The notes under the pieces are model-generated. The model saw nothing but the letters and a program-made list of their open reading frames with translations. It was not told the DNA's origin and did no database searches. The position numbers were made by a program, and so were the translations under genes. From positions 1-64,000 of the forward strand of contig NZ_JDTK01000013.1 of assembly GCF_000770925.1 (NCBI RefSeq): a stretch of DNA of 64,000 bases, read 5' to 3'. Below are positions 1-64,000 of this stretch, piece by piece; the first letter of the stretch is position 1; each line of letters begins with the position of its first letter. This stretch comes from Bifidobacterium ruminantium DSM 6489. GTDB lineage: Bacteria > Actinomycetota > Actinomycetes > Actinomycetales > Bifidobacteriaceae.

Positions 1-126
1 TGTCCGATTCTGCAGAAACGGACACTCAGGGGTCAATTTCACCTATCTGTCTGTCCGTTTCTCCCGAATCGGACAGACAGGCATCAAAATAAAGCGCTCC
101 TGTGTCCGAATCGCCAGAATCGGACA
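1..126. repeat. 51-bp-period palindrome array, cluster 1 (3 units, may extend left of the window)
   Basis: Three 24-bp imperfect palindromes start at 1, 52 and 103, exactly 51 bp apart. The consensus arms are TGTCCGATTCTG and CAGAATCGGACA. The 27-bp intervals are not conserved. The array lies beyond the 3' end of the glycosyltransferase gene and begins at the window edge, so its true length is unknown. The third unit has arms extended to about 16 bp (94-109 and 120-135). The family is repeated at 2325-2450 and 3871-4149. Confidence 0.9.
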
Positions 127-135
127 CAGGAGCGC
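84..135 (-). terminator. Rho-independent terminator of the glycosyltransferase, built on an array unit
   Basis: Read on the minus strand, perfect 16-bp arms (135-120 and 109-94) form a hairpin followed by a T-rich stretch (TTTATTTTG, 93-84). It lies about 60 bp past the stop codon of the upstream minus-strand gene. The stem contains the 24-bp palindrome of the array at 103-126. Confidence 0.6.
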
Positions 136-195
136 CTGGCCAATCGCAGTAATCGCGTGCCTTCCATACCGCTATACCGCGAAACTCGCGCGAAA

Positions 196-1227
196 TCAGT
201 TGAATCCGACCACGTGCTCCGCGACGAAATATCCCTTGCGGATCACGAACCGGCCGAGCGAACCGTGCAGGTTCAGCGCGCGTGACATCGCCTTCTTGCG
301 GACGTCCTTGTAGATTGTCGGCGAATATGCCTTGATATCCGCCCACAGGGCCTTCTTTTTCTCGTAATTCGCCGGGTCGCGCGAGAGGATCATGAATACG
401 CTCGCCACGGAGCTTTCAATCGCAAGAAAATGAATCATATAGCGATACAGGCCGTCTGGCACCGTACCTCGTTCGGGGGTGGCGCGCACCATGCACTGGT
501 TGACGAGCCGCAGCTGGTCCACACGTCGGATCATCACGTCCGTCTGCACGCTTTGGCCGTCGCGGCCGATGAAATAGTGATAGAACGGCGTGTCCAGATA
601 CTGCAGCGACTTGACCCACGGGAACGGCTGATACGCGTAGATGAAGTCCACGTAGAACGTGTGCTCCGGCAGCTGCATCTTCGATTCGCGCACCACGGCC
701 GTACGGTAGATCAGCGCGTGCATGAGAATGTATTCGGTCAGGCCGAAATGTCCCAGATCGTCCCAAGTGAGCCGCTTGCCGGGCTCCATGGCGTGACGGA
801 AGTTCACGACGTGCTTGTTGCGCTTGCCCACCTTGTCGTACACGTAGTTGGTGACGAGCATGTCGAGCGGGTCGTCCTTGCCGACCTCGTCGCGCAGCAC
901 GGCCAGAACCTGTTCCAGTGATTCGGGACCGACCCAATCGTCCGCGTCCACGACCTTCACGTACATGCCGCTCGCCGCCGCAATGCCGGTGTTGACGGCG
1001 CCGCCGTGCCCCTTGTTCTCTTGATGGATCGCGCGCACGATTCCCGGATGGCGGGACTCGAACGTCTTGGCCATGTCCAGCGTGCCGTCGGACGAACCGT
1101 CGTCGACGATCAGCACTTCGATGTCGTCGTTGCGCTTCGCCGCGATCAACGACGAGACGCACCGTTCCAGGTATTCCGTCATGTTGTACGCGGGCACCAC
1201 GAAGGTGAGCGTCTTCTTCTCCTGCAT
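196..1227 (-). CDS. Family 2 glycosyltransferase
   Basis: A 343-residue GT-A fold glycosyltransferase that probably transfers a sugar from a nucleotide-sugar donor to an envelope glycan or glycolipid. Near the N terminus are VVPAYNMTEYLERCV, the nucleotide-binding DDGSSDGT motif and the metal-binding DADDW motif. The C-terminal half is family-typical but carries no recognisable specificity motif. I chose the ATG at 1227 because GAGGAAG lies just upstream; the longer upstream extension has no good ribosome site. No signal peptide or membrane segment is seen, so it is probably cytosolic or peripheral. No neighbouring gene reveals the acceptor. Confidence 0.88.
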   Translation of the reverse strand: MQEKKTLTFVVPAYNMTEYLERCVSSLIAAKRNDDIEVLIVDDGSSDGTLDMAKTFESRHPGIVRAIHQENKGHGGAVNTGIAAASGMYVKVVDADDWVGPESLEQVLAVLRDEVGKDDPLDMLVTNYVYDKVGKRNKHVVNFRHAMEPGKRLTWDDLGHFGLTEYILMHALIYRTAVVRESKMQLPEHTFYVDFIYAYQPFPWVKSLQYLDTPFYHYFIGRDGQSVQTDVMIRRVDQLRLVNQCMVRATPERGTVPDGLYRYMIHFLAIESSVASVFMILSRDPANYEKKKALWADIKAYSPTIYKDVRKKAMSRALNLHGSLGRFVIRKGYFVAEHVVGFN

Positions 1228-1430
1228 AATCTTCCTCGTATCGGGCTCACGTCGAGCCATGCGGTTGGTCGCAGCTGGTCTATCTGCGTCGGCCAAAGCG
1301 TAACGAAACTAACGTAGCACCATGTGCGCGTTCGGGGAATGGCTCGTCGCACAAACGGTACCCTGAAATACGTAATCTGCACCTGAATTTTCCCCTAGGG
1401 TCATTTCAGGTGACATTGTGTCGGTCTTTG

Positions 1431-2228
1431 TCAAATGCTGTTGTTTTGTTCTTGCGATTCGGTTGCGATTGCTTCGTCCGTTTCGTCGTTTTCCGTTTCG
1501 GCTGGCGATTTGTCTTGCGATTTCGAGGCTTTCTTTTCCTGCTTTTCTCGCTTCGCGTTTTCCTTCGCTTCGCGCGCGGCCTGCTTTTCCGCGTCGCGCA
1601 TGGCTTTTTCGCTTTCGTAGCGCAGTTCCGGTTTGGCTTCCATACGGCTCAGACCGTACCAGGCCAGATTCACGATATGCGCGGCGAGTTGCTCTTTGCT
1701 GAGCTTGCGCTGGTCGGCCCAATACTGGCAGGTGTACACGGTCATGCCGATGAGCATCTGCGCATAATACGGCACGCTTTTGGCCGGCAGATGCTGGCGT
1801 TTGAACGCTTCGGTGAGAATGTCCTCCACGCGTACTGCGACGTCTCCGAGCAGTGAATTGAACGAGTTGGATGGGTCGGTTTTCGGCGAATCGCGGGTGA
1901 GCACGCGGAATCCTTCGGCGTTTTCCTCCACGTAGGTGAGTAGCGCCAATGCGGTGCGTTCCACAATTTGGCGCGGATGCGCTTTCGGGTCGGACAGCGC
2001 GTTGATGAGAACGTCGGTGAGCGCGCGCATTTCGCGGTCCACCACCACGGCGTACAGGCCTTCCTTTCCTCCGAAATGTTCGTAGACGATGGGTTTCGAC
2101 ACTTTTGCGGTCGAGGCGATCTCTTCCACGCTCACTGCTTCGAATCCCTTGGCCGCGAACAGCGATCGACCGATTTCGATAAGCTGTTCGCGCCGCTGGT
2201 ACGACGTCATTCTGGATGTATTGGCCAT
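1431..2228 (-). CDS. TetR/AcrR-family transcriptional regulator with a charged C-terminal tail
   Basis: A 265-residue regulator. The N-terminal helix-turn-helix reads VEEIASTAKVSKPIVYEHFGGKEGLY, typical of TetR proteins, and is followed by an all-helical ligand/dimer domain. After about residue 205 comes a 60-residue tail very rich in K, E, A and S, probably disordered, which ordinary TetR proteins (about 200 residues) lack. The start at 2228 (MANTSRMT) is preferred; a second in-frame Met six codons later is possible. The gene is transcribed away from ftsY, and the divergent intergenic region holds palindrome cluster 2. Target genes and ligand are unknown. Confidence 0.85.
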   Translation of the reverse strand: MANTSRMTSYQRREQLIEIGRSLFAAKGFEAVSVEEIASTAKVSKPIVYEHFGGKEGLYAVVVDREMRALTDVLINALSDPKAHPRQIVERTALALLTYVEENAEGFRVLTRDSPKTDPSNSFNSLLGDVAVRVEDILTEAFKRQHLPAKSVPYYAQMLIGMTVYTCQYWADQRKLSKEQLAAHIVNLAWYGLSRMEAKPELRYESEKAMRDAEKQAAREAKENAKREKQEKKASKSQDKSPAETENDETDEAIATESQEQNNSI

Positions 2229-2324
2229 ACTGTCCAGTTTTTCACGTCCCGTGGATAGTCCCTTGGCCGCCCGCCACTTCTCCATATCCCCGGATCCCCG
2301 AATCCATATTCCGCCGCCCACCAA

Positions 2325-2450
2325 TGTCCGATTCTGCAGAATTGGACACGTGGAGTATGGAATTTGGCTTTTGAGTGTCCGTTTCTGGGGAATCGGACGT
2401 TTGCGATGTTGGATTGGGAGCTTTTGTGTCCGATTCTGGGGAATCGGACA
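2325..2450. repeat. 51-bp-period palindrome array, cluster 2 (3 units)
   Basis: Units lie at 2325-2348, 2376-2399 and 2427-2450, again exactly 51 bp apart, between the divergent TetR regulator and ftsY. The first unit carries a variant right arm (CAGAATTGGACA, then CGTGG) that is also found in the second unit of cluster 3 at 3922, and the following intervals are partly alike. The two clusters therefore share ancestry. Confidence 0.9.
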
Positions 2451-2523
2451 CTCGTGGGATGGTCGGAAGGACGGGTAGGGGGATAGGTGACGGTGTGTCC
2501 GTTGCGCTTTTTAGGCTGGAACC

Positions 2524-3798
2524 ATGGATACGAATGTGATTATTGCGATTGTCGCGGTCGTCGTTATCGCGGCATTACTTGCGATTGGCGGATGGTGGTT
2601 CGGTAAGAGCCGCAAGTCCGCCGTGGACAAGTCCACTGAAGCGGCGAAGGCGAAGGCCGATGCTCGTTTGGCTACGGAGAAGTCCACCGCGCAATCTGCC
2701 GCCGCAAGTGCCGAAAACGCTGAGAAAACCAAGGAAGCCGCGGAATCCGCAGCGACGGAATCCGTGGAATCCGCGACTTCGTCTGCCACACCTGAATCGC
2801 CAGTGGCAACTGAACCAACTCCGGTCGGGTCAGCCGTAACTGAATCCGCGACCCCAGCCGTCGAAACCCCTGAAGCCGCCGGTACCCGCATGCAGCGCCT
2901 CAAAGCGCGCTTGTCCAAGTCCGGCAACCCGTTCGGTAGGGCACTGTTCAACATCCTCGCCAAGGATCAGCTCTCCGAAGCCGATTGGGAGGACGTCGAA
3001 GACACCCTCCTGCTTGCCGACGTGGGCGCGGAAGCCAGCGAACAGCTCGTTGAGGAACTGCGCAACGACGCCCGCATCGCAGGCCAGTCCGACCCGGCCG
3101 AAGTGCGTGCCGCGCTGAAGGATAAGCTTCTGAAGCTCGTCGGCACCGACGTCGACCGCCGTCTCAACGCCGACAAGGAAGGTGCGAACAAGCCGAGCGT
3201 CATCATCATGGTCGGTGTGAACGGCACCGGCAAGACCACTACCGCGGGCAAGCTTTCCCGCCTGCTCGTCTCCGAAGGCAAGCAGGTCATGCTGGGCGCG
3301 GCCGACACGTTCCGCGCCGCCGCCGCCGACCAGCTGGAGACCTGGGGCGCGAAGGTGGGCGTACCGGTCGTGCGCTCCGACAAGGACGGCGCCGACCCGG
3401 CTTCCGTGGCGTTCGAAGCGAGTGCCAAGGCCAAGGAGGCGAACGCCGACGTGCTCATCATCGACACCGCCGGTCGCCTGCAGAACAAGGCCAACCTGAT
3501 GGACGAGCTCGGCAAGATCCGCCGCGTCACCGAAAAGAACCTGCCCGTGGAAGAGGTGCTGCTCGTGCTCGACGCCACCACCGGCCAGAACGGCATGACG
3601 CAGGCCAAGGTGTTCGCCGAAGCGATCGGCATCACCGGCGTGGTCCTGTCCAAGCTCGACGGCTCCGCCAAGGGCGGCATCGTGATCTCCGTGCAGAAGG
3701 AGCTCGGCGTGCCCGTCAAGCTCGTCGGCCTGGGCGAAGGTCCGGACGACCTCGCCCCGTTCGATCCGGAAGGCTTCGTCGACGGCATCCTCGCCTGA
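2524..3798 (+). CDS. ftsY: Signal recognition particle receptor FtsY
   Basis: A 424-residue SRP receptor GTPase that docks SRP-ribosome complexes at the membrane Sec translocon. It begins with a hydrophobic helix (residues 4-22) that can anchor it in the membrane, as in other actinobacterial FtsY proteins. A roughly 100-residue Ala/Glu/Ser/Thr-rich acidic linker leads to the NG domain. The P-loop is GVNGTGKTT with K237; DTAGR and SKLDG follow. The ATG at 2524 sits 13 bp beyond the short AGG at 2512, so the ribosome site is modest. The gene ends at a strong terminator. The SRP RNA partner is encoded at 51.25 kb. Confidence 0.97.
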   Translation: MDTNVIIAIVAVVVIAALLAIGGWWFGKSRKSAVDKSTEAAKAKADARLATEKSTAQSAAASAENAEKTKEAAESAATESVESATSSATPESPVATEPTPVGSAVTESATPAVETPEAAGTRMQRLKARLSKSGNPFGRALFNILAKDQLSEADWEDVEDTLLLADVGAEASEQLVEELRNDARIAGQSDPAEVRAALKDKLLKLVGTDVDRRLNADKEGANKPSVIIMVGVNGTGKTTTAGKLSRLLVSEGKQVMLGAADTFRAAAADQLETWGAKVGVPVVRSDKDGADPASVAFEASAKAKEANADVLIIDTAGRLQNKANLMDELGKIRRVTEKNLPVEEVLLVLDATTGQNGMTQAKVFAEAIGITGVVLSKLDGSAKGGIVISVQKELGVPVKLVGLGEGPDDLAPFDPEGFVDGILA

Positions 3799-3820
3799 CC
3801 CGCCTAATTCCGTAGCATCG

Positions 3821-3848
3821 CGCCTCCCGAAATCGGGAGGCGTTTTTT
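3821..3848 (+). terminator. Terminator of ftsY
   Basis: A perfect 10-bp stem (CGCCTCCCGA / TCGGGAGGCG) with a two-base loop is followed by six T residues, starting 23 bp after the ftsY stop codon. Confidence 0.92.
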
Positions 3849-3870
3849 ATTGCGTTATTGCGATCTCGAG

Positions 3871-4149
3871 TGTCCGATTCCCCAGAATCGGACAAATAGG
3901 CCACTTCGGACCGCGCCTGGATGTCCGATTCTGCAGAATTGGACACGTGGCATACGGATTTCGCACTCAAAACGTCCGATTCTGGAAAATCGGACAAACA
4001 GGGTACTTCGAACCACATTTGAATGTCCGATTCTGGGGAAACGGACATTTGGGACCCTGATTTTGGCGCGCGAATGTCCGATTCTGGAGAATCGGACAAA
4101 CAAGGTTTCGATTTGGTACTTCAGATGTCCGATTCTGCAGAATCGGACA
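3871..4149. repeat. 51-bp-period palindrome array, cluster 3 (6 units)
   Basis: Six 24-bp palindromes start at 3871, 3922, 3973, 4024, 4075 and 4126: five consecutive intervals of exactly 51 bp. The unit is TGTCCGATTCTG + CAGAATCGGACA with a variable central tetranucleotide; the unit at 4126 is a perfect 24-bp palindrome. The 27-bp intervals differ, but the first and third match at 18 of 27 positions, mostly with transitions between them, so they diverged from duplicated units. The array sits between convergent ftsY and the antiporter gene, after the ftsY terminator. It is not a CRISPR array: the repeat is short and palindromic, the intervals are related, and no cas genes are nearby. Confidence 0.93.
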
Positions 4150-4162
4150 TTCGGTGTGGCGG

Positions 4163-5413
4163 TTACTCCGCGGATACGGTTTCGGAGGTTTCGGAGGTTT
4201 CGGAGGCTTCGGTGGTTCCGACGGTTGCAACAGTTTCGCCCGCGACCCCATCCACAGCACCCACCCCCGGCACCCTGCGGATCGTCAGCTTCAGCAACAG
4301 CGGTGCGACCAGTGTGACCAGCGAGATGATGAAGATGATCGTCGAATAGTATTCGCTGCCGAGCACGTGCTCGTTGAAGCCGATTTGCGCGGTGATCAGC
4401 GCCATTTCGCCACGCGGCACCATGCCCGCGCCAATCATCAGCGCGGAAGCTCCGCCGAAGCCGGCCATGCGTCCGCCCAGTCCGCAGCCGACGATCTTGG
4501 TGATCACGCCGAGAATCGTCATGATCACAATGAAGACAATCATCTTCGGATCGTCCACGCCCGTGGTCTGCAAACCGATGCCCACGAAGAACACCGGCAC
4601 GAACAACGTGTCGCCAACCGGTTCGATGTACCGGTCCGCCTCCTCGGCGTAATCGCTGTTGCTGACCGCGATGCCGGCGAAGAACGCGCCCACCGCGTAG
4701 CTCAACCCGGCCAGATTCGACGCCCACGCCATCGCAAGACAGATGATGATCGCCATCACCGCGATGCCGGAAGGCGCCTTCAGCACGCCTGCCAACGTCA
4801 TCAGCGCCGGCGCCACCCAGACCACCACCACGGCGGCTGCCACGAAGAACAGCACCTGCTTCAGAAGGATCATGCCGAGTCCGGCCACGTCCACGCTGCC
4901 GGTGTTGACGAGCGTGCACATCACGGATAGCAGAATCACGCCAATCACGTCATCCGCCACGGCCGCGCCGAGAATGGACACGCCCTCCTTGGAATCCAGC
5001 AGCCCGGCCTCTTTGAGCACCGCCACGGAGATCGACACGGACGTGGCGGAGAACACCACGCCGATGAATGCCGCCGGAATCGGCTTGAATCCGAACAGCA
5101 GGCTCACTCCGCCCATCACGGCCACGGGGAACACCACGCCCATGCACGCGATGATGATCGCGGCCTTCGAATACTTCTTCAGCAGCTGCAGATCGCAGCC
5201 GACGCCGCCCAGAAACATCAGAATGATGATGCCGAGGTCGCTGAACAGCGACAGCGAATCGCTCATGTGCAGCACGTTCAGCAGCGCCGGGCCGACGAGG
5301 ATGCCGACGAGAATCTGCCCGATCACTTCCGGCAGCTGCACCTTCCTGCAGATCAGTCCGGAGACCGTGGTCAGCATCAGAATGGCGCATAGTGAAATGA
5401 TGAACGTTGTCAT
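4163..5413 (-). CDS. CPA2-type cation:proton antiporter (Na+/H+ or K+/H+ exchanger)
   Basis: A 416-residue integral membrane protein of the monovalent cation:proton antiporter-2 family with about 12 hydrophobic segments. Family features include LPEVIGQILVGILVGP in the second segment and GAAVADDVIGVILL, whose paired Asp residues bind the cation/proton. MVPRGEMALI near the C terminus is also typical. There is no regulatory TrkA-N domain, unlike KefB/KefC. The last 20 residues are Ser/Glu/Thr-rich with a short SET repeat. The ATG at 5413 starts directly with the first membrane helix; the longer form adds an unlikely charged extension. Ion specificity cannot be read from sequence. Confidence 0.88.
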   Translation of the reverse strand: MTTFIISLCAILMLTTVSGLICRKVQLPEVIGQILVGILVGPALLNVLHMSDSLSLFSDLGIIILMFLGGVGCDLQLLKKYSKAAIIIACMGVVFPVAVMGGVSLLFGFKPIPAAFIGVVFSATSVSISVAVLKEAGLLDSKEGVSILGAAVADDVIGVILLSVMCTLVNTGSVDVAGLGMILLKQVLFFVAAAVVVVWVAPALMTLAGVLKAPSGIAVMAIIICLAMAWASNLAGLSYAVGAFFAGIAVSNSDYAEEADRYIEPVGDTLFVPVFFVGIGLQTTGVDDPKMIVFIVIMTILGVITKIVGCGLGGRMAGFGGASALMIGAGMVPRGEMALITAQIGFNEHVLGSEYYSTIIFIISLVTLVAPLLLKLTIRRVPGVGAVDGVAGETVATVGTTEASETSETSETVSAE

Positions 5414-5782
5414 AATTCTCGTCGCTCTCTCGTCCCGCACACCGCGCATATCGTGCGCCATGCGTCTCGCGCACGCCGCATGCGCCGCGCGTCACGTAGG
5501 TTTCCTGCATTCAACTTACTCCGACCTCGTCCTTCGCTCGTCGCCGCAATTTCATATTGCGATTGCCGGACGGCCATACCGCGGCCGTCGCCGCGTAATC
5601 CTTTTCGTTGAATTTCCGGCATTCCGCGACTTTGATGGGCGTTTTTCTCGCATGCCGTTACGTCGCCGTAACACGTCGTAACGTTTTCAAAACGCGGCCG
5701 GCGTTCGATATCGTTCTGTCAGCCCCACACGATGGGGACGGAAATGTTGAACCAAATATAGAGAAAGAAAGAGGAGGGTGAC
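5414..5782. other. Intergenic region between the antiporter and amtB promoters
   Basis: The 369 bp between divergent genes hold no supportable gene. The only structured element seen is a set of GTNAC/AAAAC repeats at 5657-5693, listed separately. The amtB ribosome site GAGGAGG is at 5770-5776. Confidence 0.7.
5657..5693 (+). promoter_or_regulatory. GlnR-box-like repeats upstream of amtB
   Basis: GTTAC (5657), GTAAC (5668), GTAAC (5678) and AAAAC (5689) are separated by 6, 5 and 6 bases. This resembles the actinobacterial GlnR operator, gTnAc-n6-GaAAc in tandem pairs, known from Streptomyces and Mycobacterium nitrogen genes. It lies about 90 bp upstream of the amtB start. That a GlnR-type regulator binds here is inference. 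Confidence 0.45.
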
Positions 5783-7418
<1,636 letters not shown>

Positions 7419-7495
7419 TTCGATTCCGTTTTCGATTTCGATTCGGACGGCTTCAATACCCCCGTGCTTCAAGGTTCGGGTTATCAATTAGGACG

Positions 7496-7530
7496 ATCCC
7501 CGTACGTGCTTCGCGCCGTGCGGGGATTTC
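7496..7530 (+). terminator. Hairpin after glnB, probable terminator
   Basis: ATCCCCGTACG pairs with CGTGCGGGGAT with one wobble, followed by only three T residues. It lies between glnB and glnD and may attenuate rather than stop transcription into glnD. Confidence 0.45.
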
Positions 7531-7611
7531 CATAGGTTCGTCTTTTTGGACGTCTTTTCGGACGTGTTTTCCCGGTTTTCAATGCGTCGGATTTCGTAAG
7601 GAACGTGCGTT

Positions 7612-9438
7612 ATGGCTTCAGCGGTCGAAGGTCTCAAGAAACGGTTCATGGCTATGAGCCAGCCCGATAAGGACGGTGTCTACCGCGATGGCGCGGCGAA
7701 ACGCAAGGCCCGCACGCGGTTGGCGATGGACAGTCTGAAGCGGCTGTGGGAGGAGGCCTGCGCCGAGGTGCCCTTCGAGGTACCATCCTCCGGCATCGGT
7801 CTCGGCGCGGTCGGTTCGCTGGCCCGTGGCCAGGTCGGCCCCAGCTCCGATCTGGATCTGGTGGTCATCTACGAGCCGCATGCGGTGAACGACAAGCAGC
7901 TCAACGAGCTCGCCAACAAATTGTGGTATCCGATTTGGGATTCCGGCCTCGATCTCGACCAATCGGTGCGCACCGTCGCGCAATGCGAGGCCGTCACCGA
8001 CCGCGACCTGCCTGCCGCGATGGGCTGGCTGGATGTGGTGCCGATCGCTGGGGACACTCAGCTGATCGCGGACACGGCCACCTCCATATTGGAACGGTGG
8101 CGCAAGGCCGCCCGCAAGCGTCTGCCGGAGCTGCTCGGCTCCGCGAAGTCGCGTCTTGACGAATTCGGCCGCATGGCCTACATCAACCAGCCGGACATCA
8201 AGGAGTCGCGCGGTGGTTTGCGCGATTCCGTGCTCGTCTCCGCGCTCGCCGCGTCCTGGCTCGCTGACCGTCCGCACGGCACGTACGACGATGCCGTCGA
8301 ACGTTTGCTAGACGTGCGCGACTGCATCCATTTGGTCGCGGGCAAGGATACGAATCTGCTGTTGTCGCCATACCAGGCGAAGGTTGCGGCGATGCTCGGC
8401 CTGTCCGATCCGACGTTGCCCGAAGGCGAGCGCGAGGCGCAGTCGATCGACGATTTGCAGACGCTGCTGGCCCGCGTCGGCCGGCAAATCGCGTTTTCCC
8501 TTGATTCCACCGCGTCGCGCGCCGAACATTCGCTGACGCACGACAAGCCGCGTTTCGCTTTCTTCCAAGTGTTCCAGCCGCGTGGCGGCGGCAAACGCCA
8601 GGCGCCGACCTTCGACGTGATCGCCCCCGGCGTGGCCAAACATGAGGAGGAGATCGTCCTCGCTCCGGGCGCGGAACCGGCCGCCGACCCGAACCTCGTG
8701 CTGCGCGTGGCCGTCGCTGCCGCGGAGTTTGGTCTGCCAATCGCCCCGGGAACGTTGCGAAACCTCAAAAAAAGCGCCATCGGCGACCGCAATTGGACGG
8801 ACGAATCGCGCGAACTGTTCGTGCGGCTGCTCGCCGCCGGACCCGCGCTGCTCAACGTGTGGGAGGAAATCGACTTCATCGACGTGCCGGGAAAGCTCAT
8901 CCCCGAATGGCTGGGCGTGCGCAACCGGCCGAGCGCGTCCGCCGCGCACCGATATACGATCGATCGGCATATGGTGGAGGTCGTCACGCGACTCGGCCGC
9001 GAGACGCCCAGCGGCGGACGGTACGACGACCGGCATTACGAGGCGCTGCTGCTCGCCGGCATACTGCACGACATCGGCAAGCGGCCGGGAGTGGCCGACC
9101 ATGCGGCGGAAGGCGCGCGGCACGCGGCCGTTGTCGTGGAACGCATGGGATTCGACCGCGACATCGTCCGCTGGGTCACGCTGCTGGTACGCGAGCATCT
9201 GACGTTGTCCGAATTCGCCACCGGCCGCAATCCCAACGATCCGAACGTCGGCGACGATTTGGCCGGCCGGCTCGACCATGACCCCGTTTTGCTGGACATG
9301 CTGTTCGACCTGACTCGCGCGGACGGCTCGTCCTTGGGCGCCACGTCCGGCGAGACCATTTCCAAGCAGTATGGCTGGAGCAGGTGGCGGGAGACGCTGG
9401 TGCGCACTATGTACAACGCCACCCGCTACCACATGTGA
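7612..9438 (+). CDS. glnD: PII uridylyl/adenylyl-transferase GlnD, short form without ACT domains
   Basis: A 608-residue enzyme that adds a nucleotide to PII and removes it according to nitrogen status. The nucleotidyltransferase motif GSLARGQVGPSSDLDLV is around residues 68-84. An HD phosphohydrolase domain with LLAGILHDIGKRPG and the surrounding His/Asp residues follows in the last third. Typical GlnD proteins are 800-900 residues and end in two glutamine-sensing ACT domains; this one stops right after the HD domain. The ATG at 7612 follows a GTAAGGAACGTGCGTT leader. Location after amtB-glnB fits the role. Confidence 0.9.
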   Translation: MASAVEGLKKRFMAMSQPDKDGVYRDGAAKRKARTRLAMDSLKRLWEEACAEVPFEVPSSGIGLGAVGSLARGQVGPSSDLDLVVIYEPHAVNDKQLNELANKLWYPIWDSGLDLDQSVRTVAQCEAVTDRDLPAAMGWLDVVPIAGDTQLIADTATSILERWRKAARKRLPELLGSAKSRLDEFGRMAYINQPDIKESRGGLRDSVLVSALAASWLADRPHGTYDDAVERLLDVRDCIHLVAGKDTNLLLSPYQAKVAAMLGLSDPTLPEGEREAQSIDDLQTLLARVGRQIAFSLDSTASRAEHSLTHDKPRFAFFQVFQPRGGGKRQAPTFDVIAPGVAKHEEEIVLAPGAEPAADPNLVLRVAVAAAEFGLPIAPGTLRNLKKSAIGDRNWTDESRELFVRLLAAGPALLNVWEEIDFIDVPGKLIPEWLGVRNRPSASAAHRYTIDRHMVEVVTRLGRETPSGGRYDDRHYEALLLAGILHDIGKRPGVADHAAEGARHAAVVVERMGFDRDIVRWVTLLVREHLTLSEFATGRNPNDPNVGDDLAGRLDHDPVLLDMLFDLTRADGSSLGATSGETISKQYGWSRWRETLVRTMYNATRYHM

Positions 9439-9814
9439 GCTGTTCGCCGTCCGTTCACGAAAAGTGGGGAACATATCACCTCACGTTCACTTCGGCAAAT
9501 CGAAATATGGGGATTTCACGACAAAACGGAAAATGTCCCCAAGTTTTCCACTTGGTTATCCCCACTCTGTGGAAAAGTCGGAACGTTTTCCACATGGTTA
9601 TCCCCAATATGTGGATAACTCGGCTTTTTTCGATTTTCTTATCCACAATGGGGTCTTCCGCGCGTGTCGCGGATCCGCGGAATGCCCCGATGCGGAGATT
9701 CATCCACAATCGCGGAGCCATGCCGGACGTGACGGCACGCAGGTATTATGGTTTTCCTCAGCATTGAAGATATTTTCGGTCGATTTCCTCGGTCGATGTC
9801 GCGTTTGGAGAGAT
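9439..9814 (+). promoter_or_regulatory. dnaB upstream region with a cluster of DnaA boxes
   Basis: This 376-bp gene-free region contains four exact matches to the DnaA box TTWTNCACA: 9568-9576 (minus), 9586-9594 (plus), 9610-9618 (minus) and 9639-9647 (plus). Near matches lie at 9544, 9556, 9598 and 9700. The segment 9540-9660 is AT-richer than its surroundings. It could be a DnaA-controlled dnaB promoter or a DnaA-titration site. dnaA and dnaN are not nearby, so it is unlikely to be oriC. Confidence 0.65.
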
Positions 9815-11272
9815 ATGGCGGAGAACGATTCGTGGGGTAACGATTTGACGCAGAACCGTGGTTTTTCTGGCGCCGGAAACGGCAGGAACGGCATGGACGG
9901 GCGTCCCGGACAGCCGGTTCGCGACGCCATCTTCGACCGCGTGCCGCCGCATGACGACGACGCCGAAATGGCGGTGCTCGGCGGCATGCTGATGAGCAAG
10001 GACGCCATCGGCGAAGTGTCGCAGATGATCGACGTGACCGATTTCTACCAGCCGCGCAATCAGACCGTCTACGAGGCGATCATCAAGCTATTTGCGGCCT
10101 CCCAGCCGGTCGACGCCGTGCTGGTGGCCAATGAGCTGCTCGCCGAGGGCAACTTGGAGAAGGTGGGCGGCTCCGATTATCTGCACAGTCTGGTGGCTTC
10201 GGTGCCGACGGCGGCCAACGCCACGTTCTACGCCGACATCGTGCATCAGCGTGCCATCCTGCGCAACGTGATCGCCGCCGGAACCAAAATCGCGCAGCTT
10301 GGCTACACCGCTGAAGGCTCGCAGGCCGAGGACGTCGTCAATCTCGCCCAGGCCGAGGTGTACGAGATGTCCACTGGCAAAGTGCGCCAGGATTACGCGC
10401 CGATCGGCAGCGTCATCGCCGAGACGCTCGACCAGATCGACCGCCTGCAAAGTGGCGAGGTGGCCAAAGGCGTGCCGACGGGCTTCCGTGACATCGACGA
10501 GATGACGCAGGGTCTGCAGCCTGGTCAGATGGTCATTGTGGCGGGACGACCAGGTATGGGCAAATCCACATTGGCTGACGACTTCGCCCGTTCCGCGGCG
10601 TTGCATCACAATATGACCGCCATCATTTTCAATCTGGAAATGAGCAAAAACGAGGTGGCGCAGCGCATCATCTCCGCCGAAGCCAATATTCCGCTCGCCG
10701 CCATGCGCCGCGCGGAAGACATCACTCCCGAGCGTTGGGCCGTTCTGAACGAGTTGCAGGACAAGCTGCAGAACGCGCCGCTGTTCATCGACGACAGTCC
10801 GAACATGAGCCTGATGGAGATCCGTGCGAAATGCCGCCGGCTCAAGCAGACGAACGATCTGAAACTCGTCGTCATCGACTACCTGCAGCTCATGACCTCC
10901 GGCAAGGCCGTGGAAAGCCGTCAGCAGGAGGTGTCCGAGTTCTCCCGTGCGCTGAAGCTGCTCGCCAAGGAGCTTGAGGTGCCGGTGGTGGCGTTGAGCC
11001 AGCTGAACCGTGGCCCGGAAATGCGTCAGGACAAGAAGCCGCAGTTGGCTGATCTGCGTGAATCCGGCTCAATCGAACAGGATGCCGATGTGGTGTTCCT
11101 GGTGCACCGTCCGGACGCTTACGACAAGGAGGATCGCCCGGGCGAGGCCGACGTCATCATGGCGAAGCATCGTAATGGACCCACCGCCACGTTCAATCTG
11201 GCGTTCCTTGGCGCCTACTCGAAGTTCAAGGACATGCCCCAGGATTACCAGTCCCAGCAGGAGATGGTGTGA
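9815..11272 (+). CDS. dnaB: Replicative DNA helicase DnaB
   Basis: A 485-residue hexameric RecA-fold helicase that unwinds DNA ahead of the replisome. The N-terminal primase-interacting domain (DDDAEMAVLGGMLM) is followed by the ATPase with Walker A GRPGMGKST and VIDYLQLM as the Walker B region. SQLNRGPE and LRESGSIEQDADVV are downstream family motifs. No intein or insertion is present. The ATG at 9815 follows TTGGAGAG; a longer frame running back through the DnaA-box region is spurious. The end overlaps the ribosome site of murT, which starts two bases after the stop. Confidence 0.96.
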   Translation: MAENDSWGNDLTQNRGFSGAGNGRNGMDGRPGQPVRDAIFDRVPPHDDDAEMAVLGGMLMSKDAIGEVSQMIDVTDFYQPRNQTVYEAIIKLFAASQPVDAVLVANELLAEGNLEKVGGSDYLHSLVASVPTAANATFYADIVHQRAILRNVIAAGTKIAQLGYTAEGSQAEDVVNLAQAEVYEMSTGKVRQDYAPIGSVIAETLDQIDRLQSGEVAKGVPTGFRDIDEMTQGLQPGQMVIVAGRPGMGKSTLADDFARSAALHHNMTAIIFNLEMSKNEVAQRIISAEANIPLAAMRRAEDITPERWAVLNELQDKLQNAPLFIDDSPNMSLMEIRAKCRRLKQTNDLKLVVIDYLQLMTSGKAVESRQQEVSEFSRALKLLAKELEVPVVALSQLNRGPEMRQDKKPQLADLRESGSIEQDADVVFLVHRPDAYDKEDRPGEADVIMAKHRNGPTATFNLAFLGAYSKFKDMPQDYQSQQEMV

Positions 11273-11273
11273 T

Positions 11274-12809
11274 ATGGCTTGGAACTCCTTCGCAACGCCC
11301 CTGATTGGCAAAGCCGTCCGCGCGGCCTCCCGTCTTGCGCACGGCGGCGGCAGCGCGTTCCCCGGCAAAATCGTGGAACGCATCGACCCGGACTTCCTCT
11401 CGCGCACGCTGGCGCAGCTGCCGCTCGGCGTGGTGCTCGTCTCCGGCACGAACGGCAAGACCACCACCACCCGCATGGTGGCCAGCATGCTCGAATCGCT
11501 CGGATTGAAGGTCTTCACCAATCCGACCGGCTCGAATTTCACTCGAGGCGTGGTCTCGTCGCTGCTCGCCGAAGTGTCGCTTTCTGGCAAGCTCGACGCT
11601 GACATCGCGGTGCTGGAGCTTGACGAGGCGTACGCCGTGCATTTCGTGCGCCAGGTGAGACCCGACTACTGCCTGCTGCTCAATGTGATGCGCGACCAGC
11701 TCGACCGTTTCGGCGAGATCGACAACACCGCGCGCCTGCTGAGCAAAGCCGCCGAAGCGACCACCGGAACCGTCGTGCTCAACCGTGAGGATCCGCGCAT
11801 CGCCCGGCTTGCGGATGTCGTCGGCACTGAAGACGGCGTGGAGGTACGCTATTTTGGCCTTGATGAGTCGCTGCGCGGCTTCTTCCCGTCGGACGACGAC
11901 ATGCGCACCACCGTCGACGCGGAATCGCAGGACAGCCTGGAAAATGGCGGAAATACCGTCGATTCAGCCGATCGCGCGGCCGACGCGCTGCCCGCCGACG
12001 TGACATTGCGTTCCGTGGGCGACCATCGCGCCAGCTTCGTCATCGACGGTGAGACGTACGAGACGACCGTCAAGCTGGAAGGCGTCTACAACCTGTACAA
12101 CGCGGCCGCCGCGCTCGCCGTGGTGCGTGCGGTCGAGGCGGACGCGCAGGCCATGTTCCTGCCGTTCGAAGAGGCGCTCGCCGAAGCTTCCGCATCTGAT
12201 ACGGCCGACACGCCCGATGCGAACGGCAAGTCCGGCACAGACGGCGCATCCGATCAGCCCGACCAGACCGCCGCGAACGCGATCCTGCGCCAGGCCGGAG
12301 TATCGCCGCGCATGATCGCCTTCGCACATGCCACCACGCAGGCCATGATCGATGCGGCCGGCGAGGTCACCCCGGCGTTCGGCCGTGGCGAGGTCATCAC
12401 CGTGAACGGCTCGCCCGTGGAACTGCTGCTGGTCAAGAACCCGATGGGATTCCGCCTGTCCCTGGCCTCGTTCAAGCCCGAAGGCTGCAACACCATGATC
12501 TGCATCAACGACGAATACGCCGACGGTCGCGACATGAGCTGGCTGTGGGACGTGGACTTCACCTCGCTGCGCGGCACCGGCGTCAAGGCGGTGTCCGGCG
12601 TGCGCGCGTGGGACATGGCATTGCGCCTCGAATACGACCAGGTGCCCGTCGAACAGGTGAGCACCGACCTGGAGGAAACGGTCATGGCGTTCGTGAACGC
12701 GGATCCCGGTACCCCAAAACACATCTACTGCACGTACACCGCCATGCTGAGAACGCGCGCCGCACTGGCCAAAATCGCCGACGTGGCCGACGCCGGCGTG
12801 GGTAAGTGA
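11274..12809 (+). CDS. murT: Lipid II isoglutaminyl synthase, MurT subunit
   Basis: A 511-residue Mur-ligase-like protein. With GatD it amidates the D-glutamate of lipid II to D-isoglutamine. The ATP-binding loop SGTNGKTTTTRMV is near residue 60, followed by LELDEAY and LNVMRDQLDRFGEID. The C-terminal MurT domain includes NPMGFRLSL and DVDFTSLRG. Gram-positive cocci carry a four-cysteine zinc ribbon in the middle domain. Here that place is taken by an acidic, cysteine-free stretch around residues 205-245, and a second D/A/S/T-rich insert lies near 305-330. It starts with AGGAGAT inside the dnaB end. Confidence 0.92.
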   Translation: MAWNSFATPLIGKAVRAASRLAHGGGSAFPGKIVERIDPDFLSRTLAQLPLGVVLVSGTNGKTTTTRMVASMLESLGLKVFTNPTGSNFTRGVVSSLLAEVSLSGKLDADIAVLELDEAYAVHFVRQVRPDYCLLLNVMRDQLDRFGEIDNTARLLSKAAEATTGTVVLNREDPRIARLADVVGTEDGVEVRYFGLDESLRGFFPSDDDMRTTVDAESQDSLENGGNTVDSADRAADALPADVTLRSVGDHRASFVIDGETYETTVKLEGVYNLYNAAAALAVVRAVEADAQAMFLPFEEALAEASASDTADTPDANGKSGTDGASDQPDQTAANAILRQAGVSPRMIAFAHATTQAMIDAAGEVTPAFGRGEVITVNGSPVELLLVKNPMGFRLSLASFKPEGCNTMICINDEYADGRDMSWLWDVDFTSLRGTGVKAVSGVRAWDMALRLEYDQVPVEQVSTDLEETVMAFVNADPGTPKHIYCTYTAMLRTRAALAKIADVADAGVGK

Positions 12810-12838
12810 GACGCGGCGAAGAAGAACGAGGAGACGAT

Positions 12839-13597
12839 ATGGGCCAGGTCATCGACATCGTGTCGCTGTATCCGAAGGACATGAACATCTACGGCGATTC
12901 CGGCAACGTACTCACCATCCGGCGCCGACTCGCGCTGTACGGCTACGAGCCGCGTGTGCACGCCTACAACCAGGGCTGCGAATGGCCTGAACACGTCGAC
13001 ATGATTCTGGGCGGCGGCGGACAGGATACCGGCCAGAAGAAGATCATCGATGATTTCTTCCAGCGTGCCGATTTGCTGCGATCGCTGGCGGCAGACGGCG
13101 TGCCGATGCTTATGATCTGCGGCCTGTACCAGCTGTTCGGCGAGTATTTCGAAACGGTGGACGGCTCCCGTCTCGAAGGCATCGGCGTGATTGGCGCGTA
13201 CACGGTGGGACGCGAGACGCGCATGATCGGCAATCTTACGGAACATTCCGGCGATTTCGGTGGCATCATCGGCTACGAGAATCATTCCGGACAGACGTTC
13301 CTGCGCGACGGCGTCCAGCCGCTCGGCACGGTCGACGCGGACGGCACCGGCAACAATGGCGAGGACCATACGGAAGGCGCGCGTGTCAACAATGTGATCG
13401 GCACGTACATGCACGGCTCGCTGCTGCCGAAGAATCCCGCGATCGCCGATTTCCTGATCCGCACCGCCGTGGAACGCCGCGACGGCACGTTCGACCCGGC
13501 TGCGGCCGGACAGACGGACGAGCAGCGCGCCGAATTGCGCCGCATCGACGCCATCGCCGACCGCGCCCGTCGCGTGGCCATGTCCCGTCCGCGCTGA
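12839..13597 (+). CDS. gatD: Lipid II isoglutaminyl synthase, glutamine amidotransferase subunit GatD
   Basis: A 252-residue class I (CobB/CobQ-like) glutaminase that releases ammonia for MurT. The nucleophile is C94 in MLMICGLYQLFG and the catalytic histidine is H192 in GTYMHGSLLPKNP. The substrate loop LGGGGQDTGQ is present. The ATG at 12839 follows GAGGAGACGAT, 29 bp after murT, so the two form an operon with dnaB. Amidated muropeptides are usually needed for efficient crosslinking. Confidence 0.94.
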   Translation: MGQVIDIVSLYPKDMNIYGDSGNVLTIRRRLALYGYEPRVHAYNQGCEWPEHVDMILGGGGQDTGQKKIIDDFFQRADLLRSLAADGVPMLMICGLYQLFGEYFETVDGSRLEGIGVIGAYTVGRETRMIGNLTEHSGDFGGIIGYENHSGQTFLRDGVQPLGTVDADGTGNNGEDHTEGARVNNVIGTYMHGSLLPKNPAIADFLIRTAVERRDGTFDPAAAGQTDEQRAELRRIDAIADRARRVAMSRPR

Positions 13598-13714
13598 GTG
13601 TGTGGAAACCGTCCCGTATTCCGCCAATCGCCATGCGATTGACCGGTTTTGCCTCCCGCATATGTGGAGCATTTGCGATACAGTAGGTACCACCATCACC
13701 TAAAGGAGGACATC

Positions 13715-13957
13715 ATGGCTGATATTAATTTTGGTGACGGCCTGCGCAAGGTTTTTCTCGCCGGCATCGGTGCTTTGGCGACCACTGTTGAGAAGAGCCA
13801 GGAAATCGTCGACGACCTCGTCAAGAAAGGCGAGCTGACCGTCGAGCAAGGCAAGGCCCTCAACGCCGAACTTAAGCACAAGGTCGAAGAGGCCAAGGAA
13901 ACTTCCGAAGCCAAGAACGAAGCCGCTCCGGCCGAAACCGAAGACAAGGCCGAATAA
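13715..13957 (+). CDS. Small phasin-like protein
   Basis: An 80-residue protein with a very strong ribosome site (AAAGGAGGACATC). An amphipathic helical segment (GLRKVFLAGIGALATTVEKSQEIVDDLVKKGELTVEQG, given here as separate motif pieces LRKVFLAGIGAL and DDLVKKGELTVEQG) resembles phasin-family/PhaF-type helices. A K/E/A-rich tail follows. No polyhydroxyalkanoate synthase is in the window, so the family name need not describe the role. It is probably a monocistronic, well-expressed gene with its own terminator. Confidence 0.7.
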   Translation: MADINFGDGLRKVFLAGIGALATTVEKSQEIVDDLVKKGELTVEQGKALNAELKHKVEEAKETSEAKNEAAPAETEDKAE

Positions 13958-13971
13958 GGCAAAACCCTTGT

Positions 13972-14016
13972 ATCGCCGTCTGCAGCGCACGCCCGCGCCC
14001 GGACGGCGATTTGTTA
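13972..14016 (+). terminator. Terminator of the phasin-like gene
   Basis: ATCGCCGTC at 13972-13980 pairs perfectly with GACGGCGAT at 14002-14010, followed by TTGTTAT. It lies 14 bp after the stop codon. Confidence 0.65.
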
Positions 14017-14083
14017 TGCCCGTCCTATGCGCATCGTCCATGCGCCGATCGCCCAGTAATCCCAACCGTTTGCGAGCAGTGAT

Positions 14084-15883
14084 ATGTCTTTGAAATCGTC
14101 ATCGGACAAGCCGGACACGGCACGCCCCGAAAGCGTCGAACCGGTCACGCTGTCCGATAGGGTCAACGCGGTCATCAACCCATCCGCCGACCCCTCGCCG
14201 GACGCGGCCTCGCGGATGAACGGGCAATCGGCGGAAACCATCGGCATCTTCGGGCCTCACAAGGACACATTCTCCGAACGCTACCACCTGACCCGGCGCG
14301 GCAAGCTCAAGCGGCTCATGCAGATCGCGCGCATCGCCAACCAATTCGACGTGGTGCACGGGCTCACGCCAGTCAAAATGCGGCTTATGCTCGAAGCGCT
14401 CGGCCCCACCTTCGTGAAGGTCGGACAGATTCTGTCCATGCGTTCCGAAATCCTGCCCCAAGCGTTCTGCGACGAACTGTCCAAACTGCGCGCCGACGCC
14501 GACCCCATGCCGTACAGCACGGTGCTGAAAGTGCTGGAAAGCGAGTACGGACGTCCCGTGGACGAGATCTTCGAACACATCGACGCCACACCGCTCGGCT
14601 CCGCAAGCCTGGCGCAGGTGCATCGCGCCAAACTCTCCACCGGCGAGGATGTGGCCGTCAAAGTGCAACGGCCGGGCGTGCGCGAAACCATGGCGCAGGA
14701 CGTGTCCATCATGCGCACCATCGCCAAAGTCGCCACCAGAACCATGCGCAGCGCGCAGGTGGTGGACCTTTCCGGCGTGGTCGAAGAGCTGTGGGACACC
14801 TTCGAATCCGAAACTGACTTCCTCATCGAAGCCCGCAATCTGGCGGAATTCAAACGATTCTGCGAGCGCTACAAGTACATGGACTGCCCGAAGCCGTATC
14901 CGGAGCTCTGCACCGAGCACGTGGTGGTCATGGACTATGTCGAAGGTATCTCCGTGTCCCATCCGGACGAGCTCATCGCGGCCGGCTACGACCTGAAGGA
15001 AATCGGAACCAAACTGGTGGACAACTACGCCACGCAGGTGCTTGACGAGGGCTTCTTCCACGCGGATCCGCACCCCGGCAACATCATGGTGCGCGGCGGG
15101 CAGATCGTGCTGCTTGACCTCGGCATGACGGGTCGGCTCAACGCCAAAACCCGCTCCGTTCTGAAGGACATGATCTTCGCCGTGGCCGAACAGGATTCGC
15201 CGGCGCTCGCCGACGGCCTGCTGCGGTTCGCCGGCACCGAAGCCGATTCGGAGGATTATCCGGCCCTGCTGGCCGACTTGGACGTGATCGTCAAGGAATT
15301 CGGCACGGTGGATCTGGCCGAGCTCGACATCGCGGCCATGCTGACGGCATTGACGCAGATGGCGCAGCGCCACGGCATCGAAGTGCCCGGCACCGTCACC
15401 ACGGTCGGCCGCGCGCTGGTCACTTTGGAAGGCCTGCTCGACAAGTTCATCCCCGACGTGAACATGATTCAGATCATCTCCGACCACATCGCGGCGAGCA
15501 CGTCGAAGAAGGATTTCGTCAAGGACGAAGCGAAATCGTTGGCAGTTGAGGGGCACCAGGCGCTGCACAGCCTGCTGGCAGCCGCCAACGAGCTGGAGGT
15601 GGCCTCCCGCATGCTCACGCGCGGCCAGCTGCGCGTGAATATGGAGATGGTCGGATCGCAGGAACCGATTCATCTGCTCGCCAACATGGTGAACAGGCTC
15701 ACGATGGCGCTTATCGTGGTCGGCCTGTTCGTCGGCTCGTCGATCGTGTACTACGCGGGCATCAAGCCGGTGATCTTCGGCATTCCGATCGTCGGCTTCC
15801 TTGGCTATGTGATCGCGTTCATCCTGTCCGTCTGGATCGTGTTCGACATCTATTTCAAGGGGCGCAGTTCGAAGAAGCGGTAG
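14084..15883 (+). CDS. UbiB/ABC1-family atypical protein kinase
   Basis: A 599-residue member of the ABC1/UbiB/AarF kinase-like family. It has the family KxGQ signature (FVKVGQILSMR, about residues 110-120), an Ala-rich loop region (LGSASLAQVHRA), the invariant lysine in VAVKVQRPG and the catalytic/metal motif FHADPHPGNIM followed by LLDLGMTG. Two membrane helices occupy the last 70 residues, so the kinase domain faces the cytoplasm. UbiB proteins support ubiquinone synthesis in respiring bacteria. Bifidobacteria are not known to make ubiquinone, so a lipid-handling role is possible but unproven. Confidence 0.88.
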   Translation: MSLKSSSDKPDTARPESVEPVTLSDRVNAVINPSADPSPDAASRMNGQSAETIGIFGPHKDTFSERYHLTRRGKLKRLMQIARIANQFDVVHGLTPVKMRLMLEALGPTFVKVGQILSMRSEILPQAFCDELSKLRADADPMPYSTVLKVLESEYGRPVDEIFEHIDATPLGSASLAQVHRAKLSTGEDVAVKVQRPGVRETMAQDVSIMRTIAKVATRTMRSAQVVDLSGVVEELWDTFESETDFLIEARNLAEFKRFCERYKYMDCPKPYPELCTEHVVVMDYVEGISVSHPDELIAAGYDLKEIGTKLVDNYATQVLDEGFFHADPHPGNIMVRGGQIVLLDLGMTGRLNAKTRSVLKDMIFAVAEQDSPALADGLLRFAGTEADSEDYPALLADLDVIVKEFGTVDLAELDIAAMLTALTQMAQRHGIEVPGTVTTVGRALVTLEGLLDKFIPDVNMIQIISDHIAASTSKKDFVKDEAKSLAVEGHQALHSLLAAANELEVASRMLTRGQLRVNMEMVGSQEPIHLLANMVNRLTMALIVVGLFVGSSIVYYAGIKPVIFGIPIVGFLGYVIAFILSVWIVFDIYFKGRSSKKR

Positions 15884-15975
15884 CCGATCGGCGTTGTCAT
15901 GATGCGCTAGACTTGGCTTCCGTCCGTTTTCGCCGGTTGCGACCGGCGGGTCATGTAGGTCGTCAGGAGGTGCGT

Positions 15976-16646
15976 ATGGCGGACCGGCAGCCATGGCGTC
16001 CGATGACGTTCGACGAGGCGATCGACGTTTCCACGCAGAGCGTGCTTGGCGAGGCGTCCGACCCGTTCTCAAACGCTCCCGGCGGCTCGCACACTTCCGG
16101 CGATAACGATTCGCTATCCGCCAAGGACAAGGAATACCAATCCCTGCTGGACGCCGGCGGCGGGGTGATGGGCACCATCCGCGTGCCCAAAGTGTCCATC
16201 AAACTGCCGATCCACCACGGCACTTCCGATGTGGCGCTCGCTTCGGGCGCAGGGCATCTGTATGGCACGAGTCTTCCGGTGGGCGGCGTGAGCACGCATG
16301 CGGTGATCACCGGGCACCGTGGACTGGTCGAGGCGGTCATGTTCACGCGTTTGGACGAGATGAAAAGGGCGATTTCTTCTACATCGAGGTGATGGGGGAG
16401 ACGCTCGGCTACGAGGTGGACCGCATTGAGGTGATCGAGCCTTCGGACACGTCGAAGCTGCGCGTGGTCAAAGGCGAGGAGCGTGTGACGCTGATGACCT
16501 GCACGCCATACGGCGTGAACACGCATCGTCTGCTGGTTTCGGGGCATCGCGTCTCCATTCCGCAGCCCGCGCAAAAGTGTCGCATAATGCGTTTGTCTGT
16601 TCCCCCGTATTCGATGTGGCTGACAGCAGATCTTGAGCTGGTATGA
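15976..16646 (+). pseudogene. Class C sortase, frameshifted and C-terminally truncated
   Basis: Frame 1 (15976-16390) carries VPKVSIKLPIHHGT, GAGHLYGTSLPVGG and the catalytic His in VITGHRGL. It breaks at an AAAAGGG run (16363-16369). Frame 2 continues from about 16365 with GDFFYIEVMGE, the catalytic Cys in LMTCTPYGVNTH and the Arg in VSGHR. Adding one base to the run restores a single reading frame. After SGHRVSIPQPA the sequence stops resembling a sortase and the usual C-terminal membrane helix is missing. The expected N-terminal membrane helix is also absent, replaced by a polar segment. The AGGAGGTGCGT ribosome site before 15976 is intact. A sequencing slip could explain the frameshift but not the lost ends. 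Confidence 0.8.
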
Positions 16647-16829
16647 CCCCATGTAGTAGACTTTCGACCATTATTGGCTGGCACCATGTCGATAAGTGGT
16701 CGTTTGGTGTCGGTAGGGGTGTGAAACCGTTGGTTTTGCAAGGCTTTAAAAGCGTAAGACGGGGTTTCGTAAGTGGCGAGGCATTCTTGTTCGAAGCAGA
16801 GGTCAAACGCAGGTAGCCCGAACACGTCT
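16570..16829. other. Anomalous low-GC scar between sortase and pilin remnants
   Basis: About 260 bp of lower GC than either neighbour, with no convincing coding sequence in any frame. It begins where sortase similarity ends and stops where the pilin signal-peptide region begins. It may be a remnant of an insertion element or a deletion junction, but I recognise no transposase motif or paired terminal repeats. Confidence 0.4.
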
Positions 16830-17799
16830 ATGCAAAGGTTCGCAAAAGTCTTGCCATTCCCTTGCGCCGAACCGGTTCGTCGCGGCCATCGTCGCGGCCG
16901 TTCTGCTGTTCGTCACAGTGCTTATCGCGCCTTCAGCCCAAGCCAACGACACTTCGAATGTGCCGTATAACAACCATGTGGTGAAGGACACGGTCAGTCC
17001 GTCCGGCACCTCCATTGACCTGTTCGACTACTGGGTGCAAACGTACCATCAGGCGGACGGCACCGACGCTTCCAACCAGCGGAATATGGGCATCAACAAC
17101 GGCAAGCAGCTGAAATTCACCTACAGCGGTTTCGGCAACATGGGCCAAAGCGTCAATGCGTGGACCGGAAGCGCGCGACCGAATTTTAACATCGTCCAGA
17201 ACACCTTGGTCAACGGCTACCCGCAGCTCAAGGCCGGCAGGCAGTATGACTCGAATAAGACGACCGACGGCACGCAGTCGCTCGACTACCTGTTCGATCC
17301 AGCAAGCACGGATTCGGCCACGCAATACCGCAAGACCTACACCAATCTCAAGGGTCTGCTCCAGCTGAAAAACGGCTATTACACGTACGACAGCGCGAAG
17401 AACTTCGCCGCATTGGTCACCAAAGCCGGCGACTTCGCCACAATCGGTTTCGGCGAGTTCAGCTTCTCCAAGCCGGGTGCCTACGTGTACAAGGTGACGG
17501 AGGTTGCCGGTTCGGACGCCACGCTTTCGTACGCGACGAACGTACGGTATCTGCGATTCCGCGTCGAGGGGGACCAGATGAAGGGCGTGTATTCCGTTAT
17601 CGCGACCACGCCCGGGTACGATGCGACGACGGCCACCGACGAGAACGACGGCGCCGCGTTCGTGAATGTGTGCAGAAGTGCGGAGCAGTTGCCGCTCACC
17701 GGAGGTCTGACCACCAGGAACTTCCTGATTGGCGGAGGCATTGTCGGCTTGCTGGCGGTTATCGCCGGATTCGCCGTCCACGAGTGGTGGCTGCGCTAG
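16830..17799 (+). pseudogene. LPXTG pilin/fimbrial adhesin remnant (internally deleted, 5' frame broken)
   Basis: The frame encodes a signal-peptide core (AAIVAAVLLFVTVLIAPSAQA), then the N-terminal region typical of large bifidobacterial fimbrial adhesins (GTSIDLFDYW, MGINNGKQLKF, LDYLFDP, LLQLKNGYYTYDSAKNFA). It then passes abruptly to a Spy0128-like pilin repeat (FGEFSFSKPGAYVYKVTE) and an LPLTG sorting signal with a membrane helix. The product would be about 320 residues, whereas such adhesins are usually far longer, so a large in-frame internal deletion is likely. No start codon with a ribosome site is in frame upstream of the signal peptide; the ATG at 16830 is one base out of frame. 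The TAG at 17797 precedes an in-frame KRKEQLLE tail, as expected of a basic sorting tail cut by a nonsense change. Confidence 0.75.
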
Positions 17800-17891
17800 A
17801 AGCGCAAGGAGCAGTTGCTGGAATAGGTGGCGGCCGCCGGAGGCTTCATGGCACGAGTCGCGCGTGCCGATGTGCCTTACACCGTGCGTTC

Positions 17892-18332
17892 TTAGAAATC
17901 CCATGGGTCAACCAGCTGCACGCCAGCGCCTTCGAAATCCTTGATATTACGGGTCGCTACAACGCAGGCGTTGGCCTTCGCCGTCGCCGCAATCTGCGCG
18001 TCCGCGAAAGCGGTCGGCCTGCCATTGCGCTCGCGCATCGCCAGCATCGCGGCGCAGTTGAGACTTGCCGGCAGATCGAACGGCAGGATGCGGCTGCCGA
18101 ACGTGGCGAGCAGGTGCTCCAGCGCCTGTTCCAACTGCCGTCTGCGTTTGCCGTCGGGAAGCCGTTCGATGCCGTGAAGCAATTCGGTGACGGAAATGGT
18201 GCTGATGAACGCCTGTGGAAGGTCGAGCGACTGCAGGAAGTCGAGCACGTGTGGATCGCAGTCCCTTTTCATCGCCTCCGAAAGCACGTTGGTGTCCAGC
18301 AGATAACGTCGTGCGTCGGCGCCGCCGTTCAT
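17892..18332 (-). CDS. vapC: PIN-domain ribonuclease toxin (VapC/FitB type)
   Basis: A 146-residue PIN-domain protein, the predicted endoribonuclease toxin of a type II toxin-antitoxin system. Acidic active-site residues are visible: D13 in YLLDTNVLSEA, E in VTELLHGIE, D in TAFADAQIAATA and D in NIKDF. It overlaps the antitoxin by four bases (ATGA), so translation is coupled. It sits next to the decayed pilus locus. RNA target and activity are unknown. Confidence 0.88.
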   Translation of the reverse strand: MNGGADARRYLLDTNVLSEAMKRDCDPHVLDFLQSLDLPQAFISTISVTELLHGIERLPDGKRRRQLEQALEHLLATFGSRILPFDLPASLNCAAMLAMRERNGRPTAFADAQIAATAKANACVVATRNIKDFEGAGVQLVDPWDF

Positions 18333-18598
18333 GCGACGTTCACCGGTCGCGGACCGTCCTCATCGTTCCGACGTTCCGGAAGATCCAACTCATCATCGCG
18401 CAGGCCACCATCCAAATCGGCGCGGATTTGGCTGAAGAAATCGCCGGCTGTCACTATGCCGTGCGCAACGTAACCGGCGGTGTAATCCTCCAGAATCGAC
18501 CGCACCTCGGCCTCCGTGGACCGGCCGTGGTCGTGCGCCGATTGCTTCAGCCGCGCCAGCACGTCGTCGTCCAATCGGCGGATCGTGATCGAAGCCAT
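18329..18598 (-). CDS. vapB: Ribbon-helix-helix antitoxin (VapB/FitA type)
   Basis: An 89-residue antitoxin. Residues 1-45 (ASITIRRLDDDVLARL ... HGRSTEAEVRSIL) match FitA/Phd-like ribbon-helix-helix DNA-binding domains. The acidic C-terminal part would wrap and inhibit the toxin. The start at 18598 follows AAGGAGCGGGG; the longer frame would run into the operator palindrome. The pair is expected to repress its own promoter through the inverted repeat just upstream. Confidence 0.88.
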   Translation of the reverse strand: MASITIRRLDDDVLARLKQSAHDHGRSTEAEVRSILEDYTAGYVAHGIVTAGDFFSQIRADLDGGLRDDELDLPERRNDEDGPRPVNVA

Positions 18599-18626
18599 CC
18601 CCGCTCCTTCCATGACCGTATTATCG

Positions 18627-18649
18627 AGTGATAGCATAATGCTATCACT
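18627..18649. promoter_or_regulatory. Predicted vapBC operator
   Basis: A perfect inverted repeat with 11-bp arms (AGTGATAGCAT / ATGCTATCACT) around one central base, 28 bp upstream of the antitoxin start and AT-rich relative to its surroundings. It is a typical size and place for a VapBC autoregulation site. Confidence 0.75.
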
Positions 18650-18790
18650 GTAGACAGCGGTACAGCGTTGGCGAAAACTGAATAATCGGTGAAAACGTGA
18701 GCGAAAAAAGTCGAAGTGGGCTACGCTCGTAGGAGATGGCTTGCCGCGTAACGGGACGCGGCGGGCGGGCCGATCGCAAGGAGGATGCCC

Positions 18791-19855
18791 ATGTCAAAGT
18801 CGTTTCTCAAGAAGGCGCTGCTCGGTGGCGCTGTGGTCGCGGGTGCCGCTGTATGGGCAATCGCTCCGCGTTCCTTCTCCGACAAGCGCCGTAACTACGT
18901 GCCGGCCATTCCGGACGTGTGGTACGCGCATCGCGGCCTGCATGACGCCGGTTCCGGCCTGACCGCGCAGTATGCCGACGAAAGCGGCGAATATGTGGCG
19001 CTTGCCCGTCGCATGGCCATGAAGGCCGGCTACAGTAGCCCGGACGTGTCCGGCGTCATCGCCCCGGAAAACTCGCTTGCCGCCTTTGCCGCCGCCTGCG
19101 AGGCGGGCTATGGCATCGAACTGGATTTGCAGATGACGCGCGACGGCGAGGTCGTGGTCGTGCATGATGGCGATCTGATGCGCGTCGCCGGAGATCCGCG
19201 CCGCATCGAGGACCTCACCTACGATGAGCTGACCCGCATTCCGCTGTTCCCGACCGACGCTCCGGGTGCCTGCAAGGCCGCGCCGCTGCCGTTGGCATTG
19301 GAGGATCCGCCGCTGGTCACCACCCCCGACAATGCTCCGGAAGGTTACTACCAGCACGTGCCGCTGTTCGCCGACGTGCTCAAGGTGGTGGCCGGTCGCG
19401 TGCCGCTGATCGTGGAATACAAGTTCGACGACAATTCGAAGTGGGATCCGCGCGACGTGGAGCTCATGGAGAAGGGCGACGCGCTGCTGCAGGCCTATTC
19501 CGGCAAATACGTGATCGAATCGTTCAATCCGGCGGCCGTGAACTGGTACAAGGAGAACCGTCCGGAAGTGTGCCGCGGACAGCTGTCCTGGTGGCCGGAG
19601 GACGATGAGAAGCCCGCCGATCCGGTCGCGCTGGGCAAGGAATATGCGGCCGGCGCATTGGTGTTCGACTGGATTTCCCGCCCCGATTTCATCGCCTACG
19701 ATTGGAAGGGCGGCAACAGCCCGCAGATGAAGCTGGCGCGGTTCATGGGAGCCATGCCGGTGTCGTGGACGGTGCGCAGCCGCGACGAATACGCGCAGTG
19801 CAGCGATCAGTTCGATCGCCACATCTTCGAAGCGTTCGTGCCCGACGAGCGGTAG
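18791..19855 (+). CDS. Glycerophosphodiester phosphodiesterase family protein
   Basis: A 354-residue GDPD-fold enzyme with an N-terminal membrane anchor (residues 6-25). It carries YAHRGLH at the start of the barrel, the metal ligands in IELDLQMTRDGEVVVVHD, and EYKFDD and VSWTVRS on later strands. It would hydrolyse glycerophosphodiesters, perhaps from lipid or teichoic-acid-like polymers, at the outer membrane face. The ATG at 18791 is preferred because AAGGAGG lies seven bases ahead; the ATG at 18785 is too close to that site. It ends at a strong terminator. Confidence 0.88.
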   Translation: MSKSFLKKALLGGAVVAGAAVWAIAPRSFSDKRRNYVPAIPDVWYAHRGLHDAGSGLTAQYADESGEYVALARRMAMKAGYSSPDVSGVIAPENSLAAFAAACEAGYGIELDLQMTRDGEVVVVHDGDLMRVAGDPRRIEDLTYDELTRIPLFPTDAPGACKAAPLPLALEDPPLVTTPDNAPEGYYQHVPLFADVLKVVAGRVPLIVEYKFDDNSKWDPRDVELMEKGDALLQAYSGKYVIESFNPAAVNWYKENRPEVCRGQLSWWPEDDEKPADPVALGKEYAAGALVFDWISRPDFIAYDWKGGNSPQMKLARFMGAMPVSWTVRSRDEYAQCSDQFDRHIFEAFVPDER

Positions 19856-19900
19856 CGTCGTCTGGCATACGGCTTATACGGCCGATATGGCCGATATAGC

Positions 19901-19974
19901 AACGGCGGTGCCGGATATGCGGTCCATTTCCCGTTTTCGGGTTGCGGACGCATATTCGGCACCGCCGTTTTTTC
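19901..19974 (+). terminator. Long-stem terminator after the GDPD gene
   Basis: The arms AACGGCGGTGCC(GGATATGCG) at 19901-19921 and (CGCATATTC)GGCACCGCCGTT at 19949-19969 pair almost fully and are followed by a T run. The loop is about 28 bases. Confidence 0.85.
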
Positions 19975-20039
19975 GTGGGTGTTAGATCGACGTCGAAACA
20001 GGTGTTCTCGTTCGTTCCGACGCGCGACGCAATGGATGA

Positions 20040-20681
20040 TCAGTCGATTACGCCATACAGACGATCGCCTGCATCGCCCAAGCCTGGCACGATGTAGCAC
20101 TTGTCGTTGAGCTTCTCATCAACGGCGCACAGCACCAGCTTGAACTTGATGGACGGATCAAGTTTCTCCTCGACAAACTTCAGACCTTCCGGAGCGCCCA
20201 GAATGCACACTGCGGTGATGTCCTTGGCGCCGCGCTCGGCCAGGTAATGGGTGGCTGCGACCAGCGTGCCGCCCGTGGCGAGCATCGGATCGATCAGGAA
20301 GCACTGACGGCCGGTGAGATCCTCGGGCAGACGGTTCGCATACGTGATCTGCTCGGTCGGGTTCTCCTCATTGCGCTTCATGCCCAGGAAACCGACTTCC
20401 GCGGACGGAATCATCTTGGTCATGCCGTCGAGCATGCCGAGACCAGCGCGCAGCACAGGCACGATGATCGGAGCCGGCGAGGCGATGTGCTTGCCGATCA
20501 TGGGAGCGACCGGGGTTTCGATCGGCTTGTCCACGACCTCGACGTCGCGGGTCGCCTCGTAAGCCTCCAGCATGACGAGTTCGGAGATGAGCTCGCGGAA
20601 GGTGGAGGAAGGAGTGTTCTTGTCACGAAGGACGGTGAGCTTGTGGTCTACCAGCGGGTGGTTCAAAACGTGAATATCCAT
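20040..20681 (-). CDS. upp: Uracil phosphoribosyltransferase
   Basis: A 213-residue salvage enzyme making UMP from uracil and PRPP. It has the PRPP-binding loop [12 protein letters not shown], the uracil-binding region [15 protein letters not shown] and [10 protein letters not shown]. Full length, standard start (MDIHVLNHP). It is convergent with the GDPD gene and appears monocistronic. Confidence 0.97.
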
Positions 20682-20945
20682 GGCTTCTAAGCGTAGTCCA
20701 TAGACCGTATGCCGGGAAACGCGTCGTTTTGGCTTGGAATGACGATTTTGGCTTGAAATGGAACGCTACTTCGGAACGAGGCGAAAAGAAGAAGGAATGC
20801 GCCGAACCACGAAAGCGCCTGTCGGCGCAAAGGCCGCTCGCAGCGGCAAAAAATGGAGCCCGGGGCTATGCATGGCCCGACGCGAATTCCTATTGTACCG
20901 TCGATTCAGTCGTCGCGAATTGCCGTGTCGCGGCAGCTATTTCGA

Positions 20946-21719
20946 TCATTCCAATCGTCCGCGTTTCCACAGATTCGCCCCATGGCGGAAATCCTTGGCC
21001 GTGGCGAACAAGTTGCCCGCGGTGTGCATCAGTCGTGCGGATTTCGCGCGCGCACGCTTCTCGACGGCGGAAGGTTGTCCGGCGGAATTGGCTGCCGCGG
21101 AAGAAGTCGCAGTGACAGAAGACGCCGAATCGCCGGAAGTGCCGAACGAAGCCAACTTGCGTGCCTCGATACGCAGCCCCAACGCGACCACGTCGGTGAA
21201 GGCCGCGGCACGCTCGAGCGCCACCGCGAAATCGCCGGTGAACGCGCCGGCCAGAATCGAATCGGCGGTGCGAGCGATGTCGTCCTCCGTCGGCGCCTGA
21301 TCCACGCCCGCGATCGCGGATGCCGTGGTGGCCACCGGCTCGCCGATGCGCCACAACCGCGCGATCGATTCGCGGTTCTTCCGCATCCATGTGCGCAGCA
21401 GATACAGCCGCCACAGAATGCCCGGCAGCGAATCGGGATCGGCATGGCTCCACAATTCGGCGATCACATCCACGCCTTCGCGGTCCACCAGTGTCAGCAC
21501 GCGCTCCACCAATTCGGCGCTCTGCGTGTGGTGCACGCGGTCAAGCAGGGCCGCCGCCGAAGCGTGGCTCATCTCGCTGATCTGCGCCGGATCCGCGCCT
21601 CCCGCGATGTTGTCGGCCATCATCTGGTCGAGCTGTCCGGGGCGTGCCGGACGCGGGGAGCCGGTGTTGGTGAAACCGGCGGAACGGCTGGGAATTACTG
21701 AGCCTGAACCGTAGTGCAT
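20946..21719 (-). CDS. Conserved hypothetical protein downstream of mutT1
   Basis: A 257-residue soluble protein not recognised with confidence. It is predicted largely helical (ISEMSHASAAALLDRVHHTQSAELV, quoted as ISEMSHASAAALL and VHHTQSAELVERVL) with an Ala/Ser/Thr-rich low-complexity stretch in the last quarter. No catalytic motif, signal peptide or membrane segment is visible. Its ATG lies one base after the mutT1 stop codon, so it is translationally coupled to that gene. The longer upstream frame overlaps mutT1 and is rejected. A role with MutT1/Ppk nucleotide metabolism is inference from position only. Confidence 0.75.
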   Translation of the reverse strand: MHYGSGSVIPSRSAGFTNTGSPRPARPGQLDQMMADNIAGGADPAQISEMSHASAAALLDRVHHTQSAELVERVLTLVDREGVDVIAELWSHADPDSLPGILWRLYLLRTWMRKNRESIARLWRIGEPVATTASAIAGVDQAPTEDDIARTADSILAGAFTGDFAVALERAAAFTDVVALGLRIEARKLASFGTSGDSASSVTATSSAAANSAGQPSAVEKRARAKSARLMHTAGNLFATAKDFRHGANLWKRGRLE

Positions 21720-21720
21720 G

Positions 21721-22809
21721 TTAGTAGACAATGGGCGCGACCTTCTGGATGTCGATGATGCTGGGACCTTGCGGAGTGTCGATGATGAACAGTGCCACGG
21801 CCGTTCCGGTGGGCATGAACGGCGATTTCGCGATGAGCTGTTTGGCGAGTTGCTTGCGTGAGCAGAGGCCGCGCAGATGGTCGTACATGCCGCCGATGAC
21901 CGGACGATGCATGCAGATGGCCGTGGTTTCGCGGCTGTCGAGCGTCCGCATGATTTGCTCACGGAATGCCATCCACGCGATGGCAGGATGTTCGGCGAAC
22001 GCGTCCTCCGTCAGCGCGTCGACGTACTCCATCGGGCGTTCGGTCTGCCAGCTGAGCACCTGCAGCGTCTCTTGGCAGCGCAGCCACGGCGACGTGGCCA
22101 GACGGGTCGGATTGAAGCAGGCGAGCTCACGATTGAGCGCGAACGCCATGGCGGCGCCTTTCGGTGTGATCGGACGGTTCGCGTCGGTGCCCTTCCACGA
22201 TTTGCGCGATTCCGCCTTCGCATGGCGCACGATCAGCAGTTTCTGCGCCCTCGCCGCGCCTTCCTGCACCCGATCCACGAATACGGCGAGCGTTTCCTTA
22301 TCCGTGGAATGCGTCAGGATCTTGCGCGCCTCGCGCAGCGAGACCCAGACGATGTCGTTGATCTCGCCCACGTCCGCGCGATGCACCGGGCCGAACGCGT
22401 CCAGCAAATGCTCGGCGTCGTCGGCGGAAATCGATTGCGCCATCCAATACAACGTATGCTTGGTGTCGGCCGTGCAATCGCGCGAATGGCGGGTTTTCTT
22501 GCCTTCCTCGGAAAGCGGGTATTCGACTTCGCACAGATACGGTCCGAGCGACACGGATTCGCCCGTCTCCTCGCCGATTTCGCGCACGGCCGCATGCCGA
22601 TGCGTTTCGTTGGGCTCAAGCTTGCCTTTTGGCCAACTCCAATCGTCGTATTTCGGACGATGCACGATGCATACTTCGATGCTGTCGAGCTGCTCTTCGG
22701 TCGATCGCTGCGCCGCGATCGCAGGATCCGCCGCGATGTCGCTGCCGGCCTTCCATCGCCATACGATGCCTCCGGCGGCCTCCACGACACGTCTCATCTT
22801 TTCGCTCAT
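21721..22809 (-). CDS. mutT1: MutT1-like Nudix hydrolase fused to a histidine phosphatase
   Basis: A 362-residue two-domain protein. The N-terminal Nudix domain has the full box [24 protein letters not shown] (GX5EX7REXXEEXG pattern, around residues 62-84). The C-terminal half is a phosphoglycerate-mutase-type histidine phosphatase starting [13 protein letters not shown] with the phosphoryl-accepting His. This arrangement matches mycobacterial MutT1, which sanitises 8-oxo-GTP and cleaves diadenosine polyphosphates. It lies downstream of ppk on the same strand, an order seen in other actinobacteria. Confidence 0.9.
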
Positions 22810-22985
22810 GTCTTCCTATTCTAGGCTGGGGCTTCCGGGCTGGGCGGATCGGTTGCGGCCTTATGCCGCGGAAGCCGTCCGTATGCAGACTATCTGTACG
22901 CAACCACCCGTGCGCAAACCACCCGTGCACAAGGCAATGGCCGACCCGCGCGATCACGCAGGCCGGCCATTACTCCTGATTCGCG

Positions 22986-25220
22986 TCAGTGACGCGCCGG
23001 ACGACGGGTGTGCTTCTTGATGAGGTATTCCTGGCTGTCGACCAGCGGACGTCCCTCCTCATCCTTGCAGTGGCGCACATAGGTGCCGTCGGGCTGCATG
23101 TGCCACGATGCGGTGGAATCGGCCATCTGCAAATCGACGTACTTGATGAGCTCGTCGATCTGTTCCGGAGCCACGATGCGCACCAGCGCCTCGACTCGAC
23201 GGTCGAGGTTGCGGTGCATCAGATCGGCGGAACCGATCCACACCTCCGGGCCGGCTGCGGGGCCTTCGCCGATCTGCGGGCCGTCGGAGTTGGCGAACGC
23301 GTAGATGCGGCTGTGCTCCAGGAAGCGGCCGAGGATGGAACGCACGCGGATGTTCTCGGAAAGTCCCGGAACGCCGGGCTTCAGCGCGCAGATGCCACGT
23401 TCGACGATATCGATCTTCACACCGGCCTGGCTTGCGCGGTACAGCGCGTCGATGGTCTTCTCGTCGACGATGGAGTTGACCTTGATCTTGATCCACGCCT
23501 CCTTGCCGGCGCGTGCGGCGTCCTCCTCGCGGCGGATGCGCTGGATCAGGCCGGAGCGCACGGTGCGCGGCGCCACCAGCAGACGGTGGAAGCTCGACTT
23601 CGGCGCGTAGCCGGACAGCTGGTTGAACAGGCGGGTCATATCCTGGCCGACCACCGGATCGCAGGTCAGCAGACCCAGATCGGTGTAGATGCGGGCGGTC
23701 TTCGGATTGTAGTTGCCGGTGCCCACGTGGCAGTAGCGGCGCAGTCCGTCGGCTTCCTGACGCACCACGAGGCTCAGCTTGCAGTGGGTCTTCAATCCCA
23801 CGATGCCGTACACCACGTGCACGCCCGCGCGTTCGAGCTTGCGTGCCCACGCGATGTTGGCGTCCTCATCGAAGCGCGCCTTGATCTCGACCAGTGCCAG
23901 CACCTGCTTGCCCGCGTGCGCGGCATCGATCAGCGCGTCGATGATCGGCGAATTGCTGGACGTGCGGTACAGCGTCTGCTTGATGGCCAGCACCTTCGGA
24001 TCGGCCGCGGCCTGCGCCAGGAACGCCTGCACGGACGTCGAGAAGGAATCATACGGGTGGTGCAGCAGGATATCGCGTTCGCGGATGGCGGCGAAGATGT
24101 CCTGCGCGCGGGACGATTCCACTTCCGCGATCTGACGGTTGGTGGTCGGTACGAAGGAACGGTACTTCAAGTCCGGACGGTCGATGCCGCCGAGCTCGAA
24201 CAGCACGGTCGCGTCGAGCGGTGCCGGCAGGCGGTAGACCTCGTCTGCGCTCACACGCAGCTGGTCGGCGAGCAGCTGGGACAGGAACGGGCTGGTCTCA
24301 TCGGAAATCTCCAGACGGATCGGCGGTCCGAAGCGGCGGCGCAGCAGTTCCTTCTCCATGGCGTTGAGCAGGTTCTCGGCATCATCCTCTTCCACGTCGA
24401 TGTCCTCGTTACGGGTGACGCGGAAGGAGCGGGCTTCCTTGATGATCATGCCGGGGAACAGGGATTCCAGATGGGCGATGATCAGGTTCTCCATGGTGAT
24501 GAAGCCGTAGCGCACGTTGCTGCTCTCGTCCTCGGTCAGGTCATCGACGGGCACGAGACGGTTCAGGTTTCCAGGAACCTTCACGCGGGCGAAGTGCGAT
24601 TTGCCGGAAGCCGGGTTCTCCACCAGCACGGCGAGGTTGAGGGAGCCGCCGGAGATGTACGGGAACGGGTGGGCCGGATCCACGGCGAGCGGCGTCAGGA
24701 CGGGGAACACCTGCTGACGGTAGTAGCGCGAGAGCCTCTCCTGCTCGGCTGCGGTGAGCTTGTCCCAGCTCAGCAGCACGATCTGTTCCTTCGCCAGATC
24801 GGGCAGGATATGGTCGATGATGTAGTGCGCGTGCTCGTCCTGCAGTCGGTGCGCCTCGTCGCTGATGGCGCGCAGCTGCTGCCTCGGGCTCAGTCCGGAG
24901 GCGGCGGTCACGGCGATGCCGGTGTCGATGCGGCGCTTCAGACCCGCCACGCGGACCATGAAGAACTCATCGAGGTTGTTCGCGAAGATCGCGGCGAAGC
25001 TCGCGCGTTCGATGATCGGCAGATCCTCGTCCTGGGCGAGTTCGAGAACGCGCTTGTTGAACTTCAGCCAGCTGAGCTCACGATCGAAGAAGCGGTCGGT
25101 GGGAAGCGGCTTCTCACCGGCTTGGAGCTCCCGCTTGTCGTTCTTGTCTGTTTCGGCGATGTGCTCAGCTATCTGGCTGCGCAGGATCGCCTTTGAGGGT
25201 GCGTCAAAAATCTGTGCCAT
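22986..25220 (-). CDS. ppk: Polyphosphate kinase (PPK1)
   Basis: A 744-residue enzyme that reversibly polymerises ATP gamma-phosphate into polyphosphate. The N domain begins [18 protein letters not shown]. The head region includes [15 protein letters not shown]. The C1/C2 domains carry [15 protein letters not shown], the autophosphorylated His in [11 protein letters not shown] and the conserved IRRE and [13 protein letters not shown] segments. Length and order are normal for PPK1. The start follows TAGGGAACC. It is divergently oriented from the Tad pilus cluster. Confidence 0.97.
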
Positions 25221-25576
25221 GGTTCCCTACTTTATCCTCAAGTGCTTGGAATGTCTCGCAAAACTCGTGAAAATTAAGGCGGAGTTTACATTCGTTTATT
25301 GATTAAGCGAAATTCGGGTCGACACGCCGCTTTTTCGGTCTAAACGAACGTGATTGAACATACACGCGGTTCGATTCGCACACGATGATGCATTTTTTCG
25401 ATTCTTGCGATCGTAAAACAACAGTTTGGATAAAAACGGAACATTGCCCGGTTCCGGTTTGCATCCATGGAAATGGCGAGCATAATTACGAAGTACAAGG
25501 ACAACTGAAGAGCAGAGCCCCCACAAGGTGTGTATGACCGAGAATGGTTGTTACGTTGAACGGGCATTGGATAGAC

Positions 25577-25660
25577 TTACCGTTACGACGATGTTGTTGT
25601 GCAGCGATTCTGCTCCGAGGATTCTTGCAGGAAGGCCCGCTTCGGCGGGTCTTCCTTTTT
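25577..25660 (+). ncRNA. Candidate small RNA with an orphan terminator
   Basis: A strong terminator (25629-25660) on the plus strand follows no coding gene: ppk runs the other way. A weak promoter-like pair (TTGTTA and TAGACT, 18 bases apart, ending near 25570) could start an 80-90 nt transcript. No tRNA, 6S or tmRNA features were recognised. Presence of a transcript is inference from the terminator. Confidence 0.35.
25629..25660 (+). terminator. Orphan intrinsic terminator
   Basis: AGGAAGGCCCGC pairs with GCGGGTCTTCCT around a TTCG tetraloop, one wobble, followed by TTTT. On the opposite strand there is no T run, so it acts on plus-strand transcripts. Confidence 0.85.
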
Positions 25661-25760
25661 GTTGCGCTTCGCCTTTTTGCGGTCTTTTTCGGTGTTTTGC
25701 GTGACGTGCGCTGTGGATGATGGAATGCTGTGGAAGCTCGGATCCATGCGCTGCGGATAG

Positions 25761-25809
25761 CTGTGGATGACACGCCGAGGATGTGGATAACTCACGTTCT
25801 CCGACCACA
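25761..25809. repeat. 49-bp direct repeat with DnaA-box-like sequence, copy 1
   Basis: It matches 29128-29176 at 46 of 49 positions in the same orientation. It contains TGTGGATGA (25762) and an exact DnaA box complement TGTGGATAA (25782), spaced 20 bp, and ends GTTCTCCGACCACA. The two copies bracket tadZABC. Confidence 0.85.
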
Positions 25810-25858
25810 GGGGCCGATCGGCTTGCATGCGATGACGGCCACGCTTTTCAATCGCGAT

Positions 25859-26866
25859 ATGAGCAACGCAGTTTCCTTTTCGCAGATTCCTCCGGTGCCG
25901 CTGCCGTCGAATGGCGGACGGACGGCGTCCGGGCGCAAGACGATCTCGCCCCAACGGTTCTATACGCCGCCCGGCTCCGCGAACGGTGCTTCCGTGCAAC
26001 GGGCGGATGCGTTCGGCAGGGGAGGTTTCCGAGGTTCGACGACAGGCGTGGAATCCGCACGTCCGGGAACGTCCGAAGCGGAACGGATGTCGGTATCGAC
26101 GGCCGTGCTGGGCAATGTCGTGACGGTCGATGCCGCAGTCGCAGGCATCGGAGCCAGCACCCTGGCGGCATTGCTGTCCCGCGAGTTGACGGAACGCGGA
26201 TGCAAAAGCGTTCTGGTGGATGCCGACCTTACGGGCGGGGGACTTGATGTGCTGCTGGGCGTGGAGAACGAGGACGGCACCCGTTTCGGAGACGTCAGCG
26301 CGCCGCTCGGCAACATCGACGGCAAGGCGCTGATCCGCGAACTGCCGGTGTGGGACGGCGTGCCGTTGCTGGCCTGCGATCCTTGGAAAAACGAGAATCC
26401 GCAATCATGGGAGGTTCAGTCGTGCGTCCGCGCGCTTGCGCAGGTGCGGGATGCGGTGGTCGTGGACGTCGGCCAGTGGCACGGTTTGCGGGATGTGCCG
26501 GAGCTCACCCAAGCCATACGCGTCACAGCCGTCGAATTGACGGTGCTTGGCCTCGCCCGGGCCAAAGCGACCATGCGATCGAAGCATCCTTTGCAAAACC
26601 GCGACCGGCATCTCATCGTCGGCGTCGAGCCGCGGGGCATCATACGAAGCAATGGCGCGACCACGGTCGAAGAAGCGGAAAACTATCTTGACCGTGGCAT
26701 CGAAGCGGCCATCAAACCGGATGCCAGATTGTGCAGCGAGCTGCTGGGAGGTTTGGGGCTGCGCAGACCGAACCGGCAGACCGCCAAGGCGCTGTCCATA
26801 CTGGCGGATGGCGTGCAGGAGGCGCTGGAGGGCAAGCGGGGCAATCATGGAACTCGGACCCCTTAG
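25859..26866 (+). CDS. tadZ: TadZ/CpaE-like ATPase of the Tad pilus (Ssd-like)
   Basis: A ParA/MinD-superfamily protein of about 335 residues that localises Tad pilus assembly in other bacteria; actinobacterial members are called septum-site-determining (Ssd) proteins. VVTVDAAVAGIGASTLAALLSREL stands where the deviant Walker A should be but lacks the usual lysines, while VLVDADLTGGGLDVLLG and AVVVDVGQWHG are intact. The N-terminal 90 residues are low complexity. The start is uncertain: ATG at 25859 or 25832, neither with a good ribosome site. It overlaps tadA by 20 bp. Confidence 0.8.
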   Translation: MSNAVSFSQIPPVPLPSNGGRTASGRKTISPQRFYTPPGSANGASVQRADAFGRGGFRGSTTGVESARPGTSEAERMSVSTAVLGNVVTVDAAVAGIGASTLAALLSRELTERGCKSVLVDADLTGGGLDVLLGVENEDGTRFGDVSAPLGNIDGKALIRELPVWDGVPLLACDPWKNENPQSWEVQSCVRALAQVRDAVVVDVGQWHGLRDVPELTQAIRVTAVELTVLGLARAKATMRSKHPLQNRDRHLIVGVEPRGIIRSNGATTVEEAENYLDRGIEAAIKPDARLCSELLGGLGLRRPNRQTAKALSILADGVQEALEGKRGNHGTRTP

Positions 26867-27836
26867 CGTGCTCGCCTCACAGCCAGGCGTCACGGACATC
26901 GCGGTGACCTGTGACGGCATGGTCTGGGTGGATCGGGGACGGGGCATGCGGGCATGTCCTCTTCCGGAATGCTTTCCATCCGCGAAGTCGATTCGCGATT
27001 TCGCCGTGAGATTATGCGCGCAGCTTGGACGGCGACTCGACGACGCCTGTCCGATCGCGGACGCATCCACCGTGGATGGTTTGCGCGTGCATGCCGTCAT
27101 CGCGCCTTTGGTGCCGCAAGGCGCGGCCATCAGCATACGATTGCCGGATGCCGTGTCGCCCGATTTGGGATCGTTGGCGCGCAATGCCATGTTTCCAGCC
27201 GCATGGATGCCCGTGTTGGAAGGCTTGGCGCGGAACAAGGCGAACGTGCTGGTGACCGGCGGCACGGGCGCGGGCAAGACCACACTGCTCAAAGCCATAC
27301 TGATGCTTTGCTCGCCCGATGAGCGCATCGTCACCGTCGAGGAGGTGCGCGAGCTGGGCATGATCAGGCATGCCAACCATGTCTCGCTGGTCACGCGCGA
27401 AGCCAATGTGGAAGGCGCCGGCGCCATAGGATTGCCAGTGCTGATAGCGGCCACGCTGCGCATGCGGCCGGACCGCGTGGTGGTCGGTGAATGCCGTGGA
27501 GGCGAGATCGCGGATCTGCTGAGAGCGTTGAATTCCGGGCATCGCGGCGGCATGACCACATTGCATGCCAACCAAGTGGAGGCGGTGCCGGCACGTCTGG
27601 TGTCGCTGGGATTACTCGCCGGACTGGATCCCCGGGCCACGGCGGCGCTCGCCGAGAACGCGTTCGATGTGGTGCTGCATGTGGAACGTATTGGTGGCAG
27701 ACGACGCATCGCGCAGATCGGCAGGCTGGAAACGGTGGACGGACGGTTGCGGGGGCGATTGCTGGCCGCATGGGACGGACGGCGGATGCGGGTCAGCCAG
27801 CATTGGAAGGACTTCGCGGACAGGTGGAGTGCATGA
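26847..27836 (+). CDS. tadA: Tad secretion ATPase TadA
   Basis: A 329-residue type II/IV secretion-system ATPase powering Flp pilus assembly. Visible are Walker A TGGTGAGKTTLLKA, the Asp-box-like IVTVEEVRELG, Walker B VVVGECRGGEI, the His box SGHRGGMTTLHAN and an extended N-terminal domain start (MELGPLSVLASQPGVTD). It is shorter than proteobacterial TadA (about 420) because the extreme N-terminal region is missing, as in many actinobacteria. It overlaps tadZ upstream and tadB downstream (ATGA). Confidence 0.93.
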   Translation: MELGPLSVLASQPGVTDIAVTCDGMVWVDRGRGMRACPLPECFPSAKSIRDFAVRLCAQLGRRLDDACPIADASTVDGLRVHAVIAPLVPQGAAISIRLPDAVSPDLGSLARNAMFPAAWMPVLEGLARNKANVLVTGGTGAGKTTLLKAILMLCSPDERIVTVEEVRELGMIRHANHVSLVTREANVEGAGAIGLPVLIAATLRMRPDRVVVGECRGGEIADLLRALNSGHRGGMTTLHANQVEAVPARLVSLGLLAGLDPRATAALAENAFDVVLHVERIGGRRRIAQIGRLETVDGRLRGRLLAAWDGRRMRVSQHWKDFADRWSA

Positions 27837-28564
27837 TGGGGGCCTGGGAATGCTGTTCCGCGATGTTGGCGGCTATGGCCGTGTGGATGTGGCTGAATCG
27901 GAACGCGTTCTGGAGAGACCTTCCGATTGCCCGGTTGCTGGTTCGTTGCCTGGTTTGGTGCCAGGTCGCGTTGCGTGGGGTACATGAGGGTGGGGTGGGT
28001 GCTGGCTGGAACGAGGAGCGCGTCGATGACAGCACGAGCCGTCTCCCCTCCATCAGCGCCGACGCGTTCGTGGCTGCGTTGCGGGCATCCGTGCGCGGAG
28101 GATCCTCGTTGGTGCGGGCGTTCGAGGAATTGCGCGGAGCACCTTTCGCGGTGCCTGAATTGACCCGTTTCCGCATCGACATGGCGGTGCGGAGTCGCTG
28201 CCGGAATCGCCGGCATAGTGAACGGCGCGAACGTCTCGGTGCGGAGCTTCACGCCGTCTGCGCGCTTAGCCTGTTGCTTGGCTGCGAGACGAGCCGTTGC
28301 CTTGACGCGGTCGCCGCATCGTTGAAACGGCAACGATTGATGGACGATCTGCGTTCCAATGCCTACGCCATGCCGCAGGCGACGGCACGTCTGCTGATGG
28401 CGCTGCCGGCATTGACGGTGGCGTTGGGCGAAGGCATGGGCGCGCATCCCGTGCGATTTCTGTTGGGTGATGGCAGGGGATGGGCCTGCCTCGGATTCGC
28501 AGGATGCTGTTATGCCGTCGGCTTGGTTTGGATACGTGCGTTGTTGCGGCGGGAGGGAGGATGA
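27833..28564 (+). CDS. tadB: Tad pilus inner-membrane platform protein TadB
   Basis: A 243-residue protein with membrane helices near the N terminus and at the C-terminal end (LLMALPALTVALGEG, GFAGCCYAVGLVWIRALL) around a helical cytoplasmic GspF-like domain (AFVAALRASVRGGSSLVRAFEEL). It pairs with TadC as the pilus platform. The start overlaps the tadA stop; an alternative ATG is the next codon. Position between tadA and tadC makes the call firm even though GspF sequences diverge strongly. Confidence 0.8.
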   Translation: MMGAWECCSAMLAAMAVWMWLNRNAFWRDLPIARLLVRCLVWCQVALRGVHEGGVGAGWNEERVDDSTSRLPSISADAFVAALRASVRGGSSLVRAFEELRGAPFAVPELTRFRIDMAVRSRCRNRRHSERRERLGAELHAVCALSLLLGCETSRCLDAVAASLKRQRLMDDLRSNAYAMPQATARLLMALPALTVALGEGMGAHPVRFLLGDGRGWACLGFAGCCYAVGLVWIRALLRREGG

Positions 28565-29082
28565 TGGGCGGGATATGGGCTATCGCGGCGGCGGTGTGCG
28601 CCGCAGGCGCTGTATGGCTGCATGGGTGGTCGCCGGTTCGTTCGCCTCCCGATTCCAGCGGACGGCCTTGCGCCATGCCGTTGCCGCTGGTGTTGGAAAT
28701 GCTGGGCGTGGCGATACGCCATGGAACATCCATCCCGACCGCGCTGATTACGGTCGGCGATATCGCGTCCGACGAATTCGGCGCCGGACTGCGTCTAGCC
28801 GGCGAACGATTGCAGGACGGCGTCGCCTGGGACGAGGCATGGCCTGATGGTAGTGAGCTTGCCGTGATTCGTGACGCGTTCGCCTCGTCCTGGTCGAGTG
28901 GGTCGTCTCCCGTCAATCGTCTGGAAACTGCAATCGAACAGTTGGAGTGGAATGAGCGCTCGCGGATAGAACGGTCCGCGGCGAAGCTGTCGATTCGGCT
29001 TCTGCTGCCGACCGGATTGTGCATGCTTCCAGCCTTTGTGGCGATTGGTGTGATTCCTGCTGTGATGTCGTTCCTGCATTGA
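28561..29082 (+). CDS. tadC: Tad pilus platform protein TadC
   Basis: A 173-residue GspF-like protein with an N-terminal membrane helix (IWAIAAAVCAAGAVWL), a helical domain (LVLEMLGVAIRHGTSIPTAL) and a C-terminal pair of hydrophobic stretches (LLLPTGLCMLPAFVAIGVIPAV). It overlaps tadB by four bases. Short compared with canonical TadC but equal to actinobacterial relatives in the same gene order. Confidence 0.8.
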   Translation: MMGGIWAIAAAVCAAGAVWLHGWSPVRSPPDSSGRPCAMPLPLVLEMLGVAIRHGTSIPTALITVGDIASDEFGAGLRLAGERLQDGVAWDEAWPDGSELAVIRDAFASSWSSGSSPVNRLETAIEQLEWNERSRIERSAAKLSIRLLLPTGLCMLPAFVAIGVIPAVMSFLH

Positions 29083-29127
29083 TGTTGCATGATCTGACTT
29101 TCGCATGCCCTGATGGCCTGTGGATAA

Positions 29128-29176
29128 CTGTGGATGACACGCCGATGATGTGGATAACCCGCGTTCTCCGACCACA
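29128..29176. repeat. 49-bp direct repeat with DnaA-box-like sequence, copy 2
   Basis: 46 of 49 bases are identical to 25761-25809. It holds TGTGGATGA (29129) and TGTGGATAA (29149). A further exact box, TGTGGATAA, lies just before it at 29119. It is in the 220-bp gap between tadC and the pilin gene, where it could influence the pilin promoter. Confidence 0.85.
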
Positions 29177-29302
29177 ACCCCGAGGAAACGTGACATGCAC
29201 GATGGCGTATGCACGACACTGAACGAATCCGGCTGGATGGTCGGAACTATACCCAAAAAGAAACGTGTCAAAAGAGATACGTACCGCAAGAAAGGAAATG
29301 CC

Positions 29303-29605
29303 ATGAACAACGCAATGTCGATCAATGTCGACGGTTCGTCGGGAATGATGGCGCGAATGGGTCGAAAGCTCGGCGCGGCCAGAGACCGAGCCAACAGGAC
29401 GGCCTGTCTGTTGGACGCGCGCATGCGCACTCTGGCCTCCATGCAGCCGTCCGCCGAATCCGAAAAAGGCGCGGTCACCGCCGAATACGCGGTGGTGCTG
29501 GTGGCGGCCACGGCGTTCGCCGCGGTTCTGGTGGCCATCGTGAAATCCGATGCCGTCAGAACGCTGCTGACCAACATCATCAAGAAGGCGCTGAGCGTGG
29601 GGTAG
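29303..29605 (+). CDS. flp: Flp-type major pilin
   Basis: A 100-residue prepilin. A charged 60-residue leader precedes the class III cleavage/assembly motif GAVTAEYAVVLVAATAFAAVL; processing is expected after the Gly, leaving a mature pilin of roughly 40 residues with Glu at position 5. The ATG at 29303 has AAAGGAAATGCC ahead. It is separated from tadC by a 220-bp gap, so it probably has its own promoter for high expression. Confidence 0.88.
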   Translation: MNNAMSINVDGSSGMMARMGRKLGAARDRANRTACLLDARMRTLASMQPSAESEKGAVTAEYAVVLVAATAFAAVLVAIVKSDAVRTLLTNIIKKALSVG

Positions 29606-29608
29606 GCC

Positions 29609-29974
29609 GTGATCGTGCGATGGTGGAGGCGCCATGTCGATAAGGCCGATCGCGGCGCGGTCACCGCCGAATTCGCAGTGGTGCTTCCCTGCGTGGCGGT
29701 GATGGCGATGCTGGTGCTGTGTCTTGGACGTGGCGCCATCGTATCCATGAATTGCCAGGACGCCGCTGCCGCCGGGGCGCGTGCCATGACGATCGACGCG
29801 GACGGCGAGCGCAGGGCCATGGCTGCGGCGAGATCCATCGCCGGTGACGGGTCGACGGTGTCGTTCACGAACGATGTGGATGCGGTCACCGTTACCGTGC
29901 GCTGTCCCGTCATGTCCGATCCAACCGGATTGATTCCCGCTCAGGTTGTGGGCAAGGCGACCAGATACTACTGA
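29609..29974 (+). CDS. tadE: TadE-family pseudopilin
   Basis: A 121-residue TadE-like protein with a prepilin-type motif (DRGAVTAEFAVVLP) and one membrane helix, followed by a periplasm-side domain (DAAAAGARAMTIDAD, VTVTVRCPV). GTG start three bases after the pilin stop codon. TadE/TadF pseudopilins are minor components needed for Tad pilus assembly. Confidence 0.85.
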   Translation: MIVRWWRRHVDKADRGAVTAEFAVVLPCVAVMAMLVLCLGRGAIVSMNCQDAAAAGARAMTIDADGERRAMAAARSIAGDGSTVSFTNDVDAVTVTVRCPVMSDPTGLIPAQVVGKATRYY

Positions 29975-30017
29975 TGGGGCACATACCGAATCGTTCCGAC
30001 GTAAAGGATATACAGGT

Positions 30018-30419
30018 GTGAAATATGTCGTGAAACATATTGTCGCGCGTTTGAATGATGCGAGGCGATGGCTGGGCGGCGCCGACGAAGGCTCCGGAAC
30101 CATGTCCGGAGTGGCGCTGATCGCGATCGCCTCGATTATGCTTGGCGCGGTCGCCATGGTGGCGAATCTGCTGTTCTGCGCTCATCGCGCGCAGAACACG
30201 GCGGATATGGCTGCGGTGGCTGCCGCGACTTCGTTGCGTGACGGCGCCGCCGACCCATGTTTGGTAGCTTCGCGTACGGTGGCCGCCAATGAGACGATGC
30301 TGCGATCGTGCGCCGTCGAAGGCGAGGACGCGCTGGTTACGGTGCGGGCGGCCACGCAGCTGCCGTTCGCACCATGGGTGGAACGTCAATCGCGTGCCGG
30401 GCCAATCGCCTGCGGCTAG
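30018..30419 (+). CDS. Rv3654c-type TadE-like protein of the Tad cluster
   Basis: A protein of about 133 residues. A Gly/Ser motif (DEGSGTMSGVALIAIAS) leads into one membrane helix and then AHRAQNTADMAAVAAATSL, typical of the actinobacterial 'helicase/secretion neighbourhood TadE-like' family that closes these clusters. The GTG at 30018 after AAAGGATATACAG is chosen; the next Met is too deep. No prepilin peptidase (TadV) gene follows in the window. Confidence 0.78.
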   Translation: MKYVVKHIVARLNDARRWLGGADEGSGTMSGVALIAIASIMLGAVAMVANLLFCAHRAQNTADMAAVAAATSLRDGAADPCLVASRTVAANETMLRSCAVEGEDALVTVRAATQLPFAPWVERQSRAGPIACG

Positions 30420-30553
30420 AACATGGCCTTCCTGGATCATGGTCTTCCGTAGGGCTAGGGTGCGCGGTTTCGCCGCCGTGCGTCACCGTGGCCCAGTTCG
30501 CCGGTGGTCTCATCGTTCTGGCGCGTGGCGCCGGTCATGGTTATCGTACAGGT

Positions 30554-31699
30554 ATGAGTCAAAAGTCACATACGAATACGACTGTCGCCGTGGTCGGCAA
30601 TCCGACATCGAACAAAGGCAAGGGCGCGCGGGTAAGCGGGCAGGTCCTCGACTTGTTGCGCGAGGCCGGGCGCAGGCATGGCTTCGACGTGATCGATGTG
30701 ACCGGCGCGAGCTTTGACGAGTCCCTGTCGAATGCCCGTCTTCGTGGCGACGAATACGATTATCTGGTCACGGTCGGCGGTGATGGCATGGTGGCTCTTG
30801 GCGTCAACGCGGTCGGTTGCTCTGGCAAGCCGCTCGGTATCGTGGCCATCGGTTCCGGCAACGACTTCGCGCGCGGACTGGCATTGCCGGTCAATCGTGT
30901 CGAGACCGCCGTCGACGGCATTGTCGGTGCGATCGTGCGGGGCACGCATGTTGATGTGGATCTGGGCTTCGTGGAGTCTTTGCCTGGTGACCATGCCGGT
31001 GGGTCGGACGCCGGTATGCCGGACGTCGCTGGGGACTCGGTGGATTCCCCGAAGCCTCCGGAAGTCGACGGCATCGACCGCTATTATGCGGGCATGTTGT
31101 CATGCGGTCTGGATGCCAGCATCAACGATCGGGCCAACCATTCGCATCTGCCGAACGGCTCACTGCGGTATTTCGCCGCGGTGCTCGTGGAGCTGACGCA
31201 TATGAAGCGCTACGGATACCATGTCAAAGCCACATTGGCCGACGGCTCGGTGGAGGAGCGGGACATCGTCTCCCCGTTGCTGACCGTGGCCAATTCACGC
31301 CATATCGGTGGCGGCATCGAAGTTTCGCCGTATTCGCGATTCTCGGACGGTCTTCTTGACTTGGTCTGGTTTGACCATATGCCGAATTTCGCCGAATGCG
31401 TGGACGCGGTGTCGCGTGCCTACGACGGCAGACTGTTGGGCAGCCGGGTCTTCGGATGGAAACGCGTGCGCGGTATCGAGATTACCCGTGCCGCTGAAGG
31501 CGACGAACCGCCGGTGCTGATGGCCGACGGCGAGTATGTCGGGCGTTTGCCGGTGAGGGTTTCCGTGCGGAACCGTTCGCTGCGTGTGCTGGTTCCTCCG
31601 GTGGTGGCGGAAAGCCTGTCCGCGGATGATGGGAATCAGGTGCTTGAGGTCATCAAGCGGGACGGCCGCGATCCGCTTACCGGCGAGTTTCTCGAATGA
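30554..31699 (+). CDS. Diacylglycerol/sphingosine kinase-family lipid kinase
   Basis: A 381-residue DAGK-catalytic-domain protein. Nucleotide-binding motifs are VVGNPTSNKGKG at the N terminus, TVGGDGMVALGVNAV and GIVAIGSGNDFARGLALP. An Asp-rich insert (residues 140-170) is unusual. The C-terminal domain has RHIGGGIEVSPYSRFSDGLLDLV and LMADGEYVG. It probably phosphorylates a membrane lipid such as diacylglycerol. The ATG at 30554 is chosen from the start of homology; the upstream frame overlaps the TadE-like gene. Confidence 0.9.
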   Translation: MSQKSHTNTTVAVVGNPTSNKGKGARVSGQVLDLLREAGRRHGFDVIDVTGASFDESLSNARLRGDEYDYLVTVGGDGMVALGVNAVGCSGKPLGIVAIGSGNDFARGLALPVNRVETAVDGIVGAIVRGTHVDVDLGFVESLPGDHAGGSDAGMPDVAGDSVDSPKPPEVDGIDRYYAGMLSCGLDASINDRANHSHLPNGSLRYFAAVLVELTHMKRYGYHVKATLADGSVEERDIVSPLLTVANSRHIGGGIEVSPYSRFSDGLLDLVWFDHMPNFAECVDAVSRAYDGRLLGSRVFGWKRVRGIEITRAAEGDEPPVLMADGEYVGRLPVRVSVRNRSLRVLVPPVVAESLSADDGNQVLEVIKRDGRDPLTGEFLE

Positions 31700-31720
31700 T
31701 CGTTTCCGAAAGGTGTCTGA

Positions 31721-32317
31721 TCACAGGTATTCGTCGAGATGCAGCGTCTGCGCCGCGACCTGCCTGACTATGGCGTCATCGATGTCCGGGTGTAGGCGGA
31801 TCAGCGAGATCAGTCCGACGATCAGCGTGTAGAAGGTCTCGTGCTCGTAGGTGATCGGCATCCCGTGATGCTGCTCGAACTCGCGCACAGTGGAGCTGCA
31901 CAGGTAGTCGGAGATGCGGTCGGCTGCGCGGTCGATGAACCTGAGGTACAGTCCGGCGTTGCCATCCTCGATGAGACGCTGGCTGAACGGCCCCTCGTCG
32001 GCGATGAGCGAGCGTGTCAGCCGCACCACGTCATCGAGTGCCTTCGAGATGTTACCCGTCTCACGATGCTCGTTCCATTCCTCCAGACGGGCGATGACCT
32101 CGTTGATGACGTCGTCGAGCACGGCGTCCGCGACCTGATTCTTGTCCTGGAAATAGTGGTAGAAGAGCGATCTGGTCATGCCGACGTGTTCGGCTATGTC
32201 GCTGATCGTGATTTTCGAGAAGCCCTTTTCCAGGCAGATTGTCCGTGCCGCCTGCACGATCTGCGTGCGACGGGCATCTCCGATGGCGCTCATGGTTGTC
32301 TTGGCTGTTTCGGCCAT
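31721..32317 (-). CDS. TetR/AcrR-family transcriptional regulator
   Basis: A 198-residue regulator with an N-terminal helix-turn-helix (ITISDIAEHVGMTRSLFYHYFQDK) and a helical effector domain. The start at 32317 has GGAGGAG upstream; an earlier in-frame ATG adds 14 residues without support. It is convergent with the lipid kinase and divergent from dnaX across 224 bp. Ligand and targets unknown. Confidence 0.88.
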   Translation of the reverse strand: MAETAKTTMSAIGDARRTQIVQAARTICLEKGFSKITISDIAEHVGMTRSLFYHYFQDKNQVADAVLDDVINEVIARLEEWNEHRETGNISKALDDVVRLTRSLIADEGPFSQRLIEDGNAGLYLRFIDRAADRISDYLCSSTVREFEQHHGMPITYEHETFYTLIVGLISLIRLHPDIDDAIVRQVAAQTLHLDEYL

Positions 32318-32541
32318 GGCTCTCCTCCGATCCCCTATTTTTGAATCCCCTATTGGCATCCGGTCAACACGACATGGGGGTCTTACCGTACTTGTCTCCC
32401 AGATTACCGGCTATGTCGGCCGCGGATCAGACTGACACGCGACAAACCTGCTGTGTTGGCCGGGGGATGGCGCGTTCCGACCGGTGAACGTGTCGTAATT
32501 CATCAGTACCCTTAGAACACTACGGCGGAAGGATTATTGCG

Positions 32542-35091
32542 ATGGCACTGGCACTGTATAGAAGGTATCGTCCCGACACGTTCGATGGCGTGATAGGACA
32601 GGACCAGGTCACGGTTCCGTTGATGCGGGCGCTTGACGAGAACAAGCTCACGCACGCCTATCTGTTCTCCGGTCCGCGCGGCTGCGGCAAAACGAGTTCC
32701 GCCCGCATTCTGGCGCGTTGTGTCAACTGCGCCAAAGGCCCGACCTCGCATCCGTGCGGCGAATGCGAAAGCTGCCGCGACCTTGCCACCGGCGGACCCG
32801 GTTCCATCGACGTGGTGGAAATCGACGCCGCATCGCACAACGGCGTGGACGACGCCCGCGAACTGCGCGAACGCGCCGGATTTGCTCCCGCCCGCGACCG
32901 CTACAAGATCTTCATCCTCGACGAGGCCCACATGGTCACGCCGCAGGGCTTCAACGCGCTTCTGAAAATCGTGGAGGAGCCGCCGGAGCACGTCATGTTC
33001 ATCTTCGCCACCACCGAACCCGACAAGGTGATCGGCACCATCCGCTCCCGTACCCACCATTACCCGTTCCGTCTGGTGCCGCAGGAGGTCATGGGGCCGT
33101 ATCTTGAGAAGATCTGCGTGGACGAGCATATCGAGGCCGAGCAGGGCGTGCTGCGTCTGGCCATGCGTGCCGGCGGTGGCTCCGTGCGTGACACGCTGTC
33201 CGTGCTCGATCAGCTGATGGTGGGTGCCGTTGACGGCAAGATCGCGTACGATTCCGCGGTCGCGCTGCTGGGCTTCACGCCGGATGCGCTGATCGGCGAG
33301 GCGATCGACGCCGTCTCCGACAAGAACGGCGAGGCGCTGTACGGCGTGATTCAGAAGGTCGTGGTCGGCGGGTTCGACCCGCGTCGCTTCGTGGAGGATC
33401 TGCTGGCCCGTGTGCGTGACCTGCTGGTGCTCACTTTGGGCGGCGAACGAGCGGAAAGCGTGCTTTCCGATGACACGGCCGCCGAGAACATGGATGACCT
33501 GCATCGTCAGGCCTCCGCATTGGGATTGGCCGCGCTTACGCAGATGGCGGACACGATCAACGCCACGCTGGCCAATATGAACGGTGCGATTTCCCCGCGC
33601 ATGCGATTGGAACTGTTGGCCGCGCGCCTGCTTGCCGGCCGCGAGGCGGAGACGGTCACCGCAGTCTCGGACGCTCCGTCTTCCGGCATGCCTGCGGCTG
33701 CGGCGTCTGCTCCCGCGGCTTCTTCGACGGGATCGCAACGTCCGCATGCGAACGGTTCGCGCAGGTATGCAGCGCAATCGCAGACACAGGGCAGGCATGC
33801 CGCGCAATCGTCGGCACCGGTGAATCCTGCCGACGCCGTCGTCTCCGGAACGGCTTCCGTGCTGGCTCAAGTGCAGCAGGCGATGGACGAGACGCCGTCG
33901 GCCGGCGCTGAATCGTCCGGATCGACCGGATCAGCGCAGGCTCAGACGGCGGTGTCGGATGACCGCACCCCCGACCAGAAGTGGGACGCGCTCGTCGCCG
34001 GACTGCCCGAGGATGTCCGACGCTATGTGGATCGCGAAAAGGTGCCGCGCGTGATGCTGGAAGGCGGCAAGGGGCGTCTGTGGATCAAGTTCGACAAGCC
34101 ACTGAGCAAATACGCGTTCGCCAAGGCCGTGGCCAAGGAGTCGGTCGATGGCACCACGAATGTGGTTCAGATGGTGCGTAACGAGGTGCACAAGGTGTTC
34201 GGCCCCGGCATCACGCTCGCCCCGGCCAAGAAGCTCGCGGACGGCTCCACGGCGGTGCCATGGAGCAAGCTCAGCCTGGAGGAGCAGAAAAAGATCAACG
34301 CCCAGCTGGCGCAGGAACAGCTGAAGGCCGCCACACTGCTGGCCGCGAACCTCGGCAAGGCGTCCGATATGGAGGCGTCCGGCAAGGAGCAGGTCCAGCC
34401 GGAATTCCGCGAATCGGGTGATTCCTCCGATTCCTCCGATTCCTCCGACGGGGAGGACCATCGAGCCGTCTCCGCCGAAACGGAGAGCGGATTCGTCGAT
34501 GATGATCCATGGGCGGTTCCATCATCCGGAGGAAAAGCCCAGCCGAACCAGCAGGAAACAATGGACGACGACCCGTGGGGCGCTCCGTCTCAGCCGACTC
34601 CGATCGCCGAAGCATCAGCCAATAGCGTGAAGCCGCCGGAACACCACCACAAGCATGTGGCCGTGCCGGATATAAGCGACGACGTCGACCCGTGGGCCAT
34701 GCCATTGCCCGCGCCGTCACCTACGCCGTCGTCCGAGAATCCATCCGCGTCGCAAGCCGCATCGCCGACGGAACAGCCGAACGTCCGTCCGCGTGAGCTT
34801 GCCCAACAATCGCAACGGCAGCCCCAACCGACGCAACCGCAGGTAGGGCAGGTCGACTATTCCAACGATCCGTGGGGCGCGCCCACGCCGGTGATGGCGG
34901 GTCCTCCGGAGCCCGAAGTCGCCCCGGAGGATGACGAATACTCCATGAGCGACAAGTCCATAGGCGCTTCGGATGCACTGGACGTGAACGACCTCAACAG
35001 ATTGTTCGAGGTGAAGAAAGTGGAGGAATTCGCCGCGGATGACCCGCACAACCCGCGTAACATGCAGGTGAAGAAGACCCTTGACGACTAG
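32542..35091 (+). CDS. dnaX: DNA polymerase III gamma/tau subunit
   Basis: An 849-residue clamp-loader ATPase. It has Walker A GPRGCGKTSSA, a four-Cys zinc module (CVNCAKGPTSHPCGECESC), LDEAHMV as Walker B and the Arg-finger region TIRSRTHHYPF. After the AAA+ collar (about residue 370) comes a long Ala/Ser-rich linker, a tau-like folded region (about 475-610) and an acidic tail. That tail has a Ser-Asp run (residues 632-642) and four DPW motifs (DDPWAVP, DDPWGAP, VDPWAMP, NDPWGAP). No frameshift signal producing a separate gamma is obvious. Confidence 0.95.
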   Translation: MALALYRRYRPDTFDGVIGQDQVTVPLMRALDENKLTHAYLFSGPRGCGKTSSARILARCVNCAKGPTSHPCGECESCRDLATGGPGSIDVVEIDAASHNGVDDARELRERAGFAPARDRYKIFILDEAHMVTPQGFNALLKIVEEPPEHVMFIFATTEPDKVIGTIRSRTHHYPFRLVPQEVMGPYLEKICVDEHIEAEQGVLRLAMRAGGGSVRDTLSVLDQLMVGAVDGKIAYDSAVALLGFTPDALIGEAIDAVSDKNGEALYGVIQKVVVGGFDPRRFVEDLLARVRDLLVLTLGGERAESVLSDDTAAENMDDLHRQASALGLAALTQMADTINATLANMNGAISPRMRLELLAARLLAGREAETVTAVSDAPSSGMPAAAASAPAASSTGSQRPHANGSRRYAAQSQTQGRHAAQSSAPVNPADAVVSGTASVLAQVQQAMDETPSAGAESSGSTGSAQAQTAVSDDRTPDQKWDALVAGLPEDVRRYVDREKVPRVMLEGGKGRLWIKFDKPLSKYAFAKAVAKESVDGTTNVVQMVRNEVHKVFGPGITLAPAKKLADGSTAVPWSKLSLEEQKKINAQLAQEQLKAATLLAANLGKASDMEASGKEQVQPEFRESGDSSDSSDSSDGEDHRAVSAETESGFVDDDPWAVPSSGGKAQPNQQETMDDDPWGAPSQPTPIAEASANSVKPPEHHHKHVAVPDISDDVDPWAMPLPAPSPTPSSENPSASQAASPTEQPNVRPRELAQQSQRQPQPTQPQVGQVDYSNDPWGAPTPVMAGPPEPEVAPEDDEYSMSDKSIGASDALDVNDLNRLFEVKKVEEFAADDPHNPRNMQVKKTLDD

Positions 35092-35180
35092 ACGGCTGGC
35101 CTCACGTCGTGGAACGCAACGCGGAGCGACAGTGGAACCAAGCTAAATGACAGGCGTGAATCAGAAAGGTGTGAACAACC

Positions 35181-35783
35181 ATGGCCCTGGCCTATGACGG
35201 TGCCATCCAACGACTCATCGACGCGTTCGGACACTTGCCCGGCATCGGTCCGAAAGGCGCGCAACGCATCGCCTTCCATCTGCTCAACGCCTCTGATGAG
35301 GAATCGCAGGAACTCATCGACGCCATAACGGAAGTCAAGGAAAAAGTGCGGTTCTGCGACATCTGCGGCAACGTGTGCGAAACCAGCCCATGCCCGGTGT
35401 GCGCCGATCCGCGCCGCGACCACAGCGTGATCTGCGTGGTCGAGGAGCCGAAGGACGTGATGAGCATCGAACGCACCCGCGAATACCGTGGCATGTACCA
35501 CGTGCTCGGCGGCGTCATCAATCCGATGGCCAACATCCAGCCAAGCGACCTCAACATAGCGAAACTCATCGAACGGCTCAAGGACGACGAAGTCAAGGAG
35601 GTGATCCTCGCGCTCAACCCGAACGTGGAGGGCGAGGCCACCACCAGCTTCCTCTCGCAGCTGCTCAGCCAGACCGACATCAAGGTGACGCGTCTCGCCA
35701 GCGGTTTGCCTGTGGGCGGAGATCTCGAATACGCCGACGAGATCACCCTGGGCAGGGCGCTTGCTGGCCGCCGCGCGATCTGA
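35181..35783 (+). CDS. recR: Recombination mediator RecR
   Basis: A 200-residue ring-forming protein of the RecFOR pathway that helps load RecA on gapped DNA. It has a helix-hairpin-helix ([20 protein letters not shown]), a four-Cys zinc finger ([16 protein letters not shown]) and a Toprim domain ([16 protein letters not shown]). AAAGGTGTGAACAACC precedes the ATG. It follows dnaX by 89 bp, the common dnaX-recR pairing. Confidence 0.97.
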
Positions 35784-35891
35784 GCCGACGCCTTTTTCGG
35801 TTCGTCCGAAACCGCTCTGAAACAGTCCGGAATCGCCCAAAAATAGGCAAGTCGAACCGGCGCGCATTCCGTATGCTGGGCACGGCTCGAC

Positions 35892-35917
35892 TTGACAAAT
35901 CGGACTTTTCCTATAAT
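35892..35917 (+). promoter_or_regulatory. Putative lysC promoter
   Basis: A perfect TATAAT (35912-35917) and a perfect TTGACA (35892-35897) are present but only 14 bases apart, short for sigma-70-type spacing. A GACTTG at 35889-35894 gives 17. It lies 55 bp before the lysC start. Confidence 0.5.
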
Positions 35918-35923
35918 GGGTGC

Positions 35924-35945
35924 CGTCTGCCAAAACAGGCAGACG
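35924..35945 (+). promoter_or_regulatory. Leader hairpin before lysC
   Basis: CGTCTGCC and GGCAGACG form a perfect 8-bp stem with the loop AAAACA, just downstream of the putative promoter and 26 bp before the start codon. There is no T run. It could be a stability or protein-binding element; it does not look like a lysine riboswitch. Confidence 0.45.
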
Positions 35946-35971
35946 ATACGTTGAAGAAGATTGGATAAGTT

Positions 35972-36733
35972 GTGGCTCTCATCGTGCAGAAGTATGGCGG
36001 CTCTTCCGTAGCCGACCCAGAATCGATCAAGCGCGTGGCCCGACGCATCATCGAAACGAAGAACGCCGGCAATGACGTGGCCGTCGTGGTCTCCGCCATG
36101 GGAGACACCACCGACGACCTGATCGATCAGGCGCTCAGCATCGACTCCAACCCGCCGGCGCGCGAGATGGATATGCTGATGACCGCAGGCGAGCGTATTT
36201 CGATGAGTTTGCTCGCTATGGCGATTCATGCGGCCGGCTCCCATGCGTACTCGTTCACCGGCTCCCAGGCCGGTTTCATGACCGACGCGCAGTTCGGCAC
36301 CGCGCATATCAAAGCTGTGAAGCCCGACCGCGTCCGGCATGCGCTGGATAAGGGCTCCGTGGCCATCGTGGCCGGTTTCCAGGGCGTGAACGAAGGCGGC
36401 GACGCCACCACGCTCGGCCGTGGCGGCTCCGACACTTCCGCCGTCGCGCTTGCCGTGGCTTTGCATGCCGACATTTGCGAGATCTACACCGACGTCGACG
36501 GCGTGTTCACCGCCGATCCGCGCATCGTGCCGACCGCCCGCCGCATTCCCGTCATCGACTACGAATCGATGCTGGAAATGTCGTCCTGCGGTTCCAAGGT
36601 GCTGGCGCTGCGTTGCGTGGAATACGCACAGCGATTCGGCATGCCGCTGCACGTGCGCAGCTCCTTCTCCCATCGTCGTGGCACGCTGATCGTGCCGGAA
36701 GGCGTCGATCCGCGCACGCTGCCGAACATCTGA
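35972..36733 (+). CDS. lysC: Aspartate kinase, catalytic subunit encoded alone
   Basis: A 253-residue amino-acid-kinase domain catalysing phosphorylation of aspartate, the entry to lysine, threonine, methionine and diaminopimelate synthesis. Motifs: [11 protein letters not shown] at the N terminus, [40 protein letters not shown], and [17 protein letters not shown]. It ends where the ACT domains would begin in a standard 400-residue enzyme. GTG start at 35972. The ACT part is the next gene. Confidence 0.94.
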
Positions 36734-36809
36734 GGTTCGGTCGGAGCGCGCAATCGCAGAAATCGCAAAACGACAACAATCGCAAGACTTTACAAACAAA
36801 GGTAAGAAC

Positions 36810-37376
36810 ATGAGCGAAAACAACAACCAGTCCATGGGTGACCTGTTCCCCGATCTGGGTCCGGAAGTGCCGATCATCTCCGGCGTTGCGCACGACAGCA
36901 CCGAATCGCTGGCCACTGTGCGCCGCGTGCCGAACGAGCCGGGCATGGCGGCCAAGGTGTTCACCATGCTGGCCGAAGCCGGCGTGAACGTGGACATGAT
37001 CGTGCAGGCCTCCGCCTCCACCGGCACCGCCGATATTTCCTTCACCGTGCCGGGCGCCGCCGCCTCCAAGGTCCAGGAGGTGCTGCAGGAGAAGCAGGCC
37101 GAGCTGGGCTACCAGTCCTTCGACATCGACCCGAACGTCGGCAAGGTGGCCGTGGTTGGTGTGGGCATGAAGACCCACTCCGGTCTGGCAGCGAAGTTCT
37201 TCAACGCGCTGAGCGAAAAGGGCGTGAACGTGCTGATGATCTCCACGTCCGAGATCCGCATCGCCGCGCTTGTGCCGCTCGAGCAGCTCAACGACGCCGT
37301 CAAGGCGCTGCACACCGCCTATGGCTTGGACGCCGATCAGGTGGAGGCCGTGGTGTACGGCGGCACCGGTCGCTGA
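36810..37376 (+). CDS. Aspartate kinase, regulatory (ACT-domain) subunit
   Basis: A 188-residue protein of two tandem ACT domains (ATVRRVPNEPGMAAKVFTMLAEAGVNVDMIV and KVAVVGVGMKTHSGLAAKFFNALSEKGVNVLMI, quoted as VPNEPGMAAKVFTMLAEAG and VGMKTHSGLAAKFFNAL). It corresponds to the beta subunit that actinobacteria such as Corynebacterium make from an internal start in lysC; here it has its own gene 76 bp downstream, with its own start and a 30-residue unique N terminus. It likely binds lysine/threonine for feedback control. Confidence 0.9.
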   Translation: MSENNNQSMGDLFPDLGPEVPIISGVAHDSTESLATVRRVPNEPGMAAKVFTMLAEAGVNVDMIVQASASTGTADISFTVPGAAASKVQEVLQEKQAELGYQSFDIDPNVGKVAVVGVGMKTHSGLAAKFFNALSEKGVNVLMISTSEIRIAALVPLEQLNDAVKALHTAYGLDADQVEAVVYGGTGR

Positions 37377-37400
37377 TTTTCGGCGATTCCGGCGTTTCCA

Positions 37401-37435
37401 GGGAGCGTGGTCTGTATGGCCGCGCTCCCTTTTTT
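37401..37435 (+). terminator. Terminator of the aspartokinase genes
   Basis: GGGAGCG (37401-37407) pairs with CGCTCCC (37423-37429) and is followed by six T residues. Confidence 0.85.
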
Positions 37436-37478
37436 CGTTCTTTTTTGCATTGGCATGAGTTGCTGATGCATAGCAGAA

Positions 37479-37503
37479 AGGCCGGCTCCGGAGAGTCGGC
37501 CTT
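37479..37503 (-). terminator. Probable asd terminator
   Basis: AAGGCCG and CGGCCTT (with inner partial pairing of CTCCGGAGAG) form a hairpin. On the minus strand it is followed by TCTGCT, with T residues also at the end of the stem. It lies about 60 bp after the asd stop codon. Confidence 0.55.
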
Positions 37504-37565
37504 GCGTTTGAATGTGCGGTTTGGCTGCGCGGCTTAGCTGCGACTAACGGTCGGCAGCCGTCACA

Positions 37566-38660
37566 TCACTTCTTGGTGATGTAACCCAGCGCCTTGAGCA
37601 TTTCGGCGCTTTCCAGCGCACCGCCGGCGGCACCGCGCAGGGTGTTGTGCGCCAATCCCACGAACTTCCAGTCGAAGATGGAATCCTCGCGCAGACGTCC
37701 GATGGAAACGCCCATGCCGCCTTCGTAATCCACGTCCTTGAGCACCTGCGGGCGATCGTCCTCGGTCAGGTACTGGATGAAGTGCTTCGGAGCGTGCGGC
37801 AGACCGATCTCGGCGGCCTTGCTGGTGTAGTTGACCAGGCGGTCGATCAGCTCGTCCTTGGTGGGGTTCTTGCCGAAGTTGATGAACACGGTGGCGGTGT
37901 GACCGTTGAGCACGGGCACACGGATGCACTGGGAGGTGATGCGCAGCGGGCCATCGAACGGCACGATCTCGCCCTTGGCCTCGTCCACATGGCCGAACAC
38001 CTTCAGCGGTTCCTTCTCGGACTTCGCCTCTTCGCCGGAGATGAATGGGATGATGTTGCCCACCATTTCCGGCCAATCCTTGAACGTCTTGCCGGCGCCG
38101 GAGATGGCCTGGTAGGTGCTCACGACCACCTCATGCGGCTCAAATTCCTTCCACGCGGCCAGGGCCGGGGTGTACGCCTGAATGGAGCAGTTCGGCTTGA
38201 CGGCGATGAAGCCGTGCTTGGTGCCAAGGCGCTTGCGCTGATGCTCGATGACCTCGTAGTGCTCCGGGTTGATCTCCGGCACGACCATCGGCACATCCGG
38301 CGTCCAACGGTGGGCGCTGTTGTTGGACACGACCGGGGTCTCGGTCTTCGCATATTCCTCTTCGATGGCGCGGATCTCGTCCTTCGGCATGTTCACTGCG
38401 GAGAACACGAAGTCGACGTCCTTGACCACGTCTTCAACGTCGGCCACGTTCTTGACCACCATGTTCTTGACGAACTCGGGCATCGGGGTTTCCATCTTCC
38501 AGCGGCCGCCGATGGCTTCCTCGTAGGTCTTGCCGGCGCTGTGCGCGGACGCGGCAAGGGTGACCAGTTCGAACCACGGATGGTTTTCGAGCAGCGTGAC
38601 GAAACGCTGACCGACCATGCCAGTAGCTCCGAGAATGCCGACTTTGATCTTTTCGGACAT
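37566..38660 (-). CDS. asd: Aspartate-semialdehyde dehydrogenase
   Basis: A 364-residue NADP-dependent enzyme making aspartate semialdehyde from aspartyl phosphate. It has the Rossmann motif GILGATGMVGQRF, C158 in VKPNCSIQ as nucleophile, ISGAGKTFKDWPEM and the catalytic histidine region RVPVLNGHTATVF. Length and motifs resemble the archaeal/fungal branch of the family more than the E. coli-type enzyme. It is convergent with the aspartokinase genes, whose product it uses. Confidence 0.93.
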   Translation of the reverse strand: MSEKIKVGILGATGMVGQRFVTLLENHPWFELVTLAASAHSAGKTYEEAIGGRWKMETPMPEFVKNMVVKNVADVEDVVKDVDFVFSAVNMPKDEIRAIEEEYAKTETPVVSNNSAHRWTPDVPMVVPEINPEHYEVIEHQRKRLGTKHGFIAVKPNCSIQAYTPALAAWKEFEPHEVVVSTYQAISGAGKTFKDWPEMVGNIIPFISGEEAKSEKEPLKVFGHVDEAKGEIVPFDGPLRITSQCIRVPVLNGHTATVFINFGKNPTKDELIDRLVNYTSKAAEIGLPHAPKHFIQYLTEDDRPQVLKDVDYEGGMGVSIGRLREDSIFDWKFVGLAHNTLRGAAGGALESAEMLKALGYITKK

Positions 38661-38832
38661 AACAACCTCTCGCTTACATGACGGAATTGCTCTGCAAATT
38701 CGATTGATTCACGCTTGAGGTCGACCAGCCGGCCCCAAACGACTTCGTGGGCGGCCACACGCGTTGTTCAATTCTATGAAAACGTGCCGTCAAGCCGTTC
38801 CTGCTATCCGTATGCTGGTCTGTTCGCCGGAA

Positions 38833-38856
38833 TGTCCGTTTCCGGCGATTCGGACA
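38833..38856. repeat. Solitary copy of the 24-bp palindrome
   Basis: TGTCCGTTTCCG and GCGATTCGGACA match the array unit of 1-126, 2325-2450 and 3871-4149; the outer arms extend to GAATGTCCG / CGGACATTC. It lies between asd and the DUF5701-like gene, about 55 bp before the latter's start, with no second copy 51 bp away. Confidence 0.75.
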
Positions 38857-38911
38857 TTCGCAGTGTGCTGACGGTGCCGGGAAAAGCACGCGCCCGCGTA
38901 CACTGGTAGGC

Positions 38912-39544
38912 ATGTCGAAGGCATCAGAAGAAGCGCAGAAGCAGCTGGATCGTATCGTGGCGTTGGGCTATCCGGACGTGGCCGACATGTCGGCCGCCGC
39001 GTTCCGCGCGCTTGCGCGTCCGCTTATCCGCGCGTTGGAGGATTGCGGCGATGAGGCCGGATTGGATACGCGGATTCTGCTGGTTCCCACGCGCGAACTG
39101 GTGTCGCCCGAATCGTTGATCGCCCGTACTTCCATCAACCGCATGGCTGGCTTCACCACCATGCCGCCGCGTGATATCGCCAGTTTCCTTCCGCAGGACG
39201 GCTTCGAGCCGCCGGAGGGCCCCTTCTATCTGGTGGTCGAGCCGCATACCGGCACCTGCTATATCAATCGCGAGCCGGATGTGGCACGCAAGCTGATCGA
39301 TTCCGATGAGCGGCTGCCGCTTACTTTGGAGGAAGGGCTTGCGATCGCCACACAGCATCCGGAATGGCTGCTGGAGAAGAACGGCTTCAATCTGCTCGGC
39401 TCGCGTTCCGCCGATGGTCGCGTGCCGAGCATCTGGATGAGCCAGAATGCACCGCGATTGGGTGCGGTGTGGCCGAATTCCCGTCATACGTGGCTGGGCA
39501 ACGCCTATTGCATGGCGCGTCGCGGAGTGAGCTTGTTCCGCTGA
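38912..39544 (+). CDS. DUF5701-family hypothetical protein
   Basis: A 210-residue soluble protein resembling the actinobacterial DUF5701 family. It is a compact alpha/beta protein with conserved-looking GFTTMPPRDIASFLP, PFYLVVEPHTGTCYINR and SQNAPRLGAVWPNSRHTWLG. No catalytic motif is recognised. The gene stands alone, with a palindrome copy in its upstream region. Confidence 0.75.
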   Translation: MSKASEEAQKQLDRIVALGYPDVADMSAAAFRALARPLIRALEDCGDEAGLDTRILLVPTRELVSPESLIARTSINRMAGFTTMPPRDIASFLPQDGFEPPEGPFYLVVEPHTGTCYINREPDVARKLIDSDERLPLTLEEGLAIATQHPEWLLEKNGFNLLGSRSADGRVPSIWMSQNAPRLGAVWPNSRHTWLGNAYCMARRGVSLFR

Positions 39545-39625
39545 TTGGCTGCGTCGCACGGATTGGCGCGCATTCCCCCTATACTTGGTTGCGGAGACGA
39601 GACGACGATAGACGGTGGGGGTTCC

Positions 39626-42061
39626 ATGTTCTGTACTCAGTGTGGTTCGCGGAATGCTTCGGAGGCGAAATTCTGCACGAGTTGCGGCAGTCCGTTGGCT
39701 GCCGTTCCGGGTGATGTTACGGTGGCCGAGGCTCCCTCTCCGCAGGATTTGGGGCAGGATGGCGGTGCGATGCCGCCGGTGCCGTTGCCGGGCGGCGGGA
39801 CGTTGCCTGCCGTGCGGCCCGTGTTTCAATCGGAGTCTCAGCCGGCGCCGCAACCTGGCCCGGCCGGATCAGGAGCGCCATCGGGCAAAGAGGGCAACGA
39901 TGCCGGTGCGTGTGCCAAGGCTTTGAACCGCAATCTCGTCATCGGAATCGCGGTCGCCGCGGTGGTGCTGGTCGCGGCCGTTGCCGCGGGCATCGTCACG
40001 TACAGCATGGAATTGTGGGGCGGCAGGTCGCTGCCGGACGTGACGGTGGCATCCCCGAAGGATTCGTCGAGGGCGGCGGACGCGAAGGTCGTGGTCAGGC
40101 AGCTTGAGGGCAAGGGTTTCAAGGTCAAGCGCGTCAAGGAGTTCTCCGGCCTGGGCAAGGGCAAGTTCCTTGGCTACAAGGGGGTGGATTCCGGCGCGCG
40201 CGTGAGGTCCGGCAGCACGGTGACGGTGCGTGAGTCGTTGGGACCCGGCGTTCCGGACGGCACTGTTGGCAGGAAGGCCGAGCGGGTGGTGAAGACGTTC
40301 TCCGACATGGGTGTTCCGGTGCATTACAAGAAGGTGCTGGTCTCGGATTCGAGCAAGACCCCCGAGGGGAGCGTGGTGAGTACGTATCCGGTGCAGGGCC
40401 AGCCCGTGAAGGATAGCAAGAACGGCATCTACATTGGCGTGGCCGCGAAGGGCGATGGCGGCCTGCCGTCGGACATCGTCGGCCAGAACGTTTCGGACGT
40501 GAAGTCCGAGCTGGAGTCCAAGGGCTACACCGTGAAGGTGGAGAAGCGTCTCGCGTCGAAGAAGAACGTCGGCAAGGTGTCGGGTTCCAAGCCGGGGCCG
40601 GGCAGCCAGTTGGAGGAAGGTCAGACGGTCACGTTGTATCAGGGCGTGGATGCGGAAGGTGCCAAGCAGACGTACATGCAGAAATACAGTGGGATGGACA
40701 GCGCCGAATTGGCTGGAAACAGCGATGTCGCGGCTGGGCAATGGTGCACCAAGTCCGGTGACTGCATCACATTGGGACATGATGATAGCTATTCCGACGG
40801 TGACACATCTTTGGAAGTGACTGAAGGCGGTGCGGATACGAAGTACAGCATGACCGGAGAGATGCTGGTTTCCTGTGACGCGGTGCAACAGGCGTTCTGC
40901 AGCAGCAAGAGTGCCGATTATCTGTTGACTGGCGATTCCGGTTCATTTGAGTTGTTCCCCCATAAAGCGTTTACCGCGTATTGGTGCGGTGACGAAATCG
41001 TGCTTGGCGGGGCTCCGATGTCATCGTATTGCTCTGCCGGGCACGTTGTGGAGCCCGAAGAAAACGGAACTCACAGCAGTGTTGAATCCGGCGGTTCTTA
41101 CCGCATGATGGATCTGTTCGCCGTGTTCCCCGTCGGCTCCGATGTGAAGTCAGTGGAGGACGATGGCTATTTCGACGCGTCCGCGCTTGCGGCAGCCAAG
41201 AAGCAGAAGGCTGTCGATACGGATCGTCCGTTCCTGATGTACCGCGATGTTAATCAGTACAAGGACAGTGAGAAGGAACAATCGGTCACGGAAAATTCCA
41301 TCAATCCGTTCCTGCCGTTTAACGGACATATCGGTTCCAGAAGCTCCATCACCAAGATGAAGCCGGCCCCGAGCGACGAGACCGCCTACTACTTGGTGGA
41401 GGGCACCCAGCCTGACTGGGATTCCCTCGAAGACGCCAGCATCAAGGGCGTGTCCGCCAAGAGTCAGAAATCTAACGGCAAAAATGCAAGCAAGAACGCA
41501 AACACCAAGAAATCTGATTCCCAATCGGATGCCGCCACTCGGTCTTTGATGAAGTCCATCGCCGGAAAGTACGGTTTCGCTTCCGGTTCCGGCGGTTGGG
41601 GCACCACTATGACGGTGGCGTCCGATGGCACGTTCAGCGGAACATATCATGATTCCGACATGGGCATTACGGGAGATGACTATCCGAACGGATCGGTCAC
41701 CATTTCGAATTTCAAAGGCCGTTTCAAGGATGCCAAGAAGAACGCGGACGGCAGCTATACGATGCAATGCGACAAATCGGCGCTGAAAATCGATGGCAAT
41801 ATAGGAGACACGTATATCAAAAACGGTAGTAAATATACGGTTGCCGACCCCTACGGCATTGCCCCTTGCGGTACATTCACGGTATATCCGGCGGGATACG
41901 ACAGTTCGCAGCTCAGCGAAGCGATCGTCGGCTGGAGCCGTGCGTGGTATGACAGCATGCCCGCAAAACTGGAAACGCCGATTATCGTGAATGCCGAGGA
42001 CACGAATCTCGGTAGCGAATCACAGCAAGACGCCTTCTTCCAATCGAAATATCTTGAGTGA
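39626..42061 (+). CDS. Zinc-ribbon, single-pass membrane protein with PASTA-like repeats and a large extracellular region
   Basis: An 811-residue protein of unusual build. Residues 3-20 form a zinc ribbon (CTQCGSRNASEAKFCTSCG). A Pro/Gly-rich cytosolic stretch leads to one membrane helix (about residues 104-125, LVIGIAVAAVVLVAAVAAGI). Outside are three PASTA-like repeats (about 140-350; for example VPDGTVGRKAERVVKTFSDMG and LPSDIVGQNVSDVKSELESKG). The remaining 450 residues match no domain I recognise and include several cysteines, an Asn/Lys/Ser-rich linker and a lipocalin-like beta segment near 665-730. PASTA repeats bind cell-wall muropeptides. The 3' two-thirds has lower GC than the 5' part. 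The ATG at 39626 follows GGTGGGGG. Confidence 0.8.
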   Translation: MFCTQCGSRNASEAKFCTSCGSPLAAVPGDVTVAEAPSPQDLGQDGGAMPPVPLPGGGTLPAVRPVFQSESQPAPQPGPAGSGAPSGKEGNDAGACAKALNRNLVIGIAVAAVVLVAAVAAGIVTYSMELWGGRSLPDVTVASPKDSSRAADAKVVVRQLEGKGFKVKRVKEFSGLGKGKFLGYKGVDSGARVRSGSTVTVRESLGPGVPDGTVGRKAERVVKTFSDMGVPVHYKKVLVSDSSKTPEGSVVSTYPVQGQPVKDSKNGIYIGVAAKGDGGLPSDIVGQNVSDVKSELESKGYTVKVEKRLASKKNVGKVSGSKPGPGSQLEEGQTVTLYQGVDAEGAKQTYMQKYSGMDSAELAGNSDVAAGQWCTKSGDCITLGHDDSYSDGDTSLEVTEGGADTKYSMTGEMLVSCDAVQQAFCSSKSADYLLTGDSGSFELFPHKAFTAYWCGDEIVLGGAPMSSYCSAGHVVEPEENGTHSSVESGGSYRMMDLFAVFPVGSDVKSVEDDGYFDASALAAAKKQKAVDTDRPFLMYRDVNQYKDSEKEQSVTENSINPFLPFNGHIGSRSSITKMKPAPSDETAYYLVEGTQPDWDSLEDASIKGVSAKSQKSNGKNASKNANTKKSDSQSDAATRSLMKSIAGKYGFASGSGGWGTTMTVASDGTFSGTYHDSDMGITGDDYPNGSVTISNFKGRFKDAKKNADGSYTMQCDKSALKIDGNIGDTYIKNGSKYTVADPYGIAPCGTFTVYPAGYDSSQLSEAIVGWSRAWYDSMPAKLETPIIVNAEDTNLGSESQQDAFFQSKYLE

Positions 42062-42137
42062 TATTCGATAAGGTCGCGTTGTCGGCGGTGCTGCCGTCGA
42101 GTCGCTGTCGATTATTGCGATTGCCACGAGCATCGCA

Positions 42138-43661
42138 TTACTGCGATTTGCGCAGCAGTCCCCGAACCGCGTATCCGATCGCGCCGCAGGCCACCGCGCC
42201 AGCGCCCAGCAGCGTGGCGCTGACCTGCGGCCGGCGAAGCTCGTTGCGCACGCCGATCAAATCGGTCACGCAGTGATCCTCGAAGAACACGCGCATCTCG
42301 TTGCTGGAATATCGGCCGATCAGGTCGCCCCATGTCAGCATGCGCGTCACGTAGGCCATCGGATTGCTTTCGCGGAATTCGAACAGTCGGATGCCGCGAA
42401 ACCGCGATTTCGGCCCGTAGCATTCGAATCCGCAGGTCGGCGCGTATCCCAGGTCGATGTCATGCACGTGCCCGACGAACGAATTCTTGTGGTCGTGCCC
42501 GCAGAACAGTGCGAAATAGCCGCCCGCCTCACGCAGCGCGTCCACTTCGCCCACGTTCACGTCGGCGCAGCCAATCGCCTCGCCCAGTCGGGAGCCGGGA
42601 CGGCACACGTCGCGGTCGAGCACATAGCAGTGTCCGGCGAATGTGCGCGCGCCTTCCACGGCGTTCGGCGTGTAGGCGGGCACTTCGCGCAGGCAATCGT
42701 AGAATTCCTGCGGCGGAATGTGCTGGAAGGCGATTGCCGGTACCGCCTGCCCGTCGCCATTGCGCCTGCCCAACTCGCGTTGCACGCGCTTCAGCCATTC
42801 GACGGCTTCCGGCGAGGGGGTGCCGTAGCCGTCGGAGTCGGCCAAATCCCAGCCGCGCGAATTCGCCGCGTATTTCGCGTATTCGGTGACCGACTGCCGT
42901 CCGTTGCCGTCACCCGCGTCTGCCGTGTCGGCGTAATCGCCCGAATTGACCATCATCACGCTCATTGTGATACGCCCCGAACCGTCGGACGCTTCGATCG
43001 GCAACGCGAACGTGCCCGGTTCGAGCGCCAATGGCGACGAGCCGGCGACGGGATTCATACAGCCGGCAAACTCGCGGTAAAGATCGTCCTGTTCGTCGGC
43101 GAGGATGCCACATTGGAAATCATGGTTGCCGTACGTCGCGGCGAAGGGGATATGCGATTCCAACGCCGGCCCCAAAAACGCGGCGAACGTGTCGCGCACT
43201 TTCTGCCGTGTCTCGTCGAGCAGCGACGCCGCGGTGACGCGATTGATGGCTTCTGCCCACGATTCCAGCTTGCTGGCAGAACCGTTGCGACCTGCGCTTT
43301 TCACCAGTTTCGGCGAATCGGTGCCGATGCCGTCGATCATCCACCATTCGTCGGAGGGTTGCGATTTGGTCAGTGTTTTGGCGATTGGATGACGTTTGAT
43401 GCCGCGGATTTTCGCTTCGATTTCGGTGATCGCGCGCACATGCGTACCGGGCTGTTCGCCACGGCGACGTAGAAACGTATCGATATATGCCGGATCGTAG
43501 CCGCGGATCTGATCGCCGGTGAGCACGATGAGATCGGGGTGCGATGCCTTGATGGCGGCGTCGATCAGCCGGATCGTGTCCTCGCGCACATCCGGTCCGT
43601 CCTGGATGTCGGCCATCTGCAGCACGCGGAACGTGCCGTCGCTGTTGAATCGCAAGCTCAT
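42138..43661 (-). CDS. Calcineurin-like metallophosphoesterase
   Basis: A 507-residue protein with the dinuclear metallophosphoesterase motifs in order: MADIQDG (D-X-H region variant, with Q in place of H), LTGDQIRG (GDxxx), YGNHDFQ (GNHD), AIAFQHIPPQEF and FCGHDHKNSF. Similar to bacterial and fungal DCR2-like phosphoesterases. Substrate unknown. A C-terminal hydrophobic patch (LLGAGAVACGAIGYAVRGLL) suggests membrane attachment. The ATG at 43661 is preferred over a GTG three codons earlier. Confidence 0.85.
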   Translation of the reverse strand: MSLRFNSDGTFRVLQMADIQDGPDVREDTIRLIDAAIKASHPDLIVLTGDQIRGYDPAYIDTFLRRRGEQPGTHVRAITEIEAKIRGIKRHPIAKTLTKSQPSDEWWMIDGIGTDSPKLVKSAGRNGSASKLESWAEAINRVTAASLLDETRQKVRDTFAAFLGPALESHIPFAATYGNHDFQCGILADEQDDLYREFAGCMNPVAGSSPLALEPGTFALPIEASDGSGRITMSVMMVNSGDYADTADAGDGNGRQSVTEYAKYAANSRGWDLADSDGYGTPSPEAVEWLKRVQRELGRRNGDGQAVPAIAFQHIPPQEFYDCLREVPAYTPNAVEGARTFAGHCYVLDRDVCRPGSRLGEAIGCADVNVGEVDALREAGGYFALFCGHDHKNSFVGHVHDIDLGYAPTCGFECYGPKSRFRGIRLFEFRESNPMAYVTRMLTWGDLIGRYSSNEMRVFFEDHCVTDLIGVRNELRRPQVSATLLGAGAVACGAIGYAVRGLLRKSQ

Positions 43662-43861
43662 GATGCCCACTGTAATGCGGAAAATCTGGATATGGGGTGA
43701 AAAAAGAAGACGAAAATCGAAACTAATCCGTCATATCTCGAAATGTCGGCAAAATATGGGATTGGTTGTCGCTAGTATGGGCGGCAGTGCAGGTAGGTAA
43801 CATGCACGTAACAAGGTGGATCGGCGCATAACCGGTTCGACTCTAAAGATAAGGAGGAGTG

Positions 43862-45772
43862 ATGGGTCAGGATCAATCGTCAGTATTCGATCTCGCGGCA
43901 GTCGCCGCGGCGTCCAACGGAGGGAATAACGACCCGCTGCTGCCTCCGGCGCGTTTCATTGGAGCTCCGCAAAAGCCCAGCAAGATGCCGTACAACAAGT
44001 ACGTCGCATACGATAAGCAGGTGCCGTTTGATTACCCGGAGCGTACGTGGCCGGGCAAGCGACTGCAGCGTGCACCGCGTTGGTGCTCCGTCGATCTTCG
44101 CGACGGCAACCAGGCCCTCGTCAACCCGATGGATTCCGAGCGTAAGCTGCGTTTCTGGAACCTGCTGGTGTCGATGGGCTTCAAGGAGATCGAGGTCGGC
44201 TTCCCGTCGGCTTCTGGAACCGATTTCGACTTCATCCGCATGCTGATCGAGCGTGAGCTCATTCCGGACGATGTGACCATCGTCGTGCTCACCCAGTGCC
44301 GTGAGCATCTGATTCGCCGCACGTACGAGGCGCTGAAGGGCGCCAAGCGCGCGATCGTGCACTTCTACAATTCCGTCTCCGTGCTACAGCGCGAGGTCGT
44401 CTTCCGCAAGAACAAGGAAGAGATCAAGAAGCTGGCCATCGACGCCGCCGAACTGTGCAAGAGCCTTGAAAGCGAAGCCAAGGGCATCGACCTGTACTAC
44501 GAGTACTCTCCGGAGTCCTTCACCGGCACCGAGCCCGAGTACGCCGTCGAGGTCTGCAATGCCGTGACCGGCGTGATCAAGCCGACCCCTGAGCATCCGA
44601 TGATCATCAATCTGCCGGCCACGGTCGAGATGACCACGCCGAACGTGTTCGCGGACGAGGTCGAGTACGTGTCCAACAACCTCGACAACCGCGATTCCAT
44701 CGTGCTGTCCCTGCACCCGCACAACGACGAGGGCATGGGCGTTGCCGCCACTGAGCTGGCCGTGCTGGCCGGCGCCGACCGCGTGGAAGGCTGCCTGCTG
44801 GGCAACGGTGAGCGTACCGGCAACGTCGACCTGGTCACCCTTGGTCTGAACTTCCTGACCCAGGGCATCGATCCGCAGATCGACTACTCCAACGTTCCGG
44901 AAATCCGCAAGACCGTCGAATACTGCAACCAGATCAAGATCTCCGAGCGCCACCCGTACGCCGGCAACTTCGTGTTCACCGCGTTCTCCGGCTCTCACCA
45001 GGACGCCATCAAGAAGGGTCTCGAGGCCCGTCAGGTGGCCGCCGACCGTGCTGGCGCCGATCTGGACAGCTTCGTGTGGCTCGTGCCGTACCTGCCGATC
45101 GACCCGAAGGACATCGGCCGTTCCTACGAGGCCATCATCCGCGTGAACTCCCAGTCCGGCAAGGGTGGCATGGCCTACCTGCTCAAGACCAACCACAACC
45201 TCGATCTGCCGAAGCGTCTGCAGGTCGAGTTTGACAAGGTCGTGCAGAACTACGCCGATGAGACCAAGAAGGAAGTCAAGGACGAGGACATCTGGCGCCT
45301 GTTCAAGGACGAGTATCTGCCGGTCGAGGAATCCGGCGCGACCGCGGCCGGCGTCGTGGTCGGAGACAGCAAGGACGAGACCCTGAAGCAGTGGGGCCGT
45401 CTGAAGCTGCTCAAGGTGTCCGTTTCCTCCGGCGAGGATGGCTCCGACACCGTGCTCAAGGCCCGTATTCTCGACCGCGGCGTGAATGTCGGTGTCGACG
45501 AGCCTGTCGAGCGTGAGGTTTCCGGCATCGGCAACGGTCCAATCGCCGCCTTCCTCAACGCCGTGAGCAACTTCGGCGTCGAGGCTTCCGTCATGGATTA
45601 CGTGGAGCACACCATGTCCGTCGGCACCGACGCCATGGCCGCCTCCTACGTGGAATGCCAGATCGGCGAAGAGGATGACGCGAGCATCGTGTGGGGCGTC
45701 GGCATCGACACTTCCATCGTCACCAGCTCGCTGAAGGCCATCATCTCGGCCATCAACCGTTCCGAGCGCTGA
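43862..45772 (+). CDS. leuA: 2-isopropylmalate synthase
   Basis: A 636-residue enzyme condensing acetyl-CoA with 2-oxoisovalerate, the first step of leucine synthesis. It belongs to the long actinobacterial LeuA type: an N-terminal extension before PSKMPYNKYVAYDKQ, the catalytic SVDLRDGNQAL, HPHNDEGMGVAATE, GCLLGNGERTGNVDLV and a C-terminal LeuA dimer/allosteric domain for leucine feedback. The ATG at 43862 follows AAGGAGGAGTG; the GTG one codon earlier is less well spaced. No attenuator was recognised in the leader. Confidence 0.96.
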   Translation: MGQDQSSVFDLAAVAAASNGGNNDPLLPPARFIGAPQKPSKMPYNKYVAYDKQVPFDYPERTWPGKRLQRAPRWCSVDLRDGNQALVNPMDSERKLRFWNLLVSMGFKEIEVGFPSASGTDFDFIRMLIERELIPDDVTIVVLTQCREHLIRRTYEALKGAKRAIVHFYNSVSVLQREVVFRKNKEEIKKLAIDAAELCKSLESEAKGIDLYYEYSPESFTGTEPEYAVEVCNAVTGVIKPTPEHPMIINLPATVEMTTPNVFADEVEYVSNNLDNRDSIVLSLHPHNDEGMGVAATELAVLAGADRVEGCLLGNGERTGNVDLVTLGLNFLTQGIDPQIDYSNVPEIRKTVEYCNQIKISERHPYAGNFVFTAFSGSHQDAIKKGLEARQVAADRAGADLDSFVWLVPYLPIDPKDIGRSYEAIIRVNSQSGKGGMAYLLKTNHNLDLPKRLQVEFDKVVQNYADETKKEVKDEDIWRLFKDEYLPVEESGATAAGVVVGDSKDETLKQWGRLKLLKVSVSSGEDGSDTVLKARILDRGVNVGVDEPVEREVSGIGNGPIAAFLNAVSNFGVEASVMDYVEHTMSVGTDAMAASYVECQIGEEDDASIVWGVGIDTSIVTSSLKAIISAINRSER

Positions 45773-45813
45773 ATGAGCCGCCTGCGCTGAGCGGGCGTGC
45801 CGTCATATGATTC

Positions 45814-45849
45814 GAGGGGCTTTCCGGATAACCCGGGAAGCCCCTCGTC
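45814..45849 (+). terminator. Hairpin after leuA
   Basis: GAGGGGCTTTCC pairs with GGGAAGCCCCTC with one offset, about 40 bp past the leuA stop. No T run follows, so it may be a stability hairpin rather than a full terminator. Confidence 0.5.
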
Positions 45850-45935
45850 GTATATCGTGTCGTATGCCGCCGCAATACCGCCGCGCAAAGTCATATGACA
45901 GCAAATTATGCGGCGTCAAGCGGCGCAGCGTCGCA

Positions 45936-45985
45936 CAAAAAACATCCGCCGACCGGAACGACGATTCGCTCCGATCGGCGGATGC
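45936..45985 (-). terminator. Terminator of the penicillin-binding protein gene
   Basis: On the minus strand CATCCGCCGATCGGA pairs with TCCGGTCGGCGGATG (45984-45970 and 45957-45943, one mismatch) and is followed by TTTTTT. Confidence 0.88.
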
Positions 45986-46038
45986 TGTACATGAGCCTAC
46001 GGTAGGTATTTTCTGCCGATGACGGCTATGGCTGTCTG

Positions 46039-48324
46039 TTACTGTGGCGCTTCACTTCCATCGGTACCACCACCGCCGTCGGTACCGGCGCCATTGTCAC
46101 CGTTGCCGCCTTGCCCGTTTTCGGTCGTGGTGTTCGGCGTGGGCGTCGGATTCGTCGGCTGGGTGTTCTCCGTGGTGTTCGGGGTTTCGGTGGTGGTGCC
46201 CTGGCTGTTCGTGGACCTGTACCACTGGTTGCTGGTATAGCGCTTCCGCGTGGAGCTTCCGCCGCCGGTGCCCCAGGTTCCGTCGGGTCCGCCGATCTTG
46301 CCGTTGTCGGTCGGTTCGGTGAAGTTCTCGACGGGCTGTCCCTGAAGGGCCTGGCTCATGAACTCTTCGAACAGGTGGGACGGATATCCGGTGGAGGAGA
46401 CGCCGTATCCGGCGAACTGCGGCACGACCTGTGCGCTGCCGTCCTCGGCTGGATTCCAGATGGCCCACACATTGAGCAGTTGCGGCGTGTACCCCACGAA
46501 GGAGGCGGCCAGCTCATCGTTCGCCGTACCGGACTTGCCGGCGACCTGACGCCCCAGACGTTTGGCGACGCCCGCCGCGGTGCCGTAGGTGGTGGTGCCT
46601 TGCATGGCCTTCTGCACGAGATGGCAGTCGTTGGCCTCGAAGATCGGATCGTTCTCCTGGGCGGTCTTGTATAGCTCCTTGGAGCCGTCGGCGCTGGAGA
46701 CGCTGTCGACGATGTGGAGCGTGTTCTTCACGCCGTCGTTCGCGATGGTGGCATGGCCTTGGGCCAGATCCCACACGGTGATGGCGTTGATGCCCAGGAT
46801 GTTGTACGTGGTGTTCGTGTCGATGTCTTCCTTGATGCCGGCCTGATGCGCGATCTGGGCCAGCTTGTCCGCGCCGAGGTGCTTGTTGACATCCATGAAC
46901 ACGGTGTTCACCGAGTTGGCCGTGGCCTGGTAGAGGTTGATGTACCCCCAGTTGGTGTTCAACGCGTTCGGCACGCTTGCGGTGACTCCCGGCGTGGTCT
47001 CGAAGACCTGTCCGGAGTTGCCGTTGAACGTGGTGTTGAAGTTCACGCCTTGCTGTGCCGCGCCGAGCAGACCGAACGGCTTCATGGTGGAGCCCGGTTC
47101 GAAGGTGGCCTGGGTGGCGTTGTTGAGCTGTTTGGTCAGATAATCCTGGCCGCAATAGATGGCCTTGACGGAACCCGTCTTCTGTTCCACCGCGATGCCG
47201 CCCACCTCGATGCTGTCCGGCATGCCTTCCGGACGGGTGTCGCCCACCTGCTGGATCTCGTCCTGCATGGTTTTGTCCAGCGTGGTGACGATCTTGTAGC
47301 CGCCCGTCTCAAGGTCCTCGGCGGTGAACGTCTTGGAATTGACCAGCTCGTTCTTGACGGTGGTGAGCAGATAGCCGTTCGGGCCCGACATCTGGTTGTC
47401 CTGCTGCATCTCGATGACCTGCGGGAATGCCGCTTCCTTCTTCTGGTCCGGTGTGATGTAGCCGTCCTCGTCCATGATGTGGATCACGCGCTTGAATCGC
47501 TTCTCGGCCTGCTTGGGGTTCGCGTCCGGGTTCCATACGCTCGGTCCCGGAATGATGCCTGCGAGCATGGCCGCCTCGGAAAGCGTCAGATCCTTCGCGT
47601 CCTTGCCGTAATACGCCTTGGCCGCCGCTTGGATGCCATACGCGTTGCGGCCCAGGTAGATGGTGTTCATGTAGTTGCACAGCACTTGGCTCTTGTCCTG
47701 CGCCTGCGCGATTTTGATGGCCAGGAAGGCTTCCCTCAGCTTGCCTATGTATGTCGTGGTTTCGCCCAGATAATAGCGTTCCGCGTACTGCTGGGTGATG
47801 GTGGATCCGCCCTGCCTGCTGCCGGTGGTCAGATTGTTGTACAACGCGCGTGCGATGCCAATCGGATCGATGCCCTTGTTGGTATAGAAGGAACGATCCT
47901 CCGAAGCCACGATCGCATTGCCGACGTAGTCGGGCAGATCGGCGCAACTGATGATTTCGCGGTTCTGTTCCGCATAGCTGCCGATCGGCGTGGTGCCGTC
48001 GTTGTAATACACGGTCGTCTTCTCGGCCAGCGCGAATTTCTCAGGTTGCGGGATTTCCGTGGTGATGTACATGTACGCGAACAGGCCGATGCCCGCGGCG
48101 ATGAACGCCGCGAGGATGCCGAGTATCCATTTGAGTACGAGATGCTTGTGCTTCCTGCGTTTTTTGGGAGCGCGATGCGAAGTGTGCTTTGGGGCATGGG
48201 TCGGCTCGCTGAGCACTTCGCCATGCACGCCATAGGTGGTGCCTACTCCCGGCGTCGTGGACGTGGCATTGCTTCTGCGCGCGCTTCTTGAGCGTGAGCT
48301 CACACTTCGTTTTCGTGAAACCAT
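46039..48324 (-). CDS. Class A (bifunctional) penicillin-binding protein
   Basis: A 761-residue peptidoglycan synthase. A basic cytosolic N terminus precedes one membrane helix (about residues 65-87). The glycosyltransferase domain has SEDRSFYTNKGIDPIGIARA, GGSTITQQYAERY and GRNAYGIQAAAKAYYGK. The transpeptidase domain has the active-site Ser in PGSTMKPFG, SVN, and KSGT. A Gly/Thr/Asn/Pro-rich tail of about 80 residues follows, probably extended in the wall. Start at 48324 with GGTGGAAGG; the longer frame adds an unsupported Cys-rich leader. Likely a PBP1-type enzyme; the exact paralogue is uncertain. Confidence 0.93.
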   Translation of the reverse strand: MVSRKRSVSSRSRSARRSNATSTTPGVGTTYGVHGEVLSEPTHAPKHTSHRAPKKRRKHKHLVLKWILGILAAFIAAGIGLFAYMYITTEIPQPEKFALAEKTTVYYNDGTTPIGSYAEQNREIISCADLPDYVGNAIVASEDRSFYTNKGIDPIGIARALYNNLTTGSRQGGSTITQQYAERYYLGETTTYIGKLREAFLAIKIAQAQDKSQVLCNYMNTIYLGRNAYGIQAAAKAYYGKDAKDLTLSEAAMLAGIIPGPSVWNPDANPKQAEKRFKRVIHIMDEDGYITPDQKKEAAFPQVIEMQQDNQMSGPNGYLLTTVKNELVNSKTFTAEDLETGGYKIVTTLDKTMQDEIQQVGDTRPEGMPDSIEVGGIAVEQKTGSVKAIYCGQDYLTKQLNNATQATFEPGSTMKPFGLLGAAQQGVNFNTTFNGNSGQVFETTPGVTASVPNALNTNWGYINLYQATANSVNTVFMDVNKHLGADKLAQIAHQAGIKEDIDTNTTYNILGINAITVWDLAQGHATIANDGVKNTLHIVDSVSSADGSKELYKTAQENDPIFEANDCHLVQKAMQGTTTYGTAAGVAKRLGRQVAGKSGTANDELAASFVGYTPQLLNVWAIWNPAEDGSAQVVPQFAGYGVSSTGYPSHLFEEFMSQALQGQPVENFTEPTDNGKIGGPDGTWGTGGGSSTRKRYTSNQWYRSTNSQGTTTETPNTTENTQPTNPTPTPNTTTENGQGGNGDNGAGTDGGGGTDGSEAPQ

Positions 48325-48545
48325 GCCTTCCACCGTAGCCGAACGACCTGAAAAACAAGGGTGTTGATGACTGGCTTCGCCGATAAGGGCACGTTTTTCC
48401 GCAGCTTTTTTACAAATCGACAAATTTCCGTGAACTGTCGCAATGCCGGTGCTTTTCAGCGATTTTCCAGATTCGAAAATGGTCTGCGGGTATGCTTGGA
48501 ACCTGATAAACCTGCGAAACGCGTAATAAGAGGAGTCGTTTTCAG

Positions 48546-49688
48546 ATGAGCATTCGAGTGGCTATCGCCGGCGTGGGCAATTGCGCCTCGTCGCTGGTGC
48601 AGGGCGTCGAGTATTACAAGGACACCAAGGACGAGGACAAGATCCCCGGACTGATGCACAACAACTTCGGCGGATACCGCGTGCGTGACATCGAGTTCGT
48701 CACCGCGTTCGACGTCGATGCGCTGAAGGTGGGCAAGGATCTGTCCGAGGCGATCGGTGCCTCGCAGAACAACACCATCAAGTTCGCGGATGTGCCGAAT
48801 CTGGGCGTCGAGGTGCTGCGCGGTCCGACCGACGATGGTCTGGGTGAATACTACCGTCAGATGATCGAGGAGTCGGATGCGGAGCCTGTGGATGTGGCCC
48901 AGGTGCTGCGCGACAAGAAGGTGGACGTGCTGGTCTCCTACCTGCCTGTCGGCTCCGAGAAGGCCGACAAGGCCTATGCCCAGGCCGCCATGGACGCGGG
49001 CTGCGCGTTCGTGAACTGCCTGCCGGTGTTCATTGCCTCCGACCCTGAATGGGCGCAGAAGTTCCGCGATGCCGGCGTGCCGATTGTAGGCGACGACATC
49101 AAGTCGCAGGTTGGCGCCACCATCACGCACCGCGTGCTGGCCCGCCTGTTCGAGGATCGCGGCGTCCGTCTGGACCGCACGTACCAGCTCAATGTGGGCG
49201 GCAACATGGACTTCATGAACATGCTGCAGCGCTCCCGTCTGGAATCCAAGAAGATTTCCAAGACCCGTGCCGTCACCTCCGTGGTGCCGCACGACATGGA
49301 TCCGCACAACGTGCATATCGGACCTTCCGATTACGTGGCCTGGCTCGACGACCGCAAGTTCGCCTTCGTGCGTCTGGAAGGCACTACCTTCGGTGATGTG
49401 CCGCTGAATCTGGAATACAAGCTTGAGGTGTGGGATTCCCCGAATTCCGCCGGTATCGTGATCGACGCCGTGCGTGCGGCCAAGATCGCGCTCGACCGCC
49501 ATCTGGCCGGCCCGGTGTTGGCTCCCAGCTCCTACTTCATGAAGTCCCCGGCCGTGCAGCATGAGGACGGCGAGGCCCGTCGTCTGGTGGAGGAGTTCAT
49601 CAAGGGCGATGTGGAAGGCACCGAGGAGCAGCTTGACGCCGATGTGGCGGCTGCGAAGGCCGCCGGCAAGGACGTGTGGCGCGCCTGA
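48546..49688 (+). CDS. ino1: Inositol-3-phosphate synthase
   Basis: A 380-residue actinobacterial-type enzyme converting glucose-6-phosphate to inositol-3-phosphate with bound NAD. It has the Rossmann motif [46 protein letters not shown] and [12 protein letters not shown]. Inositol phosphate feeds phosphatidylinositol or related lipids. AAGAGGAGT precedes the start. It is monocistronic and followed by a clear terminator. Confidence 0.95.
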
Positions 49689-49715
49689 TCGCCTGGTCCC
49701 CTGAACTGGACGCGG

Positions 49716-49753
49716 AAATCCCCAACCTGCCATCGGCGGATTGGGGATTTTTG
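49716..49753 (+). terminator. Terminator of ino1
   Basis: AAATCCCCAA (49716-49725) and TTGGGGATTT (49741-49750) pair perfectly and continue into TTG. Confidence 0.8.
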
Positions 49754-49838
49754 TATGTCGGTGCCACCAATCGAATTCGGGGGTATTGCGGATCGGCGGA
49801 TGCCTGCTTTCGGCTGGCAGAGGACTGTGTTTTTTGTC

Positions 49839-49915
49839 GCACGATTCCATTTTTCGCCGAAAAAAACAGAATCGTGCTACATCCAGACGGTGCAATGTTT
49901 GGATGCAGCACGATT
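49839..49915 (-). terminator. glf terminator with an overlapping alternative hairpin
   Basis: Arms 49897-49915 and 49870-49888 pair at 17 of 19 positions. On the minus strand the hairpin is followed by CTGTTTTTTT, a good glf terminator. A third segment, GCACGATTC at 49839-49847, can pair with GAATCGTGC (49869-49877) instead, so two mutually exclusive stems share the middle arm. Confidence 0.75.
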
Positions 49916-49933
49916 AAAAGAGCGATTCGGACC

Positions 49934-51112
49934 TTACTTCTTGAGGAGTGGTTCGACCTGCTCCTCATATGCGGTCAGGGCCGTGTCGATCACCTGGTGC
50001 ATGTCGTAATACTTGTACGTGCCCAGACGCCCGCCGAACACCGTGAGCGGCTCCGCCTTCGCGAGCTCCTCGTATTTCGCGTACAATTCCCTGTCGGCCT
50101 CCGTGTTGATCGGATAGTACGGCTCGTCCCCGCGCTCGGCGAAACGGCTGTACTCCTCCCACACCACGGTCCTGTCCGGGTTCTGCGACGCGCGGCGCTC
50201 CGGGTTGAAGTTCTTGAACTCGATCGCGCGGGTGTACGGCACGTCCGCGTCGGAGAAGTTCATCACCGGGCATCCGAAGTGGTCGCCCTCGTCGTAGCGC
50301 ACCTCCTTGAAGTCCACGGTCCTCCACTTCAGCTCGCCGAGCGAGTAGTCGAAGTAGCGGTCCACCGGACCCGTGTACACGACCGGCACGCCTGCCGCCG
50401 CCAGCGCTGCCTTGTTGTACGGCTGGGACTCGTCGAAGAAGTCGGTCTTCAGGGTCACGTGGATGCGCGGGTCGTCGATCATGCGCTCCATCCATGCCGT
50501 GTAGCCGTCCGTGGGCAGGCCCTCCCACGTGTCGCGGAAGTACCGGTTGTCGTAGTTGAAGCGCACCGGCAGGCGCTTGATGATGCCCGCGGGCAGGTCC
50601 TTCGGATCGGTCTGCCACTGCTTGCCCGTGTAGTTCTTGATGAACGCCTCGTACAGGGGACGGCCGATCAGGCTGATGCCCTTGTCGTTCAGGTTCTGCG
50701 GATCCGTGCCCGCCAGCTCGCCCGCCTGCCGTTCGACCAGGGCCTTCGCCTCGGCCGGCGTGTAGCTCGCGTGGAAGAACTGGTTGATGGTCCCGAGGTT
50801 GATCGGCAGGGGATACACCTCGCCGTCATGCGTCGCGTACACGCGGTGCACGTAGTCCGTGAAACTCGTGAAACGGTTCACGTAGTCCCAGACGCGTTTG
50901 TTGCTCGTGTGGAACAGGTGCGCGCCGTACTTGTGGATCTCCGCGCCGGTCTCCTCGTCCATGTACGAGTACGCGTTGCCGCCGATATGGTCGCGCACAT
51001 CGATGATCTCGACCCGCGCGCCCAGATGCTCCACGGCCTGCTGGGCCACGGTCAGGCCGAACAGGCCCGCGCCCACGACCACCAGATCGGGATATTCCAC
51101 CGCATCAGTCAT
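49934..51112 (-). CDS. glf: UDP-galactopyranose mutase
   Basis: A 392-residue FAD enzyme interconverting UDP-galactopyranose and UDP-galactofuranose, the donor for furanose galactose in surface polysaccharide. The FAD motif VVVGAGLFGLTVAQQ is at the N terminus, followed by HIGGNAYSY, KYGAHLFHTSN, the KQWQTDP region and GRLGTYKYYDMHQV. The ATG at 51112 begins the conserved sequence; a longer frame reads back through the SRP RNA gene and is rejected. No galactofuranosyltransferase is adjacent. Confidence 0.95.
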   Translation of the reverse strand: MTDAVEYPDLVVVGAGLFGLTVAQQAVEHLGARVEIIDVRDHIGGNAYSYMDEETGAEIHKYGAHLFHTSNKRVWDYVNRFTSFTDYVHRVYATHDGEVYPLPINLGTINQFFHASYTPAEAKALVERQAGELAGTDPQNLNDKGISLIGRPLYEAFIKNYTGKQWQTDPKDLPAGIIKRLPVRFNYDNRYFRDTWEGLPTDGYTAWMERMIDDPRIHVTLKTDFFDESQPYNKAALAAAGVPVVYTGPVDRYFDYSLGELKWRTVDFKEVRYDEGDHFGCPVMNFSDADVPYTRAIEFKNFNPERRASQNPDRTVVWEEYSRFAERGDEPYYPINTEADRELYAKYEELAKAEPLTVFGGRLGTYKYYDMHQVIDTALTAYEEQVEPLLKK

Positions 51113-51248
51113 AACAAAACAACCTTCCGAAACAAATCGATGCCTATCGCAGATACGCAAACGCACAATCGACGCGTGCGATTCCTTCTCAAGTGTACCC
51201 GCGCGCATGGTCGGCGCGGCAAGGTCGGGGCATGGTGTAATATGGCAA

Positions 51249-51337
51249 GAGCCTCCGCGTGGCGGTACGTCACCCAACTCCCCCAGGGCAGGAATGCAGC
51301 AAGGGTAAGTGGCCTCTTCCGGGTGCGTGGAGGTTTT
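51249..51337 (+). ncRNA. ffs: Signal recognition particle 4.5S RNA
   Basis: A rod-shaped RNA: the 5' strand CCTCCGCG (51252-51259) pairs with CGTGGAGG (51326-51333), followed by four T residues. The apical domain has the invariant SRP features GGCAGGAATGCAGCAAGGG, with the GGAA-type tetraloop region and the asymmetric AGCA internal loop bound by Ffh. It is divergent from glf and just before the PAP2 gene. FtsY, the receptor, is encoded at 2.5 kb. Confidence 0.93.
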
Positions 51338-51395
51338 CTTATATCTTCTTCAACGCACGTTCCACAGTAGGGGCGATGCCGTATCCTCGGTGAAT

Positions 51396-52484
51396 ATGAC
51401 CGACGAATTCAAGCCACTGATCCGAGACCCGCAAAAAACCACGAACATATTGCAGCAGCCCGTGCCGGTCCCGCCGAAACCGGTGGAGCCGCTGTCGTTC
51501 CCCGACACGGGCGAGGTCGAATCGGTGCTGTCCCCACATGAGGTCAGCAGGGGATTGGCGAAAGCCGATCCGCTGACCCGCCATCCACGGGTGTCCAGCA
51601 TCGTGCTGTGCGTGGTGTTCGGCGTGCTGCTGCTGGCCGCGTCCGCCGGAATCTGGTGGCTGGGTGTGCGCACCATGGACGGTCAAAGCTATGAGGACAT
51701 CGTCTGGTCGAAATTCGACGCCGCCCTGCCGGGATGGTTGGAACCGGTCGTGCATGTCTTCACCATTTCCGCCGTGGTGATCGCCGTAAGCGTCATCATG
51801 TCGGTGATCGCGATAGCTGTGCTGGTCGTTCGCAAACGATGGCTGACCATCGCGCAGCTCGCCGTTTTTGGCGGATTGTGCTTCGCCGCGGCCGAACTGC
51901 TCAAGCCGCTGCTGCCGCGTCCGTATCTTATCAATCTCATGTCGAATCGCAGTAATTCCGCGCCATCCGGACATGTCATCCTCGCCGCCGCGGCCAGCGT
52001 GATACTGCTGTGCGCCGTGCCGCGTGCGTTCCGCGCATTGGCGGCCGTGGTCGGCTGGATATATACGGTACTGGTCGGCATGTCGGTGATCGCCGGGCAA
52101 TGGCACCGTCCGACTGACGTGGTCATGGGTCTGCTGATCGTCGGCGGATTGGCTATGCTGATGCTCGCCGCCACCTTCTCCAATGGCATGGATGAGCCGG
52201 GCACGCGCGCCTCGTCCGCGGGCGTGCAGATCGTCGGCAGTGTGATGCTGACGTTCGGCGTGTTGGGCACGTTGTACGGCGCGTACATCATCTGGCAGAT
52301 CCAGCCGGGACTCGCCATGAGCGCGGAATGGACGTATTCCGGCGCGCATCTTTCCACCATGGTGCTGACGGCTTCCGTGTCCGCTTTGATGTTCGGTCTG
52401 ACGCTTGCGATGCGGCAGTTGACCGCGTCACCGTTGACGAAGCTTGGTTTGGTGGGCGCTCCGCCCGCGCCGCCGAAGCGTTGA
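51396..52484 (+). CDS. PAP2-family membrane phosphatase
   Basis: A 362-residue membrane protein. A polar 65-residue N terminus precedes about eight membrane helices. PAP2 motifs: KPLLPRPY (KX6RP type), SAPSGH and SVIAGQWHRPTDVVMG, giving the phosphatase His and Asp. It could dephosphorylate lipid phosphates such as undecaprenyl pyrophosphate or phosphatidate. A two-helix C-terminal extension is beyond the usual core. The ATG at 51396 is chosen because longer frames run into the SRP RNA; its ribosome site is poor. Confidence 0.85.
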   Translation: MTDEFKPLIRDPQKTTNILQQPVPVPPKPVEPLSFPDTGEVESVLSPHEVSRGLAKADPLTRHPRVSSIVLCVVFGVLLLAASAGIWWLGVRTMDGQSYEDIVWSKFDAALPGWLEPVVHVFTISAVVIAVSVIMSVIAIAVLVVRKRWLTIAQLAVFGGLCFAAAELLKPLLPRPYLINLMSNRSNSAPSGHVILAAAASVILLCAVPRAFRALAAVVGWIYTVLVGMSVIAGQWHRPTDVVMGLLIVGGLAMLMLAATFSNGMDEPGTRASSAGVQIVGSVMLTFGVLGTLYGAYIIWQIQPGLAMSAEWTYSGAHLSTMVLTASVSALMFGLTLAMRQLTASPLTKLGLVGAPPAPPKR

Positions 52485-52617
52485 AAACAGCCGGTTCCGG
52501 GTTTATCGGTAGTCGCGCGTCCGGCCTGCCGGGGGCGCGCGGCACACGGACGGTTTGCCATGTCCGCTCGTTTCATGAGTATTATTGCGTTGCAAACACT
52601 AGTAATAAGGAGTGGCT

Positions 52618-55600
52618 ATGGCTACCGGCAGCAAACTCGTGATTGTGGAGTCCCCGACTAAAGCCAAGAAAATTGGCGGATATTTGGGCTCCGGATATAC
52701 GGTTATGGCATCGGTCGGCCACATCCGCGACCTTGCGCAGCCCAGCCAGGTGCCGGCTGCCGACAAAGCCAAGTATGGCAAGTTCGGCGTGGACATCGAA
52801 GACGGTTTCAAGCCGTATTACATCGTGGACGGCAATAAGAAGAAAACCGTCTCCGAACTGAAAAGCGCGCTGAAGAAGGCCGACACCCTGTACCTCGCGA
52901 CTGATGAGGATCGCGAGGGCGAGGCGATCGCATGGCACCTTGTGCAGACGCTGAAGCCGAAGGTGCCCGTCAAGCGCATGGTGTTCCACGAGATCACGCC
53001 GGAAGCGATCAAGGCTTCGTTGAACAACACGCGAGACGTCGACAGCGCCATGGTGGACGCGCAGGAGACCCGTCGAATCCTGGATCGTCTGTACGGCTAC
53101 GAGCTGTCGCCGGTGCTGTGGCGCAAGGTCGGTCCGGGACTGTCTGCAGGCCGTGTGCAGTCCGTGGCCACCCGTCTGATTGTGGAGCGTGAACGTGAGC
53201 GCATGGCGTTCGTGCATGCCCCCTATTGGGATGTCGCCGCCACGCTGGAAGCGCCCGACGCCGACGGCAACAATGTTGCGTTCGATTCTCGTATGGTGTC
53301 GCTTGGCGGCCGCCGTTTGGCCGGTTCCAAGGATTTCGGCGACGATGGCAAGCTGACCGCGGCCGGCGTCAAAGACAACGTCGTGCAGCTGGACGAAACG
53401 CACGCGAATGCGATCGCGCGATCGCTGGAATATGCGACGTTCACCGTGGCTTCGATGGAGACCAAGCCGTATCGTCGCCGTCCGGTGCCGCCGTTCACCA
53501 CGTCCACGTTGCAGCAGACGGCTGGCAATAGGCTCGGCATGAGCTCCCGGCAGACCATGCGCGCCGCGCAGGGGTTGTACGAGAACGGTTTCATCACGTA
53601 CATGCGTACCGATTCGGTGACGCTGTCGCAGGAGGCCATCGCGGCCGCGCGCGAGGCGGTCACCACGCATTTCGGCAAGCAGTATCTGTCCGACGCGCCC
53701 AAGCAGTACGCCACGAAGACGGCTGGCGCCCAGGAGGCCCACGAATGCATCAGGCCGGCGGGCGCGCATTTCCGTGACCCGGCCGAAATCGCCAGCAAGG
53801 TGCCGGCGGACCAGCTCAAGCTGTACACGCTGATTTGGCAGCGCACGTTGGCCTGCCAGATGGCCGATGCGACGGGTTCCACCGCAACCGTGCGCCTGTC
53901 CGCGCCCACCGAATCCGACGGCGAGGCCATGTTCCAGGCGTCCGGCACCGTCATCGAATTCCCCGGCTTCATGAAGGCCACCGGCGAGGGCCGCCGTAGC
54001 GTTGCCGACGCGAAGAAGAGCGCGGCCGCAGCCGGAGTGAAGGTCGATTCGAAGGCTTCAAGGAAGAGCGATGACAACGTCTCGCTGCCGCCGATGCACC
54101 CCGGTGACGAGCTTGCCGCCGTGGACGTTGCCGCGGACGGGCATGAGACCCAGCCGCCGGCGCGCTACACCGAAGCGTCGCTCGTCAAAACGTTGGAACA
54201 GAAGGAAATCGGCCGTCCGTCCACGTATGCGAGCATCATCTCCACGATCATCGACCGCGGGTACGTGTACGAGCGTGGCCGTGCGCTGATCCCGTCCTGG
54301 CTGGCGTTCTCCGTCATCAAATTGCTGGAGACCAAGTTTCCGAAGTATGTGGATTACGAGTTCACCGCGGATATGGAGACCGGCCTCGATCGGATCGCAG
54401 GCGGCCATGAGACCGGCAAGGCGTGGCTGACCCGCTTTTACTTCGGTTCCGGCGATGGTGCGGCCCAGTCCGCCGACGAGGCGCATGAGGGCCTGCAGCA
54501 GCAGGTGGCGCAGCTTGGCGAGATCGACGCGCGTGAGATCAACACGATTGAGATCGGCGATGGTCTGCACGTGCGTGTCGGCCGTTACGGCCCGTATCTT
54601 GAGGACGTGAAGCATCTGGATGCGGAAGGCAATCCGAAGCGCGCCTCGCTGCCGGATACGCTCGCTCCGGATGAGCTGACCGTCGAGGTCGGTCACGATC
54701 TGATCGAGAACCATTCCGGTGGCCCGCGCGAGCTGGGCAAGGACCCGGTGTCGGGCGGCACCATCGAGGTGCGCAACGGACGTTTCGGCCCGTACGTGGC
54801 GCTGGTCATGCCGGAATCGCAGGAAACCGCCGCTGCCGCGGATAAGGCGGACAAGACAGACAAAGCCGGCAAGACGAAGCGCGCCGGCAAGAAGGCCGCC
54901 GCCGACCGTCCGAAGATGGCATCGCTGTTCAAGACGATGAGCCCGGAATCGCTGACGCTGGAAGACGCGCTGAAACTGCTGAGCCTGCCGCGCGAAGTCG
55001 GCTCCTACGAGGAAGCGAACGCCGAAACCGGCGAAATGCAGACGGTTACGGTCATGGCCAACAATGGCCGTTACGGCCCGTACCTGACCAAAACCGGTGC
55101 CGACGGCAAGTCCGACACACGTTCGCTGGCTTCCGAAGACGAAATCTTCACCGTCGACTTGGAGAAGGCCAAGGAACTGTTCGCGCAGCCGAAGTACGGA
55201 CGCGGTCGTGGACGTGGCGCGGCCAAGCCGCCGCTGCGCGACTTGGGCACCGATCCGGAAACCCAGAAGCACGTGACCATCAAGGACGGCTTCTACGGCG
55301 CGTACATCACCGACGGCGAGACAAACCGTACACTGCCGAAGCAATATGCTCCCGAATCGATCGAACCGGCCGAGGCGTTCCGCCTGCTGGCGGAGAAGCG
55401 CGCGCAGGGCCCGTCGAAGCGTCGTGGCCGCAAGACGGCTGCGAAGGGAGCCAAGAAGGGCGCTGCCAAAGGCGCGAAATCCGCGAAGAAAGTGAGCGCG
55501 ACCGAACAGGCGCGTGCCGACCGCCGCGCCAAGGTGCGTGAACTGGCCGACAAGGGCTGGGCGAATACGCGTATAGCGAAGGAGATCGGCTCCACCGCGT

Positions 55601-55677
55601 CCACCGTGAAGGCTGACGTCGACTGGCTGACCGCCAACGAAGGCTACGCGCGTCCTGAAGTCGTTCCCGCACGCTGA
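52618..55677 (+). CDS. topA: DNA topoisomerase I
   Basis: A 1019-residue type IA topoisomerase relaxing negative supercoils. The Toprim domain starts LVIVESPTKAKKIGGYLG and has TDEDREGEAIAWH. The active-site Tyr328 is in FITYMRTDSV. C-terminal topo-repeats are visible as GRYGPYLE, GRFGPYVAL, GRYGPYLT and FYGAYIT. After a Lys/Ala/Gly-rich basic stretch there is a final helix-turn-helix-like segment (VRELADKGWANTRIAKEIGSTASTV, quoted as ELADKGWANTRIAKEIG). AAGGAG precedes the ATG at 52618. Confidence 0.95.
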   Translation: MATGSKLVIVESPTKAKKIGGYLGSGYTVMASVGHIRDLAQPSQVPAADKAKYGKFGVDIEDGFKPYYIVDGNKKKTVSELKSALKKADTLYLATDEDREGEAIAWHLVQTLKPKVPVKRMVFHEITPEAIKASLNNTRDVDSAMVDAQETRRILDRLYGYELSPVLWRKVGPGLSAGRVQSVATRLIVERERERMAFVHAPYWDVAATLEAPDADGNNVAFDSRMVSLGGRRLAGSKDFGDDGKLTAAGVKDNVVQLDETHANAIARSLEYATFTVASMETKPYRRRPVPPFTTSTLQQTAGNRLGMSSRQTMRAAQGLYENGFITYMRTDSVTLSQEAIAAAREAVTTHFGKQYLSDAPKQYATKTAGAQEAHECIRPAGAHFRDPAEIASKVPADQLKLYTLIWQRTLACQMADATGSTATVRLSAPTESDGEAMFQASGTVIEFPGFMKATGEGRRSVADAKKSAAAAGVKVDSKASRKSDDNVSLPPMHPGDELAAVDVAADGHETQPPARYTEASLVKTLEQKEIGRPSTYASIISTIIDRGYVYERGRALIPSWLAFSVIKLLETKFPKYVDYEFTADMETGLDRIAGGHETGKAWLTRFYFGSGDGAAQSADEAHEGLQQQVAQLGEIDAREINTIEIGDGLHVRVGRYGPYLEDVKHLDAEGNPKRASLPDTLAPDELTVEVGHDLIENHSGGPRELGKDPVSGGTIEVRNGRFGPYVALVMPESQETAAAADKADKTDKAGKTKRAGKKAAADRPKMASLFKTMSPESLTLEDALKLLSLPREVGSYEEANAETGEMQTVTVMANNGRYGPYLTKTGADGKSDTRSLASEDEIFTVDLEKAKELFAQPKYGRGRGRGAAKPPLRDLGTDPETQKHVTIKDGFYGAYITDGETNRTLPKQYAPESIEPAEAFRLLAEKRAQGPSKRRGRKTAAKGAKKGAAKGAKSAKKVSATEQARADRRAKVRELADKGWANTRIAKEIGSTASTVKADVDWLTANEGYARPEVVPAR

Positions 55678-55797
55678 CGTTACGCGGTGCGGAAACGTCG
55701 CACGATCTGATGTTCCGCAAGACAATCGGCATCGTACGACACCAAGCCGTGGGCCGAATGGCCGGGCACGGCAGGGGCGCACGGTACAGTGAAAGGC

Positions 55798-56451
55798 ATG
55801 CAGGGCACTTTTATCTCGTTTGAAGGCGTTGACGGCGTGGGCAAGACCACGCAGGTCGAACGGTTGCGCGCGTACGTTGAATCGCAGGGTCGCGAATGCG
55901 TGGTCACGCGCGAGCCGGGCGGTACCGCGCTGGGCGTGGCGATTCGCAGAATGCTGCTGCATGGCGTGGATACGGACAATGACGGCGATTGCGCCGACAT
56001 CGCCCCACGTACGGAGGCGTTGCTGTTCGCCGCGGATCGCGCGCAGCACGTCGCGGAAGTGATTGCACCGGCCTTGCGGCGAGGCGCGGTGGTGATCACC
56101 GACCGCTATCTCGATTCGTCCCTCGCCTACCAAGCGGGCGGCCGTGAGCTGACACCCGCGGAGATCAGGAACCTCAGTATGTGGGCCACCGGTGGTCTGC
56201 TGCCGAAGCGCACGTACCTGCTTGACATGGATCCCACGCGGTCGCACGCGCGGCTGCAGCATGCCGAGGATCGTATGGAGGCGGCCGGCGACGAATTCCA
56301 GCGTCGCACGCGCGCCGCGTTCCTCGACCTGGCCCAAGCCGAGCCGGAACGCTTCCGTGTCATCGACGCCGGACCGTCCATCGACGAGGTGTGGTCCCAC
56401 ATCAAAGCCGATTTCGACAACGTGACCGCTACTGACGGGGGTGTCGCATGA
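55798..56451 (+). CDS. tmk: Thymidylate kinase
   Basis: A 217-residue kinase phosphorylating dTMP for DNA synthesis. P-loop [18 protein letters not shown] motif [17 protein letters not shown] and LID-region Arg residues ([15 protein letters not shown]). The ATG at 55798 starts the conserved strand; a GTG three codons upstream is possible. It overlaps holB by four bases, a common tmk-holB pairing. Confidence 0.95.
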
Positions 56452-57596
56452 GCGTATGGGATTCCATAGTCAGCCAATCGCAGGTGGTCGAGCAGCTCAA
56501 AGCCGTTTCCAGCGGCGATCCGAAAGCCATCGCGCAATCGTGGCTGATCTGCGGCCCTCCCGGATCCGGACGGTCCAACGTGGCGCGCGCGTTCGCCGCC
56601 GCGCTTGAAAGCCTCGACCACGGACTGAACGACGAGCCGACCAAAACCACCGAACAGGTACTCGCCGGAACCCATCCCGACGTGACCGTGCTGGCCACCA
56701 ACAAGGTCACCATCGGCATCGACGAGGTCAGGGACATCATCGCCACATCCGAACAGATGCCCGGCACCGCGCCGTGGCGCATCATCATCATCGAGGACGT
56801 GGACCGCATGTTGGAGCGCACCACCAACGTGCTGCTGAAGGAGATCGAGGAGCCGAGCGCGCATACCATCTGGCTGTTGTGCGCGCCGAGCGCCCAGGAC
56901 GTGCTGCCGACCATCCGCTCGCGCACGCGCATCGTCAACCTTGCGGTGCCCACCAATCAGGCGGTTGCGAAATTCCTGGAATCGGAAGGATTCGAGCCGA
57001 AGATCGCCGCACGTGCGGCAAGGCTTTCGGAAGGGCACATCGGTATCGCGAACCTGTATGCCAAGAACGAACGTGTCATGACGGACCGCGACGAGCTCAT
57101 CGTCGGCGTGCTGGAGCTGCATCGCGCGTCCGACGCGGTGCTGCTGGCCGGCGATCTCATCGACAATGCGAAAGCCCAGGCCGAAGCGGAAGTCAACGTC
57201 AAAGCGGCCGCGGCCGAAGCCGATTTCCGTCGTGTCAACGGCCTCGACGCGAAGGACCGCATACCTCCAAAACTGCGCGGCGCGTACAATGCGATCGCCA
57301 AAAAAGACGAGCTCAAGCGGCGTGCCACGAGACTCACGCGCGACGTGCTCGACCGTGCGCTCAATTCCATCGCCAGCGTCTACCGCGACGTGGCGGTGCT
57401 GCAGAACAACGCCGAGGACGCGGTGGGACTCATCAACCTCGAAAACCGTTCCGCCATCACGGAATTGTCGGTACGGCTCGACCGTACGGGCGCCGTGCGC
57501 CGGCTGGAGGACATCGCCACCGCGCGCCGCAGGCTCAACGGCAACGGCAATCCGGTTTTGGTGTTCGAAGCGCTGTTCTGCGCGCTGATTCCGTGA
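56448..57596 (+). CDS. holB: DNA polymerase III delta prime subunit
   Basis: A 382-residue clamp-loader subunit. The P-loop is degenerate ([12 protein letters not shown], Arg in place of the catalytic Lys), as expected for non-hydrolysing delta prime. [25 protein letters not shown] and the SRC-like [10 protein letters not shown] follow. The zinc-binding cysteines found in many delta prime proteins are absent. A helical C-terminal collar ends the protein. Start overlaps tmk (ATGA). Confidence 0.92.
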
Positions 57597-57638
57597 TTTT
57601 CGTAATTTCCAGTAATTACCGGCGATTCGATTCGCGAT

Positions 57639-58694
57639 TCACCGGCGGAACACCGAGGAATCCCGCACAATAAGCTGCGGGGCGAGCATGACGCGGGGCG
57701 CGCGCACGTTGCCGCCGGACGCATCAGTCGTCTCAGCCGCGCCTCCGGCAGGGCTGGAAGCCAGCAATTGCAGGCACTCCGACACGATGCGTTCGAAGGG
57801 CGCGCGCATCGACGTCAATTGTGGCATGGTGGTGCGCGCGATGGGGGAGTCGTGGTAGCCGACCACCAGCACATCCTCCGGCACGCGGATGCCCAGCGCG
57901 TCCAGCGCCACCATCACGCCGAACGCGATCGTGTCGTCGGCGCAGACCACGGCCTCCGGCTGCACGATCGGCCCGTTGAACAGCCGCATGGCGCAATCGA
58001 ATCCGCGCTGCACCGTGCATGCGCCGAACCGGTTCCAATCCTCGTCCGTGGCGAGCCCGTACGTGCGCAGATGCGTGTGGAACATGGTGAAGAGCTCCGC
58101 CGATTCGAAGGACAGCTCGTTGCCGGCCATATACGCGACGGATGCGATGCCCTGTTCGGTGAGATGCCGGACGACGGTCTCCATCGCGACGTCTTCGTCG
58201 ATGCCGACCATGGACACGTGCGGCGAGGTCTGCCGTCCGCCGATCTGCACGATCGGCAATGCGTCCGCGTGGCGACTCAGCGTTTCGGCATGGTCGGCTC
58301 CGGGCGCGGGCATCACGATCAGGCCGTCCACATGACGATCGATCAGCGATTCGATACGTTCCTTTTGCGCTTCCTGCGTGGCGCCGATACCCAGTAGAAG
58401 CTGTTGTGATTCCACGTCGATGGTCGGCTCGATCGTGTCGAGCAGTTGCGCGGCGAACGCGTCCGTGGCGCTGGGAATGACCAATCCGATGGTTTTGGTC
58501 ACATCGCTGCGCAGCGCGCTGGCCGCGTAATTGACGGAGTAGCCGAGTTGCTTGGCGGCTTCGCGCACGCGCCGCGCGATGTCGTCGTCTTTGCTTCGTT
58601 TGCCGGATAGCACGCGGGAGACGGTGGCGATGGATACGTTGGCCATCGCCGCGACATTGGTTATGGAGCTGCCGCCGTCGGCTTTGCCTGCCAT
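57639..58694 (-). CDS. LacI-family transcriptional regulator
   Basis: A 351-residue regulator. Helix-turn-helix and hinge: ITNVAAMANVSIATVSRVLSGKRSKDDDIARRV, quoted as NVAAMANVSIATVSRVLSG, then AASALRS. The periplasmic-binding-protein-like effector domain has TIGLVIPSATDAFA, VDGLIVMPAP and VCADDTIAFGVM. ATG at 58694 with GGAAGGTACG upstream. Two 14-bp direct repeats sit just upstream. The effector is unknown; control of ptsH/ptsI next door is a possibility. Confidence 0.9.
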   Translation of the reverse strand: MAGKADGGSSITNVAAMANVSIATVSRVLSGKRSKDDDIARRVREAAKQLGYSVNYAASALRSDVTKTIGLVIPSATDAFAAQLLDTIEPTIDVESQQLLLGIGATQEAQKERIESLIDRHVDGLIVMPAPGADHAETLSRHADALPIVQIGGRQTSPHVSMVGIDEDVAMETVVRHLTEQGIASVAYMAGNELSFESAELFTMFHTHLRTYGLATDEDWNRFGACTVQRGFDCAMRLFNGPIVQPEAVVCADDTIAFGVMVALDALGIRVPEDVLVVGYHDSPIARTTMPQLTSMRAPFERIVSECLQLLASSPAGGAAETTDASGGNVRAPRVMLAPQLIVRDSSVFRR

Positions 58695-58716
58695 GCGCAC
58701 CGTACCTTCCTGAAGT

Positions 58717-58750
58717 GGGAACCCGGAATCAGAAGCGGGAACCCGGAATC
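58717..58750. promoter_or_regulatory. Tandem 14-bp repeats upstream of the LacI regulator
   Basis: GGGAACCCGGAATC occurs twice (58717-58730 and 58737-58750) at a 20-bp pitch, about two helical turns, 23 bp upstream of the regulator start. It may be a regulatory site or a local duplication. Confidence 0.4.
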
Positions 58751-58773
58751 GAAAGACCCATCAAGAATAGAAC

Positions 58774-58800
58774 GACCGCCCGTCGAATCGGCGGGCGGTC
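58774..58800 (-). terminator. Hairpin terminating ptsH
   Basis: GACCGCCCG (58774-58782) and CGGGCGGTC (58792-58800) pair perfectly. On the minus strand it is followed by GTTCTATTC, a weak T tract, 30 bp after the ptsH stop. Confidence 0.6.
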
Positions 58801-58831
58801 TCAAAACCTTGGAATGTCGGCGACGGAAGCG

Positions 58832-59092
58832 TCACTCGGCGTTGACGAGGATGTTGGCCAGGCTGTCGGCCACGGCCTCGGCGTTGTCGCCTTCGACGTT
58901 GATGACCACGGTGTCGCCCTGCTTGATGCCCAGGCCCATGATGGACAGGATGGAGCCGGCTGGGACGGCATTGCCGCCTTCCTTGGCGATGGTCACGGTC
59001 TGGCCGGAAGCGGTGACGGCCTGAGCGAACATTGCGGCCGGACGGGCGTGGATGCCGACCGGATCGTTGATGACGAGATTGCGGACTGCCAT
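58832..59092 (-). CDS. ptsH: Phosphocarrier protein HPr
   Basis: An 86-residue PTS phosphocarrier. The phosphorylated H15 is in DPVGIHARPAAMF. S47 in AGSILSIMGLG aligns with the regulatory Ser46 of Gram-positive HPr. Start at 59092 with AAGGAG eight bases upstream; five extra upstream codons are rejected. Divergent from ptsI, sharing a 340-bp control region. Confidence 0.96.
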   Translation of the reverse strand: MAVRNLVINDPVGIHARPAAMFAQAVTASGQTVTIAKEGGNAVPAGSILSIMGLGIKQGDTVVINVEGDNAEAVADSLANILVNAE

Positions 59093-59432
59093 GATGGACT
59101 CCTTCAATGGTTGGTGTTTGATTGCGTTTACGCTAGGTATTTTCGATATTTACACGTCGATGCGTATCGATTTTTGCGTATCGATTGCATTTGCGCGGCG
59201 ACGGCCGGCATCTGCTTTTCTTAATGCTTAGTGTAACACATTTCGCTCGACACAGAAAACGTTTACCGGTTTTGTTTTGCGGAAATTTTGTGTATACTGA
59301 TTGCAGGCTGAAAACGATTTACCGGCGAAGACGGTGGGGATTGTTGCAGTAACTTATGCGCATGGCAGGTGTAATCCTGCAATCGTTTGCGTACCCAATA
59401 TTTTTTCCAAGGAAACAGGAAAGGGAGTTCCC
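59093..59432. promoter_or_regulatory. ptsH-ptsI divergent control region
   Basis: This 340-bp AT-rich region has no gene. It contains a TATACT -10 element for ptsI at 59293-59298 and two LacI-operator-like sites flanking it: AAAACGTTTACCGGTTTT (59257-59274) and AAAACGATTTACCGG (59311-59325). Both share AAAACG plus TTTACCGG. The first overlaps the expected -35 region and the second lies just past the transcription start, a layout suited to repression. Confidence 0.6.
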
Positions 59433-61082
59433 ATGAACATCAAGGGTGTTGGTATCGGTCGTGGCGTCGCAGTCGGCCCGGTCATTCGTATGGCCGCCCC
59501 GCTTCCGGAGCCGTCGGACGCGCCGCGTGCGGAAGGCGTCTCCGCGGAAAGCGAAATCGCCCGCGTCGAGAAGTCGCTCGCCCTCGTCAACGCCGACCTG
59601 AACCGTCGCGCCGAAGAGGCCGCCAACGGAGACGAAGGCGCCAAGCAGGCCGCCCCGATCCTGCAGGCCATCGCCATGTTCGCATCCGACCCGTCCCTCG
59701 CGCAGTCCATCAAGGACCTCATCAACCAGGGCAAAACCGCCGAACGCGCCGTGCTGGAAGGCTTCGCCGCTGTCGAGGACATGTTCCGCGCCATCGGCGG
59801 ATACCAGGCCGAACGCGCCGCCGACCTGCACGACGTCGGCCAGCGTGTGATCGCTGACCTCATGGGCGCCCCGGCACCGGGCCTGCCGACCAGCGAAACC
59901 CCGTTCGTGCTCGTGGCCGAAGACCTGTCCCCGGCCGACACCGCCGCGCTCGACATGTCCAAGACCCTGGCCATCGTCACCTCCCAGGGCGGCCCAACGT
60001 CCCACACCGCCATCCTGGCGCGCGCACGTGGCATCGTGGCGGTCGTTTCCGCCGCCGAAGCCGAAGATCTCCAGAACGGCACCAACGTCATCGTCAATGC
60101 AGCCAAGGGCGAGATCACGGTCGATCCGACCGAAGAGGAGATCGCAGCCGCTGAAGCTGCCAAGTCCCGCGCCGCCGCAGCCAAGGAGCTGCGCGGCAAG
60201 CCGGGCTCCACCAAGGACGGACACCTGATTCCGCTGCTCGCCAACGTCGGCAAGCCGTCCGACGCCGCGAAGGCGCTGGAATACGGCGCCGAAGGCGTGG
60301 GCCTGTTCCGCACCGAATTCCTGTTCATCGGCAACTCCGAGCCGCCGACCGTCGAAGAGCAGACCAAGGCCTACACCGAACTGCTCAGCCAGTTCCCGGG
60401 CAAGAAGGTCGTGATCCGCATGCTCGACGCCGGCGCCGACAAGCCTCTGCCGTTCCTCACCCCGGAGGACGAACCGAATCCGGCCCTCGGCCTGCGTGGT
60501 CTGCGCACCCTGCGCGCCCACATGGACGTGCTCGAAGGCCAGCTCAAGGCGCTCGCCGCCGCGGATGCTGCCACCGACGCCAACCTGTGGGTCATGGCCC
60601 CGATGGTGGCCGACCAGCATGAGGCCGACTACTTCGTCAAGCTCGGCAAGAGCTTCGGCCTGAAGTTCGTGGGCGCGATGGCCGAAGTGCCGTCGATCGC
60701 CCTCATGGCGGACAAGGTGGCCGACGTGGCCGACTTCGTGTCCATCGGCACCAACGACCTGACCCAGTACACGCTCGCCGCCGACCGTACCCTCGGTTCC
60801 GTGGCCAACTATCAGACCGCCTGGCATCCGGCGGTGCTGCGCGCCATCAAGATGATCTGCGACGCGGGCAACGCCAAGGGCATGCCGGTGGGCGTGTGCG
60901 GCGAGGCCGCGGCCGATCCGGATCTGGCCGTCGTGCTGGCCGGCCTCGGCGTCAACTCCCTGTCCATGACCCCGGTCGCGCTGGACGACGTCCGCGCGGC
61001 CCTCGCCGAAGTCACCTTCGAAGAGGCCAAGGCCAAGGCGGCCGCCGCCCTCAACGGCGACTTCTACAAGCCGGCCGAGTGA
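59433..61082 (+). CDS. ptsI: PTS enzyme I
   Basis: A 549-residue phosphoenolpyruvate-protein phosphotransferase that passes phosphate from PEP to HPr. The phosphorylated H191 is in SQGGPTSHTAILARA. The PEP-binding barrel has GVGLFRTEFLFI, RMLDAGADKPLPF, FVSIGTNDLTQYTLAADR and the catalytic Cys region GVCGEAAADP. AAAGGGAG precedes the ATG; a longer in-frame leader is spurious. Membrane EII components are not in the window. Confidence 0.97.
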   Translation: MNIKGVGIGRGVAVGPVIRMAAPLPEPSDAPRAEGVSAESEIARVEKSLALVNADLNRRAEEAANGDEGAKQAAPILQAIAMFASDPSLAQSIKDLINQGKTAERAVLEGFAAVEDMFRAIGGYQAERAADLHDVGQRVIADLMGAPAPGLPTSETPFVLVAEDLSPADTAALDMSKTLAIVTSQGGPTSHTAILARARGIVAVVSAAEAEDLQNGTNVIVNAAKGEITVDPTEEEIAAAEAAKSRAAAAKELRGKPGSTKDGHLIPLLANVGKPSDAAKALEYGAEGVGLFRTEFLFIGNSEPPTVEEQTKAYTELLSQFPGKKVVIRMLDAGADKPLPFLTPEDEPNPALGLRGLRTLRAHMDVLEGQLKALAAADAATDANLWVMAPMVADQHEADYFVKLGKSFGLKFVGAMAEVPSIALMADKVADVADFVSIGTNDLTQYTLAADRTLGSVANYQTAWHPAVLRAIKMICDAGNAKGMPVGVCGEAAADPDLAVVLAGLGVNSLSMTPVALDDVRAALAEVTFEEAKAKAAAALNGDFYKPAE

Positions 61083-61270
61083 TTCCCCTTCTTTCCTTCA
61101 CTCGGCTGTGTCTGGGCTTTGCGGCTGCGATTCCCGCGGCCGCAGGGTTTCGACACATGTATCTGTGCCTATGAGAACGATGTCTCCAAGGTTCTGATAG
61201 GCCCTGTTTCCCGGAAACGACCCCGTTTCGTGCGATTGCCGCACGGATGGGGTCGTTTTCGGTTGCAGGC

Positions 61271-61294
61271 TTTCGGTTTCCGGCGAATCGGACG
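61271..61294. repeat. Degraded copy of the 24-bp palindrome
   Basis: The right arm GGCGAATCGGACG is recognisable and the left arm is eroded (TTTCGGTTTCC). It lies about 30 bp upstream of the PEBP-family gene. The relationship is likely but not certain. Confidence 0.4.
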
Positions 61295-61326
61295 CGTTGT
61301 ACATTGGTATGCGCGATACTGGAGAT

Positions 61327-61884
61327 ATGAAGATTTCCGCAGATTTCACCGTCATTCCCGCCGCGTTCGCCAAGGCGGCGCCGCCTGAGAATCGCATCGA
61401 CGGCACTCCGATCGTTTCCTTCCCCTTCTACATCGACGAGCTTGACCCTGCCGTGCAGTTCCTGCATTGGGAATTCGTCGATCCCGATTCCATTCCGGTA
61501 TGCGGCTTCCAATGGAACCATTGGGCGCTCGCCAACCTGCCCGTGGACGCGCTGATGTACGATTTCAACGATTCCCACGCATTGGCGATTCCAGCCGATT
61601 TCTCCCGCACGGTTTCCGCGATGATTCCCGAAACGGTGCAGGGTCGCACTTCCGCCGCGTCGCCGCTGCTCAAGGGACGCAGCACTGACCCGGCCGTCAC
61701 CATGCGCTATAACGGGCCGTGCCCGCCTGACAAGGACCACGACTACTATCTGCACGTATGGGGCACCACGGCTCCGCTTGCCGGACTCAACCAGGGCTTC
61801 TGGCTCAACGAGATGGAGCGCGCGCTGCGCACCTCCGGCACCATCGCGGACCAGGGCGGCGTCTTCCTGACCGGCAAGGCCTGA
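61327..61884 (+). CDS. YbhB/YbcL (PEBP-like) family protein
   Basis: A 185-residue soluble protein of the phosphatidylethanolamine-binding-protein-like family. Signatures: FVDPDSIPVCGFQWNHWALANLP, TMRYNGPCPPDKDHDYYLHVWG (quoted as RYNGPCPPDKDHDYYLHVWG). The anion-binding pocket residues Asp, His and the PCPP turn are present. Bacterial members have no agreed function. The ATG at 61327 follows TGGAGAT; earlier Met codons lack ribosome sites. Confidence 0.88.
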   Translation: MKISADFTVIPAAFAKAAPPENRIDGTPIVSFPFYIDELDPAVQFLHWEFVDPDSIPVCGFQWNHWALANLPVDALMYDFNDSHALAIPADFSRTVSAMIPETVQGRTSAASPLLKGRSTDPAVTMRYNGPCPPDKDHDYYLHVWGTTAPLAGLNQGFWLNEMERALRTSGTIADQGGVFLTGKA

Positions 61885-62003
61885 TCGCAGCCGGCCTTGC
61901 AAAACCGGTATCGCACGTGTGCCGCATATCGCCGTGCGAACCGCATGAAACACACGTATAGGCAACACCTATCAGCAACACCATCGAAAGGAATTGCAAA
62001 CAC

Positions 62004-63596
62004 ATGGCATGCACCACGATTCTGGTCGGCAAGGACGCGAGCTACGACGGATCGACCATCATCGCCCGCAATGAGGACAGCGCGAACGGCGAATTCTGCC
62101 CGAAGCGTTTCGTCGTCGTCAAGCCCGAGGAACAGCCGAAGCATTACAGGAGCGTGCTGTCCCACATCGAAATCGACTTGCCGGACGATCCGCTGCAGTA
62201 CACGGCCGTGCCGAACGCTGACCTGAAGGAGGGTATCTGGGGCGAAGCCGGCGTCAATGAGGCGAACGTGGCCATGAGCGCCACCGAAACCCTCACCACC
62301 AACGAGCGTGTGCTTGGCGCTGACCCGTTCGTGGAGCTCACCCCGGCCAAGGGCCAGCCCGGTGCCGACGGCTATGAGCCGGAAGTGCCCGGCGGCATCG
62401 GCGAGGAGGATTTCCTCACCCTCGTGCTGCCATACGTCAAAACCGCCCGCGAGGGCGTGACCCGTCTCGGCGAACTGCTCGAGAAGCACGGCACGTATGA
62501 GATGAACGGCGTCGCCTTCTCCGACGTCAATGAGATCTGGTGGCTCGAAACCGTCGGCGGCCACCATTGGATCGCCAAGCGTGTGCCGGACGAGGCGTAC
62601 GTGACCATGCCGAACCAGCTCGGCATCGACGAATTCGACCTCGACGACGCCCTCGGCGACCAGGAGGAGCACATGTGCTCTGCGGATCTGGGCGAGTTCA
62701 TCGAACGCAACCATCTGGATCTGGCCGTGGAGAACGTCACCCCGTTCAATCCGCGCGACGCCTTCGGTTCCCACTCCGATTCCGACCACGTCTACAACAC
62801 GCCGCGCGCCTGGTACATGCAGCGCTTCCTCAACCCGTACGACGAGCAGTGGGACGGCCAGGACGCCGACCATCAGCCGACCTCGGACGACATTCCGTGG
62901 GCCCGCCAGCCCGATCGCAAGATCACCATCGAGGACGTGAAGTACGTGCTGAGCTCCCACTACCAGGGCACCCCGTACGATCCGTACGGCATCCTCGGCG
63001 ACCAGCATTCGCGCCACATGTTCCGCCCGATCGGCATCAACCGTCAGAGCCAGCTGTCCGTCATGCAGATCCGCCCGTACCGTCCGCAGGTCAACCGCGC
63101 CGTGCAGTGGATCGCCTACGGCTCCAACCCGTTCAACACGCTCGTGCCGTTCTATCCGAACGTCGGCTCCACGCCGAAGTATCTCGAGGACACCACCACG
63201 CGCGTCACCTCCGAGAACTTCTACTGGGAGAATCGCATCATCGCGGCCCTGTGCGACGCCAACTTCGCCGACACCTCCAACGCGGTGGAACGCTACCAGG
63301 AGAAGACCGGCGGCATGGGCCACCGCATGATCGCCGCCACTGATGAGCAGATCGCCCGTCTGGTGGAAGGCGTGTCCGACGAATTCGAGACGGATGACGA
63401 AAACGGCGACGTGCAGCCGTTGGAGCCGGACGAGGTTATCAAGGCCGTGCGCAACGGCGAAGCCCGCGACGTGCTCGCCGCTGCCAACGAGACCATGGCC
63501 GCGCAGCTCAAGGAGAAAACCGACAAGCTGCTCGATTCCGTGCTCTACACCACCAGCATGAACATGAAGAACGGCTTCCACATGTCTGACTTCTGA
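62004..63596 (+). CDS. C69-family dipeptidase
   Basis: A 530-residue N-terminal-nucleophile hydrolase related to Lactobacillus PepD. The sequence MACTTILVGKDAS places Cys3 as the probable catalytic nucleophile, with STIIARNEDS and VNEANVAMSATETL as supporting family motifs. No signal peptide, so a cytosolic peptidase cleaving imported dipeptides is likely. GAAAGGAATTGC lies upstream. Confidence 0.93.
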   Translation: MACTTILVGKDASYDGSTIIARNEDSANGEFCPKRFVVVKPEEQPKHYRSVLSHIEIDLPDDPLQYTAVPNADLKEGIWGEAGVNEANVAMSATETLTTNERVLGADPFVELTPAKGQPGADGYEPEVPGGIGEEDFLTLVLPYVKTAREGVTRLGELLEKHGTYEMNGVAFSDVNEIWWLETVGGHHWIAKRVPDEAYVTMPNQLGIDEFDLDDALGDQEEHMCSADLGEFIERNHLDLAVENVTPFNPRDAFGSHSDSDHVYNTPRAWYMQRFLNPYDEQWDGQDADHQPTSDDIPWARQPDRKITIEDVKYVLSSHYQGTPYDPYGILGDQHSRHMFRPIGINRQSQLSVMQIRPYRPQVNRAVQWIAYGSNPFNTLVPFYPNVGSTPKYLEDTTTRVTSENFYWENRIIAALCDANFADTSNAVERYQEKTGGMGHRMIAATDEQIARLVEGVSDEFETDDENGDVQPLEPDEVIKAVRNGEARDVLAAANETMAAQLKEKTDKLLDSVLYTTSMNMKNGFHMSDF

Positions 63597-63882
63597 CGGT
63601 TCCCGCAGGCGTTTTCGCGATTGTCCATGAGCCGTCTGCGACCGCCCATGCATATATGAATTCCGGCTTCCGTACGGCGCTCGCCGCCGACCGTTTTCAC
63701 ATGACGGTCGGCGCGCGTCCGCTGTGTGGAGTCGGTTTTTCCATTGGTAATGCGGGCTTATTAGAATGGCGGTTGTCTTTGCTTTTCCGCTCGGGCCTGC
63801 GTTGCGTGCAAGAAACGTGCAGCATGCGTATCGCACGCGCGGCGCCGCGTCCGGCGGAATGCTTTCCCAAGAAAGGAGCCCA
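63597..63882. other. Intergenic region with a hairpin after the dipeptidase
   Basis: GCCGACCG and CGGTCGGC (about 63688-63715) form a perfect 8-bp stem without a T run and may end the dipeptidase transcript. No gene is supported in these 286 bp; an AT-rich stretch near 63735-63790 probably holds the next promoter. Confidence 0.5.
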
Positions 63883-64000
63883 GTGACCAGCATTGAGGAT
63901 TTCACCAGCCAGTACGGCCTGGTGCAGAAGATTGATGCGTTCGGCTATCTCGATTACCTGAAGAAGAATCCTGATGCGCCGCGCAAGCATGGCAAGGTCG
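63883..64000 (+). CDS. Start of an unfinished gene, possibly formate--tetrahydrofolate ligase
   Basis: GTG start with AAAGGAG well placed; the frame stays open to the window edge (39 codons seen). The beginning TSIEDFTSQYGLVQKIDAF and the later RKHGKV resemble, from memory, the N terminus of bifidobacterial formate--tetrahydrofolate ligase, but the ATP-binding motif that would prove it lies outside. Treat the product name as tentative. Confidence 0.6.
   Translation, partial: MTSIEDFTSQYGLVQKIDAFGYLDYLKKNPDAPRKHGKV

Follow-up and report, generated by a model that had tools for sequence, protein, structure and literature searches.

Why a 24-bp palindrome should recur six times at a step of exactly 51 bp in the gap between two convergent genes is the question raised by this locus of genome G000 (other G numbers denote other Bifidobacterium genomes in a set of 112). 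In the window, by which we mean the whole stretch of 64,000 nucleotides that was analysed, the six palindromes located by an earlier note were all recovered at their positions, 51 bp apart (Table 1). They have the form TGTCCGATTC-N4-GAATCGGACA, with arm mismatches in units 2-4 and perfect arms in the other three (1, 5 and 6), and 72 bp separate the array from the end of ftsY on one side, 13 bp from that of the antiporter gene on the other. Scanning the window with TGTCCGATTCTGNAGAATCGGACA and three mismatches gave 23 rows on both strands, which correspond to 12 sites, and none in 100 dinucleotide shuffles; besides the six-unit array the sites make up two arrays of three units, both likewise with a pitch of 51 bp. 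When the centre was left free, the scan of the window also picked up a weak single site at 38833, with 2 arm mismatches, and another at 61271, with 4.

Table 1. Palindrome arrays, their units and adjoining genes in the window.
Feature	Position	Strand	Remarks
Three-unit array	1..126	.	Contig end; 3' of the family 2 glycosyltransferase gene
Family 2 glycosyltransferase	196..1296	-	Neighbour; ORF and domain scan
TetR-family regulator	1431..2324	-	Neighbour; domain scan; species distribution out of step with the arrays
Three-unit array	2325..2450	.	Between the divergent tetR and ftsY genes
ftsY (SRP54-type GTPase)	2524..3798	+	Adjoins two arrays; ORF and domain scan
Six-unit palindrome array	3871..4149	.	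Pitch 51 bp; noncoding; in the gap where ftsY and the Na+/H+ antiporter gene converge
Unit 1, TGTCCGATTCCCCAGAATCGGACA	3871..3894	.	Motif scan
Unit 2, TGTCCGATTCTGCAGAATTGGACA	3922..3945	.	Motif scan
Unit 3, CGTCCGATTCTGGAAAATCGGACA	3973..3996	.	Motif scan
Unit 4, TGTCCGATTCTGGGGAAACGGACA	4024..4047	.	Motif scan
Unit 5, TGTCCGATTCTGGAGAATCGGACA	4075..4098	.	Motif scan
Unit 6, TGTCCGATTCTGCAGAATCGGACA	4126..4149	.	Motif scan; perfect palindrome
Na+/H+ exchanger	4163..5461	-	Neighbour; ORF and domain scan

The palindrome belongs to a family that is spread over part of the genus. G000 holds 72 sites with at most three mismatches in the 20 arm positions, and a 22-bp core with two mismatches found at least one match in 45 of the 112 Bifidobacterium genomes and at least 15 sites in 16 of them (range 15 to 74); a reversed-pattern control never gave more than one match per genome among the 112, and 22 genomes that belong to the order but not to this family yielded no match to the motif. 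An exact-pattern scan of a GTDB-wide collection, from which near records of the window genome are possibly absent, returned 41 stretches, 39 of them from six Bifidobacterium taxa (B. erythrocebi, B. moukalabense, B. catenulatum subsp. kashiwanohense, B. pongonis, sp. N4G05 and B. merycicum) and two being single matches in alphaproteobacterial MAGs, a number that we estimate to be about that expected by chance. Three genomes of distant species (G106, G108 and G109) carry a changed motif, roughly aaacGTCCGNNNCTATAGNNNCGGACgttt; the centre of their units is different and often reads TATA, the arms are longer (AAAC...GTTT), and their arrays reach 14 units. In the draft assembly of G000 several contigs start or end in or near an array (C5:1, C6:8, C67:8 and the ends of C28 and C29); the arrays probably break assemblies, so that site counts in drafts are probably too low.

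We also compared the places of arrays between genomes, using the flanking sequence as anchor and accepting sites with up to five mismatches within 300 bp. Sites were present at the same place for 21 of 26 arrays of G100 in G069, 18 of 24 in G084, 12 of 20 in G024 and 10 of 19 in G000, the remainder of the 26 G100 arrays being without a syntenic flank. Unit numbers of orthologous arrays vary by steps of 51 bp: the array between tetR and ftsY has three units in G000, two in G100 and four in G024, and its place is also occupied in G084 (one unit) and G069 (two), with two units lying beside tetR in G062.

The pitch was determined in the listed parts of six genomes (G000, G024, G062, G069, G084 and G100). 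Each genome contributes 15 to 32 arrays with 1 to 6 units apiece, and the total is 156. Among neighbour gaps of up to 110 bp, 172 of 183 measured exactly 51 and the rest 48, 50, 52 or 102, with the counts over G100, G084 and G069 not being independent, as these genomes have orthologous arrays in common. Free scatter around 51 bp, which the earlier note had named as the outcome that would speak against its reading, is thus not what these gaps display. Restricting the count to arrays outside any called ORF left 124 of 134 gaps at exactly 51 (143 of 153 in a laxer noncoding class of 120 arrays, which includes 27 arrays that the stricter class omits because they fall within called ORFs, some of these being backed by Pfam). 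All nine gaps of 48, 50 or 52 fall in arrays outside called ORFs, as against none of the 49 gaps in arrays within genes or disputed ORFs. In G106, G108 and G109, where 10 of the 15 fetched loci entered the count and four gaps above 110 were left out as non-neighbours, 39 of 51 gaps were exactly 51, six were 52, three were 50 and one each 43, 53 and 103.

Motif statistics, calculated after removal of 6 duplicate rows of 289, gave high information at ten arm positions per side, moderate information at the four centre positions and weak information outward. Pairing of the arms within units was then set against that of arms shuffled between units, and no clear excess was found (largest z 1.4): the most variable arm position, position 7, was paired at 0.678 as against 0.720 after shuffling, and the sole clear excess occurred at the first flanking pair (z 4.4). 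This absence of arm covariation argues that the unit acts at the DNA level, through two half-sites that are independent of each other, and not as an RNA stem; the string of RNA hairpins, one of the options in the earlier note, is therefore unlikely. An array-wide dyad symmetry was not detected, the same variant being present on both interval-facing arms in 4 of 176 cases (6.0 after shuffling). With the arrays of six genomes oriented from oriC to the terminus and four outlying segments removed, an A-to-T variant at arm position 7 was seen in 62 left and 20 right arms. This preference, whose p of 4e-6 is inflated by shared orthologues, persists in G062 after flipping and could be due to a replication-strand mutation bias or to a real polarity.

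The 27-bp intervals follow a pattern of their own. A pyrimidine-purine (YR) step is found at positions 3-4 in 135 and at positions 24-25 in 132 of 144 intervals, 21 bp apart, together with an A/T-rich stretch at positions 13-15 and C10 and G18; outside ORFs the steps occur in 110 and 116 of 124 intervals, and the pattern is weaker in the outer flanks of arrays. All four YR dinucleotides are present, which suggests that shape rather than bases may be read. In G024 the identity of intervals within arrays, 9.6 of 27, equals the column-shuffled value of 9.6, so that the pattern there is not merely common ancestry. Within-array identity in G000, G100 and G084 lies above column shuffles, which does point to duplication. 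In the window array intervals 1 and 3 are identical at 18 of 27 positions, as an eye count confirmed, and odd intervals resemble odd and even intervals even ones (a 102-bp repeat), the likely trace of growth through two-unit duplication. The intervals, described in the earlier note as diverged but related, are less conserved than the arms and are also patterned by YR steps and an AT-rich middle, which that note missed.

To compare arms with intervals we used orthologous arrays of equal unit number, equal spacing and the same strand (five arrays for G100-G084 and five for G100-G069). Outside called ORFs 10 of 400 arm positions had changed, as against 82 of 809 positions in intervals and 27-bp outer flanks (p 4.5e-7), with site recognition at up to five mismatches introducing a slight bias toward conserved arms. 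The laxer class, from a comparison that covered 9 and 11 arrays under the same conditions, gave 18 of 500 and 113 of 1079 (p about 1e-6), so the stricter class made the results slightly stronger. The contrast is uneven between species pairs: outside ORFs G100-G084 separates arms from intervals (p 1.6e-5) and not from outer flanks (p 0.15), and G100-G069 separates them from flanks (4e-5) and from intervals (p 0.044), the latter difference being not significant in the laxer class (p 0.35). Arms of arrays inside genes change more (13 of 120). Intervals as conserved as the arms, the other outcome by which the earlier note would have been contradicted, are thus not what is seen, and its view that arms and spacing are conserved as in a dimeric DNA site, rather than by plain tandem duplication, is supported; gene conversion between arrays could also cause the likeness of the arms.

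The arms of an array differ in how well they are kept. Outside ORFs a mismatch is present in 29 of 136 outward-facing terminal arms as against 155 of 268 interval-facing arms, and in arrays within genes outward (11 of 34) and inward arms (19 of 60) do not differ; of the earlier arm-mismatch counts, one omitted arrays with a gap above 60 and another those with a gap outside 49-53. Outside genes the end half-sites thus count most, which fits cooperative binding or an end-recognising enzyme. If binding is cooperative, the end half-site would be best kept because it has no neighbour to help it. Simple cooperativity would also predict better-kept single sites, whereas these, with 7.5% arm mismatch, are no better kept than inner arms.

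A codon-score test placed at least 36 of the 156 arrays inside genes of 15 protein groups, some one-unit cases among the 36 being weak and perhaps due to chance, and 27 further arrays lie within called ORFs and fail the test. All 36 are read in one frame of the three, which yields a 17-residue repeat with the motif (V/M/L)SDS(G/P/A)ESD (SDSxESD). The bias towards this frame probably reflects what is tolerated, since peptides read from the other two would be hydrophobic and contain cysteine or tryptophan. With a cruder gene caller 59 of 152 array groups fell inside ORFs, 27 into convergent, 23 into divergent and 38 into same-direction gaps, and 5 at segment ends. Among the 36, Pfam domains support as hosts a P-type ATPase, which holds two arrays, two FtsX permeases and a D-glutamate-cyclase-like protein; among the 27 they support a fused carboxyltransferase, whose array separates CT_C_D from CT_A_B, and a biotin carboxylase, whose array separates the carboxylase from the biotinyl domain. 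In one gene of G024 a unit near the start corresponds to a 51-bp in-frame gap in G000. A two-unit in-frame array between two ABC-transporter ORFs (G069:C1:1959279-1959353) appears to fuse both, leaving a single uninterrupted frame that is 795 residues long or longer, and G068 has a nearly identical two-unit array at 1749054.

The position of the arrays on the chromosome was analysed in four complete genomes for which every match is listed; in single-contig records the DnaA domain match starts at 445-526, and the record start stands for oriC. Within 300 kb of it lie 17 of 20 sites in G059, 30 of 32 in G062, 28 of 32 in G068 and 32 of 35 in G069, or 107 of 119 in total. Counted as separate clusters, these are 11 of 13, 12 of 13, 16 of 19 and 15 of 17, respectively (binomial p 4e-5 to 1e-7, with the 300 kb taken on both sides and the lengths of G059 and G068 rounded), and the sites of all four genomes are mostly confined to one chromosome domain, as would be expected of matS-like sites. 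The arrays occupy one arm in each genome, the right one in G059, G068 and G069 and the left one in G062, a genome in which tetR is inverted (opposite strand) and shares this other arm with the arrays. At up to four mismatches the first 300-320 kb contain 71 sites in G024, 57 in G100 and 54 in G084. On the other side of oriC none was found in 100 kb of G024, 80 kb of G100, 80 kb of G084, 37 kb of G069 and 140 kb of G062.

In draft genomes we matched ORFs flanking the loci at 50% identity or more to the origin regions of G100 and G024, a comparison in which paralogues elsewhere may also score. The flanking genes corresponded to the origin region at 9 of 10 loci in B. moukalabense, 10 of 10 in N4G05, 4 of 4 in B. 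pongonis, 1 of 1 in B. merycicum and 5 of 7 in B. erythrocebi, and at 7 of 15 in G106, G108 and G109. By this measure linkage to the origin is strong in one species group and looser outside it, and, given that arrays and inverted tetR share the other arm in G062, it could be historical. The strong clustering fits the nucleoid- or partition-type array that the earlier note had envisaged; no binder was found, and the mechanism set out below is what we infer. That note had not noticed the linkage to the origin, the spread through the genus, the in-frame copies or the better-kept outer half-sites, features that for the most part lie beyond the window.

Several candidate proteins were considered and rejected. 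The gene of the TetR regulator is found in 99 of 112 genomes irrespective of whether they carry arrays, and no array unit was seen upstream of it in 20 further genomes, among them G106, G108 and G109 (three weak matches with 4-5 mismatches). An XRE regulator whose gene contains arrays and also adjoins some occurs in 45 of 112 genomes and is missing from the array-bearing G059, G062, G068 and G075. A ParB paralogue (Noc-like) was judged by ParB_N matches, of which there are 2-3 per array-bearing genome and 1-4 in most others; where both pieces are listed, as for G012 and G063, a pair of adjacent matches represents the two halves of a single gene, and most array-bearing genomes have a single piece listed. 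The chromosomal ParB of many Bifidobacterium genomes (e.g. G012:C7:24029-24403) has its ParB_N match in two pieces, as if interrupted by an insertion. Outlier arrays might have marked the gene of a binder, and inspection of the ORFs by eye revealed no DNA-binding gene at those of G069 (1959 kb) and G062 (724 kb).

The sequences themselves establish an array that is maintained at the DNA level, keeps its geometry and is linked to the origin, together with the conservation of its arms, the interval pattern and the in-frame occurrence. The reading that we prefer, tentatively, is that of a cooperative binding array of a putative protein marking an origin-side chromosome domain. Each 51-bp unit would be the recognition site for one copy (a dimer or a pair of dimers) of a putative sequence-specific DNA-binding protein, which would read the half-sites of about 10 bp (TGTCCGATTC) directly and the 27-bp interval mainly via its shape, that is, kinkable pyrimidine-purine steps 21 bp apart and an A/T-rich middle, so that the 51-bp pitch would let adjacent units associate laterally and form an unbroken nucleoprotein patch. 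With some 15 to 30 patches distributed over about 200-300 kb to one side of the origin, this region of the chromosome would be marked or organised much as MatP does it, but by arrays and near the origin; sites landing in genes would persist if the 17-residue repeat that they add is in frame and soluble. A binding array would explain the pitch, the independence of the half-sites, the interval shape, the conserved ends and the position, and the same pitch with a changed motif in the distant species looks as if site and protein had co-evolved. A bolder version, which we regard as possible but less likely, is a previously unknown actinobacterial chromosome-domain system, in which a protein would assemble on 51-bp-locked arrays along one origin-proximal arm, selection would be strong enough to preserve sites even in enzyme and transporter genes, and motif and protein would co-evolve between Bifidobacterium clades at constant geometry. 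Against the binding array it counts that the candidate binders TetR, XRE and the ParB paralogue do not track the arrays, that the contrast between arms and intervals is uneven between species pairs and that the in-gene arrays are compatible with a mobile repeat as well. If a host protein does bind them, the arrays would be an origin-side, array-based counterpart of MatP-type domain markers in a human gut and oral genus, and their exact pitch offers a directly testable probe for that protein.

The alternative that deserves most weight, a real possibility that we rate somewhat lower, is a selfish palindromic repeat like the Rickettsia palindromic elements, whose modules would insert between and inside genes and be kept where harmless (in frame, in linkers), the outer arms being the ends for a mobilising enzyme. 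It accounts better than a binding array for the occurrence in genes and for gain and loss, given the single frame of the 36 or more in-gene arrays, the Pfam domains flanking arrays in the P-type ATPase, fused carboxyltransferase and biotin carboxylase and the in-frame presence and absence of 51 bp between G024 and G000; the best-conserved outer arms, the TG...CA ends and single interval pairs identical at up to 24 of 27 positions in G024 and 26 in G100 agree with it too. Such an element sits less easily with sites that are mostly limited to one chromosome region and with intervals most of which are not recent copies, their between-array identity in G024 being 10.0 of 27 as against 9.8 after column shuffling. 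Mobilisation by a RAYT finds little to build on, since a search for the Y1 family (IS200/RAYT-type transposases, PF01797) was positive in 4 and negative in 12 of the 16 array-bearing genomes. The genes between neighbouring arrays of G024 look ordinary, and the arrays were rejected as insertion-sequence ends after an inspection of protein starts by eye showed no transposase between close arrays at 97.5-112.5 kb. The window array had no blastn match at E 0.01 in 50,697 phage and 72,556 plasmid records, target duplication was not recognised in a few alignments, and the exact pitch and patterned intervals outside genes require no transposition. Matches between recently copied arrays stop at or near the array ends, which is uninformative, since all palindromes align. 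Selfish repeat and binding array are compatible, as a mobile repeat may have been recruited as binding site; if the arrays are selfish, they would be palindromic repeats held to a strict physical pitch, and the 17-codon length of this pitch would permit life inside proteins.

Transcription signals, in the form of RNA hairpins, terminators or regulon operators, appear improbable. Arrays are frequently near gene ends, and the unit at 103-126 sits inside a longer inverted repeat (94-135), whose 19-bp arms, GCGCTCCTG...CAGGAGCGC, contain one mismatch. With the T-rich DNA that comes next on the minus strand, this repeat resembles a terminator of the glycosyltransferase gene, for which the unit apparently serves as stem. 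An Rfam microRNA-precursor model also matched 4073-4151 with 40 bits, a score that reflects the inverted repeat alone and compares with a gathering score of 100, no Rfam family being found in the window array at gathering score. Yet arrays occur in convergent, divergent and same-direction gaps alike, next to mostly unrelated housekeeping-type genes, compensatory changes are absent from the arms, and hairpins would not need a 51-bp lock. A cas-less CRISPR array has precedent: Table 1 of Briner et al. 2015 (PMC4521832) gives TGTCCGATTCTCCAGAATCGGACA (24 nt, 8) for B. dentium and ATGTCCGATTCTGCAGAATCGGACA (25 nt, 16) for B. ruminantium as 'Undetermined', a class that in the available part of the paper denotes arrays without cas genes. 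None of seven window genes scanned nearby is a cas gene. The earlier note, whose author knew of no described element with this form, missed that table; the matches listed from the open-licence PMC literature held no other account, and the repeat is not mentioned in the available part of the text of the B. dentium genome paper. Palindromic repeats of 24-25 nt with regular spacers would suit such an orphan CRISPR, and the sequence is the same, but the array intervals share a consensus, unlike CRISPR spacers, which are unrelated to each other, and some are common to species at orthologous loci. The parts read hold 15 to 32 short arrays per genome, dozens of loci in all, many of them translated, and the phage and plasmid records, as mentioned, contain no match to the window array. 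We therefore consider a CRISPR origin very improbable, and whichever of the other readings holds, the sequence filed as CRISPR is probably none. Plain tandem duplication or an assembly artefact is refuted as the sole explanation and has hardly any likelihood left: the likeness of odd and of even intervals in the window array speaks for duplication, whereas intervals have otherwise diverged at constant arms and pitch, and arrays are present in many genomes, including complete ones.

Known systems share single traits with the arrays. REP/BIME and REPIN elements are short interspersed palindromes that occur in many copies together with RAYT transposases; the arrays differ from them by being limited to a region, by the fixed 51-bp pitch and by the lack of a Y1 transposase in 12 of 16 array-bearing genomes. 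ParB/parS resembles the arrays in that palindromic sites cluster near oriC, but the array motif is unrelated and ParB copy number is independent of the arrays. Canonical parS-like sites, spotted with TGTTTCACGTGAAACA, which we take to be the parS-like consensus, lie apart from the arrays to the left of oriC: G024 has five in the last 8 kb or so before the record start, and G069 has five in about 10 kb. MatP/matS of the E. coli Ter macrodomain, described in the available part of PMC3330122 with a 13-bp site in 23 copies over 800 kb, also has short sites within one chromosome domain, and the way of working proposed here would be the same; the differences are arrays instead of single sites, the origin side instead of the terminus, a longer site and no MatP-like protein found. 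Rickettsia palindromic elements (RPE; Ogata et al. 2000, via PMC3767692) measure 100-150 bp and are found in Rickettsia and Wolbachia. As far as the available part of that source goes, they too have many palindromic copies, in frame in unrelated genes and at the same place in related species, and like them the arrays are present in pre-existing ORFs without loss of frame (36 arrays, with Pfam domains kept around them). The arrays are distinguished from RPE by 24-bp palindromes in a 51-bp unit, 1 to 14 units, shape-patterned intervals, linkage to the origin and occurrence in Bifidobacterium. Other coding palindromic repeats (Wolbachia; PARCEL) likewise have in-frame copies inside genes, PARCEL being a 75-nt tandem coding repeat of membrane proteins for which the accessible part of PMC2996958 mentions no intergenic copies.

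Two further repeats were noticed in the window. A 42-bp tandem repeat, GTTTTCCACATGGTTATCCCCAATATGTGGAAAACTCGGAAC, which is itself partly palindromic, occupies 9543-9623 directly after glnD, and a 9-bp tandem repeat at 4178-4217, adjoining the six-unit array, encodes SET repeats at the C-terminus of the antiporter.
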